From the NCBI RefSeq assembly GCF_006094275.1, contig NZ_CP034412.1, positions 248,001-312,000 on the forward strand: a stretch of DNA of 64,000 nucleotides. Reading direction: 5' to 3'. The notes beneath the pieces were generated by a model that saw only the letters and a program-made list of their open reading frames with translations, did not search any database and had not been told where the DNA came from. The stretch's first letter is position 1; each line of letters opens with the position of its first letter. Shown piece after piece: positions 1 to 64,000 of the stretch. This DNA is from Glutamicibacter creatinolyticus. Its GTDB lineage: Bacteria; Actinomycetota; Actinomycetes; Actinomycetales; Micrococcaceae. The translations under genes and the position numbers were made by a program.

Positions 1-682
1 TTGTCATCCACGCGTCATATTTCGCCTTCACCTGCGTCTGACGGGAAACGTAGCTGCACCGGAAGGAGCGGTTGGGCGGCAGCCACGTTGCCGCGTCCTT
101 GTCGCCCTTGGATGCATTGGTCGGGCCATCCACAGCCATCAGGTTCAGCGGGTCGTTGGCAAAGTTCAGGCGGGTTTCGGCGTCCCACTGCTGGGCGCCC
201 TTCTGCCAGGCATCCGAAAGCGCCACCACATGGTCGATCTGCACCGCGCTGCTGGTTCCCTGCCCGCGCACAAAGGAGATGCTCTTGCCGGTGTAGGGGT
301 CATCAAGTACGCCGCTGAGCACCACGCATTCAATGCGTCCCTCCCGGTATTCCACGTCCTTCAGGTCCCGGGCGAGAATGTCATTGCGCGCGTCGCACCC
401 GTTGCGATCGGGGTCCTTCCAGCCCTTGCTGAATTCCTCGCGCGAGTACCCGGTCTTCGGGGCGCGGCCCTTGACGTCGATTTCCTCAAGCAACGCCAGC
501 GATTCTGCGAACTCAAGGCTTTGCTCTTCGGTGATGGGGCCGCCGGTGGAGAGGGCTTGTGACTGCGTTTGCCCTGGAGCGGCGTCGGGGTTGAAATCGC
601 TGAGCGTCCCGGCCGAGCATGAGGTCAGTGACAGTGAGCCAAGCAAGAGGGCCAGGGTGATGAAGCGACGCGGGCTGCGCAT
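1..682 (-). CDS. Secreted HNH endonuclease family lipoprotein (3' end beyond the left edge)
   Basis: About 227 residues are visible, and the protein runs off the left edge. It begins with a lipoprotein signal: positively charged start, hydrophobic core, lipobox LTSC with the lipidated Cys at residue 22. A DUF1524/GmrSD-C-like HNH nuclease domain follows. The visible signature pieces are NGCDARNDIL, a YTG segment, the catalytic IDHVVALSDAW, and FANDPLNLMAVDGPTNASKG with the conserved Asn and Lys. Such small secreted HNH proteins are common in Actinobacteria and probably degrade DNA outside the membrane; that role is inferred. The ATG at 680-682 was chosen because it gives the signal peptide and has a GAAGGGA purine stretch about 12 nt upstream. 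Confidence 0.85.
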   Translation of the reverse strand, partial: MRSPRRFITLALLLGSLSLTSCSAGTLSDFNPDAAPGQTQSQALSTGGPITEEQSLEFAESLALLEEIDVKGRAPKTGYSREEFSKGWKDPDRNGCDARNDILARDLKDVEYREGRIECVVLSGVLDDPYTGKSISFVRGQGTSSAVQIDHVVALSDAWQKGAQQWDAETRLNFANDPLNLMAVDGPTNASKGDKDAATWLPPNRSFRCSYVSRQTQVKAKYDAWMT

Positions 683-722
683 GCGGTAGAAGGTTCCCTT
701 CGATGCAGTGGGCGCACCAAAA

Positions 723-759
723 ATAAGGTGCTGCCTGTGGTGTACAGCCAGCACCTTAT
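723..759 (-). terminator. Rho-independent terminator for the small gene at 829-1221
   Basis: An 11-bp perfect inverted repeat (ATAAGGTGCTG and its complement) surrounds a 15-nt loop. Read on the minus strand, the 3' arm runs straight into TTTTTGG. It lies about 70 bp downstream of the stop codon at 829, which supports that gene being real and transcribed leftwards. Confidence 0.7.
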
Positions 760-828
760 CGCTTCGGGGCGACACTATCGCCCGAACCGCCGGGGCACCT
801 TCATGTGGTGTCCGTGACGCAGACCGCG

Positions 829-1221
829 CTAGTTGGTCGCGGTTCCCGGATCCTCGTCCTGGCCCGGACGGATGTGCGATGCCCCGCCCTCATCACGCCA
901 CTTCTTCAGCTGCTCGGGTGACACTTCGCCGGTGTCGATGTTTTCTGGTGCGTAGGGATCCTTGCCCTTGTCATTTACCGTGTCCATATCCTCACCGTAG
1001 GCCGGTTCCGGCAAAGCGACAAGGAGTCCGGTCCCGTCCGTTTTCGTAACGGCAACGGCGGCCTCGGCATTGTCCGGGCCAAAAAGTCTCCAAGTCGGTG
1101 CCTTGTCGCTGGATGTGGTAGGAATGGGGTTAGTGACACGGGGTGCCGCCGCAGCGGCTGAGAAAACACCCGTCGAACCTGCACCAGTTAGTACTGGCGA
1201 AGGGAATGTCCTGGATTCCAC
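829..1221 (-). CDS. Small hypothetical protein, acidic C-terminus
   Basis: I do not recognise the family. About 130 residues are read from a GTG at 1219-1221; the same frame is open further upstream to 1314, so the start is uncertain. The C-terminal half has convincing codon use and a charged, proline- and glycine-rich composition (for example EDMDTVNDKGKDPYAPENID and SPEQLKKWRDEGG). The N-terminal Ala-rich stretch could be a weak or decayed signal sequence. It is followed on the same strand by a clear terminator and then by the secreted HNH gene. The SDR gene starts divergently only 84 bp away. Confidence 0.5.
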   Translation of the reverse strand: MESRTFPSPVLTGAGSTGVFSAAAAAPRVTNPIPTTSSDKAPTWRLFGPDNAEAAVAVTKTDGTGLLVALPEPAYGEDMDTVNDKGKDPYAPENIDTGEVSPEQLKKWRDEGGASHIRPGQDEDPGTATN

Positions 1222-1304
1222 GATGCCCCGCACCTTTGAGTGGCTGCGGCGTATCCACACCGGGTTCCGTTCGCCTTGACCCACATTCAAGGAGTTCGAA
1301 CACC

Positions 1305-2108
1305 ATGAACACACAAACCACCACCGTCGAAACCAGCAACAGTGCTCTACCCCTGGCAGAGCAGCAGGTGTTGGTCACCGGCGCCGCGCGCGGGCTGGGC
1401 GCGGCCATCAGCACCGCCTTCCTGGACGCCGGAGCGAACGTGGTCCTCAACTACCACTCCTCGAGGCAGGCCGCCAACGATCTGGCTGCCCGCTACCCCG
1501 AACAGGCCCTGGCCGTGCAGGCTGATGTGCGTGAAGCCGGGCAGCTGAAGGACCTGGTCCGCCAGGCCGAAGAGCACTTCGGCAAGCCGCTGACCACGCT
1601 GGTCAACAACGCGCTGGTCGACTTCTCCTTCAACGGGGACGCCCGGCCCAAGGCTGGCGAACTCAGCGCGGCCGATTTGAGCAAGCAGTTCACCGGGTCG
1701 GTGCTGGCCCCGGTCGCCGCAATCCAGGCCGTGCTGCCGAACATGCGCAAAGCCGGTTTTGGACGGATCATCAATATCGGCACGAACCTCTTCCAGCATC
1801 CGGTGGTCCCGTACCACGACTACACGGCCACCAAGGCGGCACTGCTGTCGCTGACCCGCACCTTCGCCGATGACCTGGGACCCGAGGGGATCACCGTGAA
1901 CATGGTCTCGGGCGGACTGCTGCGCACGACCGACGCCTCCGCGGCCACCCCGGAAGAGGTCTTTGACTTCATCGCCTCCGGCACACCGCTGCGCAAGGTC
2001 ACCAGCCCGGCCGAACTGGCGGACGCCGTCCTGTTCTTCGCCTCCCGCTGGGCCCGCGGCGTGACCGGGCAGAACCTGATCGTGGATGGGGGACTGGTCA
2101 AGGGATGA
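1305..2108 (+). CDS. Short-chain dehydrogenase/reductase (SDR, 3-oxoacyl-ACP-reductase-like)
   Basis: 267 residues with a classical SDR Rossmann fold: nucleotide motif TGAARGLG at 25-32, LVNNA around 99-103, and the catalytic pair YxxxK as Y173/K177. The usual catalytic Ser position, 13 residues before the Tyr, is Thr160 (IGT), an unusual substitution. The C-terminus GQNLIVDGG is typical. The ATG at 1305 is preceded by AAGGAG at 1289. Translation is coupled to the next gene by an ATGA overlap, so the two probably act on the same substrate; SDR plus flavin monooxygenase pairs are common in oxidation of organosulfur or aromatic compounds. The substrate is unknown. Confidence 0.88.
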   Translation: MNTQTTTVETSNSALPLAEQQVLVTGAARGLGAAISTAFLDAGANVVLNYHSSRQAANDLAARYPEQALAVQADVREAGQLKDLVRQAEEHFGKPLTTLVNNALVDFSFNGDARPKAGELSAADLSKQFTGSVLAPVAAIQAVLPNMRKAGFGRIINIGTNLFQHPVVPYHDYTATKAALLSLTRTFADDLGPEGITVNMVSGGLLRTTDASAATPEEVFDFIASGTPLRKVTSPAELADAVLFFASRWARGVTGQNLIVDGGLVKG

Positions 2109-3445
2109 GCCCCAAGCAATTGAAACTGAACCTGTTCATCTACGGTGCCGGCCACCACCAGGCTGCCTGGCGGGACCCGGACTCCGCTGCCGAACGCCTG
2201 GGCGACACCGGGTACTACACGCAGCTGGCGCAGACCGCAGAGCGCGGGCTGCTGGACGCGGTGTTCCTGGCCGACGGCCAATCCGTCTCCCCGCAGGCCG
2301 CAAAGGCCGGACCCACCTGGTTCTACGAGCCGCTGACCCTGCTCTCGGCATTGAGCCAGCACACCGAGCACATTGGCTTGGTGTGTACTGTCTCCTCCAG
2401 CTTCTACTCCCCATTCCATGCCGCCAGAATGCTGGCCAGCCTGGACCACCTCTCCGGCGGGCGGGTCGGGGTCAACGTGGTCACCAGCATGTGGGATGCC
2501 GAGGCGCAGAACCATTCGATGCCCGGGCTGGGGGACCATGACACCCGATATGCGCGAGCCGATGAATTCATTCAGGTGGTGCGCCGGCTGTGGGACTCCT
2601 TCCCGGCCCAGGCCATACAGGCCAGCCGGGACGGGGACTTCGCCAACCCGGAACTTCTGCAGCCCATCGAACACGTGGGGGAGCACTTCACGGTGCGTGG
2701 CCCCCTGAACGTTCCCGGCGGCCCGCAGCGGGCCCCGGTGCTGTTCCAGGCCGGCTCCTCCCCGCAGGGTCGGGAGCTGGCCGCGAAATATGCCGAGGCC
2801 GTGTACGCGGTGGCCGCCGACCAGCAGATGGCCCTGGAGTACGGTACCGACCTGCGCTCCCGGATCACCGCGGCGGGACGCGACCCGGAAGCGGTGGCGA
2901 TCATGCCGGGTCTGGTGACCTACGTGGGGCGCACGCATGAGGAAGCACGGGCCAAGCAGCGCCGACTGAACGAGCTGCTGCCCACCGGTGACGCGCTCAA
3001 GCAGCTGGGCGTCTTCGTGCAGCAGGACACCTCCGGGTGGGACCTGGATGCCCCGGTGCCCGAACTGCCGCCACTGCACAGCTTCACCGGACCGAAGGGA
3101 CGCTATGCCACGATCCAGCGGCTGATCGCCGTGCACCAGCCCACGGTGCGCGAACTGCTGGGGCTGCTGGCCGCCGGAGGCGGACACGCCACCATGATCG
3201 GTACCCCGCAGTCCATTGCCGATGAGATGGAGCAGTGGCTGGACTGCGGGGCGGCGGACGGCTTCAACCTGATGCCGCCCACTCTGCCCGGCGGCATCGC
3301 GGATTTCGTGGACCTGGTGATCCCCGAACTGCAGCGGCGGGGACTTTTCCGCACCGCGTACTCCTCCTCGACCCTGCGCGGGCATCTGGGACTGGGCCTG
3401 CCCGCATCGTCCCGGCCCCGCGAAGAAGCCAGCCAGCCCGGATAG
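2105..3445 (+). CDS. LLM-class flavin-dependent monooxygenase, NtaA/SnaA/DszA type
   Basis: 446 residues, the normal length for the NtaA/SnaA/SoxA(DszA) branch of the luciferase-like monooxygenases. These are cytoplasmic and use FMNH2 supplied by a separate flavin reductase. Family signatures visible are FLADGQ near the start, GRVGVNVVTSMWDAEAQN, the HDTRYARADEF segment and the FQAGSSPQGRELAAKYAEAV segment. The start ATG overlaps the SDR stop (ATGA), so the genes form a two-gene operon. No flavin reductase or sulfonate transporter lies next to them. Substrates of this family include chelators, dibenzothiophene sulfone and dimethyl sulfide or sulfone, and the sequence alone does not choose among them. 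Confidence 0.88.
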   Translation: MSPKQLKLNLFIYGAGHHQAAWRDPDSAAERLGDTGYYTQLAQTAERGLLDAVFLADGQSVSPQAAKAGPTWFYEPLTLLSALSQHTEHIGLVCTVSSSFYSPFHAARMLASLDHLSGGRVGVNVVTSMWDAEAQNHSMPGLGDHDTRYARADEFIQVVRRLWDSFPAQAIQASRDGDFANPELLQPIEHVGEHFTVRGPLNVPGGPQRAPVLFQAGSSPQGRELAAKYAEAVYAVAADQQMALEYGTDLRSRITAAGRDPEAVAIMPGLVTYVGRTHEEARAKQRRLNELLPTGDALKQLGVFVQQDTSGWDLDAPVPELPPLHSFTGPKGRYATIQRLIAVHQPTVRELLGLLAAGGGHATMIGTPQSIADEMEQWLDCGAADGFNLMPPTLPGGIADFVDLVIPELQRRGLFRTAYSSSTLRGHLGLGLPASSRPREEASQPG

Positions 3446-3459
3446 CGGCCGGGGCCGGT

Positions 3460-4581
3460 TCAGCGCGATCGGGTCCGTAGCGTCCAGTAGGAGGAGACGT
3501 GCACCCGCTTCTTGTCCAGGCCCCAGCCAGCGACGATGCGGGAGATCGCCTTGGCGGCAGAGCGCTCGCCGTGGGCGATCACCGTGCTCTGTGGCGGGGG
3601 AGTGGGCAGCTCCAGGAAAGCTTCGGCCAGCAGGTCGGTGGTGCCCGGAGGCTGTCCATTGCGGTGCAGCCAGCGCAGCTCCACTCCCGCAGGGTGGGGG
3701 ATCTGCAGTTCGCCCTGCGGCCCGGCCACCTCCAGCAGGGCCACGCCCTGCGCCGTCTCGGGCAGGGCGGCAAGGGCGCGGGACACCGCCGGGATCGCCG
3801 TTTCATCGGCGCCGAGGACGAAGTACTGCGAGTCCGGGTCCGGGCTGAACTTGCCGCGGGCCGCCGAGATCACCAGTCGGTCCCCGGGGCGCGCGGCCAG
3901 CGCCCACTCCCCGGCGGAACCGGGTTGATCATGCAGCACGAAGTCGATGGCCAGTTCCTGCGCAGCGCGGTCCACCCACCGGATGGTGTAGGAGCGGGAG
4001 CGGGGCACCAGGTGGCGGGGCAGGTGCTGCCGCAGCGCCTTAATGTCATAGGGCGGTTCAAGACCCAGCTGGGGGTCGGCGAAGTAGACCTTCACATATT
4101 GGTCGGCCTTCGTGTTGGGCTGGAAACCGTCCAGCTGTGGTGCTCCGGCAATGATCCGGAGCATTTGCGGGCTCAACTGCTCGCTCCGGCGGATCTCCAG
4201 CACGTGCTGGCCCTTGCCCTGCGCCGGCGCCACACGGGGCTGGTCGGATTCGGAGGCGGCGGAGGCCGGCGCCTCGGCGGGCTCCCCTTCACTGTGCGGT
4301 GCGTGGAGCGCGGAACCGTGCAGCATGTTGCGGGCTTCGAGCAGGGCCGCGGCGGCCCCGGCACGTTCGGCGGCCGCCCGAAGCTGCTCACGCTGCTCTG
4401 GGCTCAACTCGAAGCCAGGGGTGTCGGCGTACTTCAGCGCCTTCCTCACCGCTTTGCGCCCGGCCTTCGCCCCGGCCTGCTCGGCGCGTTCAAGCACCTG
4501 CAGGACGAACAGATCCGCGCCACTCGGAGCCTCCTCGCCTCGTCCGGGGCGCGGGTACTTCTGCCTCTGGTGCTTCGACAT
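3460..4581 (-). CDS. Siderophore-interacting protein (ViuB/SIP family FAD ferric reductase) with N-terminal extension
   Basis: 373 residues. The C-terminal two thirds form a SIP/ViuB-type NAD(P)H-dependent flavoprotein: the FAD-binding RSYTIRW motif at 196-202, a VLGADETAIPAVSRAL nucleotide-binding segment and the closing SSYWTLRTR. The family reduces ferric siderophores in the cytoplasm to release iron. Typical members are about 250-280 residues. Here roughly the first 125 residues are an extra Ala/Glu-rich, probably helical region of unknown role. It is convergent with the monooxygenase (stops 14 bp apart). The promoter region holds a weak DtxR/IdeR-like box (4733-4751), consistent with iron control but not proof of it. 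Confidence 0.82.
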   Translation of the reverse strand: MSKHQRQKYPRPGRGEEAPSGADLFVLQVLERAEQAGAKAGRKAVRKALKYADTPGFELSPEQREQLRAAAERAGAAAALLEARNMLHGSALHAPHSEGEPAEAPASAASESDQPRVAPAQGKGQHVLEIRRSEQLSPQMLRIIAGAPQLDGFQPNTKADQYVKVYFADPQLGLEPPYDIKALRQHLPRHLVPRSRSYTIRWVDRAAQELAIDFVLHDQPGSAGEWALAARPGDRLVISAARGKFSPDPDSQYFVLGADETAIPAVSRALAALPETAQGVALLEVAGPQGELQIPHPAGVELRWLHRNGQPPGTTDLLAEAFLELPTPPPQSTVIAHGERSAAKAISRIVAGWGLDKKRVHVSSYWTLRTRSR

Positions 4582-4970
4582 CTGCCGGCTCCTTTCGAAT
4601 CACGCGCGGGTATCGGGTGGCGGTGCCGCACTGGCCCGGCCCACCGCGCTTGGGCCGGAACCTCGAGTCTGCGCGCTGCCGAGCGGGGATACAAGATGGG
4701 ACGGCTCACCTCCACCACCGACGTGACTCTCCGTAGCGCAGCCTTATCTTGCACTATTCCACGGCTACCACGAACATCAAGGTTGACGAATGGAGAATTT
4801 TGTTTGAGCGTCCCTTCAGCCGTGTCAAGTGGTGTCTTCGGTGATGAGAGACGGGCTGAATTGGCATGAAGGGGTCGATGATTCGTTGGAGATCAGTGCC
4901 GCTCTGCTCCAACATGGCGGTGTAAAGTTCTAGATTCCCCTGTAAGCGGATTGCTCGAAAGGACCTAAGA
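4582..4970. other. Divergent intergenic region with weak iron-box candidate
   Basis: 389 bp between two divergent genes, holding both promoters. Bases 4733-4751 match 11 of 19 positions of the DtxR/IdeR consensus as I recall it. The right half (about 4790-4930) has a short leftward open stretch without recognisable homology and could be decayed mobile DNA. An 11-bp repeat, GTAAGCGGATT, occurs at about 4943 and again inside the next gene near 5012. No RNA gene was seen. Confidence 0.35.
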
Positions 4971-5888
4971 GTGGGCAAGCTGCCTCGTGATCGCGTCACT
5001 GCGACTTCCCGTAAGCGGATTCTTCAGTGGCTCGATTCCCCTGAGATTGACGCCGCGTTTCTGGGCGATGATTTGAAGTTCTCTGTGTTGTTGCTAGACC
5101 AGTACGAGGCCGGTGTCGAGCGTATCCTTGCAGAGCGGTCCGAACTAGGGGAGCTGTCCTGGCTTGGTGGACCAGCATTAGGCCCGATGGAGCAATGGCC
5201 TCGTAACACGGATGGGGAACCGTTGGCGCATATCGCAACGATCCAACTTGGTGAAGCCCAAGCGCTAATTGAATCCCCGGACTTCACGGAACCCGACTGG
5301 CCCGAAGCCACGGTCCGTTTACCGGAATCTGGATATCTTGAGGTATTCCATCACTTGGGCACCTATGGGAACCCTGAAGACGAAGGCACTGGCGGATGGC
5401 TTGTTCGTCATCTGCCGCTAACCGGTGAGTATTTTCCGCCGTTGGTTGATGGTCCTGAGGATTTGGAAGTCCCTCACCCGGTGTGCCAACCAGTCCTGCT
5501 TGGGACCGGTTTCAGCCTGCCTCGCGCTGTGGAGTTCATTGATGATGCTGCTGCTACATTCGAGGCTGCTGAGCGGGTTGAAGAAGAAGCTAACGCCACC
5601 TGGATGGCCTGGCGGCAGGGAGCTGATTCTGTCACCGGCCCGGTCATTCCCACCTCGCACCTGTACGGCCACAGTAACTCCGGCGATACCTACGCTCACG
5701 AGATCCTTACGGCAGTTCGCCCATTAGAGCCGGGAGATACCTACGTTCTGATCCTTAGTGTCGAAAGCTGGACGCATTTTGAAGGCTGGTTCGCAGACGT
5801 CGGAAACTTTGAAGTGTGGATGCGCGCCAGCGACCTTAAAGCGCAACGCTTCGACCAGGCTTGGTGCATGATCCGGACCGATCACTAG
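4971..5888 (+). CDS. YwqG-like (DUF1963) protein
   Basis: 305 residues from a GTG start with AAAGGA about 8 nt upstream. The segment WLGGPALGPMEQWPRNTDG followed by PLAHIATIQL matches the conserved start of the DUF1963/YwqG fold. The C-terminal part, with an acidic GDTYVLILSVES, then FADVGNFEVWMRASDL and FDQAW, matches its end. The biochemical function of this family is not known; members are cytoplasmic and often occur in accessory regions, sometimes near polymorphic-toxin systems. Here it stands alone beside an insertion sequence cluster. Confidence 0.75.
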   Translation: MGKLPRDRVTATSRKRILQWLDSPEIDAAFLGDDLKFSVLLLDQYEAGVERILAERSELGELSWLGGPALGPMEQWPRNTDGEPLAHIATIQLGEAQALIESPDFTEPDWPEATVRLPESGYLEVFHHLGTYGNPEDEGTGGWLVRHLPLTGEYFPPLVDGPEDLEVPHPVCQPVLLGTGFSLPRAVEFIDDAAATFEAAERVEEEANATWMAWRQGADSVTGPVIPTSHLYGHSNSGDTYAHEILTAVRPLEPGDTYVLILSVESWTHFEGWFADVGNFEVWMRASDLKAQRFDQAWCMIRTDH

Positions 5889-6033
5889 CAGAGCTACCAG
5901 CGAACTTGAGTAGTCCGTCGTGCCAAATAATCAGTAAGTGGGGGGGATTCACCTTGGTGTATGAAGCGAGGACACTGTCCTGAACCGGCCTGGGTTTGCG
6001 GGAGAGCATGATCTAACACGGAGAATAGGAATT

Positions 6034-6366
6034 ATGCCCACACCACGCAAATACGACGCCGAGACCCAGGCCCGAGCAGTCCGCCTATACCAGGAACGCA
6101 TAGAGCAGGGAAACATCTCGCAGACCCGTGCCCGCCAAGAGATCGGTGAGTTGCTGGGTAATAATCCCGGCACCCTGCGCAACTGGATCCGTCGAGAGCA
6201 AGGCGAAAGCCTCACCCCTGCAGCGGCCGCCAGTCGGGAGCCGGCCAACGAAGAAGTGGCGCGCTTGCGGCGCGAGAACGCTCAACTGCGGCGGGCGAAC
6301 GAGATCCTGAAGACCGCGTCAGCTTTTTTCGCGGCAGCGGAGCTCGACCGCAAACTCGGACAGTAA
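6034..6366 (+). CDS. IS3-family transposase OrfA
   Basis: 110 residues: an N-terminal helix-turn-helix (QARAVRLYQERIEQG, then SQTRARQEIGELLGNNPGTL) followed by a leucine-zipper-like coiled coil (NEEVARLRRENAQLRRANEIL), the standard OrfA layout. A run of six T at 6324-6329 (GCTTTTTTC) near the end of the frame is a plausible -1 slippage site that would join it to OrfB. Because OrfB is truncated, the element cannot make an active fusion transposase. Confidence 0.88.
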   Translation: MPTPRKYDAETQARAVRLYQERIEQGNISQTRARQEIGELLGNNPGTLRNWIRREQGESLTPAAAASREPANEEVARLRRENAQLRRANEILKTASAFFAAAELDRKLGQ

Positions 6367-6829
6367 TCGCCTACATTCGCCAGTACCACCCCCGGTTCGG
6401 GGTCGAGCCGATCTGTGATGCCCTGCGCGAGCAGGGCATCACGATTGCCCTGTCCACTTTCTATGCCCACCAGGCCCGCGGATTCGGTCCCAGCGACCGC
6501 GACCGGACCGACGCCTACCTGGCCAACAGCATCTACGATCTCTGGGCGGCTAACCGCCGTCTGTATGGGCGCAGGAAGCTGTGGAAAGCAGCGCTGCGTG
6601 CCGGTATCGAGGCAGGCCGGGATCAGGTCGAACGGCTGATGAAGCTGCTGGGCATCACCGGGATCCGGCGTGGGAAACGCACCACGGTCGCGACCCGCCA
6701 GGATCCGCAGGGTCTGCGGCATCCGGACCACGTCCAACGCCGATGGAACTGGCCCACGCGACCGGATCAATGGTGGGTGGCGGACTTCACGTATGTGTGG
6801 ACACCCCAGGGTTTTTGCTATGTCGGGTC
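6330..6829 (+). pseudogene. IS3-family transposase OrfB, 3'-truncated
   Basis: In the -1 frame relative to OrfA, an OrfB N-terminus is readable: VIAYIRQYHPRFGVEPICDA, then the HTH_21-like NRRLYGRRKLWKAALRAG, and the start of the DDE core at WWVADFTYVWT (first catalytic Asp). The frame then enters the inverted repeat of the next element at 6830, so the second Asp and the Glu are absent. It is a fragment and not functional. Confidence 0.85.
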
Positions 6830-6856
6830 TGCTGAAAGTTTGGTTGACACCGGGGT

Positions 6857-7739
6857 TTATGCCGCCAGAGCGACGGACTCGATCATTCTAGCTTCGAACT
6901 GGACAGGAGTCAGCTTCCCCAGCCTGCGCTGCTTGCGTTTGCGGTGATACTTCCCCTCCACCCACCCCACGATCGCCAGGCGCAGCTGCTGGCGGGTGGT
7001 CCACCAACGCCGATCCAGCACGTTCTTCTGCAACAGGCTGAAAAACGATTCCATGGCCGCATTGTCACCGGCCGCACCAACCCGGCCCATCGACCCGATC
7101 AGCCCATGGCGTTCCAGCGCCTGAGTGAATTTGCGGGAACGGAATTGACTGCCACGGTCGCTGTGCACCCGAACCCCACGCTGGTATCCACGGCGCGCCA
7201 CCGCCATCTGCAGGGCGTTGACCGCCAGCTGGGCCTTCATCCGCGAGTCCATCGAGTAGCCCACGATCCGGTTGCTGAACACGTCCTTAATCGCACACAG
7301 GTACAGCTTGCCCTCACCGGTGTGATGCTCCGTGATATCGGTCAACCACAGCTGGTTAGGCTGCTCGGCGGTGAAATTCCGCTGCACCAGGTCATCATGC
7401 ACCGGCGGACCAGCCGGGGCGCACTTGCGCCGACGCTTGCTGATCACCGAACGAATGCCCGCCTTGTTGCACAGCCGCCACACCCGCCGCTCTGAGACCT
7501 GGTAGCCCAGGTCCTCCAGGTCATCGGCCAGCACCCGGTACCCGCCCTCAGGGTCCTCGGCGTGCAGCTCACGCAGCTTCGCGGTCAGCTCCTGCTCTTC
7601 AACATCCCGCGCCGAGACGGGACACTTCAGCCACTTGTAATACGCCTGGGTACTGAATCCCAGGACCTAAGCACGTCACCACCACAGGCACACGTTTCCT
7701 GCCTGTTCTGGCGGCCAATCCACGGACGAGCGGGCCCAT
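6857..7739 (-). pseudogene. IS3-family transposase OrfB with frameshift
   Basis: The ATG at 7739 overlaps the orfA stop (TAATG). The first 23 or so residues (ending KRVPVVVTC) are in one frame; from about 7667-7670 the rest continues in another frame, with a TAG exactly at the shift. From there the reading is intact: QAYYKWLKCPVS, then LWLTDITEHH (first Asp), VHSDRGSQF (second Asp) and NAAMESFFSLLQ (Glu) of the rve DDE core, ending VQFEARMIESVALAA. The shift equals one extra base. Unless it is a sequencing error, this copy cannot transpose itself. Confidence 0.8.
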
Positions 7740-8032
7740 TATTTTGGGGAGCGGATATGCGGCTGTGAAAGGTAGGCCGCAGCCTTGCGCAGCACCTCGT
7801 TCTCCATCTCCAGCTCCCGGATCCGCTTGAACGCCTGGGACATCTCCTTGCGTTCTTCCGGGTCGATGGACGGTGTCATGCCATGGGCATGGAACCGAGT
7901 ATCGCGCAGCCAGGACTGCAGCGCTGTCCTGGAGATCCCCAAATCCTGACAGACCTGCTTCTGGGGAATCCCTGATTCCACCAGCGCCACGGCATCGCGC
8001 TTGAACTCATCGGTGTAGACATTCTTGGGCAT
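7739..8032 (-). CDS. IS3-family transposase OrfA
   Basis: 97 residues. The N-terminal helix-turn-helix (YTDEFKRDAVALVESG, then QKQVCQDLGISRTALQSWLRD) and C-terminal coiled coil (FKRIRELEMENEVLRKAAAYL) are the standard OrfA layout. The frame ends at CCCCAAAATAATGGG, where orfB begins by overlap. It is intact and would by itself only bind the element ends. Confidence 0.88.
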   Translation of the reverse strand: MPKNVYTDEFKRDAVALVESGIPQKQVCQDLGISRTALQSWLRDTRFHAHGMTPSIDPEERKEMSQAFKRIRELEMENEVLRKAAAYLSQPHIRSPK

Positions 8033-8102
8033 GGGGTCTTCCTTCGTTTGAGCACAACCTTATCGAGGTTATGCGGTCGAAGTATCAACCAAACCTTCAG
8101 CA

Positions 8103-8445
8103 GACCCGGGTCTTGCGCCCAGGCGAACACGTCAGTAATCGGACGGTTGCCGACCGCTGCGGCGAAGAACAGGTGAGAGAGCAACCGTTTACCGTCGGAT
8201 TCGAAATACGCGTCCTGCTTCGCGCCGGCATCGGTGGCCGAGGCCAGGAACACGTCCGCGAGTTTCTCCGCTGTTTCCATATCGGTCACGAAGGAGAGGG
8301 GATTCCACCACCAGGAGGGTTCTTCTCCGATGATGCCTTGCACGTCATGCACCCACACGGTACCGATCCGGGCGCGGGGGCCCCGAGTCATGTCCACGAT
8401 GTCGCGCTTGTTCGAGGTGGCCAGTACCGGTCCCCCGGTTTCTAT
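8103..8445 (-). pseudogene. Fragment of a conjugative coupling protein (TraG/VirD4-like type IV ATPase)
   Basis: Reading leftward from about 8445 to the IS edge gives about 114 in-frame residues: GGPVLATSNKRDIVDMTRGP, then VWVHDVQGIIGEEPSWWWNP and KLADVFLASATDAGAKQDAY. These match the central ATPase part of actinobacterial TraG/TraD-type DNA-transfer proteins (an inference from remembered family motifs). Both ends are missing: upstream the frame meets a TGA near the start of the ParA gene, downstream it is cut by the IS3 element. It marks a lost integrative or plasmid conjugation module. Confidence 0.7.
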
Positions 8446-8510
8446 TCACCGCCGCCGCGTCTGAGTCGCTAGCTACCGCAGAATCTACACCCGAATCGGA
8501 GGAACCAGCG

Positions 8511-9587
8511 ATGGAACTCGCCCAAGCTGCCGACAAGCCTCAGAGCGTAACACCGGCCCCCGCGGGCCCTGATGCTGTAGCATCCAAAGCCCAGCAGCCG
8601 AACCCGTTCGCCCAGAAATCCCAATCCCACACCGTTCCCGCACCGGACGGGGCACCGGCAACCCGGCGCGAAGCCCGCCAAAGCTTCCTCACCCAGGAAC
8701 AAGTTGAAGAACCGGCCACCCAAGGCTGGCGCGGCACCGTGACCCGCCTCGGTATCCGTATGACACCCAGCGAGGCCGAACGCGCCGAACGTGCCGATGT
8801 GCAAGCCGTGAGCCAGCACTGGCCAGGGCCACGCACTATCGCCATCGTGAACGGCAAAGGTGGAGCAGGTAAAACCCCCACCACCGTGTTGCTCAGTGCG
8901 ATCTTCGCCCGCTACGGCGGAGCCGGGGTACTGGCCTGGGATAACAATCAAACCAGAGGAACTTTGGGCTGGCGTACCGAACAAGGCCCGCACGAAACGA
9001 CCTTGTTGGAGCTGCTGCCCGAATCCGAAAAACTCTTAGGCACTGGGGCGCAATCAGCAGACCTCGCGCATTTCGTGCACCACCAGACCCGCGATCGGTT
9101 CGACGTGCTGCGCTCCAAGCCGATGGAGCTGGCCAGCGCGCAGCGCGTAGACGCGGCCGATGTGGACGCGATCCACCGGGTGGCTTCAAAGTATTACCGG
9201 CTGATCTTCATTGACTCGGGCAATGACGAGTCAGATCCGATGTGGCGGCGCATGATCGACCACACCGATCAGCTCGTTGTGGCCACCACGACCCGAGATG
9301 ACCACGCCGAAGCCGGCGCACTACTGCTCGAAGCGCTCGCTCAGCAGAACGACAAAGCCCACGCCCTGGCACAGAACGCCGTAGCCGTGGTAACCCAAGC
9401 TGATTCCAAGGCCACCGCCGCCGACGTGAAGCGCGTCGCAGACGGTTACCAGACCCTGGCCCGTGATGTGGCAACGATCCCATTTGATCCAGCAATGGTA
9501 GATGGGATCCTGCGCTACGACGCGCTACGCCCGAGCACGCAGCGCGCATGGCTGGCAGCGGGTGCCGCAGTCGCAAGAGGGTTGTAG
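8511..9587 (+). CDS. ParA/MinD-like ATPase of a conjugative-element type
   Basis: 358 residues from an ATG with GGAGG 8 nt upstream. The first 100 residues are Pro/Ala/Gln-rich and probably disordered. They are followed by a short conserved WRGTVTRLGIRMTPSEAE segment and a deviant Walker A motif (NGKGGAGKTPTT, residues 114-125), WDNNQTRGTLGW, and a Walker B-like LIFIDSG. This subtype of ParA-like protein is typical of actinobacterial conjugative or plasmid modules; the divergent coupling-protein fragment next door supports that origin. Its cargo is unknown. No ParB or parS-like repeat array was seen nearby, so it may now be an orphan. Confidence 0.8.
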   Translation: MELAQAADKPQSVTPAPAGPDAVASKAQQPNPFAQKSQSHTVPAPDGAPATRREARQSFLTQEQVEEPATQGWRGTVTRLGIRMTPSEAERAERADVQAVSQHWPGPRTIAIVNGKGGAGKTPTTVLLSAIFARYGGAGVLAWDNNQTRGTLGWRTEQGPHETTLLELLPESEKLLGTGAQSADLAHFVHHQTRDRFDVLRSKPMELASAQRVDAADVDAIHRVASKYYRLIFIDSGNDESDPMWRRMIDHTDQLVVATTTRDDHAEAGALLLEALAQQNDKAHALAQNAVAVVTQADSKATAADVKRVADGYQTLARDVATIPFDPAMVDGILRYDALRPSTQRAWLAAGAAVARGL

Positions 9588-9754
9588 AAACTTTTCTAAA
9601 GGATGCAGGAAGTTTAGCGGGAAGCCGGAGGCATCATAGAACGGAAAGAACAGCGGTTCCCCTCTGCCTGTTGAGTTTCTTCCCTCTCTACTCATAGGAA
9701 GCTAGTAGAAGTCGAATAAAGGTTCAAGCGTTTTTCCGTGCCTCGTTAAAGCAA

Positions 9755-9789
9755 AAGCTGGGTCGCCACCCTTGGTAGCAACCCAGCTT
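9755..9789 (-). terminator. Terminator downstream of the immunity-like gene
   Basis: A 9-bp perfect stem (AAGCTGGGT and its complement) with a 17-nt loop. On the minus strand it is followed by TTGCTTTAA, giving a modest U-rich tail. It sits 18 bp past the stop of the gene ending at 9808. Confidence 0.55.
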
Positions 9790-9807
9790 CAGTGAGCCGA
9801 GGATTCC

Positions 9808-10347
9808 TTAGCGTGAATGCTTCCGTTCAAGGAACTGATGACGCAACGAGTTCACGGACTGGAGGGCTTGGCTTTCGTCGGTTCCAATGTTTTCTTCGAC
9901 CCACGTGTAGTAGCGGTAAGCTTCATCCAGGATTCCCGGAATAAAGTCGTCGGGATCAACAATGTTTGTTTGGCGATTAACAGTGAAAAGTGTCGATCGT
10001 CCCTTCACTTCCAGTCGAAGTGGCACTGGCTGGCTAGGAAACAGCCTTTCAGCTGACCCCTTCTCCATGAACTCCTCTACAAGCTCGAGGAGCTCAAACC
10101 AGATTCCTGTAACCTCATCCCACAGGTCACCTGAGATCAAATCGATCCCGTAGTAAGACAGAGAAAGAAAACCTTCACTGCCGTAGGGATTCTCTTTGAG
10201 TCGATTCCGCCATATCTCGGCGGCCCGTTCGGGTTCCTGAAACATACTTACCAAGTAGTTTTCGGGATTAGCGACGAAATCATCGAGATCCGTGACCGTC
10301 TGCGGAACCAGAATGTATGGTTCGCTATATACAGCTTGTTCTTTCAT
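9808..10347 (-). CDS. Probable immunity protein to the adjacent secreted toxin
   Basis: 179 residues, acidic, no signal peptide or membrane segment, so cytoplasmic. I do not recognise a named family. The assignment rests on context: it begins 13 nt downstream of the stop of a secreted protein with a nuclease-like C-terminus, on the same strand, the usual toxin-immunity arrangement. The frame is open 17 codons further upstream into the toxin gene, but the ATG at 10345-10347 has AAGGTGAG directly in front and avoids the overlap, so I prefer it. The body is rich in aromatic and acidic residues (for example GIWFELLELVEEFMEKG). Confidence 0.6.
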   Translation of the reverse strand: MKEQAVYSEPYILVPQTVTDLDDFVANPENYLVSMFQEPERAAEIWRNRLKENPYGSEGFLSLSYYGIDLISGDLWDEVTGIWFELLELVEEFMEKGSAERLFPSQPVPLRLEVKGRSTLFTVNRQTNIVDPDDFIPGILDEAYRYYTWVEENIGTDESQALQSVNSLRHQFLERKHSR

Positions 10348-10360
10348 CTCACCTTGATTC

Positions 10361-11500
10361 TTATCGCGGGTAGAATTGGACAACTCGACCTCTGTCAATG
10401 ACCATTTTGTACTTCACGTTGTTATAGGTTCCTTCGAGCTGTATTCGCTTGTTGGTTCCACCGCTTTTCAGTTTACTTTGGTTCTGCTTCATGGCGCCAT
10501 GAACCAGATTTCGTACATCATTGACTGACATCTTCGGATTGAAAAATGTTTGGCTACTCTTAGAAGAACCATCCCAATACTTAGGATGATGCCGCTGAAG
10601 AATATGCTTCATTCCGCTCTTATCAAGTTTGAACGTATGTGAACCCGTTCTGTAAGAAAGGGTCTTGAAGGAAGACAACGCGTTGACAACTCGTGAAGCG
10701 GGAGCCTTAGCGTACTTGACGGTCTTGGAGCCTACCTTGATTACGATGCTGGTAACCCTGATAGCGACAATAATTGCTGGGATCCAAAACGGATCAGCTA
10801 CGACGGGGTAATCATGGTCTTCCCCAATGTCTACTTTTTGGACCAAGTCACCATCGTGAAGCTCATACCAAGTTTTGACTGTTTCGCCACTTGCATCAAC
10901 TGCCCATGCAGGTTCGAATCGACTGGTCAGGACGTTTTCGTTTTCATCGGGGAAAGATTGAAAGACGTCTACTCCGCCATCTTCGGCAATCTCAGCGAAT
11001 GACCCTTCCGGTAGCCCCAATTCATACCGGAACTCATGAGGCGCATCGGCGTCGTGAATAATTGTCTGGGCACGTATAGCTCCGTCGTTATGAGTCCGCA
11101 GTGCGAGATCTATTTCATCATCGCTGAATACAGCAGTGCCATCTTCGAGCATCTGCGCATCATTTGGCGCACTCTCAATGGGCAATCCGAAGCTGAACTC
11201 TTGTTCCGCATTCTCTGCACCAACTACAAGCGATTTACCTTCTTCAGTTGCTTGGACGAATACCGCGCCTCCCTCGGTCCCGAACTCCAGGACTTCAGAG
11301 TTCAGCGTCGGTTCAACTAAATTGCCTTCAGTTTCTCCCACTGCCACTAAAGCATCTGACAGGAGCTCTTGGGTAGTTACTTGGCTCGGCTCGGAGGGAT
11401 CCGCGAGGCTGGCTGATGTTGCAGTTACAGAGACTGCGCAGGCGATGGCCATCGCCGATAGGAGCCGAGAACGAGTCCGGCGAAACAAAGTGCTATTCAT
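10361..11500 (-). CDS. Secreted polymorphic-toxin-like protein with C-terminal nuclease-like domain
   Basis: 379 residues. A Sec signal peptide is clear: RRTRSR, a hydrophobic stretch, then a cleavage site near SLA-D at residues 31-34. A beta-rich leader region follows, with DADAPHEFRYELGLPEG, WAVDASGE and the hinge YPVVADP. After a hydrophobic segment (IPAIIVAIRVTSIVIKVG) comes a C-terminal domain with GMKHILQRHHPKYWDG, QTFFNPKMSVNDV and a closing FYPR. The His-rich KHILQRHHP and the ending resemble small RNase-type toxin domains (BECR-like fold); that is inference from pattern, with no search run. The adjacent acidic gene is the likely immunity factor. AT-richer than the core genes. Confidence 0.65.
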   Translation of the reverse strand: MNSTLFRRTRSRLLSAMAIACAVSVTATSASLADPSEPSQVTTQELLSDALVAVGETEGNLVEPTLNSEVLEFGTEGGAVFVQATEEGKSLVVGAENAEQEFSFGLPIESAPNDAQMLEDGTAVFSDDEIDLALRTHNDGAIRAQTIIHDADAPHEFRYELGLPEGSFAEIAEDGGVDVFQSFPDENENVLTSRFEPAWAVDASGETVKTWYELHDGDLVQKVDIGEDHDYPVVADPFWIPAIIVAIRVTSIVIKVGSKTVKYAKAPASRVVNALSSFKTLSYRTGSHTFKLDKSGMKHILQRHHPKYWDGSSKSSQTFFNPKMSVNDVRNLVHGAMKQNQSKLKSGGTNKRIQLEGTYNNVKYKMVIDRGRVVQFYPR

Positions 11501-11916
11501 TTTTCTTCTTTCCTATGCACCGAGTGAATACCGGATGCATGGTTGTGGCATGCCTAGGAATATCCAGCGACTTTGCATTCAAGTCAGATGCCAATGCATC
11601 CAGAGCATCACTCGGGACACGGGATTCCCCAAAAATCCCTACTCAGACCAATATGAGTCGCTATAAGAGATAGTAATGGTTTTAAAGCCGATACAGTGGG
11701 TTTTTTGTGAAAAGGAGAGAGCTTTCGCGCAAAGGGTGCACTTGCCTACCGGGAATTAGGGCCGTTCGCTGGAAAGGTGGTCTCGGCAGATCCGACAGTT
11801 GAGTGAGAATTCGACTGTGCATCGGTATTGACGAGGAGTTGTTTGGATACTACTTGCAGAGCCGATAACCGACGTTATGTAAAGTATCGCTTGCCGGAGA
11901 CGTAGGCGAAATATAC
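11501..11916. other. AT-richer spacer between two divergent secreted-protein genes
   Basis: 416 bp holding the promoter of the leftward toxin-like gene and the region where the rightward paralogue would need its signal peptide. No intact leader frame is present. Only short unrecognised reading frames occur, so the region is probably decayed. Confidence 0.4.
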
Positions 11917-12895
11917 TTGTTTATCGTCAGACAGAGAGCTGCAGATCGAGACTACGAAGCAATAAGGCTCTCGAAGTCCCTTTCAGTAAAAAATTCGAGC
12001 ATCAGCTCAGCAACTGAATCTGCACCATCGGGCAGTAGTTTTGGTTCAGAGCGGTCATCTCAAGGCCGAACCACCATCAATTCAGACCCCGAGCTTCCTC
12101 TGATTTATGAGCCCGAAGGCTCCGATTACATCGTTGGAATCAACCTGCCATCCGACCTGGATCTAACCGACGGCGTAAAGCTTGATTCTGCGGTGGCATT
12201 CCAAGATGCTAAATCCGGCGTAGTCGTTACTGCCGAAAGCGTGGAAGGTGGAGCGCGCGTCCACACCGTCCTGGAAGACGCAGATTCGCCTCATTCCTTC
12301 TCCTATGCATTAGACCTTCCGTCCGGAACTTCCCATCATCAGTATGATGACGGATCGATCGTTTTCACTCACGGCGGCGGCGCGGTTGTTTCGATGGTCG
12401 CCCCTCCGTGGGCAAAAGATGCTACCGGAAAATCGATACCAACCCAGATTTCCTTCGAGGGTGGTGCGCTGACCCAGGTGGTATATCCAGAAAAGGGTTA
12501 AGAGCGTGACCTACCCAATTGTTGCCGACCCATACATGGGGCGGACGCTTTTCGGTAGCTTCAACACCTCAAAGCGCTGGAAGAGCCAAGTGGTCTATTC
12601 GGGCACAAAAACAAAATGGGGCCAGGACATCCACAACGGTTCAGCTGGAGACGCAGCAGGCTGGGTTGGCGGCGTGATTGCCGGCCAGGGCATCATGCAC
12701 AACGAAGGTTGGGCAGAATGGAAGAAGCGCTTTGGGTCAACCACAATGACCAACACGGCCACGCTCTATCAGCAATACAGCTGCCACATCCTTGGCGGAT
12801 TCTATAACTGGGCCGGAGACCGGAACCTTGAGCGGGCCCGATCGAATAACTCGGGCTGGGGTTGGAACGTAGCGTTCCACCATTGCAACTGGTAA
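11917..12895 (+). pseudogene. Frameshifted, 5'-truncated paralogue of the secreted leader-domain protein
   Basis: Two adjacent frames read as one protein if joined near 12495-12505. The first (TTG at 11917 to 12501) has DADSPHSFSYALDLPSG, then PPWAKDATGK and ends ALTQVVYPEKG. The second (GTG at 12506 to 12895) continues at once with TYPIVADP. The same elements occur in the same order in the toxin-like gene at 10361-11500, so the two are paralogues with different C-terminal ends. This C-terminus (EGWAEWKKRFGS, YSCHILGG, HHCNW) vaguely recalls DUF2599-type secreted proteins. No signal peptide is present. A single base in the AAAAGGG run would explain the shift; sequencing error is possible. Confidence 0.6.
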
Positions 12896-12904
12896 CAACC
12901 ACGC

Positions 12905-12956
12905 ATAAAGTAAGAGCGACTTGAAACCCTTGGGCATCAAGTCGCTTTTACTTTAT
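12905..12956. terminator. Strong bidirectional terminator
   Basis: A 20-bp nearly perfect inverted repeat (arms 12905-12924 and 12937-12956, loop of 12 nt). The A/T-rich outer part gives a U-tract in either direction (TTTTACTTTAT on the plus strand). It separates the rightward pseudogene from the leftward small membrane protein and serves both. Confidence 0.8.
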
Positions 12957-12962
12957 CTGAAT

Positions 12963-13223
12963 CTAACGTACCCGCAACGCCAAGTTGGACTGAATGCGCG
13001 GTGCGAACCATAGTGCGACCAAACTCGCAACAACAACGACAAGACCTGCGATCAACAGGATAGATCCACCAGCCGCCAGAGGGCATCCCATTGCTGAATC
13101 CTCTTCGGCGCACCTTGCCCATGGCTGGAACACAGCCAGAACAACAATGCTCACGCCCAATCCCAGTAAAACAAGGAGACCGATTACCAGTGCGGCCAGT
13201 GACATGGGTTCACGCTTCCGCAT
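12963..13223 (-). CDS. Small membrane protein with two transmembrane segments
   Basis: 86 residues from the ATG at 13221-13223, which has AAAGGAG 5 nt upstream; a longer frame to 13259 exists but lacks a ribosome site. Two hydrophobic helices (LAALVIGLLVLLGLGVSIVV and SILLIAGLVVVVASLVALWF) flank an extracytoplasmic loop with two Cys that could pair. I do not recognise the family. It stands alone, sharing a terminator with the pseudogene on its left. Confidence 0.65.
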   Translation of the reverse strand: MRKREPMSLAALVIGLLVLLGLGVSIVVLAVFQPWARCAEEDSAMGCPLAAGGSILLIAGLVVVVASLVALWFAPRIQSNLALRVR

Positions 13224-13712
13224 CGTGGCTCCTTTCAAATCTTGTTTGCAGCAATACACATAATTTAAGCATCTGGTGAAAATTATACCTTCCCACGTAT
13301 ATGTTTTAGTAGCTTTCAGGTCTGCCGCAGGAGAAGCCAGCAGTTCGTGTCAGGCCTTTAGAGACAGGTTCCTGCCCAACATCTCCTCGAATTCGACTAG
13401 AGCCAAACGCCCGCCTCGATGTCTTTTAACAGGCCGTAAAGCATGGAATCGGCCTCACGTTGCCTAGGCGGACTCATACAAGGTTCCCTGCGATTCGAGC
13501 TACGCAATCTCACCTGGTGGGGGTATTCGCCCTGGGTTAGGTCATGAAGCACATGGATCTCGAAAAGATGATCGGCGTGCACCCGTCAGGGGCGGCACAG
13601 CCTCCCCGGGCGAATATTTGAGAGATGTGAAGGTGCAAGCCCCGAGGAACCATTGGTTTTTCGGAGCTCGTGTGTTTGCTGTCTGCTGCACTTCAACACC
13701 TTAGAGGAATTC
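13224..13712. other. Intergenic region without recognisable genes
   Basis: 489 bp. It holds the promoter for the small membrane protein at its left end. Short open frames on both strands show no family resemblance and irregular codon use. I see no RNA gene or repeat here. Confidence 0.4.
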
Positions 13713-13922
13713 ATGACCAAGGCCTACACCCATACTCTGGCCGCTAGCGAAATCGAACATGAGCTCACGTTGGACGATGTCGCCGCCCAGCTGCCTCGGC
13801 GCGCTTTCATCGACAATGGCCAAGCAGTGGTTTTACTGAAAGATGTGGGCTCTGCGTTGGTCAGCAGCACGGCACGCTGCGTGTTCGCCGGAAGCCCTGC
13901 ATCCTTTGCCCGGGTTGAATAA
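13713..13922 (+). CDS. Small hypothetical protein, possibly a truncated remnant
   Basis: 69 residues from an ATG with AGAGGA upstream. The first 50 residues (TKAYTHTLAASEIEHELTL, then AAQLPRRAFIDNGQAVVLLK) look like real coding sequence. The tail (SSTARCVFAGSPASF) looks like random continuation, so the gene may have lost its natural 3' part. I do not recognise it. Confidence 0.35.
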   Translation: MTKAYTHTLAASEIEHELTLDDVAAQLPRRAFIDNGQAVVLLKDVGSALVSSTARCVFAGSPASFARVE

Positions 13923-14153
13923 GCTGGGGATGCCGGTTTACCGACGCAAAAGCTCCAACCAGATCTAAACAGCTACACCCCGCAGCTCCAAGAAAGGCCA
14001 TATTCCCAATGGCCCGCACCCCGTCTTTGAACCCGACCGATACTATCGGCGACCTTAAGGCAAACGTTCCCTCCGTTGACGACGATTCCTTTGCCTTCGA
14101 CATGCTGAGCTTGGCTGAAAACTTGCTATGGATGCACGCCTTGGCTCTCGTCA

Positions 14154-14327
14154 ATGAGCAAGAACTTCCCGAGAGTCGTAGGGCTAGTGGCCGGGTTGCT
14201 TGTCCCGTTCGGCTCATTCACGCGGTTCATAGTCGTAGCATTTTTCATGCTCATCGGTGGTGTGGTCGGCTGGTTCTTGCAGACGCGAGTCGACTGGGAG
14301 CGTGTTTTTATTAACCGTCGGAGGTAA
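14154..14327 (+). CDS. Small DUF2273-like integral membrane protein
   Basis: 57 residues: MSKNFPRVVGLVAGLLVPFG, then a second hydrophobic stretch (FIVVAFFMLIGGVVGWFLQ) and a basic end (RVDWERVFINRRR). The two-helix hairpin with a Gly-rich second helix and a short Arg-rich tail matches the DUF2273 small membrane proteins found inside Asp23/Gls24 envelope-stress gene clusters. A GGAGGT overlaps the stop codon and would have served the next gene, whose readable remains are Asp23-like. An overlapping frame from 14009 (starting MARTPSLNPTDTIGDLKAN) could be the remains of the gene before it. Confidence 0.45.
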   Translation: MSKNFPRVVGLVAGLLVPFGSFTRFIVVAFFMLIGGVVGWFLQTRVDWERVFINRRR

Positions 14328-14329
14328 CT

Positions 14330-14449
14330 CTCAAGGCAACAGATAACAATCGCGCAGGTGTAACGACTATAGATACGCAGGTGTATTCGAAAATTGCCGC
14401 TAAGGCAGCTTCGAAAGTTCCCGGAGTCGGCGCCAGTTCCGGCGGCTGA
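14330..14449 (+). pseudogene. Asp23/Gls24-like fragment without start codon
   Basis: About 39 residues are readable directly after the DUF2273-like gene: KATDNNRAGVTTIDTQVYSK, then IAAKAASKVPGVGASSGG and a TGA. This is the characteristic beginning of Asp23/Gls24 proteins (GVTTI..., KIA...A...V.GV). No ATG, GTG or TTG sits at the right distance from the GGAGGT at 14320-14325; the codon in start position is CTC. The rest of the protein is missing after the TGA. A later in-frame stretch near 14600-14720 could belong to a following lost gene. Confidence 0.4.
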
Positions 14450-14708
14450 ATATCATTCGGGAAACTCTGATTCCAGAGTTGGAACAGGCCCTCGGTGCTC
14501 AGTTCATAGAAAAGCACATCAGCATTGGTTTTCTCCCCAAGAAAGCCGAACCCATCAACAAAACAACATTGACTGTGTAAGTTCTGGCCGAACCTTCTGG
14601 GATGAAACGACACGGATCTCCCAAACAAGACCAAAGACGAAGCCCGGGTCGCAAACACGACCAAAGAACGGGTACGTGAAACTCCTGTTTTCCGTGAATC
14701 ATTGATAC

Positions 14709-14750
14709 AAGAGGTTCTTGGCACTCTCAGCAGAGTGGCAAGGACCTCTT
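14709..14750 (+). terminator. Rho-independent terminator
   Basis: A long hairpin with arms AAGAGGTTCTTGGCACTCT and its imperfect complement, a 4-nt loop and a following ATTTT tail on the plus strand. It probably once ended the decayed rightward Asp23-like gene group. Confidence 0.65.
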
Positions 14751-15343
14751 ATTTTCCGGGGCTTCCAGGTCCATTTGGGGGGTTGGACATGAAAGTTAGA
14801 CCACTGTACTGGTTTCGACTAGGGGGAACGAAACCAAACGCCCGGTTTGGTCTGTGGCCAGGCTAGCAATGAATCTGGCTACATGGAATAAAAACTGTAG
14901 AGAACCTCGACATGAGTGCGACGGGCATCAAGCGCGATATGTCTTTCTACCTAAGAGTTGCAAGACGTCTCGTCATGCTCCTTGTCCCCGCTCCTAAACC
15001 CTTGAGAAAACAGCGATGGACGATTCTCGTAACTATGTGCTGCAACCGATCTCTTGAGTTCGTGTCACCATCGTTAGTTGCGAGACACCCTTCACGTACT
15101 AAGGTTCTGGCTGGTCAGATACGTCCGCGCTTCTACCAAAGCTCGGAACACAAATCTGCAGATTTAGGTTCTTCTCGCGGCAGAGGTGTCCGGGGATAAC
15201 CTCTATGTGGACCCCGTCCTTTCCATTGCACCCACCAAGTGACCAGTATCGGGGAAAGCACTCGGCGCATTGCGCCCAAGGGGACTGTGGCCATCACCTC
15301 CATATACAAGACGGGGCGGCTCACCCCTGAGAAGAGGGAAACG
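14751..15343. other. Intergenic region without recognisable genes
   Basis: About 590 bp between the degenerate Asp23-like remnants and the purL terminator. Short open frames (for example 14912-15199 rightward) show no family features. I see no RNA gene. Confidence 0.4.
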
Positions 15344-15382
15344 CAACGGCCCGTCTCCCCGCGAGGGGGAAACGGGCCATTG
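15344..15382 (-). terminator. Terminator of the purSQL operon
   Basis: A hairpin with GC-rich arms (CAACGGCCCGTCTCCCC at 15344-15360 paired with 15365-15382) and a tetraloop GCGA. It lies 20 bp beyond the purL stop and is followed on the minus strand by GCGTTTCCC. Confidence 0.75.
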
Positions 15383-15402
15383 CGCTAATGGGAGGGCGGC
15401 GA

Positions 15403-17718
15403 TTAACCGAAGTACTTCTCCATAGTGCCCTCGTGGGCCTCACGCAGTTCCTCCACCGAGGCGGTGAAGTGCCCCTGGACCTCCAGCGCATTGGACTCGG
15501 CGTCCACCACGCCGATCCGGGCCACGGTGATCCCGCGGGCGCTGGTCATGTCGTTGAAGCGCACTTCCTCGCTGCGCGGCACCGCGACCAGGGCGCGGGC
15601 CTGTGTTTCGGAGAACAGCGCAGTGAACGCGTCGATGCCATCACGAGCCATGATCTCATCCAGTGCCACCCGGGCACCCACGCCGTAGCGCAGCACCATC
15701 TCGGACAGCGCCGCGGCCAGGCCGCCTTCGGACAGGTCGTGCGCGGCGTCGATCATGCCGTCGCGGCTGGCGTTGATCAGCACCTGGCCCAGCGCCTTCT
15801 CCGCGGCCAGGTCCACCTTCGGCGGCAGACCGCCCAAGTGCCCGCGCAGGTTCGCGTACTCGGAGCCGTCCAGCTCATCCAGGGTCTTGCCGATCAGGTA
15901 GATCGCCTGCCCGTCGGCCTCGGCGCGCCACCCGGAGGGGGTGCGGCGGGCCACGTCATCCAGCTTGCCCAGGGTGGCGACCACCGGGGTCGGGTGGATG
16001 GCCTTCTCCCCGGTCTGGTTGTACAGCGACACGTTGCCGCCGGTGACCGGCACGCCCAGCTCCATGCAAGCGTCGGACAGCCCGCGGATGCCCTCGGCCA
16101 GCTGCCACATTACGTCCGGGTCCTCGGGGGAACCGTAGTTCAGGCAGTCGGAGACCGCCGCCGGGATGGCCCCGGAGGTGGCCACGTTGCGGTAGGACTC
16201 GGCCAGCGCCAGTTGAGCTCCTGCGTAAGGATCCAGGTAGGTGTAGCGGCCATTGGCGTCGGTGGCGATCGCCACCCCCAGCCCGCTCGCTTCGTCCACG
16301 CGCACCACGCCGGCATCATCCGGGGAGGCCAGCGCGGTGTTGCCACCCACGTAGCGGTCGTACTGGCGGGTGATCCAGGACTTGTCGCACAGGTTCGGGC
16401 TGGCAATCAGCTCCAGCACCGCCGCCTTGAGCTGCTCACCGGTGCCCGGCAGGTCCTGCCCGGCTGCGGAGGAGCGGAAGGTGTCGGCCTGCAGCGCATC
16501 CTGCCAGTCGGGGCGGGAGTATGGGCGGTCGTAGACCGGTCCGTCGTGGGCGACGGTCTTGGGGTCCACGTCCACGATCACTTCGCCGTTCCAGGTGATG
16601 ACCAGGCGGTTGGTGTCGGTGACCTCGCCCAGCCAGGAGTACTCCACGCCCCACTTGGCCATGACGGCCTCGAACGCCTCAACGTTCTCGGGGGAGACCA
16701 CCGCCATCATGCGTTCCTGGGACTCGGACATCAGGATTTCGCCCGGGGTCAGGGTCGAGTCGCGCAGCAGCACGCTGGTCAGCTCCACGTGCATGCCGCC
16801 CTCGCCGTTGGAGGCCAGCTCGCTGGTGGCGCAGGAGATGCCCGCGGCACCCAGGTCCTGGATGCCCTCGACCAGGGAGGCCTTGAACAGTTCCAGACAG
16901 CACTCGATGAGCACCTTCTCGGCGAACGGGTCACCGACCTGCACGGCCGGGCGCTTGGAGGGCTTGGAGTCGTCGAAGGACTCGGAGGCCAGCACGGAGG
17001 CGCCGCCGATCCCGTCCCCGCCGGTGCGTGCCCCGAAGAGCACCACCTTGTTGCCCACGCCCGAGGCGTTGGCCAGGCGCAGGTCCTCGTGGCGCAGCAC
17101 GCCCACGGCCAGCGCGTTGACCAGCGGGTTGCCCTGGTAGATCGGGTCGAACACGGTTTCCCCGCCGATGTTCGGCAGGCCCAGCGAATTGCCGTAGCCG
17201 CCGATGCCGGAGACCACCCCGTGCACCACACGCTGGGAATCCGGATGGTCGATGGCGCCGAAACGCAGCGGATCCATGACCGCCACCGGGCGGGCGCCCA
17301 TGGAGATGATGTCACGCACGATGCCGCCGATGCCGGTGGCCGCACCCTGGTAGGGCTCCACGTAGGAGGGGGAGTTGTGCGATTCGATCTTAAAGGTCAC
17401 GGCCCAGCCGTCGCCCAGGTCGGTCACGCCGGCGTTTTCGCCGATGCCGACCATCAGGTCCTTCTTCATCTCCTCGGTGACCTTCGCGCCGAACTGGCGC
17501 AGGTGGTTCTTCGTGGACTTGTAGGAGCAGTGCTCGGACCACATCACCGAGTACATCGCCAGCTCGGCGGCGGTGGGGCGCCGGCCCAGGATCTTGACGA
17601 TTTCGTCGAACTCGTTTTCCTTCAGGCCCAGTTCGGCCCAGGGCAGCTGAACCTGCGGGGTGGCCGAGGCATTCTCCACGGTGTCGATATTGAATTCCTG
17701 AGCGACGTCCTTGCTCAT
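15403..17718 (-). CDS. purL: Phosphoribosylformylglycinamidine synthase subunit II
   Basis: 771 residues, the length of the small-type PurL that works with separate PurS and PurQ. It converts FGAR to FGAM with ATP in step four of purine synthesis, using ammonia from PurQ. Visible marks include the N-terminal [16 protein letters not shown], the [19 protein letters not shown] loop, the GGAS and [13 protein letters not shown] segments and the two repeated AIRS-type halves. The start ATG overlaps the purQ stop (ATGA), so the genes are translationally coupled. The operon order is purS-purQ-purL, read leftward. Confidence 0.97.
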
Positions 17719-18467
17719 TTCTTGCCTCCAACAAGGTGGGTCAGAACACTGGTGAAGAACCGCAGGCCGTCGGTGCCGCGGTGGTCCGGCCCGAAGCCGG
17801 GCTCGATGGCGTGCTCCGGGTGCGGCATCAGGCCCACGACGTTGCCGGCCTGGTTGCTCACCCCGGCAATCGCGCGGCGGGAGCCGTTCGGGTTCCAGCC
17901 CACGTAGGAGAACGCGATGCGGTTCTCCGCCTCCAGCGCGTCCAGGGTCTTCTCATCGGCCACGTACTGGCCGTCCTGGTTCTTCAGCACGATGGTGATT
18001 TCCTCACCCTGCTCGTACTCACCGGTCCAGGCGGTCTGGTTGTTCTCCACGCGCAGCACCTGGTCGCGGCAGATGAACTTCAGATGGTCGTTCTTGATCA
18101 TCGAACCGGGCAGCAGGTGCGCCTCGGTCAGGATCTGGAAGCCGTTGCAGATTCCCAGCACGGGCAGCTTCGCCTCGGAGTTCGCCGCGTCCACGATCTT
18201 GTCCATCATCGGGGCGAAGCGGGAGATCGCCCCGGCACGCAGGTAGTCGCCGTAGGAGAAGCCACCGGGGATGATTACCGCGTCCACCTCTCCCAGCGAG
18301 GTGTCGGCGTGCCACAGCGGCACGGCCTGGGCGCCTGCGGCGCGCACCGCACGGGCGGCGTCGCGGTCATCCAGTGTTCCGGGGAAGGTCACCACGCCGA
18401 TGCGGGCGCCGGACAGTTCAGCACTGGGCGTCGAATAGTCGCCAATCAGGGGCAGTTCGGTGCTCAT
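17715..18467 (-). CDS. purQ: Phosphoribosylformylglycinamidine synthase subunit I (glutaminase)
   Basis: 250 residues, a class I glutamine amidotransferase that supplies ammonia to PurL. The catalytic triad regions are visible: the nucleophile elbow [19 protein letters not shown] with the Cys, and [12 protein letters not shown] with the His and Glu. The [13 protein letters not shown] and [16 protein letters not shown] segments are typical of PurQ. A 16-residue N-terminal lead precedes the usual start (IGVVTFPG). It overlaps purS by one base (TAATG) and purL by four. Confidence 0.97.
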
Positions 18468-18718
18468 TAGTCCGCGACGACCTCGACGTTGACGACGTCC
18501 TCGATCACCGGGTTGGACAGCAAGGTGGCGGCCGCCTCACGGGCCTGGGTGAGGATCTGCTCGGTCACCTCGCCCTCCACGGTCAGCTCGAAGCGCTTGC
18601 CCTGGCGGACAGCTTCGAAGGAGGAGAAGCCAAGGCGGGGCAGTGCTCCCGCAATCGCCTTGCCCTGGGGGTCAAGGATTTCTGGCTTGAGCATGACATC
18701 AACAACGATCCGGGGCAT
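18467..18718 (-). CDS. purS: Phosphoribosylformylglycinamidine synthase subunit PurS
   Basis: 83 residues, the normal length. PurS bridges PurL and PurQ in the FGAM synthase complex. Typical features are the start [18 protein letters not shown], the middle [18 protein letters not shown] and the end [15 protein letters not shown]. The start has AGGAGA about 8 nt upstream. The roughly 200-bp gap to the divergent YchJ-like gene carries the operon promoter; no purine riboswitch was recognised there. Confidence 0.95.
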
Positions 18719-18921
18719 CCGGCATATCTCCTGTGCGCGAGGGGGTTAAATGCCACACGGAGTTGCCGTCTCACACCAGGGGGATTGGCGCTCCGCGAGC
18801 TTGCCCATCCAGTCTACCGGCAATGTGACCGGTGCTGGGCCGAGTGTGAGCCAGCTATCCCCGGGACCGGAACCCGCCCTCCGCACGGGTGCCGGGCGCA
18901 GCCAGGCAGTACGCTGGAGGC

Positions 18922-19344
18922 GTGGCTACTTCACTGAGCACTTCACTCGCGGCGACCTGCCCTTGCCGGGTCGCCGAGGAGCACGCGCGCAGCTATGGGC
19001 GCTGTTGCGCCCCCTGGCATGCGGGACGGGCCGATGCCAGCGCGCTGCCGCAGAGCGCCGAACAGCTGATGCGTTCACGCTACAGCGCGTTTGTGCTGCA
19101 GCTGGCCGACTACCTGCTGGCGACCTGGCATGAGAGCACCCGTCCGCGCAGCATCGACTTCGACCCGGGTGTGCACTGGCTGGGGCTGCGGATCCTTTCC
19201 ACCCGGGCCGGCCAGGAATCAGCCTCGCGCGGGGTGGTGGAGTTCGAGGCCAGCTACCGTGCGGCCGACGGGGTGGGCACGCAGCACGAAAAAAGCACGT
19301 TCGTCAAGGAAGACGGGGCCTGGTTCTACCTGGACGCCCTGTAG
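18922..19344 (+). CDS. YchJ-like (UPF0225) protein
   Basis: 140 residues. The start has a SEC-C-like cysteine cluster (CPC, then YGRCCAPWHAG). It continues with AEQLMRSRYSAFVLQLADYLLATWH and closes with EKSTFVKEDGAWFYLDA, the usual YchJ layout. Function unknown; the Cys cluster probably binds zinc. A -10-like TACGCT ends 7 nt before the GTG at 18922, so the mRNA probably begins at the start codon (leaderless). The alternative GTG/ATG further upstream would remove this promoter fit. Confidence 0.85.
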   Translation: MATSLSTSLAATCPCRVAEEHARSYGRCCAPWHAGRADASALPQSAEQLMRSRYSAFVLQLADYLLATWHESTRPRSIDFDPGVHWLGLRILSTRAGQESASRGVVEFEASYRAADGVGTQHEKSTFVKEDGAWFYLDAL

Positions 19345-19364
19345 CCGCCGGGCGCGGCCGCACC

Positions 19365-20318
19365 CTAGCGCGAGGCGCTGCGGATGGCCTGCACCATCTG
19401 CGACAGCCCGCGTTCGCTGGCCAGCTCCAGCGCGTCGCTGCCGGTGCGGTCCTTGATCGTCGCATCGGCCCCGCCCAGCAGCAGCAGCCGGGCGACGTTG
19501 ACGAAGTTCGAGGAGCCCTGGCCCAGCACGACGGCCTCATGCAGCGCCGTCCAGCCCAGGTCGTTGACGTGGTCGACCTCCACGTCGTGCTGCAGCAGCA
19601 GCCGCACGGATTCGACCTCACCGTTTTCGCTGGCCATCATCAGCGCGGTGCTGCCCATGTGGTTGGTGGCCTCCAGGTCCGCACCGTGCTCGATCGCGGC
19701 GGAGAGCACCGGCACCATTCCCTCGGCGCTGGAGCGCAGGTAGGCGGATTCGTGGAAGTCATCGGTGGCGTTCGGGTCAGAGCCCAATTTCAAGAGCTTC
19801 AGGGCCATCGCCTCGTCCTTGTTCACCACCGCCTTCAGCAGCGCGGTGCGCCCGTAGCTGTCGCGGGCCTCCAGGTCCGCGCCGTCGGCAACGGCCTTCT
19901 CCGCCTGGGCGACCTTCTTGTTCTTTACCGCATCCAGGAGCTGGGTGGTCGCCTTGTCGTAGCTGGCACTGGTGCTGGGCAGCAGGGACACCGCCGGGGC
20001 CTTAGCTCCGGTGCCGGCGCTGGAAAGGGGGGCCACCTCATCGGCGGTCTTGCTCGCAGCGGTGGAGGGGGCCGGTTTGGTGGTGGCCGGCGCCTTGCCA
20101 GGGCTGCTGGCCTTGGGTTCACTGCTGGGCTGTGGGGCGGCCGCGACCTGGCTGGAACCCTGTGCGGCGGCCTCGGGGGCCGAAGACGAGGTGGGGGCGG
20201 CGGGCTGGGCCGGTTGGGACGGAGCCGAGCAGCCGCTGACGCCCAGCGCAGCGGCCAAGGGCAGGGCCGTGAAGGCCAGGGGACGACGAAGCGAGCGGCG
20301 TCGAATCTGCTGAACCAT
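19365..20318 (-). CDS. Ankyrin-repeat lipoprotein
   Basis: 317 residues. A lipoprotein signal ends in the lipobox GVSGC with Cys30. A Ser/Pro/Ala-rich linker of about 90 residues follows, then five or so ankyrin repeats, with consensus pieces ADGADLEARDSYGRTALLKA, EATNHMGSTALMMASENGE, HVNDLGWTALHEAVV and KDRTGSDALELASERG. It is anchored outside the membrane and likely mediates protein contacts. In other bacteria secreted ankyrin proteins often pair with catalase or protective enzymes, but no partner is next door. It converges with the YchJ-like gene and is divergent from rlmC. Confidence 0.85.
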   Translation of the reverse strand: MVQQIRRRSLRRPLAFTALPLAAALGVSGCSAPSQPAQPAAPTSSSAPEAAAQGSSQVAAAPQPSSEPKASSPGKAPATTKPAPSTAASKTADEVAPLSSAGTGAKAPAVSLLPSTSASYDKATTQLLDAVKNKKVAQAEKAVADGADLEARDSYGRTALLKAVVNKDEAMALKLLKLGSDPNATDDFHESAYLRSSAEGMVPVLSAAIEHGADLEATNHMGSTALMMASENGEVESVRLLLQHDVEVDHVNDLGWTALHEAVVLGQGSSNFVNVARLLLLGGADATIKDRTGSDALELASERGLSQMVQAIRSASR

Positions 20319-20472
20319 TGTCCCTTTCCGGGGTTGCGAGTGCGGTCATCATGCTACGCCCCAGCGAAGCAACTGGGTTTGAGCCTATCGCCGGAACCTG
20401 AAAAATCCCGGGCAATCAGCGTCGAGCTCACTTAGTTGGCAGCGGGGCGGATTCGATAACATGGCCAGCATC

Positions 20473-21618
20473 ATGCAATGCCTCTACTTCTCGGCCGGCC
20501 GGTGCCGTTCCTGCAGCCAAATGACCCGCCCCTACCAGCAGCAGCTGCGGGGCAAGGCCGAGCACTGCGCCCAGCTGCTGGCCGGGCATGAGCAGCTGCG
20601 CTTCCTGCCCCCGCAGCCCAGCGTCGAATCAGGGTTCCGCAACAAGGCGAAAATGGTGATTTCCGGCACCAGCGAGAACCCGACCATCGGCATCCTGGAC
20701 GCGGACGGGCACGGGGTGGACCTGCGCCACTGCGGGGTCTGCGACCCGGCGTTGCGCGCCGCGTTTCCCGTCATCGAACGCTTCATCCGCCAGCTGGGGC
20801 TGATCCCCTATGACCTGCCGCGGCGCAAGGGTGAGCTCAAGCACGTGATCATCACCCTGGCCCCCTCCGGGCAGCTGATGGTGCGCTGGGTGCTGCGCAC
20901 CAAGAAGCACTTCGTGGCGCTGCGCGATTCGCTGCCGCTGTTTTCCAAGGCGCTGCCCGCGGCGAAGGTGGTCTCGGTGAACTTCCTGCCCGAGCACAAG
21001 GCCGTGCTCGAAGGCAGTGAGGAGATCGTGCTCAGCGCCGCCCAGACCCTGCCGATGGAGTTGAACGGCATTGGGATGCACCTGCGCCCGCAGGGCTTCT
21101 TCCAGACCAACACGCCGATCGCCGCCGCCCTGTACCGCCAGGCCGCCAGCTGGGTGCGGCAGCTGCAGCCGGCCAGCGTCTGGGACCTGTACTGCGGGGT
21201 CGGCGGGTTCGCATTGCACACCGCCGCGCCGGGGCGCAGCGTGACCGGGGTGGAAACCAGTGCCGAGGCGGTGCGCGCGGCCGAACGCAGCGCCGCGGAC
21301 CTGGGGCTGGCCGATACCCGGTTCATCGCCGGGGACGCCACGCAGTTTGCCCTGGCCCAGGACCAGGCCCCGCAGCTGGTCGTCGTCAACCCGCCGCGGC
21401 GCGGCATCGGGCCCACCCTGGCCGACTGGCTGAACGCCTCTGAGGTGCAGCACGTGATCTACTCCAGCTGCAACGCGGTGAGCCTGGCCAAGGACCTGCG
21501 GCGCATGGACCGGTTCACCGCCGTCGAGGCACGGGTGATGGACATGTTCCCGCAGACCAACCACTATGAGGTGATTGTGCGCCTGCAGCGCCGCCCCCGC
21601 ACGGCGGACAACGGCTAG
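20473..21618 (+). CDS. rlmC: 23S rRNA (uracil-5-)-methyltransferase RlmC
   Basis: 381 residues. The N-terminal CLYFSAGRCRSCSQMTRPY carries the iron-sulfur cysteines of the RlmC/RumB branch. The SAM-binding VWDLYCGVGGFALHTA, the VVNPPRRGIGP motif and the catalytic Cys in VIYSSCNAVSLAKDL follow. It methylates a 23S rRNA uridine (U747 in E. coli numbering). I start at the ATG 20473 rather than 20461 because the protein then begins MQC like E. coli RlmC, and TAACAT lies 10 nt upstream, fitting a leaderless or near-leaderless start. It overlaps the end of the antiporter gene by 4 bp. Confidence 0.92.
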   Translation: MQCLYFSAGRCRSCSQMTRPYQQQLRGKAEHCAQLLAGHEQLRFLPPQPSVESGFRNKAKMVISGTSENPTIGILDADGHGVDLRHCGVCDPALRAAFPVIERFIRQLGLIPYDLPRRKGELKHVIITLAPSGQLMVRWVLRTKKHFVALRDSLPLFSKALPAAKVVSVNFLPEHKAVLEGSEEIVLSAAQTLPMELNGIGMHLRPQGFFQTNTPIAAALYRQAASWVRQLQPASVWDLYCGVGGFALHTAAPGRSVTGVETSAEAVRAAERSAADLGLADTRFIAGDATQFALAQDQAPQLVVVNPPRRGIGPTLADWLNASEVQHVIYSSCNAVSLAKDLRRMDRFTAVEARVMDMFPQTNHYEVIVRLQRRPRTADNG

Positions 21619-23198
21619 CGGTCCAGGATCATGGTGCGCTGGTCGAGGCGGTGAATGATCTCATCGACCATGTGCGGGTCCACCCCCGGTTCGTTGCGCG
21701 CCCGCAGCAGCTCGTTGCGGGCCGCGTCCAGCGCCTGGCTCTGCAGGGAATCGGAGATGTGGATCAGCTTGCGGTACTTGGCCATTTTCTGCCCGTGCAG
21801 GGTGTCGCTTTCCACCTGCGACTCCTCGCTGAGCAGCAGGGTGTGCAGCGTCTGCAGCCGGCGGGTCACCAGCTCCCGGTAGTCATCGGGCAGCCTGTCC
21901 AGGTCCGGGGAGGCCTTTAGGGTCTCCATCGCGGTGTGCTGTGCCCGGTTGGCCAGCTTGCGCCGCTTGCGCCCCAGCAGCTCCACATTGTCCTGGATCT
22001 TCAGCACCCGCATCAGCGCCGGCAGGGTCAGCCCCGGGATCACCAGTGTTGTCAGCAGCACCGCGCAGGCGGTGACCACCGCAAAGTTCCGGCCTTCGAT
22101 CGCCTGCCCGGCCGCGTCGCTGACCGGCAGCGCGAGCGCCAGGGCCAGGGTGGCCAGCCCGCGCATCCCGCACCAGGTGAGCACCAGCGAGTCCTTGGCG
22201 GCGGACATGCCCTGCGCCCGCACGTGCGGCAGGTAGTAGGTGGCGAAAATCCAGGCCAGGCGCACCAGGATCACCACCGCACAGATCAGGGCCACCTGCG
22301 GGATGAAGGTCAGCAGGTGCGCGCCCTCCTCGATGACCACCCGGTTCATCTCAATGCCCATGAACCCGAACGCCAGGCCCGTGGCCAGCATCTCCAGCAC
22401 TTCCCAGAACGCGGTGCGGGTCAGCCGTTCACGGGAGTCCTGTGGGCGGGCCCGGCGGCCCAGCTCCAGCGCCGTGACCACCACCGCGATCACCCCGGAG
22501 GCGTGCACCTCCTCGGCCAGCAGGTACACCGCATAGGGGGCCACGAGCGTGGCCGCGCAGCGGGCCACCAGGTTCGGCACGAAGCGGTTCATTGCCCCGA
22601 CCAGCCAGGCCATTGCAATGCCCAGGATGGTGGCGGCCGCGGCGCCGAGCACGAACTGCGGGATGATTTCCAGTCCCACGTCGGTGCGGTTGATGGTGGC
22701 GTTCACCGCCAGCTGGAAGATCACGATCGCCATCGCGTCGTTGAACAGGCCCTCGGTCTCCAGCAGCGAGGTCAGCCGGCGCGGCATCTTCACCTTCGTG
22801 GCAATCGCGTCCACGGACACCGGGTCCGGCGGGGCGACGATGGCGCCCAGCGCGATGGCCAGGGGCAGGGACAGCAGCGGCACGAAGGCCCAGACGGTGG
22901 CGGCCACGGCGCCGGCGGTGACCACGATCAGCAGCACCGCCATGCGGATCAGCGTGCGCCAGCGCAGCCGGAAGACCGACCAGGAGCTGCGTTGGGCGGT
23001 GGCGAACAGCAGCGGCGGCAGGAACAGCGGCAGGATCAGTTCGGGGTCGATGTGCAGGGTCGGCATGAACGGCAGGAAGCCGGCCACCAGCGCGGTCAGC
23101 AGCATCAGGATCGGATAGGGCAGTCCGATGCGTTCGGAAACTCCCACCACCAGCACGGTGACAAAGAGCAGGGCGACGGTGAGGAGGAAGAATTCCAT
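21615..23198 (-). CDS. Na+/H+ antiporter of the CPA1 (NhaP/NHE) family
   Basis: 527 residues with about 12 transmembrane segments. It exchanges sodium for protons across the cytoplasmic membrane. Family marks: LGAIVAPPDPVSVDAIATKV, LLETEGLFNDAMAIVIF (the Asp of the ion-binding ND motif) and LTWCGMRGLATLALALALP. The last 120 residues form a charged cytoplasmic tail (LGRKRRKLANRAQHT onward), common in this family. A dyad at 23235-23252 sits 37 bp upstream of the start and may be an operator. Confidence 0.92.
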   Translation of the reverse strand: MEFFLLTVALLFVTVLVVGVSERIGLPYPILMLLTALVAGFLPFMPTLHIDPELILPLFLPPLLFATAQRSSWSVFRLRWRTLIRMAVLLIVVTAGAVAATVWAFVPLLSLPLAIALGAIVAPPDPVSVDAIATKVKMPRRLTSLLETEGLFNDAMAIVIFQLAVNATINRTDVGLEIIPQFVLGAAAATILGIAMAWLVGAMNRFVPNLVARCAATLVAPYAVYLLAEEVHASGVIAVVVTALELGRRARPQDSRERLTRTAFWEVLEMLATGLAFGFMGIEMNRVVIEEGAHLLTFIPQVALICAVVILVRLAWIFATYYLPHVRAQGMSAAKDSLVLTWCGMRGLATLALALALPVSDAAGQAIEGRNFAVVTACAVLLTTLVIPGLTLPALMRVLKIQDNVELLGRKRRKLANRAQHTAMETLKASPDLDRLPDDYRELVTRRLQTLHTLLLSEESQVESDTLHGQKMAKYRKLIHISDSLQSQALDAARNELLRARNEPGVDPHMVDEIIHRLDQRTMILDR

Positions 23199-23234
23199 GA
23201 CACCTCAAATCCTAGTTGTCACACGATCAAATGT

Positions 23235-23252
23235 AGTTGATTTTCATCAACT
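23235..23252. promoter_or_regulatory. Dyad AGTTGA-N6-TCAACT upstream of the antiporter gene
   Basis: An 18-bp dyad with the same half-sites and 6-bp spacing as the two palindromes in front of the MFS/MarR operon (34442-34459, 34470-34487). It lies between the antiporter start (23198) and the end of the SSI-like gene (23286). Alternatively it is a weak hairpin: on the plus strand it is followed by a T run, but no plus-strand gene ends here. Confidence 0.4.
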
Positions 23253-23285
23253 TTTTTCCGTGTCGGTCCGCGGGTGGCAGGTCGC

Positions 23286-23780
23286 CTAGAGTCCGCCGTG
23301 GCCCAGCAGTGGGGCCAGCACATCCCATTCGGCGATCGCGCAGCCGTTGCTGCGCGTAAAGGATGTTTCCACTGCGTTGCCCCGGTGGGTGCCGGTGACC
23401 ACGGCCCGGTCCGGCCCGCCGTACTGCTCGGTGCACGGCTGGGAGGCCGGGCGCTGCGGGGCGAGGACCGCCGGGTTCTCCTCAATCAGCGCGCAGGCCG
23501 CCGCCGCATCCGGGACGGTGCTCGAATCCACCGGCTCGGCGCCCCGGCAGCTCAGCGTGTACTGGCTGCTCAGGTTCGTGCCGTCGGCGTACAGCTCCAC
23601 CGTCAGCGCGGTGTCCACGGCCGGATCCGTGGGGTTGGGGGAGGGGGCGGAGCTGCTGCTGGCGGTGGTCGTTGGCTGCTGCCCGTCGGGCTCGACCTGC
23701 GCGCAGCCGCTGGCCGCCATCAGGGCCAGCAGGCAGGTCAGCGAAAGTCCGGCGCGGCGCGCCAAGCGTAGAACGTCCAT
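23286..23780 (-). CDS. Lipoprotein with subtilisin-inhibitor-like (SSI) domain
   Basis: 164 residues. The lipobox MAASGC gives lipidated Cys26; a Ser/Thr/Pro linker follows. The remaining 110 residues match the SSI fold: YTLSCRG, AAACALIEENP, QPCTEQYGGP, the VTGTHRGNAV strand and SNGCAIAEWD, with four Cys in positions expected for its two disulfides. SSI proteins inhibit subtilisin-like serine proteases outside the cell; here it would be membrane-anchored. The inhibitory bond region just before QPC differs from classical SSI, so the target is open. A CACAAT element 6 nt before the ATG suggests a leaderless mRNA. Confidence 0.75.
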   Translation of the reverse strand: MDVLRLARRAGLSLTCLLALMAASGCAQVEPDGQQPTTTASSSSAPSPNPTDPAVDTALTVELYADGTNLSSQYTLSCRGAEPVDSSTVPDAAAACALIEENPAVLAPQRPASQPCTEQYGGPDRAVVTGTHRGNAVETSFTRSNGCAIAEWDVLAPLLGHGGL

Positions 23781-23826
23781 AGTCCATTGTGGCTTGAAGC
23801 ACAGCCCGGCCGCCAGCGTCCCGGCG

Positions 23827-24747
23827 CTAGCTGGTGCTCAAGGTGTTGCCGGAGGTCGGCAGCGCCACGGATTCGGCGACCGCCAGCAGCCGCGAACGCA
23901 GCACGTCGGCGCGTTCGGCGAAGCGCTTCTGCTCCCGCACGTAGCGGGCCTTGCCCTCGGCGGTTTCGATCCGGATCGGCGAGTAGCCCCACTCGGCCAG
24001 GTCGTAGGGGGAGGCCTGCATGTCCATGGTGCGGATGTCCCAGGCCAGCTCGAAGCAGTCCATCATCAGCTCACTGGAGACCAGCGGCACCAGCTTGTAC
24101 GCCCACTTGTACAGGTCCATGTTGGCGTGCAGGCACCCGGGCTGTTCCAGGTCCCGCTGGGTTTCCCGGGTGGGCTGCAGCTCATTGAGCGGCGCGGCCT
24201 GCGGGGTGTAGAAGCGGAAGGCGTCAAAGTGGGTGCAGCGGATCCGATGCCTCTCCACCACCCGGTCGGTGCCGGCCGCGCCCAGCCGCAGCGGCAGGTA
24301 TTCGTGCCGGATCCCGTTCTCCTCGGACTTGTAGGCCATCGCCCACTCGTGCAGTCCAAAGCAGGAGAAGCTGGCGGGGCGGCTCGCGGTGCCGCGCAGG
24401 ATCACCCGGGCGAACTCCAGCATCCGGGCCCGTGCGGCGGCGAACGCGGCGAGATCGACCTGCGCGACCGGCGTGCCGTCCACCTCGGAAACCCGGTAGA
24501 ACTTCCAGTGGGCCCGCTGCCGGGCCGGTTCCCCGGCCAGCTGCACCCCGGCCCCCGGATGCCAGCGGTACAACTGGCCGGGCTTCTGCGTGTAGTAGGT
24601 GAACAGGAAGTCCTCAACCGGGTGCTTCTTCCCGCTCATCCGCCGCGTGGTGAAGGCCTCGCCGAAGCTGCGCGCGCGCCGCTCATGCTCCAGGGCGCGT
24701 TCGCCCCATGCGGCGGCGGGCAGCAGGACGGTTTCAGGCGTGGGCAT
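23827..24747 (-). CDS. Conserved protein annotated in relatives as 3-methyladenine DNA glycosylase
   Basis: 306 residues. The full-length sequence matches, from memory, a conserved actinobacterial family carrying the legacy name 3-methyladenine DNA glycosylase (TRRMSGKKHPVEDFLFTYY, GLHEWAMAYKSEENGIRHEY, PGCLHANMDLYKWAYKL). I see no helix-hairpin-helix glycosylase motif, so the name should be treated with caution. I chose the ATG at 24745-24747: GATAAT ends 7 nt before it, a good leaderless promoter. An upstream extension to 24846 would run through that promoter. Confidence 0.6.
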   Translation of the reverse strand: MPTPETVLLPAAAWGERALEHERRARSFGEAFTTRRMSGKKHPVEDFLFTYYTQKPGQLYRWHPGAGVQLAGEPARQRAHWKFYRVSEVDGTPVAQVDLAAFAAARARMLEFARVILRGTASRPASFSCFGLHEWAMAYKSEENGIRHEYLPLRLGAAGTDRVVERHRIRCTHFDAFRFYTPQAAPLNELQPTRETQRDLEQPGCLHANMDLYKWAYKLVPLVSSELMMDCFELAWDIRTMDMQASPYDLAEWGYSPIRIETAEGKARYVREQKRFAERADVLRSRLLAVAESVALPTSGNTLSTS

Positions 24748-24820
24748 GGCACCCATTATCCCGCCCCTGAGGCGGTGGCGGCCAGCGGCCGTCGCGCATC
24801 TCACTCCCACCGCCCGCTTA

Positions 24821-24871
24821 ACGCCGCTGGCGGCTCTTCCCGGCAATGTCGGGAAGAGCCGCCAGCGGCGT
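24821..24871 (-). terminator. Terminator of the citrate transporter gene
   Basis: A perfect 22-bp inverted repeat (24821-24842 with 24850-24871) and a 7-nt loop, 12 bp beyond the transporter stop. The stem is unusually long and stable, with no marked T run. Confidence 0.8.
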
Positions 24872-24882
24872 GGGAAGTGGGT

Positions 24883-26295
24883 CTAGCCCATGTGGATCAC
24901 GCCGAAGAGCACGCCGGAGGCGAGCATCACCAGCGAGACCACCAGGGCCCGCCACAGCACCTTCTTGTGGTGATCGCCCAGGTCAACCTTGGCCATGGAG
25001 ACCAGCAGCAGGATCGCGGGCACCAGCGGCGACTGCATGTGCACCGGCTGGCCGGTGATCGAGGCGCGGGCCATGTCCACCGCGTCGATGCCGAAGTGGG
25101 CTCCGGCCTCGGTCAGCACCGGCAGGACACCGAAGTAGAACGCGTCATTGCTCATGAAGAACGTCGCCGGGACGGAGATCAGGCCGGTGAGCACGGCCAG
25201 GTAGGGGCCCATGGAATCCGGGATGATGTCCACGAGCCAGGCGCTCATCGCATCGACCATGCCGGTGCCCGAGAGCACGCCGGTCAGCACCGCGGCGGCC
25301 AGCACCATGGAGACCACGGCGATGATTTCGCTGGAGTGCGCGGTGATCATCTTCATCTGGTCGCTGACCTTCGGGAAGTTCACCACCAGGGCGATGCCGG
25401 TGCCGACCATGAACAGGTAGGACAGCGGAACAACGTCGATGATCAGCAGCACCATGATCGCCACGGTGAGCACCAGGTTGAAGATGAACAGCTTCGGGCG
25501 CAGCGTCTCGCGGTTCGGGTCCAGCGCGGTTCCGTCCATGGTGGGCCGTTCGCTGCCATCGCCCTTGGTGGCCACCGCCTCCAGCACGGCCACCGGGGAG
25601 GAGCCCGGGCCGCCGGCCGGGGTCTTCGGGCGGTTCAGCGCGCCGCCGCCCAGCTCGGTGCCCCACACCTCGGGCATTTCGCGGTGCAGCCGGCGACGCT
25701 CGGACAGGCCCAGCTGCCAGGCGAAGATGCCGACCACGACCAGCGCCACACCCAGGGAGGGGAGCATCGGCACGAAGATGTCGGTGGCCTCCACGCCCAG
25801 GGCGGCCGCAGCGCGGGCGGTGGGCCCGCCCCAGGGCACGACGTTCAGGGTGCCGTTGGTCAGGCCGGCCACGCAGGTGAGCACCACCGGGCTCATGCCC
25901 AGACGCTGGTACACCGGCAGCAGGGCGGCGGTGACCACGATGAACGTGGTGGAGCCGTCGCCGTCCAGCGAGATCACGGCGGTGAGCAGCGCGGTGCCGA
26001 TGACGACCTTGGCCGGGTCGTTGCCGACCAGCTTCAGGATCGCGGCCACCAGCTTGTCGAACAGGCCCACGTCGATCATGATGCCGAAGTACATGATGGC
26101 GAACATGAGCAGGGCCGCGGTGCCGGACATCGACTTCACGGCGTCCATCACCATGTCGCCCAGGCCCAGCCCGGCCCCGGCGAACAGCCCGAACACGGTG
26201 GGCACAATGATCAGTGCCAGCATCGGGGTCATGCGTTTGGTCATGATCAGCACCATGAAGGTGGCGACCATGAGGAATCCGAGGGCAACTAACAT
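24883..26295 (-). CDS. CitMHS-family metal-citrate:H+ symporter
   Basis: 470 residues with about 12 membrane segments. Family marks include DAVKSMSGTAALLMFAIMYF, the VISLDGDGSTTFIVVTAA stretch, TNGTLNVVPWGGPTARAA and the C-terminal SNDAFYFGVLPVLTE with TGQPVHMQSPLVPA. CitM-type proteins import citrate complexed with a divalent metal. The ATG at 26293-26295 has a perfect AAGGAGG 8 nt upstream; a longer frame to 26355 lacks one. It is divergent from a CitA/CitB-type two-component system, which is the probable regulator. Confidence 0.93.
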   Translation of the reverse strand: MLVALGFLMVATFMVLIMTKRMTPMLALIIVPTVFGLFAGAGLGLGDMVMDAVKSMSGTAALLMFAIMYFGIMIDVGLFDKLVAAILKLVGNDPAKVVIGTALLTAVISLDGDGSTTFIVVTAALLPVYQRLGMSPVVLTCVAGLTNGTLNVVPWGGPTARAAAALGVEATDIFVPMLPSLGVALVVVGIFAWQLGLSERRRLHREMPEVWGTELGGGALNRPKTPAGGPGSSPVAVLEAVATKGDGSERPTMDGTALDPNRETLRPKLFIFNLVLTVAIMVLLIIDVVPLSYLFMVGTGIALVVNFPKVSDQMKMITAHSSEIIAVVSMVLAAAVLTGVLSGTGMVDAMSAWLVDIIPDSMGPYLAVLTGLISVPATFFMSNDAFYFGVLPVLTEAGAHFGIDAVDMARASITGQPVHMQSPLVPAILLLVSMAKVDLGDHHKKVLWRALVVSLVMLASGVLFGVIHMG

Positions 26296-26400
26296 TGCAC
26301 CGACCTCCTTGGCGGAAAAACGTTGATGATTGCACCCGTGGGGCGGGTACGCCATTGACGCTACGTGGGCTGCGTCACGACCGCGGCTTGTGCTGGGTTC

Positions 26401-26428
26401 TGATCGCTTTTAGTTTTTGACCGCTTTT
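26401..26428. promoter_or_regulatory. Direct repeats TGAYCGCTTTT in the citM-citAB intergenic region
   Basis: TGATCGCTTTT at 26401-26411 is repeated as TGACCGCTTTT at 26418-26428, a spacing of 17 bp. The pair lies between the divergent transporter and sensor genes. It is a candidate binding site for the response regulator encoded at 28152; this is inference from position and repeat structure. Confidence 0.4.
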
Positions 26429-26465
26429 TGCTCATTAAAATCTCCCCGGCCCGTATGCTGGGTAA

Positions 26466-28148
26466 ATGCGCTCCACCACCGCCACCAGCCGCCGCCTGAG
26501 CGGCAAGCACTTCGCCTCGCGCATCATGCGCCTGCAGTTCGCGGTGCTTGGGCTGCTGATCCTGGTGGTGACAGCCGCGACCATCGCGGTGCGCTACGAC
26601 CAGGTCTTTGAACGCGCCGAAGCCACGGCCCTGGGCATCGCCCGCACCGTGGCCGCCGATCCGCAGGTGCGCCAGGTGGCCGCCGAGCAGGCCGAACGTG
26701 AGCGGCTCGACGCCGGTTCGCTGCGCCGTGGGCCGCTGCAGGCGCAGGCCGAAGCGGTCCGGCGGGACACCGGGGCCGCGTTCGTGGTGATCACCGAGGA
26801 CCGCGGGCTGCGACTGACTCACCCGAATCCGCGGCAGATCGGCCAGCGGGTCTCCACCGATCCGGTTGCGCTAAGCGGGGTGGAGGATGTCTCGCGGGAG
26901 CACGGCACCCTGGGCGATTCGGTGCGCGCCAAGGTGCCGGTCCGGGCCCCGGGCACTGACGCCGTGGTCGGGGAGGTCTCGGTCGGGCTGGCCACCGAGT
27001 CGCTGACCCGCACCCTGCTGGTCTCCATTTCCTGGATCATCCTCTTTGCGCTGCTGGCCGCGGTGCTGGCCACCCTGGTTGGCCGGGCGACGGTGCGCCG
27101 GCTCAAGCGTGAGACCCTGGGGCTGGAACCGGCGGAAATCGCCCAATTGGTCCGCGACCAGCAGGCCGTGCTCTACGGGGTGACCGACGGGGTGATGGGC
27201 CTGGGCAGCGACGGGGTGATCACGGTGCGCAACAAGGCCGCCCGGCAGATGCTCGGGCTGCCGCACCGCACCGAGCTGGCCGACGTGGTGGGCCGCCACT
27301 ACGCGGCCGCCGGACTGAACGAGCGGCTGGTCACCGCCATCCGGCAGCGCGAACGGACCCCGGTGCGCCTGGAGGTTGGCCAGACCTCGCTGATCGCGCG
27401 CATCAATGACGTGGTGCGCGACGGGGTGGACCTGGGCCAGGTGATCCTGCTGCGCGACGTGACGGTGGTTGAGGCGTTGGGCACGAAGCTGGATGCGGTG
27501 CAGGACATGGCCGACGCGCTGCGCGCGCAGCGCCACGAATTCGCCAACCGGATGCACGCGGTGCTGGGACTGCTGCACCAGGGCAGGATCGACCAGGCCC
27601 GCGACTACCTGCGTGAGGTCACCGACTCGGGGCCGGCCATTGTCCCGGTCCAGGGGCTGGAAACCGTCAGCGACCCCTACCTGGCCGCGTTCATTGCGGC
27701 CAAGGGGATCAGCGCCCACGAAATGGGAATCGAGCTGCGCATCTCCCCGGACTCAATGCTCTACGCGCCGGTCGCCAGTGCCCACGACGCCCAGGACGTC
27801 ACCGCGGTCCTTGGAAATATGCTTGATAATGCATTTACTGCTTCACTAGGGGCTGAAGCGCCGCGGTGGGTGGAAGTCGACCTGTTGTCCGAGGGGAGCA
27901 CCCTGCATCTGGCGGTAGCCGATTCGGGGGCGGGCATCACCACCGCACAAGACATCTTCAATCCCGCGGTCACCACCGGCAGCCAGCTCGGTGCCGGGCA
28001 CGGACACGGGGTGGGACTGCCCCTGATCCGCCGGCTGGCCCGGGCCCGCGGCGGGGACGTGTGGGTGGCCGACCGGGGCGGGGAGCACGGCGGGGCGGTC
28101 ATTGCCGCCCGGCTGCCGTCGGTACTAAGCGAGGAAAGGAAGGGCTGA
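26466..28148 (+). CDS. CitA/DcuS-type sensor histidine kinase
   Basis: 560 residues: TM1 at about 24-43, an extracytoplasmic sensor domain to about 184 (contains FVVITEDRGLRLTHPNP and the QIGQRV segment typical of citrate/dicarboxylate PAS sensors), TM2 at about 185-205, a cytoplasmic PAS domain, the H-box LRAQRHEFANRMHAVLGLL with His357, the N-box LGNMLDNAF and Gly-rich ATP loops (DSGAGI, GHGHGVGLPLI). It should sense citrate or a related acid outside and phosphorylate the next gene product. TATGCT lies 6 nt before the ATG, indicating a leaderless transcript. Confidence 0.92.
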   Translation: MRSTTATSRRLSGKHFASRIMRLQFAVLGLLILVVTAATIAVRYDQVFERAEATALGIARTVAADPQVRQVAAEQAERERLDAGSLRRGPLQAQAEAVRRDTGAAFVVITEDRGLRLTHPNPRQIGQRVSTDPVALSGVEDVSREHGTLGDSVRAKVPVRAPGTDAVVGEVSVGLATESLTRTLLVSISWIILFALLAAVLATLVGRATVRRLKRETLGLEPAEIAQLVRDQQAVLYGVTDGVMGLGSDGVITVRNKAARQMLGLPHRTELADVVGRHYAAAGLNERLVTAIRQRERTPVRLEVGQTSLIARINDVVRDGVDLGQVILLRDVTVVEALGTKLDAVQDMADALRAQRHEFANRMHAVLGLLHQGRIDQARDYLREVTDSGPAIVPVQGLETVSDPYLAAFIAAKGISAHEMGIELRISPDSMLYAPVASAHDAQDVTAVLGNMLDNAFTASLGAEAPRWVEVDLLSEGSTLHLAVADSGAGITTAQDIFNPAVTTGSQLGAGHGHGVGLPLIRRLARARGGDVWVADRGGEHGGAVIAARLPSVLSEERKG

Positions 28149-28151
28149 ACC

Positions 28152-28826
28152 ATGCCAACCCCTGGGGACTACCGGGTGCTGATCGTCGACGACGACTTCA
28201 GGGTCGGTGAACTGCACGCCTCCATGGTCAATGAGATACCGGGTTTCACGGCGCTGGAACCGGTGCAGGATTCGCGCACGGTGCCCAAGGTGGTGGCCGC
28301 GCAGCAGCCGGACCTGGTGCTGCTGGATTTGTACCTGCCGCAGGTGAGCGGCCTGGAGCTGGCCAAGGTGCTGGACGTGGATGTCATCATGGTTTCGGCC
28401 GCCAGCGAACCGCAGAACATCGCCGCGGCCCTGCGCGCCGGGGTGCTGGCCTTTGTCATCAAGCCCTTCGAACCGCGCACCCTGGCCACCAAGCTCAAGG
28501 GCTGGGCCCGCTACCGCCGGCAGCTGGCGGCGAGCACGAACCTGGACCAGAGTGCCGTGGACCGGCTGTACAAGGCGTTGTGGGCGGGGGAGGAGACCGC
28601 CGCGCCGTCCGGAGGCGCCGCCCCCACCGAGCAGGCGGTGCTGGCCTGCGTGCAGGATGCCAGCGAACCCTTGAGCGTCGCCCAGGTCGCCGAGGCCGTG
28701 GGAATCGCCCGGGCCACCGCGCAGCGGTATCTGGCCGCGCTGGTCGCCAGCGAGGCCCTGCAGCTGCAGCTGAGCTACGGAAACCGGGGCCGACCTGAAC
28801 ACCGATACCTGACTTCACCTCGGTAG
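28152..28826 (+). CDS. CitB/DcuR-type response regulator
   Basis: 224 residues. The receiver domain has the acidic pair in VLIVDDDFRV, phospho-acceptor Asp59 in LVLLDLYLP and the conserved Lys in FVIKPFEP. The C-terminal DNA-binding part has a winged helix-type recognition region (SVAQVAEAVGIARATAQRYLAAL). It starts 3 nt after the kinase stop, so the two are co-translated. The likely target is the divergent citrate transporter promoter with its TGAYCGCTTTT repeats. Confidence 0.93.
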   Translation: MPTPGDYRVLIVDDDFRVGELHASMVNEIPGFTALEPVQDSRTVPKVVAAQQPDLVLLDLYLPQVSGLELAKVLDVDVIMVSAASEPQNIAAALRAGVLAFVIKPFEPRTLATKLKGWARYRRQLAASTNLDQSAVDRLYKALWAGEETAAPSGGAAPTEQAVLACVQDASEPLSVAQVAEAVGIARATAQRYLAALVASEALQLQLSYGNRGRPEHRYLTSPR

Positions 28827-28876
28827 GAACGCTACGATAAGTGCAATCACCACTTCGTGTCGAAGGAAAAACACAT

Positions 28877-29818
28877 ATGTCTACGATCGGCAAGAAACCG
28901 TCACGCACCGGGAAGGCCACACCACCCCCGTGGCTGCGCCCGGTTCTCACGGTGGCAGCGGCATTGATCGTCGCCGCCCTCGTGGTGCTGCTGGCGCGCT
29001 GGCTGCGCACCCTGGAACCGGTGCAGGATTTCCTGACCCGCTACCCGGGGCATTCCACGCTGCCGCAGAACGCGCCGGTCGGCTTCCCGGCCTGGATGGG
29101 CTGGCAGCACTTCCTGAACATGTTCCTGATCGTGCTGATCATCCGCTCCGGCTGGCAGGTGCGCAGCACCGGGCGCCCGCGCACCTTCTGGACGCGGAAC
29201 AACAAGGGGCTGGTCAAGACGAAGGGCACGCCGAAGAAGATCAGCCTGGAACTGTGGTTCCACCTGAGCCTGGACGCCCTGTGGGTGCTCAACGGGCTGG
29301 TGTTCTACATCCTGCTGTTCTTCACCGGCCAATGGATGCGCATCGTGCCAACCCACTGGGACGTGTTCCCCAACGCCCTGTCCTCCGCCCTGCAGTACGC
29401 CTCCTTCGACTGGCCCCTGGAGAACAGCTGGACGAACTACAACGCCCTGCAGATGATCACCTACTTCCTGGTGGTGTTCGTCGCCGCGCCGCTGGCCATC
29501 ATCACCGGGTTGCGGATGTCCAACGCGTGGCCGAAGCAGGCCAGGATCAACAAGGCGTACCCGATCGAGCTGGCCCGGGCGATCCACCTGCCCACCATGC
29601 TGTTCTTCGTCATGTTCATCATCGTTCACGTGGTGCTGGTCTTCTCCACCGGGGCGCTGCGCAACCTGAACCACATGTACGCGGCACGTGATGACACCGG
29701 CTGGCTGGGCCTGTGGGTGTTCATCGGCTCGGTGGTCGTGGTCGTCGCCGGCTGGCTGCTGGCCCGCCCGATCTTCCTGCGCCCGATCGCCGGGCTCACC
29801 GGCAAGCTCAGCCGCTAA
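28877..29818 (+). CDS. Cytochrome b-type membrane protein (b561/formate-dehydrogenase-gamma-like)
   Basis: 313 residues with six hydrophobic segments. Candidate haem-binding histidines occur in FHLSLDALWVLNGLVFYILL, in GWQHFLNMFLIVLII and in RAIHLPTMLFFVMFIIVHVVL. The layout resembles the cytochrome b subunits that link membrane oxidoreductases to the quinone pool. No molybdopterin or iron-sulfur partner gene is next to it. The ATG at 28877 follows CGAAGGAAAA; an ATG-less longer frame starts upstream. It follows the citrate regulator on the same strand but has its own promoter-like TACGAT at about 28843. Confidence 0.75.
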   Translation: MSTIGKKPSRTGKATPPPWLRPVLTVAAALIVAALVVLLARWLRTLEPVQDFLTRYPGHSTLPQNAPVGFPAWMGWQHFLNMFLIVLIIRSGWQVRSTGRPRTFWTRNNKGLVKTKGTPKKISLELWFHLSLDALWVLNGLVFYILLFFTGQWMRIVPTHWDVFPNALSSALQYASFDWPLENSWTNYNALQMITYFLVVFVAAPLAIITGLRMSNAWPKQARINKAYPIELARAIHLPTMLFFVMFIIVHVVLVFSTGALRNLNHMYAARDDTGWLGLWVFIGSVVVVVAGWLLARPIFLRPIAGLTGKLSR

Positions 29819-29838
29819 CGCGCCGGCACCCTGACGCC

Positions 29839-29888
29839 AAAGGGCCCGGGTTTCCTCCCGCTGTGGGAAGGAACCCCGGGCCCTTTTT
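29839..29888 (+). terminator. Rho-independent terminator
   Basis: Arms AAAGGGCCCGGGTTTCCT and GGAACCCCGGGCCCTTT with a short loop, followed by TTTTTGT on the plus strand. It ends the cytochrome b gene and, read the other way, also backs the aspartokinase gene. Confidence 0.85.
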
Positions 29889-29920
29889 GTGCTGTTGCCG
29901 GCCGGCCGCGCGCTGCGGGC

Positions 29921-31207
29921 CTAGCGCCCGGTGCCGCCGTAGACGGTGGCCTCGACCTCGGCGTCCAGGTTGAACGCAGTGTGGATCGCGCGCACCGCGT
30001 CGTTGAGCTTGTCCGCGTCGGTGACCACGGAGATGCGGATCTCCGAGGTGGAGATCATGTCCACGTTGATCCCGGCCTGGTGCAGCGCCTCGAAGAAGGT
30101 GAAGGACACCCCGGGGTTCGAACGCATCCCGGCGCCGACCAGGGAGAGCTTGCCGACCTCTTCGTTGTACTCCAGCTCCTCAAAGCCGATCTCGCCCTTG
30201 GCGGTGTTCAGCGCATCGAGCACCCGCTTGCCCTCGGTCATCGGCAGGGTGAAGGAGATGTCGGTCTTGCCCGAGCCCTGGGTGGAGATGTTCTGCACGA
30301 TCATGTCGATGTTGGCCTGCGCGGCGGCGATGACCCCGAAGATCTGCGCGGCCTTGCCCGGGATGTCGGGCACGCCGATAACGGTGACCTTCGCCTCGGA
30401 GTGGTCGTGGGCGACACCGGAGATGATTGGCTGTTCCATGGGTTCTCCCTCTTGGATGGTGATCTTGTCGTCCGGGTCGGGGATGACCCAGGTACCCTCA
30501 TGGGTGCTGAATGAGGAGCGCACGTGCAGCGGCACGCCGAAGCGGCGGGCGTACTCCACGCAGCGCAGGTGCAGGATCTTCGAGCCGCTGGCGGCCATCT
30601 CCAGCATTTCCTCGCTGGAGATCTTCTCGATCTTCTGCGCCGAGGAGACCACCCGCGGGTCGGCGGTGTAGATGCCGTCCACGTCCGTGTAGATCTCGCA
30701 GACATCGGCGTCCAATGCCGCGGCCAACGCCACCGCGGTGGTGTCCGAGCCGCCGCGGCCCATGGTGGTGATGTTCTTCGTTTCCTTGCTCATCCCCTGG
30801 AAGCCGGCCACGATCGCGATGTACCCGCGCTCGATCGCCCGGTGCACCCGCTGCGGGGAGACCTCCATGATGCGGGCCATGCCGTGGGAGGCGTCGGTGA
30901 TCAGCCCGGCCTGCGAGCCGGTGAAGGAGGCGGCCTGTTCGCCCAGTTCGTCGATGGCCATGGCCAGCAGCGCCATGGAGATGCGTTCCCCGGCCGAGAG
31001 CAGCATGTCCATTTCCCGGGCCGGGGCGTTGGTGGTGAGCTGGGCTGCCAGATCCAGCAGGTCGTCGGTGGTGTCACCCATGGCGGAGACGACAACGACC
31101 ACGTCGTTGCCGGCGGCCTTGGTGTCAATAATCCGGCGCGCAACACGCTTGATGCCTTCGGCATCCGAGACGGACGAACCACCGAATTTCTGGACGATCA
31201 GGCTCAT
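29921..31207 (-). CDS. lysC: Aspartate kinase
   Basis: 428 residues, the standard length of the monofunctional actinobacterial enzyme. It phosphorylates aspartate in the first step to lysine, threonine, methionine and diaminopimelate. Visible are KFGGSSVSD at the start, [14 protein letters not shown], the [17 protein letters not shown] loop, [15 protein letters not shown], and two C-terminal ACT domains ([35 protein letters not shown]) for feedback inhibition. The ATG at 31205-31207 was chosen because the protein then starts [10 protein letters not shown] like relatives. The usual partner asd is not adjacent here. Confidence 0.96.
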
Positions 31208-31472
31208 GGGCAAGCACACTCCAACACTGAGAGTTGTTGAACCACACCCGTGGCAACAACCATGATGTACGCGCGGCAGCCAGCCGATTTTGGCCGGCGC
31301 GGCCACGGTATTTCTATCAGTGTCCTATTGTGACAGCAGGTGCCCCACTTGACCTAGTTGCGGTTCTTAACATTAGTCATATTGCCCAACATCTTCGCAA
31401 CATGCTGTTGAAATCGTTTCCCGCAAGCCCGATCGACCGGTCAAAGGGCGGGATCCGCGGGGCCGGACCGGC

Positions 31473-32024
31473 TCAGGAGGGCAGCTGGGCGAGCAGCGAG
31501 CGCCAGTAGGACTTCCAGTTCTCCACCAGATCCGGGTCCATGATCCCGCTGTGGTTCACCACCACCGCGGACTTGGTGCCCTTGGCGCTGATGTTCACCG
31601 CGATCCGCGCCCCGTCCTGCAGCCCGATGCGCCAGTACCGCCATTTCGGGGTGCTGCTGGCGCGCCCGGGCTCCTGGATCGGCACCCCGTTGAAGTCGCC
31701 GCGTTCCTGGACCAGCTCCTGCCAGCGCTGCAGGGCCTGGCCCATGTCGGCGTCGATGGTGCGTGAGACGGAGAACTGGAAACTGCCGTCGTTGGCCTGG
31801 CCCGGCAGCCGCCGTCCGATGTGCTGCTCATAGGCCACCGCCACGCTCTGGGCCCACCAGCCGGAGTTCTCCACCCGGTGCGGCATGCGCTGCTCGGCCA
31901 GCTCGGCGATGCGCGCGTGGGCCAGCGTCTGGGCCTGGGCCGCGCCCAGGTGCTCAACCCATTGTTCCCACCCAATCCCGGTGGCGCGCTCGATGGCTGG
32001 GATGTTGCTGGACTTGCTGGTCAT
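31473..32024 (-). CDS. Conserved hypothetical protein (DUF4287-like N-terminus)
   Basis: 183 residues, no signal peptide or membrane segment. The start (IERATGIGWEQWVEHLGAAQ) resembles the DUF4287 helical unit. The middle (SGWWAQSVAVAYEQHIGRRL) and later parts (FNGVPIQEPG, KWRYWRIGLQDGARIAVNIS, LVENWKSYWRSLLAQL) suggest an SRPBCC-like or related alpha/beta domain. Function unknown. It lies between lysC and the MarR/MFS operon on the same strand, separated by terminators. Confidence 0.7.
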   Translation of the reverse strand: MTSKSSNIPAIERATGIGWEQWVEHLGAAQAQTLAHARIAELAEQRMPHRVENSGWWAQSVAVAYEQHIGRRLPGQANDGSFQFSVSRTIDADMGQALQRWQELVQERGDFNGVPIQEPGRASSTPKWRYWRIGLQDGARIAVNISAKGTKSAVVVNHSGIMDPDLVENWKSYWRSLLAQLPS

Positions 32025-32074
32025 GGCACGACCTTACCGAAGCCGCGCCTCGGTGTCAGGGGTGGAGAAACAGC

Positions 32075-32111
32075 AGGACGCCGGGGGACTTTCGTAGTCC
32101 CCCGGCGTCCT
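32075..32111. terminator. Perfect 16-bp hairpin after the marR-like gene
   Basis: Arms AGGACGCCGGGGGACT and its exact complement around TTCGT. It lies 54 bp past the marR-like stop. No T run is present, but stem length and location support a terminator. Confidence 0.7.
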
Positions 32112-32164
32112 ATCCGGTGATACACCTTGCTCTCCGCCTCGGAGCACGAGGTGAGTCCGGCTGT

Positions 32165-32671
32165 TTAGTTCTCCCGCAGATCGATGTTCAGCCGATCCAG
32201 GAGTCCGATCAGCCGGTCCACATCGTCACGGGGCCACTCGCTTACCTTGGACCGCCAGCGCGACCGGTGCTCTCCCATCAGAGCGCGCCAGCGTGTGCGC
32301 GCTTCGTCGGTGGCACTAAGCCGGCTGACCCGGCGGTCCTCCGGATCCAGGCTGCGCACCAGCAGCCCGACCTCTTCCATCCGGGTCACCAGCCGGGAGA
32401 GGCTGGCCTTGTCGATCATCAGCTGCGAGCACAGCTCCGACTGCGCGATATGGTCGTTCTTCAGCACCAGCGCCAGTACCGGCAGCGCGGCCGGCGGCAG
32501 CTGATCCCCGAATCGGGCCGCGAGGTTCCGTTTGGCGTGGGTGTTGTTCACCATCAGCTGCACCAGCTGGTGCTCCAGCGCCTCAAAGCGGTGGCTGAAG
32601 TCGTCCCCGGTGGCCGCCGGCCCCAGGTCTTCCCGGGCCGGTTCGGCCGCGGCCGCTAGATCCGTGTTCAT
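32165..32671 (-). CDS. MarR-family transcriptional regulator
   Basis: 168 residues. The winged helix is visible as LPVLALVLKNDHIAQSELCS, then LMIDKASLSRLVTRMEEVGLLVRSLDPEDRRVSRLSATDEA split across helix 3, recognition helix and wing; helices at both ends provide the dimer interface. MarR proteins repress their own operons and release DNA on ligand binding. It begins 6 nt after the MFS gene, so the pair is one operon. Two perfect palindromes in front of the MFS gene (34442-34459 and 34470-34487) are its likely operators. Confidence 0.93.
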   Translation of the reverse strand: MNTDLAAAAEPAREDLGPAATGDDFSHRFEALEHQLVQLMVNNTHAKRNLAARFGDQLPPAALPVLALVLKNDHIAQSELCSQLMIDKASLSRLVTRMEEVGLLVRSLDPEDRRVSRLSATDEARTRWRALMGEHRSRWRSKVSEWPRDDVDRLIGLLDRLNIDLREN

Positions 32672-32677
32672 CGTGGA

Positions 32678-34423
32678 TTACTTTCCCGCCGGGTTCCCCG
32701 GGCGTTGCTGCGCGGTGGAGCCTGAGCCCAGTGTCTTGCCCTGCTCCGGGGCCTGCGGTGCATCGGCGGCATCCCCGGTGGGCTGTGCGGCCTCGGTGGT
32801 CACCGCGGCGGCGGCCAGGCCGTGCTCCGGGTCAACCTCAACCAGGCCCTGCTCATCGCGCATGCGCTCGGTGCGGGTCTGGGTGCTCAGCGACTGGTTC
32901 GGCAGCAGCAGCACCGCGATCACGGTGATGATGCTGATCGGTGCGGCGACCGCGAACAGCTGGGCTACGGCATCGCCATAGGTGGATTCCAGGATCACGC
33001 GCACCGGTTCGGGCAGCGAGGAGATTTCGGGCAGCGAGCCCGAATTCAGGGCGGCGCCCACCTCAGCGGCCTTGTCGCCCAGCGAGGCCAGGGCCTGCAT
33101 CAGCTCGTTCTTGCGGTCCTCGAGCATGTTCGGGATGCTGACCGCCAACAGTGCGCCCAGTCCGGCGGTGCCGGCGGTGCCGCCCAGGGTGCGGAAGAAG
33201 TTCACGGCCGAGGAGGCCACGCCCAGCTCACGCTGTGCGACCGAGTTCTGCACGACCAGCACCATGTTCTGCATCACCAGGCCCACGCCGGCGCCCAGGA
33301 TGAACATGTACGTGGCCACCAGCACGAACGGGGTGTCGTAGTGGATGCTGCCCAGCAGGAACAGCCCGATCACCTGCAGGAAGGACCCGCTGACCACCAG
33401 CGCCTTCCATTTGCCGTAGCGCGAGATCAGCCAGCCGGCTCCGGTGGAGATCACCAGCAGGCCCGCCATCATCGGGAAGGTCATCAGCCCGGCCTGCATG
33501 GCGCTGGCGCCGCGGGCCATGATCATGTACTGGCTGAGGAACACCGAGGTGCCGAACATCGACACGCCCACCGCCAGCGAGGCGATCACGGCGAAGGTGA
33601 AGGTGCGGTTGCGGAACAGGGTCAGGTTCAGCAGCGGCTCCTCGGCGCGCAGCTCGACCAGGACGAACGCGGCCAGCAGCAGTACCGAGCCGGCGACCAT
33701 CAGGTAGCTGGTCAGGGAGGCCCACTCGAATTCACTGCCGCCCAGCGACATCCAGATCAGCAGCAAGGACACACCGGCGGAGAGCAGGATCATGCCCCAG
33801 TAGTCGATCTTGAACGACCGCTTGGTCACGGCCGGCAGGTGCAGGGTCCGCTGGATCATGATGACCGCGACGATCGCCACCGGCAGGGCGACGAAGAAGT
33901 TCCAGCGCCAGTTGATGGTGTCGGTGATGAACCCGCCGATCAGCGGTCCGCCGACCGTGCCCACGGCCATGACCGCGCCGAACAGGCCCATGTACTTGCC
34001 GCGTTCGCGCGGGGAGAGGATGTCGGCCATTACGATCTGGCTCAGGGCGCCCATGCCGCCGCCGGCCAGGCCCTGGATGATGCGCATCGCGATCAGGAAG
34101 TTCGTGTCCTGTGCAAAGCCGGCGGCCGCGGAGGCCAGCACGAACATCATCAGCGCGATCTGCAGCAGCAGCTTGCGGTTGCCCAGGTCGGCGAACTTGC
34201 CCCAGATCGGGGTGGAGACGGTGGTGGCCAGCAGCGTGGCGGTCACCACCCAGGTGTAGGCGGTCTGGCTGCCGTGCAGGTCGGCAACGATCACCGGCAG
34301 CGAGCTGGCAACAACGGTGCCGGCCAGGATCGAGACGAACATGCCCATCAGCAGCCCGGTGAGAGATTGCAAAACCTCCCGGTGCGACATACGCGGGTTC
34401 TGATCCGCGGGTGTAGTGGTCAT
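32678..34423 (-). CDS. MFS drug:H+ antiporter, DHA2/EmrB-QacA type (14 TM)
   Basis: 581 residues with 14 predicted membrane segments. The DHA2 marks are WVVTATLLATTVSTPIWGKF with the motif A region (GKFADLGNRK), motif C-like GTVGGPLIGGFITDTINWRW and the late NMVLVVQNSV segment. A cytoplasmic C-terminal tail of about 70 residues is Ala/Pro/Gln-rich. It should export toxic or antimicrobial compounds using the proton gradient. It is the first gene of an operon with the MarR regulator. Confidence 0.92.
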   Translation of the reverse strand: MTTTPADQNPRMSHREVLQSLTGLLMGMFVSILAGTVVASSLPVIVADLHGSQTAYTWVVTATLLATTVSTPIWGKFADLGNRKLLLQIALMMFVLASAAAGFAQDTNFLIAMRIIQGLAGGGMGALSQIVMADILSPRERGKYMGLFGAVMAVGTVGGPLIGGFITDTINWRWNFFVALPVAIVAVIMIQRTLHLPAVTKRSFKIDYWGMILLSAGVSLLLIWMSLGGSEFEWASLTSYLMVAGSVLLLAAFVLVELRAEEPLLNLTLFRNRTFTFAVIASLAVGVSMFGTSVFLSQYMIMARGASAMQAGLMTFPMMAGLLVISTGAGWLISRYGKWKALVVSGSFLQVIGLFLLGSIHYDTPFVLVATYMFILGAGVGLVMQNMVLVVQNSVAQRELGVASSAVNFFRTLGGTAGTAGLGALLAVSIPNMLEDRKNELMQALASLGDKAAEVGAALNSGSLPEISSLPEPVRVILESTYGDAVAQLFAVAAPISIITVIAVLLLPNQSLSTQTRTERMRDEQGLVEVDPEHGLAAAAVTTEAAQPTGDAADAPQAPEQGKTLGSGSTAQQRPGNPAGK

Positions 34424-34440
34424 AGTGCTCCAAAGTCTGT

Positions 34441-34487
34441 TAGTTGAACTACGTCAACTATAGACCGATGGTTGAGTTCGATCAACC
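34441..34487. promoter_or_regulatory. Two palindromic operators GTTGA-N6-TCAAC before the MFS/marR operon
   Basis: TAGTTGAACTACGTCAACTA (34441-34460) and GGTTGAGTTCGATCAACC (34470-34487) share half-site GTTGA and a 6-bp centre. Their centres are 28 bp apart, close to three helical turns, so two dimers could bind the same face. They lie 18 to 64 bp upstream of the MFS start. Confidence 0.7.
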
Positions 34488-34606
34488 AAAGTGGTCGATT
34501 CCACATTCATTGACTTTTGACAACTAAAAACCGGGCGTGTGTGCCCGTCCACGGGAGGCGAACCGTGGCGTGCCGGGGAGGGCGATGGCCGTGGGGACAG
34601 GCAGCC

Positions 34607-35242
34607 CTAGGAATCCTGGGAGGCGGAGGGCGTGGCGGGGGCCGCGGGCGCGGTGTCGCGCCGCCCCTCGAACGCGCGGGCCAGGGTGACCTCATCGGCG
34701 TACTCCAGGTCCCCGCCCACCGGAAGGCCCGAGGCCAGCCGGGTGATGCTGATGCCCAGCGGCCGCAGTGCACGAATCAGGTAGGTGGCCGTGGCCTCGC
34801 CCTCCAGGTTCGGGTCGGTGGCCACGATCAGCTCGGTGATCGACTCATCGCCCAGTCGGGCGAGCAGCTCGCGGATGTGCAGCTGCTCCGGGCCGATGCC
34901 CTGGATCGGATTGATGGAGCCACCCAGCACGTGGTACTTGCCGTTGAAGGCGCGCGTGCGCTCAATGGCCAACACGTCCTTGGACTCCTCGACGATGCAG
35001 ATCTTGCTGCCGTCGCGGCGTTCATCCCGGCAGATCGCGCAGATCTCCTGCTCGGTGATGTTGAAGCAGATCTGGCAGAACTTCACCTTCTCCTTCACCG
35101 TCTGGATGGCGGCCGCCAGCCGGGTCATATCACCCGGATCGGCATCGAGGATATGGAAAGCGATGCGCTGTGCGGACTTCGGACCGATGCCCGGAAGCCG
35201 ACCGAGCTCGTCGATCAGTTCCTGAACTGCTCCCTCGTACAC
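34607..35242 (-). CDS. recR: Recombination mediator RecR
   Basis: 211 residues. RecR acts with RecO (and RecF) to load RecA at gaps. The N-terminal helix-hairpin-helix ([20 protein letters not shown]), the four-Cys zinc site ([18 protein letters not shown]), the Toprim domain with [12 protein letters not shown], and the C-terminal [20 protein letters not shown] are all present. It follows dnaX after 102 bp on the same strand. An EbfC/YbaB gene, often found between these two, is not present here. Confidence 0.97.
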
Positions 35243-35344
35243 TGCTGCTCTCTTTCCTTGCTGGGCGAACCCGTGCTGGCTGGCCCGGGTTCGCGTACTA
35301 GATTAGCGTCTCACACCGACACTTACCCGTGGCGGGCGGCGCAG

Positions 35345-38300
35345 CTAGAGGCTGCGGCGAAGTTCCACCGGATTGCCGTTGGTGTCACGCTGTTCGATCA
35401 CCACGCCGCCCAGCAGCCGTTCGATGGCCGGCACCCCGATCAGGTTCGAATCCTCCACCGCGATGTCATCATCGCTGGGCACGAACTCATCCGGCTCCGG
35501 TTCCGGCTGCGGGGTGGGGCGCTGCGGTGCCGAACGCTGCGGCTGGCCCCAGGACCCGGCGGCCGAATCCACCGGGGAAGAGGAGCTGCGCGCCTGGTTC
35601 ATCAGCTGCTGGTAGCGGCTCAGCCGCTGGCCGCCCTGGGCTGCAGGAGCAGCGGGGGCCGCGGGTGCGGGGGCTGCGGGTGCGCCCGACTGTGCGCGCG
35701 GCGCTGCGGGCTGCCCCCACGCATTGTCCGCCGCCGAGGCATGCCCGGCGCCATGAGCCGGGGCGACGGGGGCCGGTTCCTGGTTCATGGGTGGGCGCTG
35801 CTGGTGCGGTTGCGATGGCTGTGACGGTTGGGCCTGCGGCAGGCCGGTCGGCTCCGGCCTGGCCGGGATCGGGGCTTCGCGGTGGGCCTGGGGTGGTTCC
35901 GGTTGCCGACGCTGTGGTTCGTTGCCCGGGGCCGGCGGTGCCGGCTCGGAAGGCACGTCCACCGGACCGGTAGGCGTCGGGAAGGAATCGGTGGTGCTGC
36001 CCGGGCGCAGCGGAACGTCGCTGACCGGCCGGGAGTAGCCGCCGGCCGCCGCGGCAGGTGCCGCCGGCCCGCCCTGCTCGGCCTGCCGGGCACTCATGCC
36101 GGCGGTCATCCGCGGCTTGGGTGCCACCGGTGGCCCGTCAAAGGTACGCGGAGCCCCGGGGGCAGCCGTCTGCCCGGAGGGGGCCACGGGACCGGACGGG
36201 TCCTGCCGGGCAGGCGTAGCTGGTACGTCGGCAGCGGCCGGGCGCGCGGCTGGCTGGGGGCGCGACGGCTCGGGGGAGTAGTAGCTGTCCTCTGGAGGGT
36301 AGGAGTCCTCGTACGGATCGTACGGCGGTTCCTCATCGTAGGGCGGTTCGTCGTAGGGCGGGGCGGAGATCCCCGCCGGTGCGGAGTCCGCACCGGCGCG
36401 CTGCCCGGCAGGTTCCTGCCGGGAGGGCTGGGCGACCGAGGCTGCCTGCGGTGAGTGGGGGGTGGGCGCCGGGGCGTCCGCCGCTGCGTTCGACTGACGT
36501 TCAGCTACTGGTGCGGACGCCGGCTGGGGCCGGCGGTCACCTTTTGGGGAACCACCACCGGTGGGGCCCGAGCCTCCCTCGGTGAGGACCACCTCGACCT
36601 GTTGCCGCATGACCTGGCTGACCGTATTGGTCAGCAGCCCCATCATGTCCGGCCGGTTGCGCAAGTTCACCAGCGGCCCGGAGTTTGAGAAGGCCAGCGT
36701 CAGGGTGCGACCGTCGAAACCTCCGATGTTCGCATAGTTCGCAACCATCGAGTGCAGAACCCGCGAGTGGGATTGCAGCTGCTCCAGGATCGTGGGCCAG
36801 GCCTGCTGGAACGCCTCGACTGCACCGCCGGACCCGCCTGAGGCGGCAGCCGCTTGAGACTGCTGCTGTGGCTGTTGGCGCTGCGGGGAAGGCAGACCAT
36901 GTGGTGCCTGCTGCTGCGGCCGCTGCTGCTCCTGCTGCATCTGGCGCTGCTGTTCGGCGCGCTGGGCCTGCTCGCGCTGGGCTTGTTCGCGTTGGGCCTG
37001 TTCACGGCGTGCGATTTCTTCGGCCTGGCGCTGCGCTTCGGCGCGTTGGGCTTGTTCGCGTTCGGCCTGTTCTCGGCGTGCGTTTTCTTCGGCTTGACGC
37101 TGCGCTTCGGCGCGTTGGGCTTGTTCGCGTTCGGCCTGCTCGCGCTGGGCTTGTTCGCGCTGGGCCTGTTCGCGGCGCGCGTTTTCCTCAGCCTGGCGCT
37201 GCGCTTCGGCGCGCTGCTGTTCCGCGTGCTGATCCTGCTCGTCGGCCCCTCGGTGCTGTTCGAACTGGGCTGGATGGGCAGGGGAATCCTGTGCGGGTTG
37301 TGGCGAGGCGGGCTGCTGCTGACCGGTTTGCTGTGGTGCGGCTGGGCCCTGCGGCTGGGACTGTTCGCGCTGCGCCGCCGCGCGCTTGGCGAATTCGGCC
37401 ATGGCCGCGTTCTGCTTCACGTCGTCGATAGGCACTCCGGTGCCAAAGGAGAGGTCTTCGCCGCTGGCCGGATCCGGAACCAGGCTGAACGGGGAGACGC
37501 CTTCCGGACGCTGGGCCGGGACACTCGGGGAAGGATCCACCGGGGTGGTTACCGGATTGCTCGGCGCATCACTGATCGGACCCCAGGTGCCGCCCCAGTC
37601 GGCGTCGGCCCCGGTGTTGAGTGAGCCGCCCGGATCCAAGGGTCCGTCTTCGGCATCCGGGATCTGCTGCGCGCTCGGCTCCTGCGGCTGCCGGTGATCG
37701 GAAGCCGGAGTCTGTGAGTGAGCGGTCTGAGCGTCGGCTGGAACCTGTTCGGGCTGCTGAGCGGCGGGGGTTTCAGGCTCCTGGGATTGCGGGGAGGCAG
37801 TCTCGGCGGGGGCTGTTCCCTGCTTGCGGGCGCGGGCAGCCGCCAGTGCCTCACGTACTGCGGCGGCGCCCTGGCGGGTGCTTTCCGGAGATGCCATGGG
37901 AGCGCTGGACATCGGTGCATCGCTGGAGCCATCCTGCGCCAGCTCGGGCAGCGCGCCGCCGGTCATGGCATGGCGTTCGAGCCGATCCAGGCGGGCGGCA
38001 ACGGCGCTGGCCCCGGCATCGGCCGAAGGCAGCAGCAAGCGCGCGGCCAGCAGCTCCAGGTGCAGGCGCGGTGAGGTGGCCCCGGTCATGTCGGTCAGGG
38101 CCTGGTTGGTTACATCGGCCCAACGGCTCAGCTCGGCCTGTCCGAACAGGGTGGATTGATCGGCCAGGCTCTGCAACTGGTCGCCGGGCATGCCGCGCAG
38201 GATCTTTTCCAGCCCCTCAGGCACCGCCTTGGCGATGATCAGGTCACGGAAACGCTCCAACAGGTCCTCGACGAAGCGGCGCGGATCCAGGCCGGTCTGC

Positions 38301-39121
38301 ACGATCCGGTCGATCGCGTCGAACAGGCTGGCCCCGTCGGCCTCATGCAGCGCCAGGGACACCTCATCCAGCAACGTGGCGTGCGTGTAGCCCAGCAGGG
38401 CGACCGCGGTTTCGTAGTCGACCCCGGCCTCCGAGGCCCCGGCCATCAGCTGGTCCAGTACGGAGAGGGTGTCACGCACCGATCCTCCGCCGGCGCGGAT
38501 CACCAGCGGCAGCACGCCCTCGGCCACCTGGACGTTCTCACGTTCGCAGAGGGTCTGCAGGTACTGCAGCAGGGCCTCGGGAGGAACCAGGCGGAACGGG
38601 TAGTGGTGGGTACGCGAGCGAATCGTGCCGATGACCTTGTCCGGTTCGGTGGTCGCGAAGATGAACTTGATGTGGGCCGGCGGCTCTTCAACGATTTTCA
38701 GCAGGGCGTTGAATCCTGCCGGGGTAACCATATGGGCCTCATCGATGATGAAGACCTTGTACCGGTCGCGGGTCGGGGCAAAAGTTGCACGCTCGCGAAG
38801 GTCGCGGGCGTCTTCGACGCCGCCGTGGCTGGCCGCGTCGATCTCGATGACGTCAAGGGAGCCCGGGCCGCCGCTGGCCAGTTCAATGCAGCTGTCGCAT
38901 TTGCCGCACGGGGTCGGCGTCGGGCCTTCGGCACAGTTCAGGCAGCGTGCCAGGATGCGGGCGCTGGTGGTCTTGCCGCAGCCGCGGGGCCCGGAAAAGA
39001 GGTAGGCGTGATTGACCCGGTTCTTCGACAGGGCAGTCATCAGGGGGGTGGTCACGTGCTCTTGCCCGATAACGTCGGCGAAGGTGTCGGGACGATATCT
39101 ACGGTAAAGCGCTGTACTCAC
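35345..39121 (-). CDS. dnaX: DNA polymerase III subunit gamma/tau with very long low-complexity tail
   Basis: 1258 residues, far longer than most bacterial DnaX (about 430-850). The clamp-loader ATPase is at the N-terminus: Walker A in FSGPRGCGKTTSARILARCL (about 43-62), a zinc module with CLNCAEGPTPTPCGKCDSC, the DEAH Walker B in VFIIDEAHMVTPAGFNALLK and sensor 1 FIFATTEPDKVIGTIRSR. Domain III runs to about 370. A Pro/Gln/Ala-rich region follows, including a tandem Gln/Glu/Arg heptad-like tract (residues about 630-720; DNA about 36960-37230). A conserved helical segment near 760-860 (AFQQAWPTILEQLQSHSRVL) and a second disordered Pro-rich tail complete it. The GTG start lies 9 nt after gluQ. 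Confidence 0.95.
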   Translation of the reverse strand: MSTALYRRYRPDTFADVIGQEHVTTPLMTALSKNRVNHAYLFSGPRGCGKTTSARILARCLNCAEGPTPTPCGKCDSCIELASGGPGSLDVIEIDAASHGGVEDARDLRERATFAPTRDRYKVFIIDEAHMVTPAGFNALLKIVEEPPAHIKFIFATTEPDKVIGTIRSRTHHYPFRLVPPEALLQYLQTLCERENVQVAEGVLPLVIRAGGGSVRDTLSVLDQLMAGASEAGVDYETAVALLGYTHATLLDEVSLALHEADGASLFDAIDRIVQTGLDPRRFVEDLLERFRDLIIAKAVPEGLEKILRGMPGDQLQSLADQSTLFGQAELSRWADVTNQALTDMTGATSPRLHLELLAARLLLPSADAGASAVAARLDRLERHAMTGGALPELAQDGSSDAPMSSAPMASPESTRQGAAAVREALAAARARKQGTAPAETASPQSQEPETPAAQQPEQVPADAQTAHSQTPASDHRQPQEPSAQQIPDAEDGPLDPGGSLNTGADADWGGTWGPISDAPSNPVTTPVDPSPSVPAQRPEGVSPFSLVPDPASGEDLSFGTGVPIDDVKQNAAMAEFAKRAAAQREQSQPQGPAAPQQTGQQQPASPQPAQDSPAHPAQFEQHRGADEQDQHAEQQRAEAQRQAEENARREQAQREQAQREQAEREQAQRAEAQRQAEENARREQAEREQAQRAEAQRQAEEIARREQAQREQAQREQAQRAEQQRQMQQEQQRPQQQAPHGLPSPQRQQPQQQSQAAAASGGSGGAVEAFQQAWPTILEQLQSHSRVLHSMVANYANIGGFDGRTLTLAFSNSGPLVNLRNRPDMMGLLTNTVSQVMRQQVEVVLTEGGSGPTGGGSPKGDRRPQPASAPVAERQSNAAADAPAPTPHSPQAASVAQPSRQEPAGQRAGADSAPAGISAPPYDEPPYDEEPPYDPYEDSYPPEDSYYSPEPSRPQPAARPAAADVPATPARQDPSGPVAPSGQTAAPGAPRTFDGPPVAPKPRMTAGMSARQAEQGGPAAPAAAAGGYSRPVSDVPLRPGSTTDSFPTPTGPVDVPSEPAPPAPGNEPQRRQPEPPQAHREAPIPARPEPTGLPQAQPSQPSQPHQQRPPMNQEPAPVAPAHGAGHASAADNAWGQPAAPRAQSGAPAAPAPAAPAAPAAQGGQRLSRYQQLMNQARSSSSPVDSAAGSWGQPQRSAPQRPTPQPEPEPDEFVPSDDDIAVEDSNLIGVPAIERLLGGVVIEQRDTNGNPVELRRSL
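36960..37230 (-). repeat. Tandem heptad-like coding repeats inside dnaX
   Basis: About 270 bp in which units encoding REQAQ and RAEAQRQAEE are repeated many times, with near-identical DNA copies. The predicted protein is a highly charged single helix or coiled coil. Such a tract is prone to length variation by slippage or recombination. Confidence 0.8.
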
Positions 39122-39130
39122 ACCGATACC

Positions 39131-40051
39131 CTATCTGTTCTTCGATGCATCAGGCATCAGCTGGTGAACAATTTCATCTGGCCGTACCACCCAAGGCTCC
39201 CGGGGCAGCCGGGCCGGGTCAAAGGCCCGCAACGCGGCGTCGAGCGAGCTGGTAGGCAGGCCCAATGACTCTAGCAAGATCCCGCGCACTTGGTCGGCAT
39301 CAATGCCTTTCTCGAAAAGGTCTTCGAGGGTCACTGACCCGTCGCGTTTGGCCAGCCGTTGCCCCTTGTCGTTGACCGCCAACGGCACATGGGCATATTC
39401 GGGGACGGGCAGTGACAGCAGCGACGCCAAATAGGCCTGCCGGGGCGCCGAAGAGAGCAGGTCGTCCCCGCGCACGACCTGGTCGATGCCGAAGTGCCCG
39501 TCATCAACCACCACGGCGAGGTTGTACGACGGTGCGCCGTCGTTGCGTAACAGCACAAAGTCGTCGACCAGTCCGCGGTATTCGCCAGCCAATTCGTCAT
39601 GGACGGTGAAGGAGGCGGTTTCGGCGCGGAGCCGCAAAGCGGCAGGCCGAACCTTGGCTCGCTCGGCCCGCTGCACGTCCGTCAGGTTTCGACAGGTGCC
39701 CGGGTAGGCGCCGGGTGCGGCGTGCGGCGCGGACGCAGCTTCGGCGATGTCCTTGCGTGAGCAGAAGCATTCGTAAACCATTCCGCGTTCAGCCAGAGAC
39801 GCGATGATCTGCTGATAAGTGTCCAGCCGCTCGTGCTGGCGGACCAGGGGGCCATCAAAATCCAAGCCCAGCGCCGCCAATTCCTTGAGTTGCATTTCTT
39901 CGGCGCCGGAACGCACACGGTCCAGGTCTTCAATGCGCAAGAGGAACTGCCGCGAGGTTGAGCGGGCAAATAGCCAGGCCAGAATCGCAGTGCGTAAATT
40001 GCCAAGGTGAAGCGGCCCCGAAGGACTTGGGGCGTAACGACCAGCGCCCAC
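39131..40051 (-). CDS. gluQ: Glutamyl-Q tRNA(Asp) synthetase
   Basis: 306 residues: a GluRS-like catalytic domain without an anticodon-binding domain. It adds glutamate to queuosine in tRNA(Asp). The HIGH-type motif is in YAPSPSGPLHLGNLRTA, the zinc ligands in CFCSRKD...YPGTC, and the KMSKS equivalent in RLAKRDGS. The gene lies just upstream of dnaX, 9 bp apart, so they are probably co-transcribed. Confidence 0.93.
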   Translation of the reverse strand: MGAGRYAPSPSGPLHLGNLRTAILAWLFARSTSRQFLLRIEDLDRVRSGAEEMQLKELAALGLDFDGPLVRQHERLDTYQQIIASLAERGMVYECFCSRKDIAEAASAPHAAPGAYPGTCRNLTDVQRAERAKVRPAALRLRAETASFTVHDELAGEYRGLVDDFVLLRNDGAPSYNLAVVVDDGHFGIDQVVRGDDLLSSAPRQAYLASLLSLPVPEYAHVPLAVNDKGQRLAKRDGSVTLEDLFEKGIDADQVRGILLESLGLPTSSLDAALRAFDPARLPREPWVVRPDEIVHQLMPDASKNR

Positions 40052-40084
40052 CTAGACTCCATTCACGCATCGTGGAAAAGTAAA

Positions 40085-40172
40085 GACCCCTCATGCACCT
40101 GCCAGAGCCCATCTACCCTTGCTACCTTCCGGTCCTGGGGGAGTTCAACAGGATGACACCACACGAGGGGTC
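40085..40172 (-). ncRNA. ffs: Small signal recognition particle RNA (4.5S)
   Basis: Read on the minus strand, the conserved SRP domain IV is clear: a GTTGAACTCCCCCAGGACCG run containing the GGAAGGTAGCAAGGGTAG loop region that binds Ffh. The 5' GACCCCTCGTG pairs with the 3' CATGAGGGGTC to close the rod, and a short T tract follows. About 88 nt. It is positioned between gluQ and the HNH gene. Confidence 0.93.
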
Positions 40173-40259
40173 ACCGAAAATACTACCGGAGACGTGCCCG
40201 TGGATGAAATCGAGGAGACGTGCCCTTGCTCTCAACGAGGGTGTCAAGATCCTTGCCGC

Positions 40260-41804
40260 TTACCCGGCATTCTGTTGGGGAGGGTCACGCCAGCCCAGAA
40301 CCCGGAGCACTTCATCGTTCACCTCGACTGTGGGCAACATTGGATTTGTCGCCATCTCGGGTTCGAACGATTGGGCGCTGCGGATGCTGCCCGGCAGGTG
40401 AGTTTGAATCATCCCGTTGGGGGTGCGCCATTCAACCGAGCCATCCGGGCGGTATGTGGATTGCCACCCGAGCGCGTGCTTGAACATCTGGTGCCGCTTG
40501 CACAGCAGTCTCGTGTTCCGCCGTGTCGTTCCGCCGCCCTTCGCCCAGTCGTCGATGTGGTCGATTTCGCTGGCATCGGGCAACCGACGACATCCGGGGA
40601 AGCAACAGTGCTCGTCCCGCCAGCGAAGGAATTCCCTTAGCACGTTGGGTGGCCGGTAGCGGGTTCGACCAATGTCGATTACCGCTCCGGTCCAGGGGTC
40701 GGTTAGCACCGGAATCAACGAAGGCGCGTTCATGGCCAGCTGCAGCGCCACTCCCAGTGGGACCGGCCCGTAGCCTTCTAGTTCCGCTACCGTCCGCTGT
40801 GGGTTTGCAAGCATTTCCAGGGCCGGGATGGTGATTGCAATACGAGCCTTGACGTCGGCTCCCTTGCGCTCCGGCCAGCCATCCAACAACACATCCCGGA
40901 AGATGTCCGCGCGAATCTGCGCGTCGCCGCGATCGTCGTCCGGGTCGCGGTGTCCCGCGATGTGCCAGTTCAGCGTATTCATGATCGCGAGTGCGTCCTG
41001 GGCTTCCAGGGTGATCAGAATCTTGGCCATCCCGCCATCTTCGTTCCAGCAAATGACGCCGCGTTCGGCCTGCTTCACCTTGTGGCGTTCCTCCGGGCTT
41101 TGTGGATGAAGGCGTCCGCGCATCTTCTGCGCCTGTTTCTTGACGGTGTGGTCGGGGCTGGTGCGGGCAATGGGCAGCAGCACCTCTTCCAGATGGTGGG
41201 CTTCCTCCGGTTCAAGATCCTGCGAGTTTTTCACGATTTCCACCGCGCTCTTGGTGGTGATGCTTCCTTGGCTGAGCTCGCTGAGCGTCCTTGGGCACAA
41301 ATGGCGCAGGCCTTCTGCGGTGATCAGTTTGCCTCGCACTACCCGCTCGGGTTCGCGCATGGCGATGGAAACTTCACTGACCAGCGAAGAGCGGATAATG
41401 TCCGGGTTTCGAGGGTCGACTCCGTAGTACTCAGCGCTGCGTTCCTGGAGTGCGTCCTGGAAGAGGACCTGTTGCTCGGCGTTCTGTTCCGCCTCCCGAT
41501 TGGCCAGTTCCAAGGCATCAGCCAGCAGGAGCGCTTCCGCGCTATCCAGTTGTGAGCGAATTCTGGCGATTTGCTCAAGCTGGGTCAGGGCCTGCTTTGC
41601 AGTGGTGGCAACACCGAGCGCCGACAGTGTGGTGACGTTATCTGCCAACGAGCTGAAGACAACTTCCTGTTCCACCTGCGCGGACCAGTCTCCATCTGAT
41701 CCACAAAACTCACGATGACCAGATGGGAGGATGTGCAAACGGTGAGGATCACCGTCGTTATGAAATACATCTCTTTTTCCCATGTATTCATTGTCTCGTG
41801 GCAC
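40260..41804 (-). CDS. DUF222/13E12-type HNH endonuclease domain protein
   Basis: 514 residues. The N-terminal DUF222 helical region is visible (LTQLEQIARIRSQLDSAEALLL), and the C-terminal HNH motif shows as CCFPGCRRLPDASEIDHIDDW, then GGGTTRRNTRLLCKRHQMFKH. This family is strongly amplified in Micrococcales and mycobacteria (13E12 repeat family), and its biological role is not settled. GTG at 41804 is taken as start; an in-frame ATG at 41781-41783 is also possible. It converges on no gene and lies directly downstream (leftward) of the tRNA-Ser locus on the opposite strand. Confidence 0.85.
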   Translation of the reverse strand: MPRDNEYMGKRDVFHNDGDPHRLHILPSGHREFCGSDGDWSAQVEQEVVFSSLADNVTTLSALGVATTAKQALTQLEQIARIRSQLDSAEALLLADALELANREAEQNAEQQVLFQDALQERSAEYYGVDPRNPDIIRSSLVSEVSIAMREPERVVRGKLITAEGLRHLCPRTLSELSQGSITTKSAVEIVKNSQDLEPEEAHHLEEVLLPIARTSPDHTVKKQAQKMRGRLHPQSPEERHKVKQAERGVICWNEDGGMAKILITLEAQDALAIMNTLNWHIAGHRDPDDDRGDAQIRADIFRDVLLDGWPERKGADVKARIAITIPALEMLANPQRTVAELEGYGPVPLGVALQLAMNAPSLIPVLTDPWTGAVIDIGRTRYRPPNVLREFLRWRDEHCCFPGCRRLPDASEIDHIDDWAKGGGTTRRNTRLLCKRHQMFKHALGWQSTYRPDGSVEWRTPNGMIQTHLPGSIRSAQSFEPEMATNPMLPTVEVNDEVLRVLGWRDPPQQNAG

Positions 41805-41968
41805 CCCGACACTTTGATCTCGCGGTCTGCGCGATGGGGATAAGCGTCTGGAATCCCCGAACTTCCGGGGATCTTGAGCGACTGGGATACTTTTGAGGCT
41901 GGCTCGGAACCCGATTCGTGAATCAGGAAAAATTTCGATATGCTGGAGCCTGCTCTACAGAGCGCTAT

Positions 41969-42056
41969 GGAGGATTCGCCTAGCGGCCTATGGCGCACGC
42001 CTGGAACGCGTGTTGGGTTCACGCCCTCGGGGGTTCAAATCCCCCATCCTCCGCCA
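41969..42056 (+). tRNA. tRNA-Ser (anticodon GGA)
   Basis: The acceptor stem GGAGGAT pairs with ATCCTCC, then discriminator G and an encoded CCA. The anticodon stem CACGC/GCGTG encloses the loop CTGGAAC with anticodon GGA (reads UCC/UCU). The long variable arm typical of tRNA-Ser and the T arm GGGGGTTCAAATCCCCC are present. Confidence 0.96.
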
Positions 42057-42061
42057 GATGG

Positions 42062-42099
42062 ATGTCCCGGTGGACCGTAACTTCGGTTCACCGGGACAT
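42062..42099 (+). terminator. Terminator of tRNA-Ser
   Basis: An ATGTCCCGGTG arm pairs with CACCGGGACAT; the inner part ACCG/CGGT surrounds TAACTT. The 3' side continues TATCATTT. It starts 6 bp after the tRNA CCA. Confidence 0.8.
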
Positions 42100-42182
42100 T
42101 ATCATTTAAGCCCTGGGATCCTGCGGACTTGATCCCTGAGGGGAGCCGAGAATGACTAGTTGGATCACCGAGATCGGAATCG

Positions 42183-42531
42183 GGGCTATAGGCAATAAAG
42201 TGTGTCTGGCCCGGGCGTGTTCCAAGGCCAGACACCCTCAAAACCAGTGACTAGTAGCTGTTTCGAATCCAGCCTCGTCTGATGAACTGTCCATCCTCGG
42301 TACTAGCGCCGGTGCCATAAAGCTCCGGGCCGATTGGCTCGTCATCTGACACTTGCTCAGCTGCCTGGATGTCGTGCCGTTCTTTTTCATGGGTGAATGG
42401 CAGATAATACAAGTATGGGATTGTCCAGTAAGCTCCACACTTATGGATTGAATACCCATGTGAACCTTGATCCTGTCCCGGCTTTCCGGGGCAGGATCAG
42501 GTTTTCAGACACACTTTATTGCCTATAGGCC
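42183..42531. mobile_element. 349-bp non-autonomous element derived from an IS256/IS1249-like IS
   Basis: Terminal inverted repeats of 26 bp with one mismatch (CTATAGGCAATAAAGTGTGT is the shared core, left 42186-42205, inverted at the right end) and an exact 8-bp target duplication, CGGAATCG, at 42175-42182 and 42532-42539. It contains the 5' part of a transposase gene on the minus strand, and internal hairpins near 42202-42236 and 42467-42498. It encodes no complete transposase, so it needs one in trans. The 8-bp duplication and the CIICHSPMKKNGTTS fragment point to the IS256 (IS1249 group) family. Confidence 0.85.
42238..42459 (-). pseudogene. N-terminal fragment of an IS256/IS1249-like transposase
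   Basis: The first 40 residues (MGIQSISVELTGQSHTCIIC, then HSPMKKNGTTS) fit the zinc-ribbon start of IS1249-type transposases. After about SRQLSKCQ the frame no longer resembles one and ends at 42238. It begins about 50 bp inside the right inverted repeat, as expected for the original gene. The catalytic DDE region is deleted. Confidence 0.6.
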
Positions 42532-43086
42532 CGGAATCGACTGTCATCAACCCGAAGCCTTGGCGGATTTCTGGTGTGCCGCACTGGGCTTTGCCGTTAT
42601 CGAACGCACCGCCGAATTCGTGTCCATAGGTTCGCCCGCACTACGTGGTGAAGGTGGGCTTATGAGGAGTGCGGGTGAGGGGTCCGGGACCCCGATCCTG
42701 ACCTTTGCTCGAGTTCCCGAGGGCAAGGGCGTCAAGAACCGGCTGCACCTGGACCTCACCCCGCATGGTGTTTCCCAGGAGGAGGAGGTGCGGCGTCTAA
42801 TTATCCTTGGGGCCCGTCCCATCGACATTGGTCAGGGCATTCAAGAATGGGTGGTCATGGCCGACCCCGAGGGCAATGAATTTTGCGTCCTTCCTGATCG
42901 ATAGGCCCGCCACGTCGACGGTTGTGGGTGTGGCGTCGTTGTTCCTGGATTGCATTGGATTTGCGGCTTCCCAGGTAATCTGCGCTCTTTACCCGTCATC
43001 TCTTTCCCCGTCAGCCGCATGTTCTGCTGTAGTATCTGCTGTACTTGGGAAAAATTGGATCGTTCATCGATGTTTGGGGCATAGAT

Positions 43087-43839
43087 ATGGTGAATGAGAA
43101 GCGCAGAGTTGTGCTTATTTGTGGAGACGCGGCGGCGGGACCAGATTTTGATTTGGTGCTGCATAACGCCGGGTTCTCTGTTGACCGTGCGGACTCGGGC
43201 CGCTTAGGGGTGCAGCAGGTTGAGAGGGCCGAAACGGACATTGTCCTGGTCTTCCCCGGGCTGCCGGATATCGACATGAATGAAACCATTCAGCGAATCC
43301 GCCCGATAACCAAAGCGCACATCATTGCGATGTTGCCCAGCGACGACGAGATAGAAGTCGTGCTGGCGCTGGAGGCCGGGGCCGATCAATACATGGCCGG
43401 AACCGGACGCATGCGGGAGCTTCGCGCCCGGATCAATGCGATCATGCGGCAACGCGAGCGAATGCGGCAGCTGCTGAACGGAATCGATCCAGACGGCGGC
43501 GAGGAATTGCGCCACCGGGATCTGATTCTGAACACCAGCACGTGGGATGTGACGATTGACGGAACCTCCATTCCGGTCACCGCCACGGAGTTCTCGCTGC
43601 TGCACATGTTGCTGATGAATCCGGGGCGTGTGCGCAGCAAGCAGGAGATGGTGCGCCATCTCAATGGCTACGAGAACGGCGGAGACAGCTACATTTCCTC
43701 CGCCGATCAACGCAGCATCGAGGTGCATATCGCAAACCTGCGCCGCAAGCTGGGTGACTCGGCGCGCGAACCAAAATGGATTGAGACCGTTCGCGGCGTT
43801 GGCTACCGAATGATTACGGAACAGAAACTAGCGGTCTGA
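43087..43839 (+). CDS. OmpR-type DNA-binding regulator with degenerate receiver domain
   Basis: 250 residues. The C-terminal winged helix is well conserved (VTATEFSLLHMLLMNPGRV, RSIEVHIANLRRKLGD, WIETVRGVGYRM). The N-terminal 120 residues align with a receiver, yet the key phosphorylation residues are lost: the acidic pair is GD in LICGDAAAG, the acceptor position reads VFPGLPDID, and the usual Lys is replaced in YMAGTGRM. It should therefore act without His-Asp phosphotransfer, and no histidine kinase gene is adjacent. The start ATG 43087 is preferred over a TTG at 43045, but no good ribosome site marks either. Confidence 0.88.
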   Translation: MVNEKRRVVLICGDAAAGPDFDLVLHNAGFSVDRADSGRLGVQQVERAETDIVLVFPGLPDIDMNETIQRIRPITKAHIIAMLPSDDEIEVVLALEAGADQYMAGTGRMRELRARINAIMRQRERMRQLLNGIDPDGGEELRHRDLILNTSTWDVTIDGTSIPVTATEFSLLHMLLMNPGRVRSKQEMVRHLNGYENGGDSYISSADQRSIEVHIANLRRKLGDSAREPKWIETVRGVGYRMITEQKLAV

Positions 43840-44001
43840 CAGGCGTATTCAGATGAATTGATGAAATCTTTAGATGAACCTATCAGTAGTTTGAGTCACA
43901 CGGGTAAGAATGGGGGCACGGTGTATACCGGGAGTGCTTCTCAGATGACGGCTTGACTGGTAATTGGGGGACCAGTTGACGTCATGAACACTCGCACTGT
44001 T

Positions 44002-44052
44002 AACAGCAGACGGTTGGCAAGAGCTTCAGGTTCCTGCCAACCGTCTGCTGTT
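44002..44052. terminator. Strong 18-bp perfect hairpin terminator
   Basis: Arms 44002-44019 (AACAGCAGACGGTTGGCA) and 44035-44052 with a 15-nt loop, followed by TTA on the plus strand. It sits between the rightward regulator and the leftward oxygenase stop at 44110 and probably serves the latter as well. Confidence 0.75.
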
Positions 44053-44109
44053 TACAGCACCGTAAGGGCTCCCGCGCTCGCGGCGTCCGTTGCGCCCGGC
44101 CTTGCGGAC

Positions 44110-45150
44110 TTAAGCGCTGGCCTTGCTCTGCACCAGTTCTGGGTAATGGATTGCCGCGGTCTGTGGGTGGGCGCGCAGCCAACCCTTGAGCACATTGGCG
44201 CCGTAGGAGGCCAGCATCGGGTTCTGCGGATCATCGGAGACACCCCGGGCTTCGGCCGCCAGTTTGGCTGGCAGCTGGACCTTGTCGATCACCGCGTCCA
44301 GGCGCGGGGAGTAGAAGAAGGGCACCGAGTAGCGGTCCACGCCCGCCGGCGGGGCGATCACCCGGTGAATGGTGGCCATCAGGTAGCCGTCGGTCGCCAC
44401 CTCGAGCATCTCACCCAGGTTCACCACCAGCGCGCCGGGAGTGGGTGGCACTTCAATCCACTCTTCCTGCCCGTACGGCTGCACCTGCAGCCCGCCCACG
44501 CTGTCCTGCAGCAGCAGGGTGATGAAGCCGTAGTCGGCGTGCAGCCCCACGCCCTGGTTGCCGGCGTCCGGGACCACGTCGCCGGAGACGTAGTGCACCA
44601 GCTTGCCCATCCAGGCCGGGGTGTTGGCAAACGGCTCATCGAAGTGGTCCTCATCCAGTCCCAGGCCCACAGCCAGCGCCGAAAGCAGCTCATGTCCGGT
44701 CTGGTGCATCAGCTCGGCCCACGCCATCGCGCGTTCCTCCAGCTGCGGGAAATCCTGGGGGAACTGGTTCGGGCCCTGCAGATTCAGGTAGGGGGCGTCC
44801 GCGGGAACGGCGTCGAGGGCCGGACGCTGTGGGCCGTAGTCGATCTGTTCGCGCGCATCGGCCCGTCCCCGGGTGATCTCGGTGCCCATCCGGGTGTAGC
44901 CGCGGAACTGGGCGCTGTTGCGGTTATCCAGCTTCAGCTTCTGCTCCACCGGCTTGGCGAAGAACTCGGCGATGGTTTCCAGCAGCTGCTGGTCCTGGTT
45001 CTCGGTCTTGGCGTAGCCGACGATCTGGAAGAAGCCGACGCGGTGCGCCGCGTCGCGCAGCTTCTGGACGAACTGCTGGTTGAAGGAGCCGTCGGCGTTG
45101 CGGGCGGTGGAGATATCGAGCACTGGGATCTCGGTGACTGCGTTGTTCAT
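44110..45150 (-). CDS. Isopenicillin-N-synthase-like 2-oxoglutarate/Fe(II) oxygenase
   Basis: 346 residues. The jelly-roll iron site is visible: HxD in GLHADYGFITLLLQD and the distal His in MATIHRVIAPP, followed by RYSVPFF with the Arg that binds 2-oxoglutarate. The N-terminal DIOX_N domain (IPVLDISTARNADGSFNQQF, GFFQIVGYA) is present. Family members hydroxylate or cyclise small molecules; substrate unknown. The ATG at 45148-45150 was chosen; AACATT lies 6 nt in front, compatible with a leaderless transcript, whereas the longer frame to 45336 is not supported. Confidence 0.9.
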   Translation of the reverse strand: MNNAVTEIPVLDISTARNADGSFNQQFVQKLRDAAHRVGFFQIVGYAKTENQDQQLLETIAEFFAKPVEQKLKLDNRNSAQFRGYTRMGTEITRGRADAREQIDYGPQRPALDAVPADAPYLNLQGPNQFPQDFPQLEERAMAWAELMHQTGHELLSALAVGLGLDEDHFDEPFANTPAWMGKLVHYVSGDVVPDAGNQGVGLHADYGFITLLLQDSVGGLQVQPYGQEEWIEVPPTPGALVVNLGEMLEVATDGYLMATIHRVIAPPAGVDRYSVPFFYSPRLDAVIDKVQLPAKLAAEARGVSDDPQNPMLASYGANVLKGWLRAHPQTAAIHYPELVQSKASA

Positions 45151-45404
45151 GCCCACAATGTTGCACCCGCCGCGGCGATTGTTACCAGCGTAGGTTACGC
45201 ACGGTTCCGGCAGGTTAATGAATGCGTCGAAATCCTTGTTTTCTGCGTGATTACTGGGGCATACTGCCCGGCGACGGCACGCGGGGGCGCTGTGTAGAGG
45301 ACAACGAGCCGCTCCGCCGGGGACATGGTAACCCACGCGGGGGCGGCTGGCCGCATCCGTTGCGTTGCGGGTCTGGGCCGACAGCGGTTTTCTATGCTGG
45401 AGGG

Positions 45405-45704
45405 GTGATTTTTAAAGCAGTAGGAGAGCAGCGCCCCTATCCAGAGCATCAGATGCGCAGCACCCGGGACTGGAGCGCGATTCCCCCGCAGCAGGTGCGC
45501 CTGGAGGAGCTGACCACCACAAAGCGGACCCTGGACCTGGAAGCCCTGTTGGCCGAGGACTCGACGTTCTTCGGGGATCTGTTCCCGCACGTGGTGCGCT
45601 GGCAGGGCAACCTGTATCTGGAGGACGGGCTGCACCGCGCCGTGCGCACCGCCTTGCACCACCGTTCGATAATGCACGCCAGGGTGTTGAACCTGGACGA
45701 GTAG
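45405..45704 (+). CDS. Conserved actinobacterial protein upstream of a LytR-C protein
   Basis: 99 residues from the GTG at 45405. TATGCT ends 6 nt upstream (TATGCTggagggGTG), so a leaderless mRNA is likely. The sequence (RLEELTTTKRTLDLEALLAE, DSTFFGDLFPHVVRWQGNLY, LEDGLHRAVRTAL) belongs to a family that database pipelines sometimes call VapB antitoxin; no toxin gene is adjacent and I would not rely on that name. It is followed after 91 bp by a LytR C-terminal-domain protein on the same strand. Confidence 0.75.
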   Translation: MIFKAVGEQRPYPEHQMRSTRDWSAIPPQQVRLEELTTTKRTLDLEALLAEDSTFFGDLFPHVVRWQGNLYLEDGLHRAVRTALHHRSIMHARVLNLDE

Positions 45705-45795
45705 CCGGTAAGCTACAGGTCACACAGGGCATCGACGCCGCCCCGGCCAGGCCGGCCACTACGGAGCGCGGCGCGCGGGCCCGGAAAGGTGGGCC

Positions 45796-46437
45796 ATGAG
45801 CGGCGAGCAGGAACCCCAGGACGCGAACACCTGGCATGGGCAGCGGATTGTGGGGGAGGATGAGCTGTCCTTCCAGTCCGACGCCCAGGCCAAACGGCGT
45901 CGCCGCCGGCGGCAGAACGCCGTGTTCGGCGCGCTCAGCGCACTGGTGGCCGTCGTGCTGGTCGTGGCGCTGCTGGTGTTCACGCAGAAGATCCAGCTAC
46001 CCGGGCAGCGGCAGACCCCGGCCGCCGCCGACCAGCAGCAGCCGATTGCCAACCCCGATTGCCCGCAGCGTGACTTCACCTACCTGGATCCGAGCGAGGT
46101 CGAGGTGCGGGTGCTGAACGCGGGCGGGCAGAACGGCCTGGGCGGCAGCACCGCACAGAAGCTGTCCCAGCGCGGTTTTCAGATTGCGCTGACCACCAGC
46201 GCGGTCAGCGACTACGCGGACACGGTGGGCGCGGTGGTTTCCGGCCCGCAGGGCTATGCGCAGGCGCTGACCCTGCAGCGGCACCTGGATGGGGCCGTAT
46301 ACGTGTTCGACAAGGACAAGCGCGGGGCGCAGGTGGACTTTGAAATCGGTGCGAAGTTCGCCGAAATGACCAAGACCCGGCGCCTGGACAAGACGCCGGG
46401 TCCCCTGCGGTGTGCCGCGCCGGCGGCGAAGAAGTAG
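45796..46437 (+). CDS. Membrane-anchored LytR C-terminal (LytR_C) domain protein
   Basis: 213 residues. A cytoplasmic basic stretch (AKRRRRRRQ) precedes a single transmembrane helix (LSALVAVVLVVALLVF), an extracytoplasmic Gln/Pro linker and a LytR_C domain (VEVRVLNAGGQNGLGGSTAQ, KLSQRGFQIALTT, VVSGPQGYAQAL). LytR_C domains accompany LytR-CpsA-Psr cell-wall transferases, so a role at the envelope is likely. The gene has no catalytic LCP domain. It is probably co-expressed with the preceding small gene. Confidence 0.85.
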   Translation: MSGEQEPQDANTWHGQRIVGEDELSFQSDAQAKRRRRRRQNAVFGALSALVAVVLVVALLVFTQKIQLPGQRQTPAAADQQQPIANPDCPQRDFTYLDPSEVEVRVLNAGGQNGLGGSTAQKLSQRGFQIALTTSAVSDYADTVGAVVSGPQGYAQALTLQRHLDGAVYVFDKDKRGAQVDFEIGAKFAEMTKTRRLDKTPGPLRCAAPAAKK

Positions 46438-46476
46438 AAGAAGCCGGACGGCAGGGATGCCGGCGGTCTCCTGCCG

Positions 46477-47130
46477 CTAGGCCTGCTCGGCACGCACCTG
46501 ACGCAGCGCCTGGACAAAGTTCTCGGCCGGCTGCGCCCCGGAGATCCCGTACTTGCCCTCCAGCACGAAGAACGGCACCCCGCTGATGCCCAGCTGGCGG
46601 GCCTGGTCGATGTCGGCTCGCACCTCATCGGCGTGGGCATCGGTTTCCAGCACGTCCAGCGCCTGCGAACGATCCAGGCCCACCGCGGCGGCCAGGTCGG
46701 CCAGGGTTTCCCGGTCGCCGGTGTCCAGGCCGCGCTCGAAGTGCGCCGAGAGCAGCGCCTCCTTCATCGCCGAGCCCTGCCCCTGCTGCTTGGCGAACTG
46801 AAGCAGCCGCAGCGCGTTGAACGAATTGGCCGGACGCAGTTTCTCAAAGTCGTAGGACAGCCCCTCACCGGCGGCCTGGTCGGTGACGTGCTCCAGCATG
46901 CCCTGCACCTGCTCGGCCGGCATTCCCTTGACCTCGCTGAGGTACTGAAGTTCAGTGCCCGCATAATGCTCGGGCAGGCTCGGGTCCAGCTGGAAGGCGT
47001 GCCAGTGCACGTCGACCTGGTCGGCAAAGTCCAGCTGCTGCAGCGCGGACTCGAAGCGGCGCTTGCCGATGAAGCACCACGGGCAGGCGATGTCGGACCA
47101 GATGTCCACGCGAAGACGTTGTTCACTCAT
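46477..47130 (-). CDS. DsbA-family (FrnE-like) thioredoxin-fold oxidoreductase
   Basis: 217 residues, no signal peptide, so cytoplasmic. The redox site CPWC is at about residue 17-20 in WSDIACPWCFIGKRRFE. The helical insertion (EVKGMPAEQVQGMLEHVTDQ) and the conserved GISGVPFFVLEGKYGISGAQ near the end match FrnE-like proteins, named for a frenolicin gene. It may act as a thiol-disulfide or isomerase enzyme. It shares a 28-bp gap with the downstream end of the permease on the same strand. Confidence 0.9.
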   Translation of the reverse strand: MSEQRLRVDIWSDIACPWCFIGKRRFESALQQLDFADQVDVHWHAFQLDPSLPEHYAGTELQYLSEVKGMPAEQVQGMLEHVTDQAAGEGLSYDFEKLRPANSFNALRLLQFAKQQGQGSAMKEALLSAHFERGLDTGDRETLADLAAAVGLDRSQALDVLETDAHADEVRADIDQARQLGISGVPFFVLEGKYGISGAQPAENFVQALRQVRAEQA

Positions 47131-47158
47131 GTCGGTGCCAACCCGGGGCCGGGCGGGC

Positions 47159-48562
47159 TTATTCCCGGCCGCTGCCCGAGGGGGCGTCCACCGCCTGCGC
47201 GGCCGGGGCCTTGACCAGCAGCTTGTAGCTGATGCCCAACAGCACCAGCCAGCCGGCGCCCACGTAGAGTGCGACCCGGGTTTCGGCGCTCAACGCCAGC
47301 AGCACCACCACAAAGCCCATGAACGCCAGCGCCGCCCAGGCGCTCAGGCTGCCGCCGGGCACCTCGAACGCGTTGCGCTTGCCGCCGGTGCGTCCCATTT
47401 CACGGCGCATCGACAGGTAGGAGGCCAGGATCATCACCCACACCCAGACGGTGGCGAAGGTGGCCAGCGAGGCGATCATCAGGAACAGCTGCTCGGGCAG
47501 CAACACGTTGAGCACCACCCCGATCACCAGCACCAGCACCATCACCAGCACGGTCATCCACGGCACCCCGTTGGCCGAGACCCGGGTGAAGGAGCGCGGG
47601 GCCAGGCCCTTCAGGGACAGGGCATAGAGCATCCGCCCGGCGCCGAAGGTGTCCGCGTTGATCGCGGAGATCGCCGCGGTGATCACCACGAAGTTCAGTA
47701 CGTGGGCGGCGGCCGGGATGCCCAGCGCGTCGAAGATCTGCACGAACGGGGAGGTGGTCCCGTCGATCTGGCGCCAGTCGAAGAGCATCATGATCACGGC
47801 CAGCGAACCGACGTAGAACAGCAGGATCCGCCACGGCACCGTGTTGATCGCGGCGGGCACCGCCCGGGCGGGGTCATCGGCCTCCCCGGCGGTGATGCCG
47901 ATGGTCTCGATGCCGCCAAAGGCGAACATCACCACGGCGAAGGAGAGCAGCAGGCCGGTAAAGCCGTTGGGGAACAGGGTGCCGGCGGCCAGCAGCGTGT
48001 CCAGGCCCGGGGCGGTGTCCTGCCCGGGCGCGTGGAACCCGAAGACGATCAGCGCGGCGCCGGCCACAATCATCGCCACGATCGCGCTGACCTTGATCAC
48101 CGCCAGCCAGAATTCGGTTTCCCCGAACACCTTGACCTTCATCAGGTTGATCACCAGGATCAGCAGCACCACCGCCGCCACCCAGATCCAGCGCGGGACC
48201 TGCGGAAACCAGAAGCCCATGTAGATGCCGAACGCGGTGACGTCGGCGATCGCCACGATCGCCATCTCAAAGGTGAATGTCCAGCCGGTGACGAATCCGG
48301 AAAAACGCCCCAGGTAGCGCGCGGCGTAGTGCGCGAAGGAGCCGGAGACCGGGTGCTTGACCGCCATCTCGCCCATGGCGCGCATCACCACGAACACCGC
48401 GGCGCCGCCGATCATGTACGCGAAGAGCACCGCCGGTCCGGCGGCCTGGATGGCGGCCGAGGAGCCGTAGAACAGCCCGGTGCCGATGGCCGATCCCAGG
48501 GCCATGAAGCGGATGTGTCGGGCATTCAGGCCCCGGGCGAGGGCCTGCTGGGTTTCACTCAC
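47159..48562 (-). CDS. APC-superfamily amino acid permease (AAT type)
   Basis: 467 residues, 12 membrane segments. It has the family start [22 protein letters not shown], the [20 protein letters not shown] segment and [23 protein letters not shown] permeases import amino acids or GABA with protons. It is transcribed towards the FrnE-like gene, 28 bp apart, and probably forms an operon with it although the functional link is not obvious. Substrate unknown. Confidence 0.9.
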
Positions 48563-48774
48563 GGTGCGAACTCGGTTCCTGGTTGGCTAGATTGGAGTCG
48601 GTGACGCGCCTACCGCGCACCGCTCTGCCGGCCTTGCGCCGGCACCTGCGCGGCGGTGGACGTCGAACCGTGAAAATCATACGCGCTGCCGCGCCCTTTT
48701 GGGTACTGATGTGGCGCAAGTCAATATGAGGTTGACCGCAGGCACGCGCCGGGGCCTGGGTGAAGGGGGAAGTG

Positions 48775-49431
48775 GTGGCCAGAAACCTGTCGTGGCGGGG
48801 AGTGTTCTTCGCCGGCGCGATCACGGCGATCGCCGGATTCGTGGACGGGGTGGGGTTCATCCACTACTCCGGGTACTTCCTGTCGTTCATGTCCGGCAAC
48901 TCCACCCGCTCCTCGGCGGCGCTGGCCGGCGGGGATGTGACCGGGTGGTGGCTGGCGATGGCGTTTGTCTCCTGCTTCGTGCTCGGGGTCATCCTGGCCA
49001 CGCTGGTCGGCGCCCGGGCCCGGGTGCACCGCCGGCCGATCGTGATGTACATTTCCGGGGCCCTGCTGGTGGTAGCGGCGCTGCTCGGCGAGCGCGGGCA
49101 GGTGCTCACCGCCTGCGTGCTGGCCAGTGCGATGGGGGCGGTGAACGTGAGCTACACCCGCTCCGGGGAGGTGTCGATGGGGCTGACCTACATGACCGGC
49201 ACGCTGGTCAAGCTCGGCCAGCAGCTGGCGGCGGCGCTCAGCGGCGGGAACCGGGGGATGTGGGCGCCCTACGCGGTGCTGTGGGCGATGATCACCCTGG
49301 GCTCGCTTCTGGGGGCGATCAGCTACCTGGCGTTCGGGCTGGCGGTGCTGTGGATCGCGGCCGCGGCGATGCTGCTGTGGGCCACCCTGGGGCTGAACCA
49401 TGAGCGGCGGCAGCGCGCCCTGCGCCCCTAG
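48775..49431 (+). CDS. YoaK/DUF1275 family membrane protein
   Basis: 218 residues with six hydrophobic segments. Matching features are AITAIAGFVDGVGFIHYSGYF, LSFMSGNSTRSSAALAGGD and SYTRSGEVSMGLTYMTGTLVK. The function is unknown; it is proposed to be a transporter. Three GTG codons compete for the start (48760, 48772, 48775). I prefer 48775 because the GGGGG before it gives the best spacing. Confidence 0.85.
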   Translation: MARNLSWRGVFFAGAITAIAGFVDGVGFIHYSGYFLSFMSGNSTRSSAALAGGDVTGWWLAMAFVSCFVLGVILATLVGARARVHRRPIVMYISGALLVVAALLGERGQVLTACVLASAMGAVNVSYTRSGEVSMGLTYMTGTLVKLGQQLAAALSGGNRGMWAPYAVLWAMITLGSLLGAISYLAFGLAVLWIAAAAMLLWATLGLNHERRQRALRP

Positions 49432-49444
49432 CCGCAGCCGAGCG

Positions 49445-50545
49445 CTACCTTGCCCCCGGCTGCTGCCCGGCCCCATCCGCTGACGTGGCCGCGGCGCTGC
49501 GCCGGGCGGCGGTGTCCTCGGTGACCCTGCGGGCCAGGGCCTGCAGCCGGGACCCGGCCATCCGGTGGCGCTGGGTATCCAGCCAGGAGCCAACGGCCAG
49601 GTAGGCGCGCTGGCGCACCTGGGGCACGGAGAGGAAGATGTCGTGCAGCGCCCCGTCCAGGCGCAGCAGGGACAGGTTGGCGCCCAGGTCCACGCTGCGC
49701 CGGGCCACCACCTGAACGTTCAGGGCCACATCCGCGCGGGTGGCGTCCGGGGTCCAGCGCGGCAGCAGGTAGTCACGGGCGGAGAGTAGCACCAGCACCG
49801 GCTGCTGCAGCTCCAGGCCCTTGGCCACGGTGGCCTGGGCGCGGAACACGGCGTTGACGAACCCGGTGGTGATCCGAAACCCCTGCGGGGGACGCCACTG
49901 CAGGTTGTAGTCCCATTCCCCGTCGTAGGCGCTGGAGACGCTGCGGGTGTAGAACCCGGGGTCCACCTGCGGCAGTTCCCGCAGCGGGTTCAGCCGCGAG
50001 CCGGCGGCGAACAGTGCGGAGATTGCGGTGCGCCCGAACTCGGTGGCCTGGAATTCCAGCCAGGGGCTGTTGAGCACCAGCGCATCCACCTTTTGCGGGT
50101 TCTGCGCCGCGTACAGGGATGCGGTCAGCCCGCCGGTGGAATGCCCCAGCAGCACCACCCGGTTCTGCGGGTGTTCGGCGCTCATGATCCGGTGGGCGGC
50201 ATCCAGTTCGGCGGAGTATTCCTGCAGGTCCGTGATGTATCCCGGTGTGCTTTGCGCGGTGAGGTTGCGCCCGTAGTTGCGCAGGTCCACCGCGTAGAAG
50301 TCCGCCCCGGCGGCGCTGAAGAACTCGGCCAGCTCGCGCTGGAAGAAGTAGTCGGACCAGCCGTGCAGGTAGAGCACCGAGTGCCCGCGCAGCACCCCGC
50401 CCACGGCACGGCGCCAGCGGGCCGGACGGTGCCGGATGAGGGTGGCCTGCTCAGCATCGGGCAACGGCAGCACCCGGCACTCAAAGTCCTCGCCGAGCAC
50501 GTCAGCGGTCCATCCCTGCCCTTGCCGGTCCCATTCTGCTGCCAT
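49445..50545 (-). CDS. Alpha/beta hydrolase (lysophospholipase-like)
   Basis: 366 residues. The oxyanion segment VLYLHGWSDYFFQRELAEFF, the nucleophile elbow GHSTGG (with the Ser), an acidic SARDYLLP segment and the His in DGALHDIFLS define an alpha/beta hydrolase like monoacylglycerol lipases. It has no signal peptide. The ATG at 50543-50545 follows TATGCT and GGAGGC (TATGCTggaggcATG), so the mRNA is likely leaderless. It lies convergently, 13 bp from the YoaK-like gene. Confidence 0.85.
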   Translation of the reverse strand: MAAEWDRQGQGWTADVLGEDFECRVLPLPDAEQATLIRHRPARWRRAVGGVLRGHSVLYLHGWSDYFFQRELAEFFSAAGADFYAVDLRNYGRNLTAQSTPGYITDLQEYSAELDAAHRIMSAEHPQNRVVLLGHSTGGLTASLYAAQNPQKVDALVLNSPWLEFQATEFGRTAISALFAAGSRLNPLRELPQVDPGFYTRSVSSAYDGEWDYNLQWRPPQGFRITTGFVNAVFRAQATVAKGLELQQPVLVLLSARDYLLPRWTPDATRADVALNVQVVARRSVDLGANLSLLRLDGALHDIFLSVPQVRQRAYLAVGSWLDTQRHRMAGSRLQALARRVTEDTAARRSAAATSADGAGQQPGAR

Positions 50546-50757
50546 GCCTCCAGCATAGGCGCTGCCCGCCTCCGGTCCCTCCGCCCCCCCGGTTCCGGCG
50601 CACAGCTGCAGCGCCCGGGCACAGCACAGCGGCACCCACCGCGGATTCCTGGGGCCCCGGCCCGCCTCGCCCCCGGTACGGGCAACAGTGCCGGAACCGG
50701 GAACTTGGGGGCCGAAACCTGGTGGAATGCTGGCGGGTGCCGCAGGTCCTTGCGGGA

Positions 50758-52395
50758 TTAGCTGGCCATCGCGTACTGGCGGGCCGGCTTGTCCAGGTAG
50801 CGCAGGTAGGCGTTGGAGGTCAGGAACGTCGGGAAGTCGTCGCGCAGCGAGCAGGCCTCGAAGATCTCCATGGCCTCCTCAAAGCGGTCACCTTCGAAAC
50901 GCTCAATCTTCTCCATGGTTTCCTCGGCCAGTTCGCTCACCCAATGCCGGGTGACCACTTCGCCCTCGTCGGTGATCGCCGACTGGTGGATCCACTGCCA
51001 CAGCTGGGAGCGGGAGATCTCCGCGGTGGAGGCATCCTCCACCAGGTTGCGGATGGTCACCGCGCCGTTGCCGCGCAGCCAGGACTCGATGTAGCGGATG
51101 CCGATCTCCACATTGTCCCGGATCCCGGTTTCGGTGATGCGCCCACCCAGCCCGGAAACGTTCAGCAGCTCGGAGGCCGAGGGCTGCACATCCTCACGCA
51201 GCCTGGAGACCTGGTTCGGGTTCTCGCCCAGCACGTTGTCGTAGGCCTTCATCGCCACCGGGACCAGGTCCGGGTGCGCCACCCAGGAGCCGTCAAAGCC
51301 CTCGGCCGCCTCACGGGACTTGTCCGCGTTGACCTCGGCGAAGCCCTGCTCGTTGATGCGCGGATCCTTGCGGTTGGGCACGAACGCGCTCATCCCGCCG
51401 ATCGCCAGCGCCCCGCGGCGGTGGCAGGCGCGCACCAGCTGCTCGGTGTAGGCCCGCATGAACGGGCTGGTCATGGTCACCGAGTCGCGGTCGGGCATCA
51501 CGAACCGGGCGCCGCGGGAACGGAAGTTCTTGATGATCGAGAAGATGTAGTCCCAGCGCCCGGCCACCAGGCCGGCCGAGTGGTCGCGCAGCTCGTAGAG
51601 GATCTCCTCCATCTCAAACGCGGCGGTGATCGTCTCGATCAGCACGGTGGCGCGGATGGTGCCCTGCTCGATGCCCAGCAGGTCCTGGGCCAGGATGAAC
51701 ACGTCGTTCCACAGCCGCGCCTCGGCGTGGTTTTCCAGCTTCGGCAGGGAGAAGTACGGGCCGCGCCCGGCGGCGATCAGGCGCTGGGCGTTGTGGAAGA
51801 AGTGCAGTCCGAAGTCCACGAACGCGCCGGCGATCGGCTTGCCGTCGATGAGCATGTTCTTCTCCGGCAGGTGCAGCCCACGGGGGCGAACCACGATGGT
51901 GGGCAGCTCGCGCAGCTCGGTGCTGCGCGGGGTGAGCACGGTGCCCTCCACGGTGGTGTAGTCAATGGTCCCGTCCAGCACCCGGCGCAGGTTCACCTGG
52001 TTCTTGATGACGTTCGCCCAGGTGGGGGAGCACTGGTCCTCCATGTCGGCCATCCACACCTTGGCGCCGGAGTTCAGTGCCCTGATGGTGGACTTGCGGT
52101 CGATGGGGCCGGCGATCTCCACGCGGCGGTCCTCCAGGCCCGGTGCGGCCGGGGCGACCTGCCAGCTGTTGTCTTCGCGGATATGGCGGGTGGAATCCAG
52201 GAACTTCGGGTCGTGGCCGTTGGCGATGCGGGCCCGGTTCAGCTGGCGGCGCTGCATCAGTTCCACCCGGCGGGATTCAAATGCCTGGTGCAGCTTGGCG
52301 ATGAAATCCAGTGCGTCGGCGGTCAGGATCTGTTCCTGGTAGCGCACCGGGGAAGCGGTGATGGACACGGTGTTCAAAGTGATTGGGGAGTTCAT
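50758..52395 (-). CDS. aceB: Malate synthase A
   Basis: 545 residues, the typical length of the short malate synthase A isoform. It condenses glyoxylate with acetyl-CoA to malate, completing the glyoxylate shunt. Visible marks are GPIDRKSTIRALNSGAKVWM followed by ADMEDQCSPTWAN, the RPRGLHLPEKN segment, ATVLIETITAAFEMEEILYE and GRWDYIFSIIKNF. It follows aceA on the same strand after 129 bp, with a hairpin between them. Confidence 0.97.
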   Translation of the reverse strand: MNSPITLNTVSITASPVRYQEQILTADALDFIAKLHQAFESRRVELMQRRQLNRARIANGHDPKFLDSTRHIREDNSWQVAPAAPGLEDRRVEIAGPIDRKSTIRALNSGAKVWMADMEDQCSPTWANVIKNQVNLRRVLDGTIDYTTVEGTVLTPRSTELRELPTIVVRPRGLHLPEKNMLIDGKPIAGAFVDFGLHFFHNAQRLIAAGRGPYFSLPKLENHAEARLWNDVFILAQDLLGIEQGTIRATVLIETITAAFEMEEILYELRDHSAGLVAGRWDYIFSIIKNFRSRGARFVMPDRDSVTMTSPFMRAYTEQLVRACHRRGALAIGGMSAFVPNRKDPRINEQGFAEVNADKSREAAEGFDGSWVAHPDLVPVAMKAYDNVLGENPNQVSRLREDVQPSASELLNVSGLGGRITETGIRDNVEIGIRYIESWLRGNGAVTIRNLVEDASTAEISRSQLWQWIHQSAITDEGEVVTRHWVSELAEETMEKIERFEGDRFEEAMEIFEACSLRDDFPTFLTSNAYLRYLDKPARQYAMAS

Positions 52396-52439
52396 GGCTG
52401 CATATCCTTAAAGACTTAATGGCTGGTGGGGCCCGTGGG

Positions 52440-52486
52440 CCCCGGCAACCGCTGACGACTGGTGCTGAGTTTGTCGGCTGCCGGGG
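52440..52486 (-). terminator. Hairpin between aceA and aceB
   Basis: The CCCCGGCAACCG arm pairs with CGGCTGCCGGGG (one mismatch) over a 23-nt loop in the aceA-aceB gap. It has no T tail and could attenuate rather than end transcription; this would give less malate synthase than isocitrate lyase. Confidence 0.5.
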
Positions 52487-52524
52487 CGTTTCAGACCCCA
52501 CCAAGGCTCGAAAAGTGAGCCAGT

Positions 52525-53826
52525 TTAGTGAAATTGGCCTTCTTCGGTGGATCCCACCAGGGCCAGGGTCGAAGCGTTCGGGTTCAGGGTGGTCGAGATG
52601 TCATCGAAGTATCCGGTGCCGACCTCACGCTGGTGCCGGGTGGCGGTGTAACCGCGGTCCTCGGCGGCGAACTCGCGCTCCTGCAGGTCGACGTAGGACT
52701 TCATGCCGTCCCGGGCGTAGCCGTGGGCCAGGTCGAACATCGAGTAGTTCAGGGCGTGGAAGCCGGCCAGGGTGATGAACTGGAAGCTGAAGCCCATGGC
52801 GCCCAGCTCGCGCTGGAACTTGGCGATGGTCGCGTCGTCCAGGTGCTTCTTCCAGTTGAACGACGGTGAGCAGTTGTAGGCCAGCATCTGATCCGGGAAC
52901 TCGGACTTGACAGCTTCGGCGAACCGACGGGCCACTTCCAGGTCGGGGGTGCCGGTTTCCATCCAGATCAGGTCCGAGTAGGGCGCGTAGGCCTTGGCCC
53001 GAGCGATGCACGGCTCGATGCCATTCTGCACCTTGTAGAAGCCTTCCGCGGTGCGCTCGCCGGTAATGAACTGCTGATCGCGTTCATCCACGTCCGAGGT
53101 GATCAGGGTGGCGGCCTCTGCATCGGTACGGGCGATGACCACGCTCGGGGTGCCGGCGACGTCCGCTGCCAGGCGGGCGGCGTTCAGGGTGCGGATGTGC
53201 TGCTGGGTGGGGATCAGGACCTTGCCGCCCAGGTGGCCGCACTTCTTCTCGCTGGCCAGCTGGTCTTCCCAGTGCACGCCTGAGGCGCCAGCCGTAATCA
53301 TCGACTTCATCAGTTCGTAGGCGTTCAGCGGCCCTCCGAAGCCGGCTTCGGCGTCGGCGACGATCGGAACCAGCCAGTCCTCGACGGTCTTGATGTCTTC
53401 GGAAAATTCGATCTGGTCGGCGCGCAACAGGGCATTGTTGATGCGACGCACCACCTGCGGCACCGAGTTGGCTGGGTACAGCGACTGGTCCGGGTAGGTG
53501 TGGCCCGAAAGGTTGGCATCCGCGGCGACCTGCCAGCCGGAAAGGTAGATGGCCCGCAGTCCGGCCTTGACCTGCTGGACCGCCTGGTTGCCGGTCAGGG
53601 CCCCCAGTGCGTTCGTGTAGCCGCCGGTCGGGGTTTCTTCAGTCAGCTGCTTCCACAGCTTTTCCGAACCGCGTTTGGCCAGTGTATGCTCCTCTTGGAC
53701 TCGGCCCTGGAGCTTGACGACCTCGGCTGCCGAGTAATCACGGGTGGTCCCCGCCCAGCGCGGGTTGTTTGCCCAGTCATTCTCAAGGGTTGCAATCCGG
53801 TTCTCGGTGGTGTTCTGATCGGTCAT
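52525..53826 (-). CDS. aceA: Isocitrate lyase
   Basis: 433 residues. It splits isocitrate to glyoxylate and succinate, allowing growth on acetate and other C2 sources. The signature [14 protein letters not shown] with the catalytic Cys, [20 protein letters not shown] with the metal-binding Asp, and [12 protein letters not shown] are intact. It begins with [18 protein letters not shown] like actinobacterial AceA proteins. A 515-bp region separates it from the next gene upstream. Confidence 0.98.
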
Positions 53827-54341
53827 GTCCTGCTCCTTCGTCAGCTGTCGTCCTCTACCGGTGATGCTCCGGTCTTGCCGGATCTTGCCGGTGGACTTCC
53901 TCGTGACAACTACTTTTCCCTAGGGGCAAGAGTGTTGGTAGAGGTTATCCAAGGAAAGATCTCCGATTATTGATGGTGTGAGAAGAACTAGTCTTTTTCG
54001 CTTATCTATGAGGTGGATCATGAAGAGCGTGCGATTTTTGAGGATTCAACCCAGAAGAATCGGCAAATTATAGATTTCAGGGTTTTTTGCAAGCGCAACG
54101 TGGTGCGATTCGTGGATAAGAGGGAACCGCTTGCAGTGGTGGTACAGAACTGCGCGCAAGAAGCCGCCCGGAAGTTTGCGATGTGTCGGAACTCCAAAAA
54201 GCCTCCCGGCTATACAACCGAGGTATAGCGAATGCATGGCCATGCAGTGGGATGGGTGGGCAATTCCGAGCATAGACGGCCCTTATTCCCAGGCGCGTGC
54301 TTAACTCCGAGTGCGGGTTCGCAGGGGTAGCGAGGTGCTGT
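53827..54341. other. Upstream region of aceA
   Basis: 515 bp without a convincing gene. It holds the aceA promoter and, at 54172-54181, the sequence AAGTTTGCGA, plus TTTTTTGCAAG near 54081, both partly like the RamB box (core TTTGCAAA) known from C. glutamicum. A small rightward frame at 54013-54228 has no family resemblance. No RNA gene seen. Confidence 0.35.
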
Positions 54342-54947
54342 TTACCCGTTTCGGTCCAGAGAAACGACGGCGAGCGTCCCCCGCCCGTGTAATCTAACGC
54401 CTTCTGACTCGCTACCAATGACCGTGTCACGCAACATCATGCGCGACTCGTTATCGGCGGTATTCACGATGGCCTGTCCTTGGATGAGGACGCCGAGTTG
54501 CCCGTCAAATAGATATTGCTCGCGGTTTTTGGACAGTTCGACCAGGCGGACGACACCGCTTACCTTGGATGTGTCATGCGCCAGATGAAGAATCAGCAGT
54601 TGTTCCATGGGGCGGGCGGCTTCGATTGATGACCTATCGGCAAGAGTAAGAGGTCGAAATAATTCGAGGCCTTGACTCTTTCCCTCAACCTTTAGCTGGA
54701 GGAACTCGCCTTCGATAATAGTCACAGTCTGTCGGAGCATTGACGTCTCAAAAATACCAGCGCGTTCTACGGACCGAACCGAAAGAAACCATGATGTCTC
54801 GTCATTCGATGATGGCACTAGTAGTCCCTTCTGGGAGACTGTTCCAGTGGCTATTTGTCGCATGTCCCCCAACTCCCACGACCGCTTTGTGCTGGTGGCA
54901 AGTGGAATGATTGAACCGGGCGTGTATGACGAGACGTTTTCGCTCAT
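54342..54947 (-). CDS. HutD/Ves-like protein
   Basis: 201 residues. The central part (SWFLSVRSVERAGIFETSML, RQTVTIIEGEFLQLKVEG, LELFRPLTL) matches the cupin-like HutD/Ves fold. HutD proteins accompany histidine-utilisation genes and their activity is unknown. No hut genes are next to it. Base composition is less GC-rich than the neighbouring aceA. Confidence 0.6.
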   Translation of the reverse strand: MSENVSSYTPGSIIPLATSTKRSWELGDMRQIATGTVSQKGLLVPSSNDETSWFLSVRSVERAGIFETSMLRQTVTIIEGEFLQLKVEGKSQGLELFRPLTLADRSSIEAARPMEQLLILHLAHDTSKVSGVVRLVELSKNREQYLFDGQLGVLIQGQAIVNTADNESRMMLRDTVIGSESEGVRLHGRGTLAVVSLDRNG

Positions 54948-55241
54948 GGTACGAGTCTAAGGGTCGTAGTTTGAGTCGGGGCATCGGCGGTGAACGACAA
55001 AGAAGCGCACACGCAGAGATCTCCGGCACCTTAGGTTTCCGGCCTACTCGATGCGGACTCGGTCCTAAAGGACTCACGAGGCGAAGACTATAAGCGTGTT
55101 CCGGTTTTCCAGGACCTGGAGCTCCTGCCATGAGTCATCTTGTAATTTCAGGGATTCTTTGACGGCGTACGCACCGCAGATATTCAAGGACGGCAACGAA
55201 ATTACCAAAGGCTGGAAAGTATCTCAGTTCTTTCCTAGACT

Positions 55242-56738
55242 GTGCGTGTGACGACTACCACATGGAGCGGGCAGGTTCCCGGTGAATCAGACGATTCCGA
55301 ACGTGCAGAGCTAGATTCCATCGCGCTTGGACGAAGGATTCGGCACCTTCGGAAGCAAAAGGGCTTCACCCTCGATGATGTTTCCGGACTCGTGGATACA
55401 GCACCCAGCCAGCTGTCGCTCATTGAAAACGGCAAACGGGAACCGAAGCTTTCACTTCTCAGAACTTTGGCCCGAGCCCTAGAAGTCGGTATCGATGACC
55501 TTCTTGGTACTGAGCCGCCCTCCAGAAGGGCAGCACTCGAAATCGAACTGGAGCGGGCTCAGCGAGGGCCCTTATATCAATCGTTGGGCCTGCCGACGGT
55601 CCGCGTTAGCAGCACGCTATCCATGGATGTGCTGGAATCCTTGGTGGGGCTGCAACGAGAACTGGAACGACGACTTAATGAACAAGCAGCGACACCGGAG
55701 GAGGCGCGGCGGGCGAACACCAAACTTCGTGAGGAAATGCGGCAACGAAACAACTACTTCCCGTCCTTAGAGGAAGAAGCCAGCTCGTTGCTGAAAGCAA
55801 TCGGCCAAACCGAGGGACCGCTGTCAACACATCAGATTACCGATATCGCAAGTCACCTGGGCTTTACACTCCACAATGTGTCTGACCTCCCTCACTCGAC
55901 ACGATCCGTAACCGACCTGAAAAACAAGCGCATTTACTTGACGCAGTCGTCTCGATCGGAGTTCAGCACACGTTCGGTCCTTCTGCAGGCTTTCGGACAT
56001 CAGGTACTTGGGCATCAAACGCCGAAGGACTACGCCGAATTTCTGAGACAACGAGTTTCTACCAATTACTTTGCTGCAGCGCTGATGATGCCCGAAAAAG
56101 CTACTGTCGATTTTCTGCAACGCGCAAAGGAAGCCCGCGAAATCGCAGTGGAAGATATCCGGGACGCTTTTGCTGTTTCCTACGAGACGGCAGCTCACCG
56201 TTTCACCAATCTTGCGACAGAACATCTGGGAATTCCGGTGCATTTCCAGAAGGTGCACGAGTCAGGAATCATTCACAAGGCGTATGAGAATGACGGCGTG
56301 AATTTTCCGCAGGATCACATTGGCGCGATCGAAGGACAGTCGGTGTGCCGGTACTGGACCAGCCGAGAAGTTTTTAACGTTCCAGACCAGTTCAGTGCAT
56401 TTAACCAATACACGGATACGATTGCAGGAACGTTCTGGTGCACGGCGCGTACCGAGCGTTCGACCAGCGGCCGATTCTCGCTGAGTATCGGGGTTCCATA
56501 TGTCCATGTCAAATGGTTTCGCGGCCGCGATACAACTGAGCGATCAACTTCAACCTGCCCAGACCCTTCCTGTTGTCGTAGGCCCCCTCACGATCTGCAG
56601 CAAGAATGGGCAGGGCAGGCATGGCCAAGCGCCCGAGCTCAGACTCATCTTTTGGCAGCGATGCCGCAGGGCGCATTCCCCGGTGTTGATGAAACAGAGG
56701 TTTACGCCTTCCTCCATCATCATGCGCAAATCAAGTGA
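55242..56738 (+). CDS. RamB-type XRE regulator of acetate metabolism
   Basis: 498 residues: an XRE helix-turn-helix (IRHLRKQKGFTLDDVSGLVD, then APSQLSLIENGKREPKLSLL), a long linker and a C-terminal ImmA/IrrE-like metallopeptidase-related and short-chain-fatty-acid-regulator domain, with CRYWTSREVFNVPD and CPDPSCC near the end. RamB in C. glutamicum represses aceA, aceB and pta-ack, and the neighbouring genes here fit. A leaderless start at GTG 55248 is equally possible, since TAGACT ends 7 nt before it. The gene is not adjacent to the aceA promoter (a HutD-like gene lies between). Confidence 0.85.
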   Translation: MRVTTTTWSGQVPGESDDSERAELDSIALGRRIRHLRKQKGFTLDDVSGLVDTAPSQLSLIENGKREPKLSLLRTLARALEVGIDDLLGTEPPSRRAALEIELERAQRGPLYQSLGLPTVRVSSTLSMDVLESLVGLQRELERRLNEQAATPEEARRANTKLREEMRQRNNYFPSLEEEASSLLKAIGQTEGPLSTHQITDIASHLGFTLHNVSDLPHSTRSVTDLKNKRIYLTQSSRSEFSTRSVLLQAFGHQVLGHQTPKDYAEFLRQRVSTNYFAAALMMPEKATVDFLQRAKEAREIAVEDIRDAFAVSYETAAHRFTNLATEHLGIPVHFQKVHESGIIHKAYENDGVNFPQDHIGAIEGQSVCRYWTSREVFNVPDQFSAFNQYTDTIAGTFWCTARTERSTSGRFSLSIGVPYVHVKWFRGRDTTERSTSTCPDPSCCRRPPHDLQQEWAGQAWPSARAQTHLLAAMPQGAFPGVDETEVYAFLHHHAQIK

Positions 56739-56777
56739 CCTAGCACCGTCAGAAATCTCGTTAGAAGGAAGTGAAGC

Positions 56778-57677
56778 TTGAAGTATGTAATCGGTTGTAC
56801 CGATGATGAACGGGGACGAGCCGCGATTTCGCTGGCTTTGACCTTGGCCCGTTCCCTGGCTGAGCTTGATCAGGTGGAGCTGGAACTTGTGCACATCATT
56901 CACGGTGTCTCCCCGGAAGATGCGTCTACCCAGAGCGAGAAGGTGTTTCAGCAGTACCAGCTTGAAACTGCGCAAACATGGATGAAGAGGTCCTTGGATC
57001 TGATACCTTCGTCGATAAACGCTCGGACCCGGGTCCGTTTCGCGGACTCGATGGCTCAAGGGCTGTTGGAGAGTGTTTCCAGTTTTAACGCTGACCTGGT
57101 CGTTATTGGCGCAGCGAGTCATGGCCCACTGCGGCGTTTTACTGTCGGAAGTGTTGCCAATGCCCTTCTGCATTCATCACCGGTTCCGGTGGCTTTGGCA
57201 CCAACAGGGTATCTTCCGCCGCGTCACCTCACACGTTTTACCTGCGGTGTGGGGCTGCGTTCCGGATCTGATGCCGTCTTAGACGTAGCCGTTGAAGCCG
57301 CAGCATTACGCCATGTTCCGTTGCGTCTCGTGTCGTTGGTTGCCTTGGATCTCAGCGCCGCGCGTAAAGTTGGCAATTTGCAACAACGAGCGCAGGCGCA
57401 TGCCACACGAATGCTCAATCAGGCCGTGGCGGCCGTAGCCCATCGAACTCTCGTAACTGCCGAAGTGGCTCAGGGAAAGACGATTGAGGCGGCTATTGAG
57501 CAGTTGGAATGGGACGAATCCGAAATTGTTCTCATCGGTTCCAGCCGTCTGGCCGAGCGGAGCACGATTTTCATGGGAACAACCGCCAACAAAATGCTCC
57601 GGGCTCTTCCTGTGCCCATGGTGGTAGTTCCCCGGTACCACCTGAGCAGAAATTCCACGCACTCAATCCAGCTCTGA
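56778..57677 (+). CDS. Tandem UspA universal stress protein
   Basis: 299 residues with two UspA domains. Both carry the nucleotide-binding motif: VVIGAASHGPLRRFTVGSVA in the first and VLIGSSRLAERSTIFMGTTA in the second. A TTG start is used with GAAGGAAG upstream. It lies between ramB and the MocR regulator gene on the same strand, 11 bp before the latter, so it may be co-transcribed with it. The role is likely stress or energy signalling. Confidence 0.9.
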   Translation: MKYVIGCTDDERGRAAISLALTLARSLAELDQVELELVHIIHGVSPEDASTQSEKVFQQYQLETAQTWMKRSLDLIPSSINARTRVRFADSMAQGLLESVSSFNADLVVIGAASHGPLRRFTVGSVANALLHSSPVPVALAPTGYLPPRHLTRFTCGVGLRSGSDAVLDVAVEAAALRHVPLRLVSLVALDLSAARKVGNLQQRAQAHATRMLNQAVAAVAHRTLVTAEVAQGKTIEAAIEQLEWDESEIVLIGSSRLAERSTIFMGTTANKMLRALPVPMVVVPRYHLSRNSTHSIQL

Positions 57678-57688
57678 GTGACGCTGAC

Positions 57689-59197
57689 ATGACGAATAAC
57701 TCTCAGAAACCTGCTCCTGAAGTGTATGAGCAGATTCTTGCCCCAATCTCGATCAGTTCCGAGGTCGGAGAGCCGCTTTACCGGCAGTTGCGTCGAGCTC
57801 TAGAGCATCAGATCCGCGTGGGCGGCTTTGCTCCAGACGCTCCTCTGCCCTCTTCCAGGGAGCTTTCACGCGAGCTCGGGTTGTCACGAAACACAGTAAA
57901 TGCGGCCTTCCAGGAGTTGCTGGCCTGTGGAATCATAGAATCCCACGCTCGACGCGGCTATTTCATCAATGCCCAGATCTTAGACGCCTCTGCGCCTTTG
58001 CCCCACAACGCGGTTGTTGGCCCCACGGCCATCGACTGGAGTCAGCACATTCGTCCGCGCGTAGGCGCAGACAGGCCCGAAATCACCAAGGTAAGCAATT
58101 GGCGAGAACACCGCTATCCGTTTGTCGCCGGGCAGGTTGACGAACGCGATTTCCCGCGTTTGGCATGGGCTCGTGCATTGCGGGATGCACTGGATCCACC
58201 ACACTTGCATTACTCCTTACGCGACTCTGTCGATGAGGATGACCCTTACCTAATTGATGTTCTGTGCCGCAGAGTGCTACCGTCCCGCGGGATTGTTGCC
58301 GAGCCCAAGAACGTACTTATAACCGCGGGTTCGCAACAAGGACTAGATCTTCTGGCCCAGACGATCATGGATAGCCGCTCAACAGTTGCCGTGGAGGATC
58401 CTGGCTACGTGGACGCTCGTCATACTTTCGCACGTACTGGAGCTGAACTGCGCCCTCTGGACGTAGATGAACATGGGCTGATCCCGCCAGAATCATTTGC
58501 TGGTTTGGACGCACTCTACTTGACCCCAAGCCACCACAGTCCAACGAATGTGACACTCAGCGTTAGTCGTCGCAGAACTATTTTGGATGCGACACTTGCA
58601 AGCGGAACCTTGGTAATCGAGGACGACTACGACAGCGAGTTTCGGTATCGGGGAAAACCCACTCCGGCGTTGAAAGCTCTACCTAATTCGGCGCACGTCG
58701 TTTATCTGGGATCCTTCACCAAGTTTCTCGCTCCGGGGCTTCGCATGGGGTACATAGTTGGTGACCCCGTGATCATTGCTGAGTTGAGAAGCCAACGGCG
58801 ATACCGCATCCGCCATATCGCCGGGCATCCCCAGCGCGCCATGGCGATGCTGATTGACTCTGGGCAGTACCATCGAACAATTTCGCGGCGGCGCACGCAA
58901 CTCCAGCGGAAATGGCGCTTGCTTGTCGAAGCACTTGAAAAGTACCTCCCCTGGGACGTGTCGGCTCCACCCGGAGGAGTCAGCGTGTGGATTAGGGGGC
59001 CGCAGGAATTGGATTGCATCGAACTTCAAGCGGCGTGCCTGAGGGAAGGAGTCGTCATCGAACGCGGTGACGTGTTCTTTGACGATCCGTCTACTCACCG
59101 GAATTTTTTCAGACTCGGGTTTGCCGCAATCGACGCAGCGGCCATAGAACCGGGGATAAGACGACTGGCGAAAATCGTTCACGGCCTCGGCCTATAG
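57689..59197 (+). CDS. MocR/TauR-type regulator (GntR DNA-binding domain fused to aminotransferase fold)
   Basis: 502 residues. The N-terminal GntR winged helix is at about 30-95 (PLYRQLRRALEHQIRVGGFA, then LPSSRELSRELGLSRNTVNA). The rest is a class I aminotransferase-like domain with NVLITAGSQQGLDLLAQ, VIEDDYDSEFRYRG and the PLP Lys in YLGSFTKFLAPGLRMGY. MocR proteins sense PLP adducts of amino compounds and control adjacent genes; TauR of Rhodobacter, which activates taurine genes, belongs here. Its neighbours are alanine racemase and a Tpa-like aminotransferase, which suits such a role. Confidence 0.9.
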   Translation: MTNNSQKPAPEVYEQILAPISISSEVGEPLYRQLRRALEHQIRVGGFAPDAPLPSSRELSRELGLSRNTVNAAFQELLACGIIESHARRGYFINAQILDASAPLPHNAVVGPTAIDWSQHIRPRVGADRPEITKVSNWREHRYPFVAGQVDERDFPRLAWARALRDALDPPHLHYSLRDSVDEDDPYLIDVLCRRVLPSRGIVAEPKNVLITAGSQQGLDLLAQTIMDSRSTVAVEDPGYVDARHTFARTGAELRPLDVDEHGLIPPESFAGLDALYLTPSHHSPTNVTLSVSRRRTILDATLASGTLVIEDDYDSEFRYRGKPTPALKALPNSAHVVYLGSFTKFLAPGLRMGYIVGDPVIIAELRSQRRYRIRHIAGHPQRAMAMLIDSGQYHRTISRRRTQLQRKWRLLVEALEKYLPWDVSAPPGGVSVWIRGPQELDCIELQAACLREGVVIERGDVFFDDPSTHRNFFRLGFAAIDAAAIEPGIRRLAKIVHGLGL

Positions 59198-59307
59198 ACC
59201 TTCTTACCGCTGGTTCTTGGAAAACCAGTGCGATCTGGGTCTAGGGCCGCGAGTCTGCTTCGGCGACAGTAGTTGGGAAGGTACCCGAGTGTGTAAAGGA
59301 GCACGCT

Positions 59308-60498
59308 ATGACCGCCCAACAAGAAGCCGCGTTTGCGGCTAAACCCGAGGCCCAATATGGGCGTGGACAGCGAAATGCCGATATCGATTTGGCTGCCATC
59401 AGCAAAAACGTTTCTCTTCTGAGCCAGTTTGCCGCGCAATCCAAGGTGATGGCCGTGCTAAAAGCCGATGCCTATGGTCATGGGTTGATTCCCTCGGCCG
59501 AGGCTGCGTTGCGGGGTGGCGCGGATTTCCTGGGGACTGCCGTTCTGGAGGAGGCGTTCGCCCTGCGAGACGCGGGTATCGAGGCGCCGGTTTTCGCATG
59601 GCTGGCGGCACCAGGCGCAGATTTTGTCACCGCACTCTCCAAGCAGATCGATGTAGCGGCTTACAACATCGAACAGCTAGCAGAAATCATCAAAGCCTCC
59701 CGAGAAGCCGGAGCCACTGCCCGTATTCACCTGAAAATCGACACCGGCATGTGGCGGGGTGGCGCCGACGCAGCGTCATGGCCTCAATTATGCGCAGCCG
59801 CCCGCCGTGCAGAAGCTAACGGTGTTGTCCGCATCGTCGGGGTATGGTCCCATCTGGCTTGTGCCGATGAACCCGGGCATCCTTCCATCGACGCTCAGCT
59901 TTCCAACTTTCGTCGAGCAATAGCCGTCGCACGAGATCTGGGGCTCAGACCAGAGCTTTGCCATATTGCAAATTCTGCCGCAACCCTCTCCCGCCCCGAT
60001 GCCCATTTCGACATGGTGCGCACCGGCCTAGCCGTCTATGGCATCAACCCATTGCCCCGTGAAGCCCGAACTTCACGGATGCAACTACAGCCCGCCATGA
60101 GATTGAGCGCGAAGATCGTGAACGTGAAGCCAGCGCCTGCTGGAGCACCTGTCAGCTACGGGGCGACCGAGAAAACCGCTCGAGCCACGCGGCTGGCTGT
60201 CGTGCCTCTTGGGTACGCAGATGGTGTGGTTCGGAGTGCCAGTTCAAGGGGACCTGTGCGCATCGGGGACGAGCACTTCCGCGTTATAGGGCGCATTTGC
60301 ATGGACCAGTTCGTGGTCGACGTGGGCGACTACGCGATCCAGGCGGGAGACGAAGCCGTTCTCTTCGGTTCTGCACAAGATGGCGAACCAACAGTTGAGC
60401 ATTGGGCGGAAGCCGCAGGAACCATACCCTATGAGATCCTCACGGGCATTGGCGCAAGAGTCCCACGAAACTATCGAGATTCAACATCTGGTACCTAA
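59308..60498 (+). CDS. Alanine racemase
   Basis: 396 residues. The PLP-binding KADAYGHG puts Lys52 in the active site. Other family marks are HLKIDTGMWRGGA, WSHLACADEPGHPSIDAQL, ANSAATLSRPDAHFDMVRTG and GYADGVVRSASSRGPVRIGD. It interconverts L- and D-alanine. GGAGCACGCT precedes the ATG. Its position between the regulator and the aminotransferase suggests it is a catabolic paralogue for alanine recycling rather than the cell-wall enzyme; that is inference. Confidence 0.9.
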   Translation: MTAQQEAAFAAKPEAQYGRGQRNADIDLAAISKNVSLLSQFAAQSKVMAVLKADAYGHGLIPSAEAALRGGADFLGTAVLEEAFALRDAGIEAPVFAWLAAPGADFVTALSKQIDVAAYNIEQLAEIIKASREAGATARIHLKIDTGMWRGGADAASWPQLCAAARRAEANGVVRIVGVWSHLACADEPGHPSIDAQLSNFRRAIAVARDLGLRPELCHIANSAATLSRPDAHFDMVRTGLAVYGINPLPREARTSRMQLQPAMRLSAKIVNVKPAPAGAPVSYGATEKTARATRLAVVPLGYADGVVRSASSRGPVRIGDEHFRVIGRICMDQFVVDVGDYAIQAGDEAVLFGSAQDGEPTVEHWAEAAGTIPYEILTGIGARVPRNYRDSTSGT

Positions 60499-60577
60499 AA
60501 ACTGGCTCCATTGTGGCTCTGGGAAAGGACCCAGCGACAAGGCAGAGTGATATTCACCACATCAAATCTTGGTAGTT

Positions 60578-60592
60578 GTTAGTGAATCTAAC
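60578..60592. promoter_or_regulatory. Dyads upstream of the aminotransferase gene
   Basis: GTTAG-N5-CTAAC at 60578-60592 is a perfect dyad. A second, GTGA-N3-TCAC, lies at 60547-60557. Both are in the 130-bp gap between alr and the aminotransferase, 37-80 bp before its start. They are candidates for the MocR-type regulator's binding site; not tested. Confidence 0.35.
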
Positions 60593-60628
60593 GCTGGCAG
60601 GATCAGATCTTCATCAAGGAGGAAAGCA

Positions 60629-62023
60629 ATGACCGCTTCAGACATCCGCAATCGTGCCCAGCAGCACCTCTACCCGCACTTCACTGCCGGCCAGGTGTGG
60701 AATGACAAGAATCTGCCGATTATCGTCAAGGGCGAAGGAAGCTACTTATTCGACGAGTCCGGGGAACGCTACCTCGATGGCTTGGCAGGGCTTTTCTGCG
60801 CGAACATCGGTCATGGTCGACAGGATATTCCGAAGGCCGCCTATGAGCAGATGTCCGAACTGGCCTACTGGACGAACTGGGGTTCAGCTCACCCTGCAGC
60901 GGTGGAGGCAGCGACTCGTATTGCCAACTTGGCTCCGGGTGACCTGGATGTAACGTTCTTCGTCAACTCCGGCTCTGAGGCCGTGGAATCGGCGATCAAG
61001 TTCGCGCGCCAGTACCACCGCAGCCAGGGGCAGCCCGAGCGAACCAAGATCATTGCTCGCAACATGGCCTACCACGGCACCACCCTCGGTGCGCTGGCAG
61101 TAACGGGAATCCCGGCCTACAAGGAACCTTTCGGCAACTTGATGCCCGGTGTGTTCCATGTTCCAAATACTCTGGGAGAAACGATTCCAGAAGGCGGAAG
61201 CGCCGCAGACCTGCCCTCGGTTCAAGCGATTCGGCAGGTCATTGAGGAGCAGGGCGGTCACACGATCGCGGCCTTGTTCGCCGAACCAGTTCAGAACTCC
61301 CGCGGTGCCTTGGTGCCCCCGGCCGGCTACTGGCAGGAACTGCGAAAGATCTGTGATGAGCATGGAATCCTGCTGGTGGCGGACGAAGTCATCACGGGCT
61401 TCGGTCGACTGGGCGAGTGGTTCGGCAGCATCAAGTTTGATGTGGTCCCTGACATGATTACCTTTGCAAAGGGATCCACAAGTGGCTATGCGCCACTCGG
61501 GGGAGTGATCATTCGCAAGCCGCTGGCCGATGGCATGCTCGCCAGTCCGCAGGCGGGGATCTTCACACATGGCGCCACCTGGGGCGGTCACCCCGTGTCG
61601 ACTGCCGTGGCCGTGGCCAACCTGGATGCTCTGAAGGAAGAGAACATTACAGGCAACGTTCGTAGCCTCGAGCCTTACTTCCAGAATGGACTGAACCAGC
61701 TGGTCGATGCCCATTCGAGCATCCGAGAATACCGAGGTGCGGGATTCTTCTATGCAATCGAACTGATGGGTGACCGGAACACTGGACGAGAACTGACTGA
61801 GGAAGAATCCAAGCACTTGCTGACCCAGGTGATGCCGAAGGCGATGCGGGAAGTCAATCTCATTACTCGCCCGGACAACCGGGGCGCCACCATGCTGGTG
61901 CTCTCCCCGCCGCTGGTCGCCGACCAGGACGTTCTGGATGACTTGCTGGGCAAGGTGGATCATGTGATGAGCGCAGCCGATCAGTACTTGCGCACTAACG
62001 TGCAATCGCTGGCAGGCGTCTAA
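60629..62023 (+). CDS. Class III aminotransferase, probable taurine:pyruvate aminotransferase
   Basis: 464 residues. PLP Lys281 lies in MITFAKGSTSGYAPLGG and Asp252 in LLVADEVITGFGRLG. The N-terminus YLDGLAGLFCANIGHGRQDI resembles taurine:pyruvate (Tpa) and omega-aminotransferases. In Tpa the products are sulfoacetaldehyde and L-alanine. Supporting context: a TauR-like regulator and alanine racemase upstream, phosphotransacetylase downstream. Other omega-amino substrates (beta-alanine, GABA, putrescine) are not excluded. The ATG at 60629 has a perfect AAGGAGG 7 nt before it. Confidence 0.78.
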   Translation: MTASDIRNRAQQHLYPHFTAGQVWNDKNLPIIVKGEGSYLFDESGERYLDGLAGLFCANIGHGRQDIPKAAYEQMSELAYWTNWGSAHPAAVEAATRIANLAPGDLDVTFFVNSGSEAVESAIKFARQYHRSQGQPERTKIIARNMAYHGTTLGALAVTGIPAYKEPFGNLMPGVFHVPNTLGETIPEGGSAADLPSVQAIRQVIEEQGGHTIAALFAEPVQNSRGALVPPAGYWQELRKICDEHGILLVADEVITGFGRLGEWFGSIKFDVVPDMITFAKGSTSGYAPLGGVIIRKPLADGMLASPQAGIFTHGATWGGHPVSTAVAVANLDALKEENITGNVRSLEPYFQNGLNQLVDAHSSIREYRGAGFFYAIELMGDRNTGRELTEEESKHLLTQVMPKAMREVNLITRPDNRGATMLVLSPPLVADQDVLDDLLGKVDHVMSAADQYLRTNVQSLAGV

Positions 62024-62050
62024 GCGCGGGACCGCAGGAAGGACCATTCC

Positions 62051-63037
62051 ATGGCCAGCACCATTGTGGATCTCGCCGGCATTGACCAGATGCTTCTACA
62101 GCGTTTCGAACAAGCTCTTGCCTACCGGAACATGCATCGCATCATCTTGCCGGAAGGACAAGATGAACGGATACAGCGCGCTGCGGATATCTTGAGCGGA
62201 CTGGGTGCCCAACCAGTCTTGCTTCAGGCGCCCGCCGCAGCGGTCGGGAACTGTTCGATACGCGAACTGCGCACCTCATCGGTTGAGGAGCACCTGCGTT
62301 CCTCGCTGGAACCACGCGGTGCAGAAGCGGTGGACCAGGCCTTGCAAGACCCGGTGGCGCTGGCCATGGCGAAAGTCGCATGTGGAGAAGGAGAAGCTGT
62401 TGTGGCGGGGGCAACCCTGCCCACGGCAGACATCATGCGTTCCGCATTTCGTGTCGTCGGACCGGCAGAAAAAGGGGCGACCGTATCGTCCTGCTTTCTG
62501 ATGCGCTTGACGTCTGGACAGTATCTTGCCTACGGCGATTGCGCGGTGGTACCCGACCCCGAGGTCGAACAACTGGCTCGGATCGCCATCGATACTGCCG
62601 GTACGTTTCAAGCAATAACAGGCACAACACCTCGGGTTGCAATGCTTTCTTTCTCCACAGCCGGAAGCGCCGAGCATCCGAGTATTAGGACGGTACGTGA
62701 AGCCACGAAATTGGTACGCCAATGGCGCCCCAGCCTATGCGTAGATGGTGAACTTCAGTTTGATGCGGCAGCGGATTCCGCTGTCGCAGCCGCTAAAGCA
62801 CCGCAATCTGAAGTAGCCGGAAGAGCCAACGTGTTTATATTCCCGAACCTGGCGGCCGGGAACATCGGATATAAAATCACTCAGCGGTTAGCCGAAGCGC
62901 AGGCCTATGGGCCGATCCTTCAGGGCCTGGCCGCACCGGTCAATGACTTGTCCCGTGGGGCGAGCGTCTCAGACATCGTAAATGTCTCCCTTATCAGCTT
63001 GGTGCAGTCTCTGCCTTCACCGCCCGCCGAGGCGTGA
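62051..63037 (+). CDS. pta: Phosphate acetyltransferase (short form)
   Basis: 328 residues, the catalytic PTA_PTB domain without the N-terminal regulatory part of long Pta proteins. It converts acetyl phosphate to acetyl-CoA. Marks include MHRIILPEGQDERIQRAADI, AGATLPTADIMRSAFRVVGP, AMLSFSTAGSAEHPSI and a C-terminal IFPNLAAGNIGYKITQRLA. In taurine dissimilation Xsc makes acetyl phosphate from sulfoacetaldehyde and Pta takes it to acetyl-CoA. There is no ackA next to it, which is unlike the usual pta-ackA pair and like the taurine cluster type. It starts 27 bp after the aminotransferase stop. Confidence 0.9.
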   Translation: MASTIVDLAGIDQMLLQRFEQALAYRNMHRIILPEGQDERIQRAADILSGLGAQPVLLQAPAAAVGNCSIRELRTSSVEEHLRSSLEPRGAEAVDQALQDPVALAMAKVACGEGEAVVAGATLPTADIMRSAFRVVGPAEKGATVSSCFLMRLTSGQYLAYGDCAVVPDPEVEQLARIAIDTAGTFQAITGTTPRVAMLSFSTAGSAEHPSIRTVREATKLVRQWRPSLCVDGELQFDAAADSAVAAAKAPQSEVAGRANVFIFPNLAAGNIGYKITQRLAEAQAYGPILQGLAAPVNDLSRGASVSDIVNVSLISLVQSLPSPPAEA

Positions 63038-63090
63038 AGGAGTAAGAGTCAGTCCAAAGAAGTGCAGCACCACTTGAGATCGAGGTAAAA

Positions 63091-64000
63091 ATGAAGGCGA
63101 CTACTACAAGCAACACCAGCCAACCGGCGAGACCTTCCGGAATCGCTATGGAATCCGCGTCAGGGGGAGAACAGCCCGAACGCCTAGCCAAAACACTTAA
63201 GGCCCGGTGGGTCTGGGCAATTGCTCTGGGATCTGCCGTCGGATGGGGCGCGTTTATTTTGCCCACTGACTGGCTCGCGATCGGCGGACCCGTCGGAGCT
63301 TTGAGCGGCTTCATGATCGGTGGAGCGCTGATGATTCTTATCGCCGTCAGCTATGGCTTCCTGATCAAGTCCTTCCCGGTTTCCGGTGGTGAGCTAGCAT
63401 TCGCGCTTGTCGGTTTCGGACGTACACACGCGTTCTTCTGCGGCTGGTACCTGACCCTGGGGTATACCTGTATTGTGGCCCTGAACGCTTCAGCCATGGC
63501 CTTGCTTTTCCGCAAGCTCATGCCGGACGTAGTGCAGCAGGGATACCTCTACACCGTGGCCGGATGGGATGTGTACATCGTCGAGGTAGCCATCTCGTTG
63601 ACTGTGCTGATCGTCTTCGCCCTGCTCAACATTCGAGGCACAGCGCTGTCGGGCAGAATTCAATTCATCGCCTGCGTCATCATGCTGATAGCGGTGGCGT
63701 GCATCCTGGTCGGCGTCCTGGCCAGTCCACAGGCAGTACTGAGCAACGCTACCCCCGCGTTTCCCGCTGAAGTGAATCCAGTTGCCGCTATTGCCGCGAT
63801 CGTCGCCATCGCGCCTTGGGCATTTATCGGATTTGATAATGTGCCTCAGGCGGCCGAAGAGTTCGATTTTCCTCCGGCCAAAGCCATGCGACTGATCGTG
63901 CTGGCTCTGTTGGCTGCTGCATTGCTGTACTGTGCAATGATTGCGGCAGTTGCTTTCAGTGCACCTTGGGAGGCCTTGGCAAATGGGACTTCGGCCTGGG
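63091..64000 (+). CDS. APC-superfamily permease (partial, cut by right edge)
   Basis: About 303 residues visible, starting MKATTTSNTSQPARPSGIAM after GAGGTAAAA. The N-terminal 35 residues are cytoplasmic; at least eight hydrophobic segments follow (for example ARWVWAIALGSAVGWGAFIL, LSGFMIGGALMILIAVSYGF, HAFFCGWYLTLGYTCIV). The GSAVGWGAF motif and IAPWAFIGFDNVPQAAEEF identify an APC transporter. It follows pta after 53 bp on the same strand, so it probably imports the substrate of the pathway. Taurine import by an APC permease rather than an ABC or TRAP system would be notable. Confidence 0.88.
   Translation, partial: MKATTTSNTSQPARPSGIAMESASGGEQPERLAKTLKARWVWAIALGSAVGWGAFILPTDWLAIGGPVGALSGFMIGGALMILIAVSYGFLIKSFPVSGGELAFALVGFGRTHAFFCGWYLTLGYTCIVALNASAMALLFRKLMPDVVQQGYLYTVAGWDVYIVEVAISLTVLIVFALLNIRGTALSGRIQFIACVIMLIAVACILVGVLASPQAVLSNATPAFPAEVNPVAAIAAIVAIAPWAFIGFDNVPQAAEEFDFPPAKAMRLIVLALLAAALLYCAMIAAVAFSAPWEALANGTSAW

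Follow-up and report, generated by a model that had tools for sequence, protein, structure and literature searches.

Xsc is a main bacterial enzyme for releasing sulfite from C2 sulfonates, taurine among them. The published outline of the actinobacterial TauR regulon counts tauE, tpa, pta, ald, gabP, thiG and pdxS among its members, and none of the terms cob, IclR, MoxR or AAA was found when its main text was searched (PMC5320631). Couples of a MoxR-type AAA+ ATPase and a VWA protein are described for other enzymes: CbbQO acts on Rubisco in a manner reported to involve the Rubisco C-terminus (PMC5437159), and NorQD is described as a metal-insertion couple (PMC13036017) whose client is nitric oxide reductase. 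No work naming xsc together with cobS was found in the literature searched. The locus described here combines a taurine route of the known kind with a CobS/CobT-like pair.

The genome is a single contig of 3.31 Mb, and the window, i.e. the whole stretch of 64,000 nucleotides that was analysed, corresponds to C1:248001-312000. The following genes lie at its right end (window numbering).

57689..59197, + strand: MocR-type regulator (GntR plus aminotransferase fold), probably TauR-like, from domain architecture and family models
59308..60498, + strand: alr, alanine racemase, second genome copy (TIGR00492, 311 bits, cut-off 168)
60569..62023, + strand: class-III aminotransferase, probable taurine:pyruvate aminotransferase, Tpa (PRK06541, 601 bits, cut-off 574)
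62051..63037, + strand: short phosphate acetyltransferase, Pta (PRK09653, 313.8 bits, cut-off 310)
63091..64000, + strand: APC-family permease, truncated by the window end (PF13520, 131.6 bits, cut-off 27)

The gaps between successive genes are 110, 70, 27 and 53 bases, and the final 644 bases of the permease gene lie beyond position 64000. A sequence-only reading had listed these five genes in this order, had assigned them to a Tpa-Xsc-Pta route, and had remarked that no Xsc gene was in view; all five are indeed present in that order. The predicted Xsc was found past position 64000, at C1:317075-318820 (69075-70820 in window numbering), 5.1 kb beyond the window end and well above the curated cut-off, so the absence of Xsc that would have spoken against the assignment does not hold. 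The genes of the island past the window are given below; for those on L009, window position equals L009 position plus 56000.

L009:9253-10977, - strand: CobT-like VWA protein (TIGR01651, 234 bits, cut-off 759)
L009:10990-11979, - strand: CobS-like AAA+ ATPase, MoxR type (TIGR01650, 447 bits, cut-off 558.6)
L009:11973-12830, - strand: IclR regulator (PF01614, 123 bits)
L009:12943-14835, + strand: Xsc (TIGR03457, 1043.9 bits, cut-off 676.4)
L010:4218-5546, + strand: D-amino acid dehydrogenase-like FAD enzyme (PRK00711, 207.6 bits, cut-off 383)

By the proposed route, Tpa would transaminate pyruvate with taurine as the amino donor, yielding sulfoacetaldehyde and L-alanine; Xsc, a ThDP enzyme, would convert sulfoacetaldehyde to acetyl phosphate and sulfite, and Pta would turn acetyl phosphate into acetyl-CoA. 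The TauR-like MocR protein would act as regulator and the APC permease as importer. In a quick tree the aminotransferase fell into a clade of 22 sequences (SH-aLRT 99), all of them aminotransferases encoded at xsc loci and including that of Rhodococcus opacus. Outside this clade lay seven of its eight class-III paralogues in the same genome; the eighth, the ninth class-III gene of this genome, was left out of the tree, as were the near-copies L115 and L125. This placement with xsc-linked actinobacterial enzymes does not refute the assignment. Since the rows were picked for their position at xsc loci, with no characterised sequence included as such, the tree is no proof of the substrate. The enzyme might instead act on beta-alanine, GABA or homotaurine, in which case the left half would be no taurine operon despite the nearby xsc. 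The NCBIfam aminotransferase model is generic and no taurine enzyme appears by name among the 53 solved-structure matches listed, as such a reading would have it; however, the clustering with xsc-linked aminotransferases, together with the pta gene and the same type of permease adjoining the aminotransferase in several genera, makes it quite improbable. The same gene set was seen in other actinobacterial xsc loci. Taken together, Xsc above cut-off and the aminotransferase clade support, at the level of sequence, the view that the genes at the window end form the left half of an island for taurine dissimilation by the actinobacterial Tpa-Xsc-Pta route, a known kind of pathway.

The other genes of the left half were compared with their counterparts. 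PdxR is the NCBIfam model above cut-off for the MocR regulator (348 bits, cut-off 320), which is 45-77% identical to MocR proteins of other actinobacterial xsc loci. The route needs a phosphate acetyltransferase, and the Pta here exceeds the cut-off of PRK09653 while remaining below that of TIGR00651 (291.5 bits, cut-off 311.2); it scores 307 bits with PF01515. Seventeen further xsc stretches of Actinobacteria encode permeases 60-90% identical to the one here, with some species represented twice. The APC permease had been called unusual. It is present, and it appears less unusual than supposed, the GabP permease being, like ald, listed in the outline of actinobacterial TauR regulons (PMC5320631). 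The same reading had put alanine racemase in the place of alanine dehydrogenase. The racemase is real and is one of two alr genes in the genome (the other copy is at C1:2305714), and no alanine dehydrogenase was found inside the cluster; but the sole ald above cut-off lies elsewhere in the genome, at C1:413546-414652, 101 kb beyond the window end, which weakens the view of alr as a full substitute. An ald-type gene is found within 13 other actinobacterial xsc stretches, and a racemase adjoins tpa in only three genomes among the loci examined. The racemase in the taurine cluster is a local variant. Perhaps it provides, with the D-amino acid dehydrogenase-like enzyme, a second path from alanine to pyruvate besides ald. 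The gene of this FAD enzyme lies 9.4 kb beyond xsc. A ThiO-like glycine oxidase is another possible identity for its product, which scores below cut-off with either model.

The island therefore resembles the TauR-regulon route in its MocR/TauR-type regulator, tpa, xsc, pta and GabP/APC permease, as far as the regulon is outlined in PMC5320631. It differs from that route in that a racemase is in the cluster and ald elsewhere, that xsc is in a separate run with its own IclR regulator, and that a CobS/CobT-like pair is added. The taurine genes belong to a known kind of pathway; the new part is this pair between the island halves. A promoter scan beside xsc gave nothing above chance.

The distribution of the pair was followed over loci gathered with Xsc as bait, some stretches of which end at contig ends. 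Of 80 named xsc loci (Actinobacteria, Beta- and Gammaproteobacteria), 69 had both CobS and CobT close to xsc, with a median CobS-Xsc distance of 825 bases; by strand and side the pair takes three arrangements (48, 16 and 5 of the 69). Among 197 Micrococcaceae genomes, xsc was detected in 18 and CobS in 19; the 19th has a split xsc adjoining the pair, so that all 19 xsc-bearing genomes carry it. CobS was present in 27/27 Pseudomonadota genomes with xsc versus 109/371 others, but in 20 of these 27 the Xsc is of alpha type and the stretch around it lacks CobS. Neither the alpha-type Xsc nor three deep actinobacterial Xsc have a linked pair, and one genome 98% complete (G898), whose Xsc is 76% identical, gave no CobS at E<=1e-60. 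The Xsc of the pair-linked clade share a mean identity of about 84% over 69 loci, with Actinobacteria mixed with Proteobacteria (tree of 94 rows from 126 distinct rows, near-copies removed by hand), and their C-terminal tail is strongly conserved. Thiazole-making genes thiG and thiO were seen near xsc in several lineages. In a mirror-tree analysis the distance correlation with Xsc was 0.59 for CobS and 0.64 for CobT, lower than for IclR (0.79) and Pta (0.84); by this measure Xsc and the pair show no particular co-evolution.

A simple possibility is that this is an ordinary taurine cluster in which the CobS/CobT-like genes encode a cobaltochelatase, or are a transferred passenger, and play no part in how Xsc functions. 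The CobS and CobT models do match the pair, though below cut-off, and a match to CobN, the cobaltochelatase core, was obtained in 21 of 41 pair-bearing genomes (15 above cut-off). In the other 20, however, this genome among them, no CobN was matched at E<=1e-30, and the cobaltochelatase identity is rejected here because CobN is absent. The high identity and mixing of phyla in the Xsc clade indicate that the block was probably transferred, as a passenger would be. For a passenger, on the other hand, staying near xsc across three arrangements is unexpected, and of the 11 xsc loci without the pair, seven have CobS elsewhere in the genome. We consider this simple possibility unlikely.

The sequences of the two proteins were then compared with known relatives. 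Walker A is present in 94/94 Xsc-linked CobS rows, and the VWA metal-site residues D364, S366, S368 and D487 are invariant in all 42 CobT-like rows aligned (from 67 CobT-like ORFs). The pair thus consists of a MoxR-type AAA+ protein with Walker motifs adjoining a VWA protein with MIDAS residues. Solved CobS (413 bits) and CobT (217 bits) are its closest solved relatives by sequence, and CbbQ gave 36 bits. The pair nevertheless differs from CobNST: this genome lacks CobN, both proteins are below curated cut-offs, CobS forms a separate branch, and the stretch before the VWA domain is less acidic (median top acidic fraction 0.30 in 93 rows versus 0.50 in 10 rows). The Xsc-linked CobS were split from 14 alpha-type CobS by a branch of SH-aLRT 100 after two long alpha-type rows, L170 and L171, had been dropped; a first tree of 69 rows needed two changes, with one alpha-type row amid the Xsc-linked rows. 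In the predicted model of a Glutamicibacter soli homologue (pLDDT 86.7), the CobT-like protein has a VWA fold resembling partner proteins of MoxR ATPases, and its best matches among those listed were NorD VWA domains in NorQD complexes (E 6e-10; TM-score by target length 0.60-0.66, with under half of the model covered). Given this partial coverage and the absence of solved CobT chains among the 50 matches listed, NorD is not shown to be nearer than CobT.

In our judgement the pair is probably no cobaltochelatase and serves instead as a dedicated MoxR-AAA+/VWA machine, remodelling one Xsc clade for cofactor loading or renewal. The CobS-like ring would hydrolyse ATP, the CobT-like VWA protein would hold the client, and both together would remodel Xsc. 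The genes, their families, their co-occurrence and the lack of CobN were observed directly; the client, Xsc, and the effect of remodelling we infer. Linkage through regulation or joint transfer can also keep genes as neighbours, and Xsc was the bait; this speaks against Xsc as the client. The Xsc of G898 without CobS, the Xsc groups that have no linked pair, the mirror-tree result and the CobN matches in 21 of 41 pair-bearing genomes count against the explanation as well. The client could also be another island protein, for which Pta, the dehydrogenase upstream or a protein that handles sulfite would be candidates. Pta homologues (>35% identity) are found in 53 of the 69 pair-bearing loci and TauE-like exporters in 34 of the 80 xsc loci. 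Yet Xsc, although used as bait, is the sole enzyme common to all pair loci; Tpa is found in 16 of the 69, a DAO-family FAD enzyme, which we take to be TauY-like, in 29, both in none and neither in 24, with some stretches ending at contig ends. The pair keeps its place near xsc with either of these two enzymes. Another client seems to us improbable.

Rubisco has CbbQO and nitric oxide reductase has NorQD; we propose, by analogy, that the pair may act on Xsc in a similar way. The likeness to CbbQ/CbbO is that a MoxR AAA+ and VWA pair is encoded beside one metabolic enzyme, and that a C-terminus is reported to be involved there (PMC5437159) and is strongly conserved in the Xsc clade here; the client differs, CbbQ similarity is weak, and action on Xsc is hypothetical. 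The likeness to NorQ/NorD is the modelled fold match; again the client differs, and metal insertion is known there and not indicated here.

In one version of this explanation, the pair would serve once on new Xsc, as an assembly or Mg-ThDP-loading factor resembling NorQD in iron insertion, and not in repair. The NorD match, the best among those listed, and the description of NorQD as a metal-insertion couple (PMC13036017) are consistent with it, while alpha-type Xsc does without a linked pair. ThDP enzymes generally bind Mg-ThDP unaided. One-time loading is possible, if rather doubtful. A bolder inference is that the pair renews a sulfite-damaged thiamine cofactor. Xsc forms sulfite next to the thiamine diphosphate that it carries; since thiamine is cleaved by sulfite, Xsc would inactivate itself. 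In an Xsc activase of this kind, the VWA protein would guide the AAA+ ring, which would grip the near-invariant Xsc tail at the C-terminus (...KYxD[YF]V) and open the active site, letting spoiled cofactor out and fresh ThDP in; thiG and thiO near xsc would supply the cofactor. This activase version is doubtful. Xsc has reportedly been purified and assayed alone, so not every turnover can depend on the pair.

If this Xsc clade does need an ATP-driven helper, the annotation of these CobS and CobT proteins as enzymes of vitamin B12 synthesis would be wrong in these genomes, and predictions of the B12 pathway would be inflated. Xsc would then be a further enzyme, besides Rubisco and nitric oxide reductase, that has a MoxR/VWA motor of its own.

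The five genes that the sequence-only reading had placed at window 57689-64000 were borne out by translation of the window: all lie on the + strand, separated by 27 to 110 bases, and they carry the NCBIfam and Pfam labels MocR regulator, alanine racemase, class-III aminotransferase, phosphate acetyltransferase and amino acid permease, the last extending 644 bases beyond the window end. The window genome is a single contig of 3.31 Mb, of which the window covers C1:248001-312000, and the thiamine-diphosphate enzyme to be sought beyond 64000 is present on it. Xsc lies 5.1 kb beyond the window end, at C1:317075-318820, and was the one protein over the curated cut-off in the profile search of this genome (TIGR03457, 1043.9 bits against 676.4). 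Among named sequences it matches Glutamicibacter soli best (94%), although records close to that of the window may be missing from this comparison. Between the permease gene and xsc, the - strand carries iclR, a CobS-like gene (MoxR AAA+ ATPase) and a CobT-like gene (VWA protein), with iclR divergent from xsc. Therefore, the island reads mocR-alr-tpa-pta-permease, then cobT-cobS-iclR reversed, then xsc.

The window Xsc was used as query for loci, and the best 80 of at least 585 relatives were retained (L052 and L058 being on one contig). Both CobS and CobT were found in 69 of these best 80 xsc loci and CobT alone in one; the CobS-Xsc distance in the pair-bearing loci has a median of 825 bases and a maximum of 8.4 kb. 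For the 11 of the best 80 without CobS in the stretch, CobS was found elsewhere in the genome in seven; the four without it genome-wide comprise the MAGs L050, L059 and L099 and a Burkholderia locus (L101) whose contig ends just after xsc. Searches of 197 Micrococcaceae genomes gave xsc in 18 and CobS in 19, and CobS and CobT adjoin xsc in 18 of 18 xsc stretches. In the 19th CobS genome (locus L156, G105:C224) the pair adjoins an xsc split over two frames, either a genuine pseudogene or an artefact of assembly.

Among 398 Pseudomonadota genomes, CobS was present in 27 of 27 with xsc, compared with 109 of 371 without. Seven of the 27 have a window-type Xsc (79-81% identical), with CobS within about 1 kb in five and 22-30 kb off on the same contig in two. 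No CobS was found in the fetched stretches around the alpha-type Xsc (46-49% identical) of the other 20; CobS seems widespread in Alphaproteobacteria, which leaves these 20 genomes little weight. The 296 Actinomycetota genomes include five with xsc, of which only the window's own has CobS at E<=1e-60; of the other four, three have the deep Xsc type (50-53%) and G898 an Xsc of 76%. This last actinobacterial genome (L175, G898:C12) is 98% complete and has a close Xsc with an altered C-terminal tail and no CobS match.

In a quick tree of 94 Xsc rows, whose root is unsure because of long outgroup branches, the window clade (64 rows, SH-aLRT 99) stands apart from the alpha-type (19) and deep actinobacterial (3) rows, the alpha-type label being partly inferred from the Caulobacter control and from our own reading of a J-domain-like gene before CobS. 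Within the window clade, 51 rows have a linked pair and eight have the pair elsewhere in the genome; in five it was not found. The Xsc of this clade (105 complete rows, near-copies counted) ends in DYV in 101, DFV in three and EYT in one, the last being that of G898, which is well assembled and gave no CobS match; DYV is retained in the three MAGs that lack CobS. All 20 complete alpha-type rows and the three deep rows have other endings (near-copies counted). In the Xsc model, whose confidence is modest (mean pLDDT 75.9), tail 562-587 falls under pLDDT 50 and is poorly ordered. The Rubisco C-terminus is involved in CbbQO action, according to passages of PMC5437159; the Xsc tail could equally be an active-site lid.

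By strand and side, the pair keeps close to xsc in three arrangements, found in 48, 16 and 5 of the 69 loci from the best 80 of at least 585. Sixteen of the same 69 have Tpa as the sulfoacetaldehyde-making enzyme and 29 a TauY-like FAD enzyme; none has both, in 24 neither was seen, and Pta homologues occur in 53. Taken together, these results indicate that Xsc is the common partner of the pair, allowing for its having served as bait. A comparison of protein distances with those of Xsc did not single out the pair.

The pair is probably a dedicated remodeller of one Xsc clade. All 94 Xsc-linked CobS rows retain Walker A, and the residues of the VWA metal site are conserved in 42 of 42 aligned CobT-like proteins. 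NorQD and CbbQO are MoxR/VWA couples that each activate one enzyme, as described in PMC9976466, PMC13036017 and PMC5437159. The best of 50 fold matches listed for the G. soli CobT-like model (pLDDT 86.7; residues 216-257 disordered) was the NorQ-bound NorD VWA domains (E 6e-10, TM-score by target length 0.60); since solved CobT chains are not among these 50, greater nearness to NorD than to CobT is not claimed.

Another possibility is that the pair serves cobaltochelatase, whose solved CobS and CobT are its nearest solved sequence relatives. For the window's pair this was rejected, there being no CobN candidate in the window's genome; both proteins also score below the CobS and CobT cut-offs. 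In 41 genomes selected for carrying the pair, no CobN match at E<=1e-30 was found in 20 (including Vibrio splendidus, Shewanella, Cobetia, Halomonas and Brevibacterium), and a match in 21, 15 of them over cut-off. After two long rows were dropped, a branch of support 100 split the Xsc-linked (53 rows) from the alpha-type (14) CobS; with them, two changes are needed. The Caulobacter control genome has CobS over cut-off and no CobN match, so CobS without CobN is not limited to xsc loci. Alphaproteobacterial CobS/CobT may have a job outside cobalamin synthesis too.

We hypothesize that the pair may repair sulfite-damaged Xsc cofactor. Thiamine is cleaved by sulfite, according to a passage of PMC8839250. 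Xsc produces sulfite at ThDP. In five betaproteobacterial loci, a ThiG gene sits no more than about 1.5 kb from xsc, and ThiO-type genes occur in six Halomonadaceae xsc loci, adjoining xsc in two; the ThiO model, run on three of these six, gave scores all over cut-off.

Thiazole-synthesis genes in xsc loci
L040 11843-12652, ThiG thiazole synthase
L083 13123-13968, ThiG thiazole synthase
L093 13204-14058, ThiG thiazole synthase
L077 7801-8628, ThiG thiazole synthase
L095 13057-14055, ThiG thiazole synthase
L034 11859-13067, ThiO glycine oxidase, immediately following xsc
L068 1896-3161, ThiO glycine oxidase, immediately following xsc
L091 18907-20001, ThiO glycine oxidase, Halomonadaceae xsc locus

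In 21 stretches around alpha-type xsc, no ThiG was found, and the ThiO query gave one match at 23% identity. The two linkages may be two events only. The sulfite split of thiamine falls at the bridge and the thiazole stays whole; the need that this cleavage creates is thus not quite one for more thiazole.

In the open-licence literature searched, no paper with both xsc and cobS was found; of two papers that mention taurine with cobS and cobT, one is unrelated in the passages checked, and sulfoacetaldehyde and CobT are co-mentioned in one methanogen genome paper. Much Xsc work is printed in subscription papers, mostly outside the search, so an earlier mention of the link is possible.

Tree placement puts the probable Tpa in a clade with 21 other aminotransferases from xsc loci (SH-aLRT 99), which takes in Rhodococcus opacus and lies apart from seven of eight class-III paralogues of the window genome and from the alpha-type rows; because rows were picked by xsc linkage, this indicates clade unity, the substrate being beyond the tree's reach. 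The suggestion that a racemase replaces alanine dehydrogenase held in part: alr is in the cluster, but ald exists 101 kb past the window end. A second alr copy lies elsewhere in the genome. Among the stretches examined, alr stands beside tpa in three genomes, the window's, that of G. soli and G190; ald-type genes occur in 13 and 58-68% homologues of the D-amino acid dehydrogenase-like FAD protein, which scores under the DadA model cut-off, in 16 (some species twice), with no stretch common to both. Therefore, alr plus a D-alanine dehydrogenase would be a plausible other road to pyruvate. Actinobacterial TauR regulons hold tauE, tpa, pta, ald, gabP, thiG and pdxS, with the pathway as in the island, according to passages of PMC5320631. 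The window half of the island is, by those passages, thus a member of an already known pathway kind, the racemase being a variant. Malate synthase and isocitrate lyase genes (window 50758-53826, - strand, and 55242-56738, + strand) adjoin the taurine island, with an HTH/IrrE-domain regulator which we take to be RamB-like. Growth on taurine-derived acetyl-CoA would need the glyoxylate shunt.
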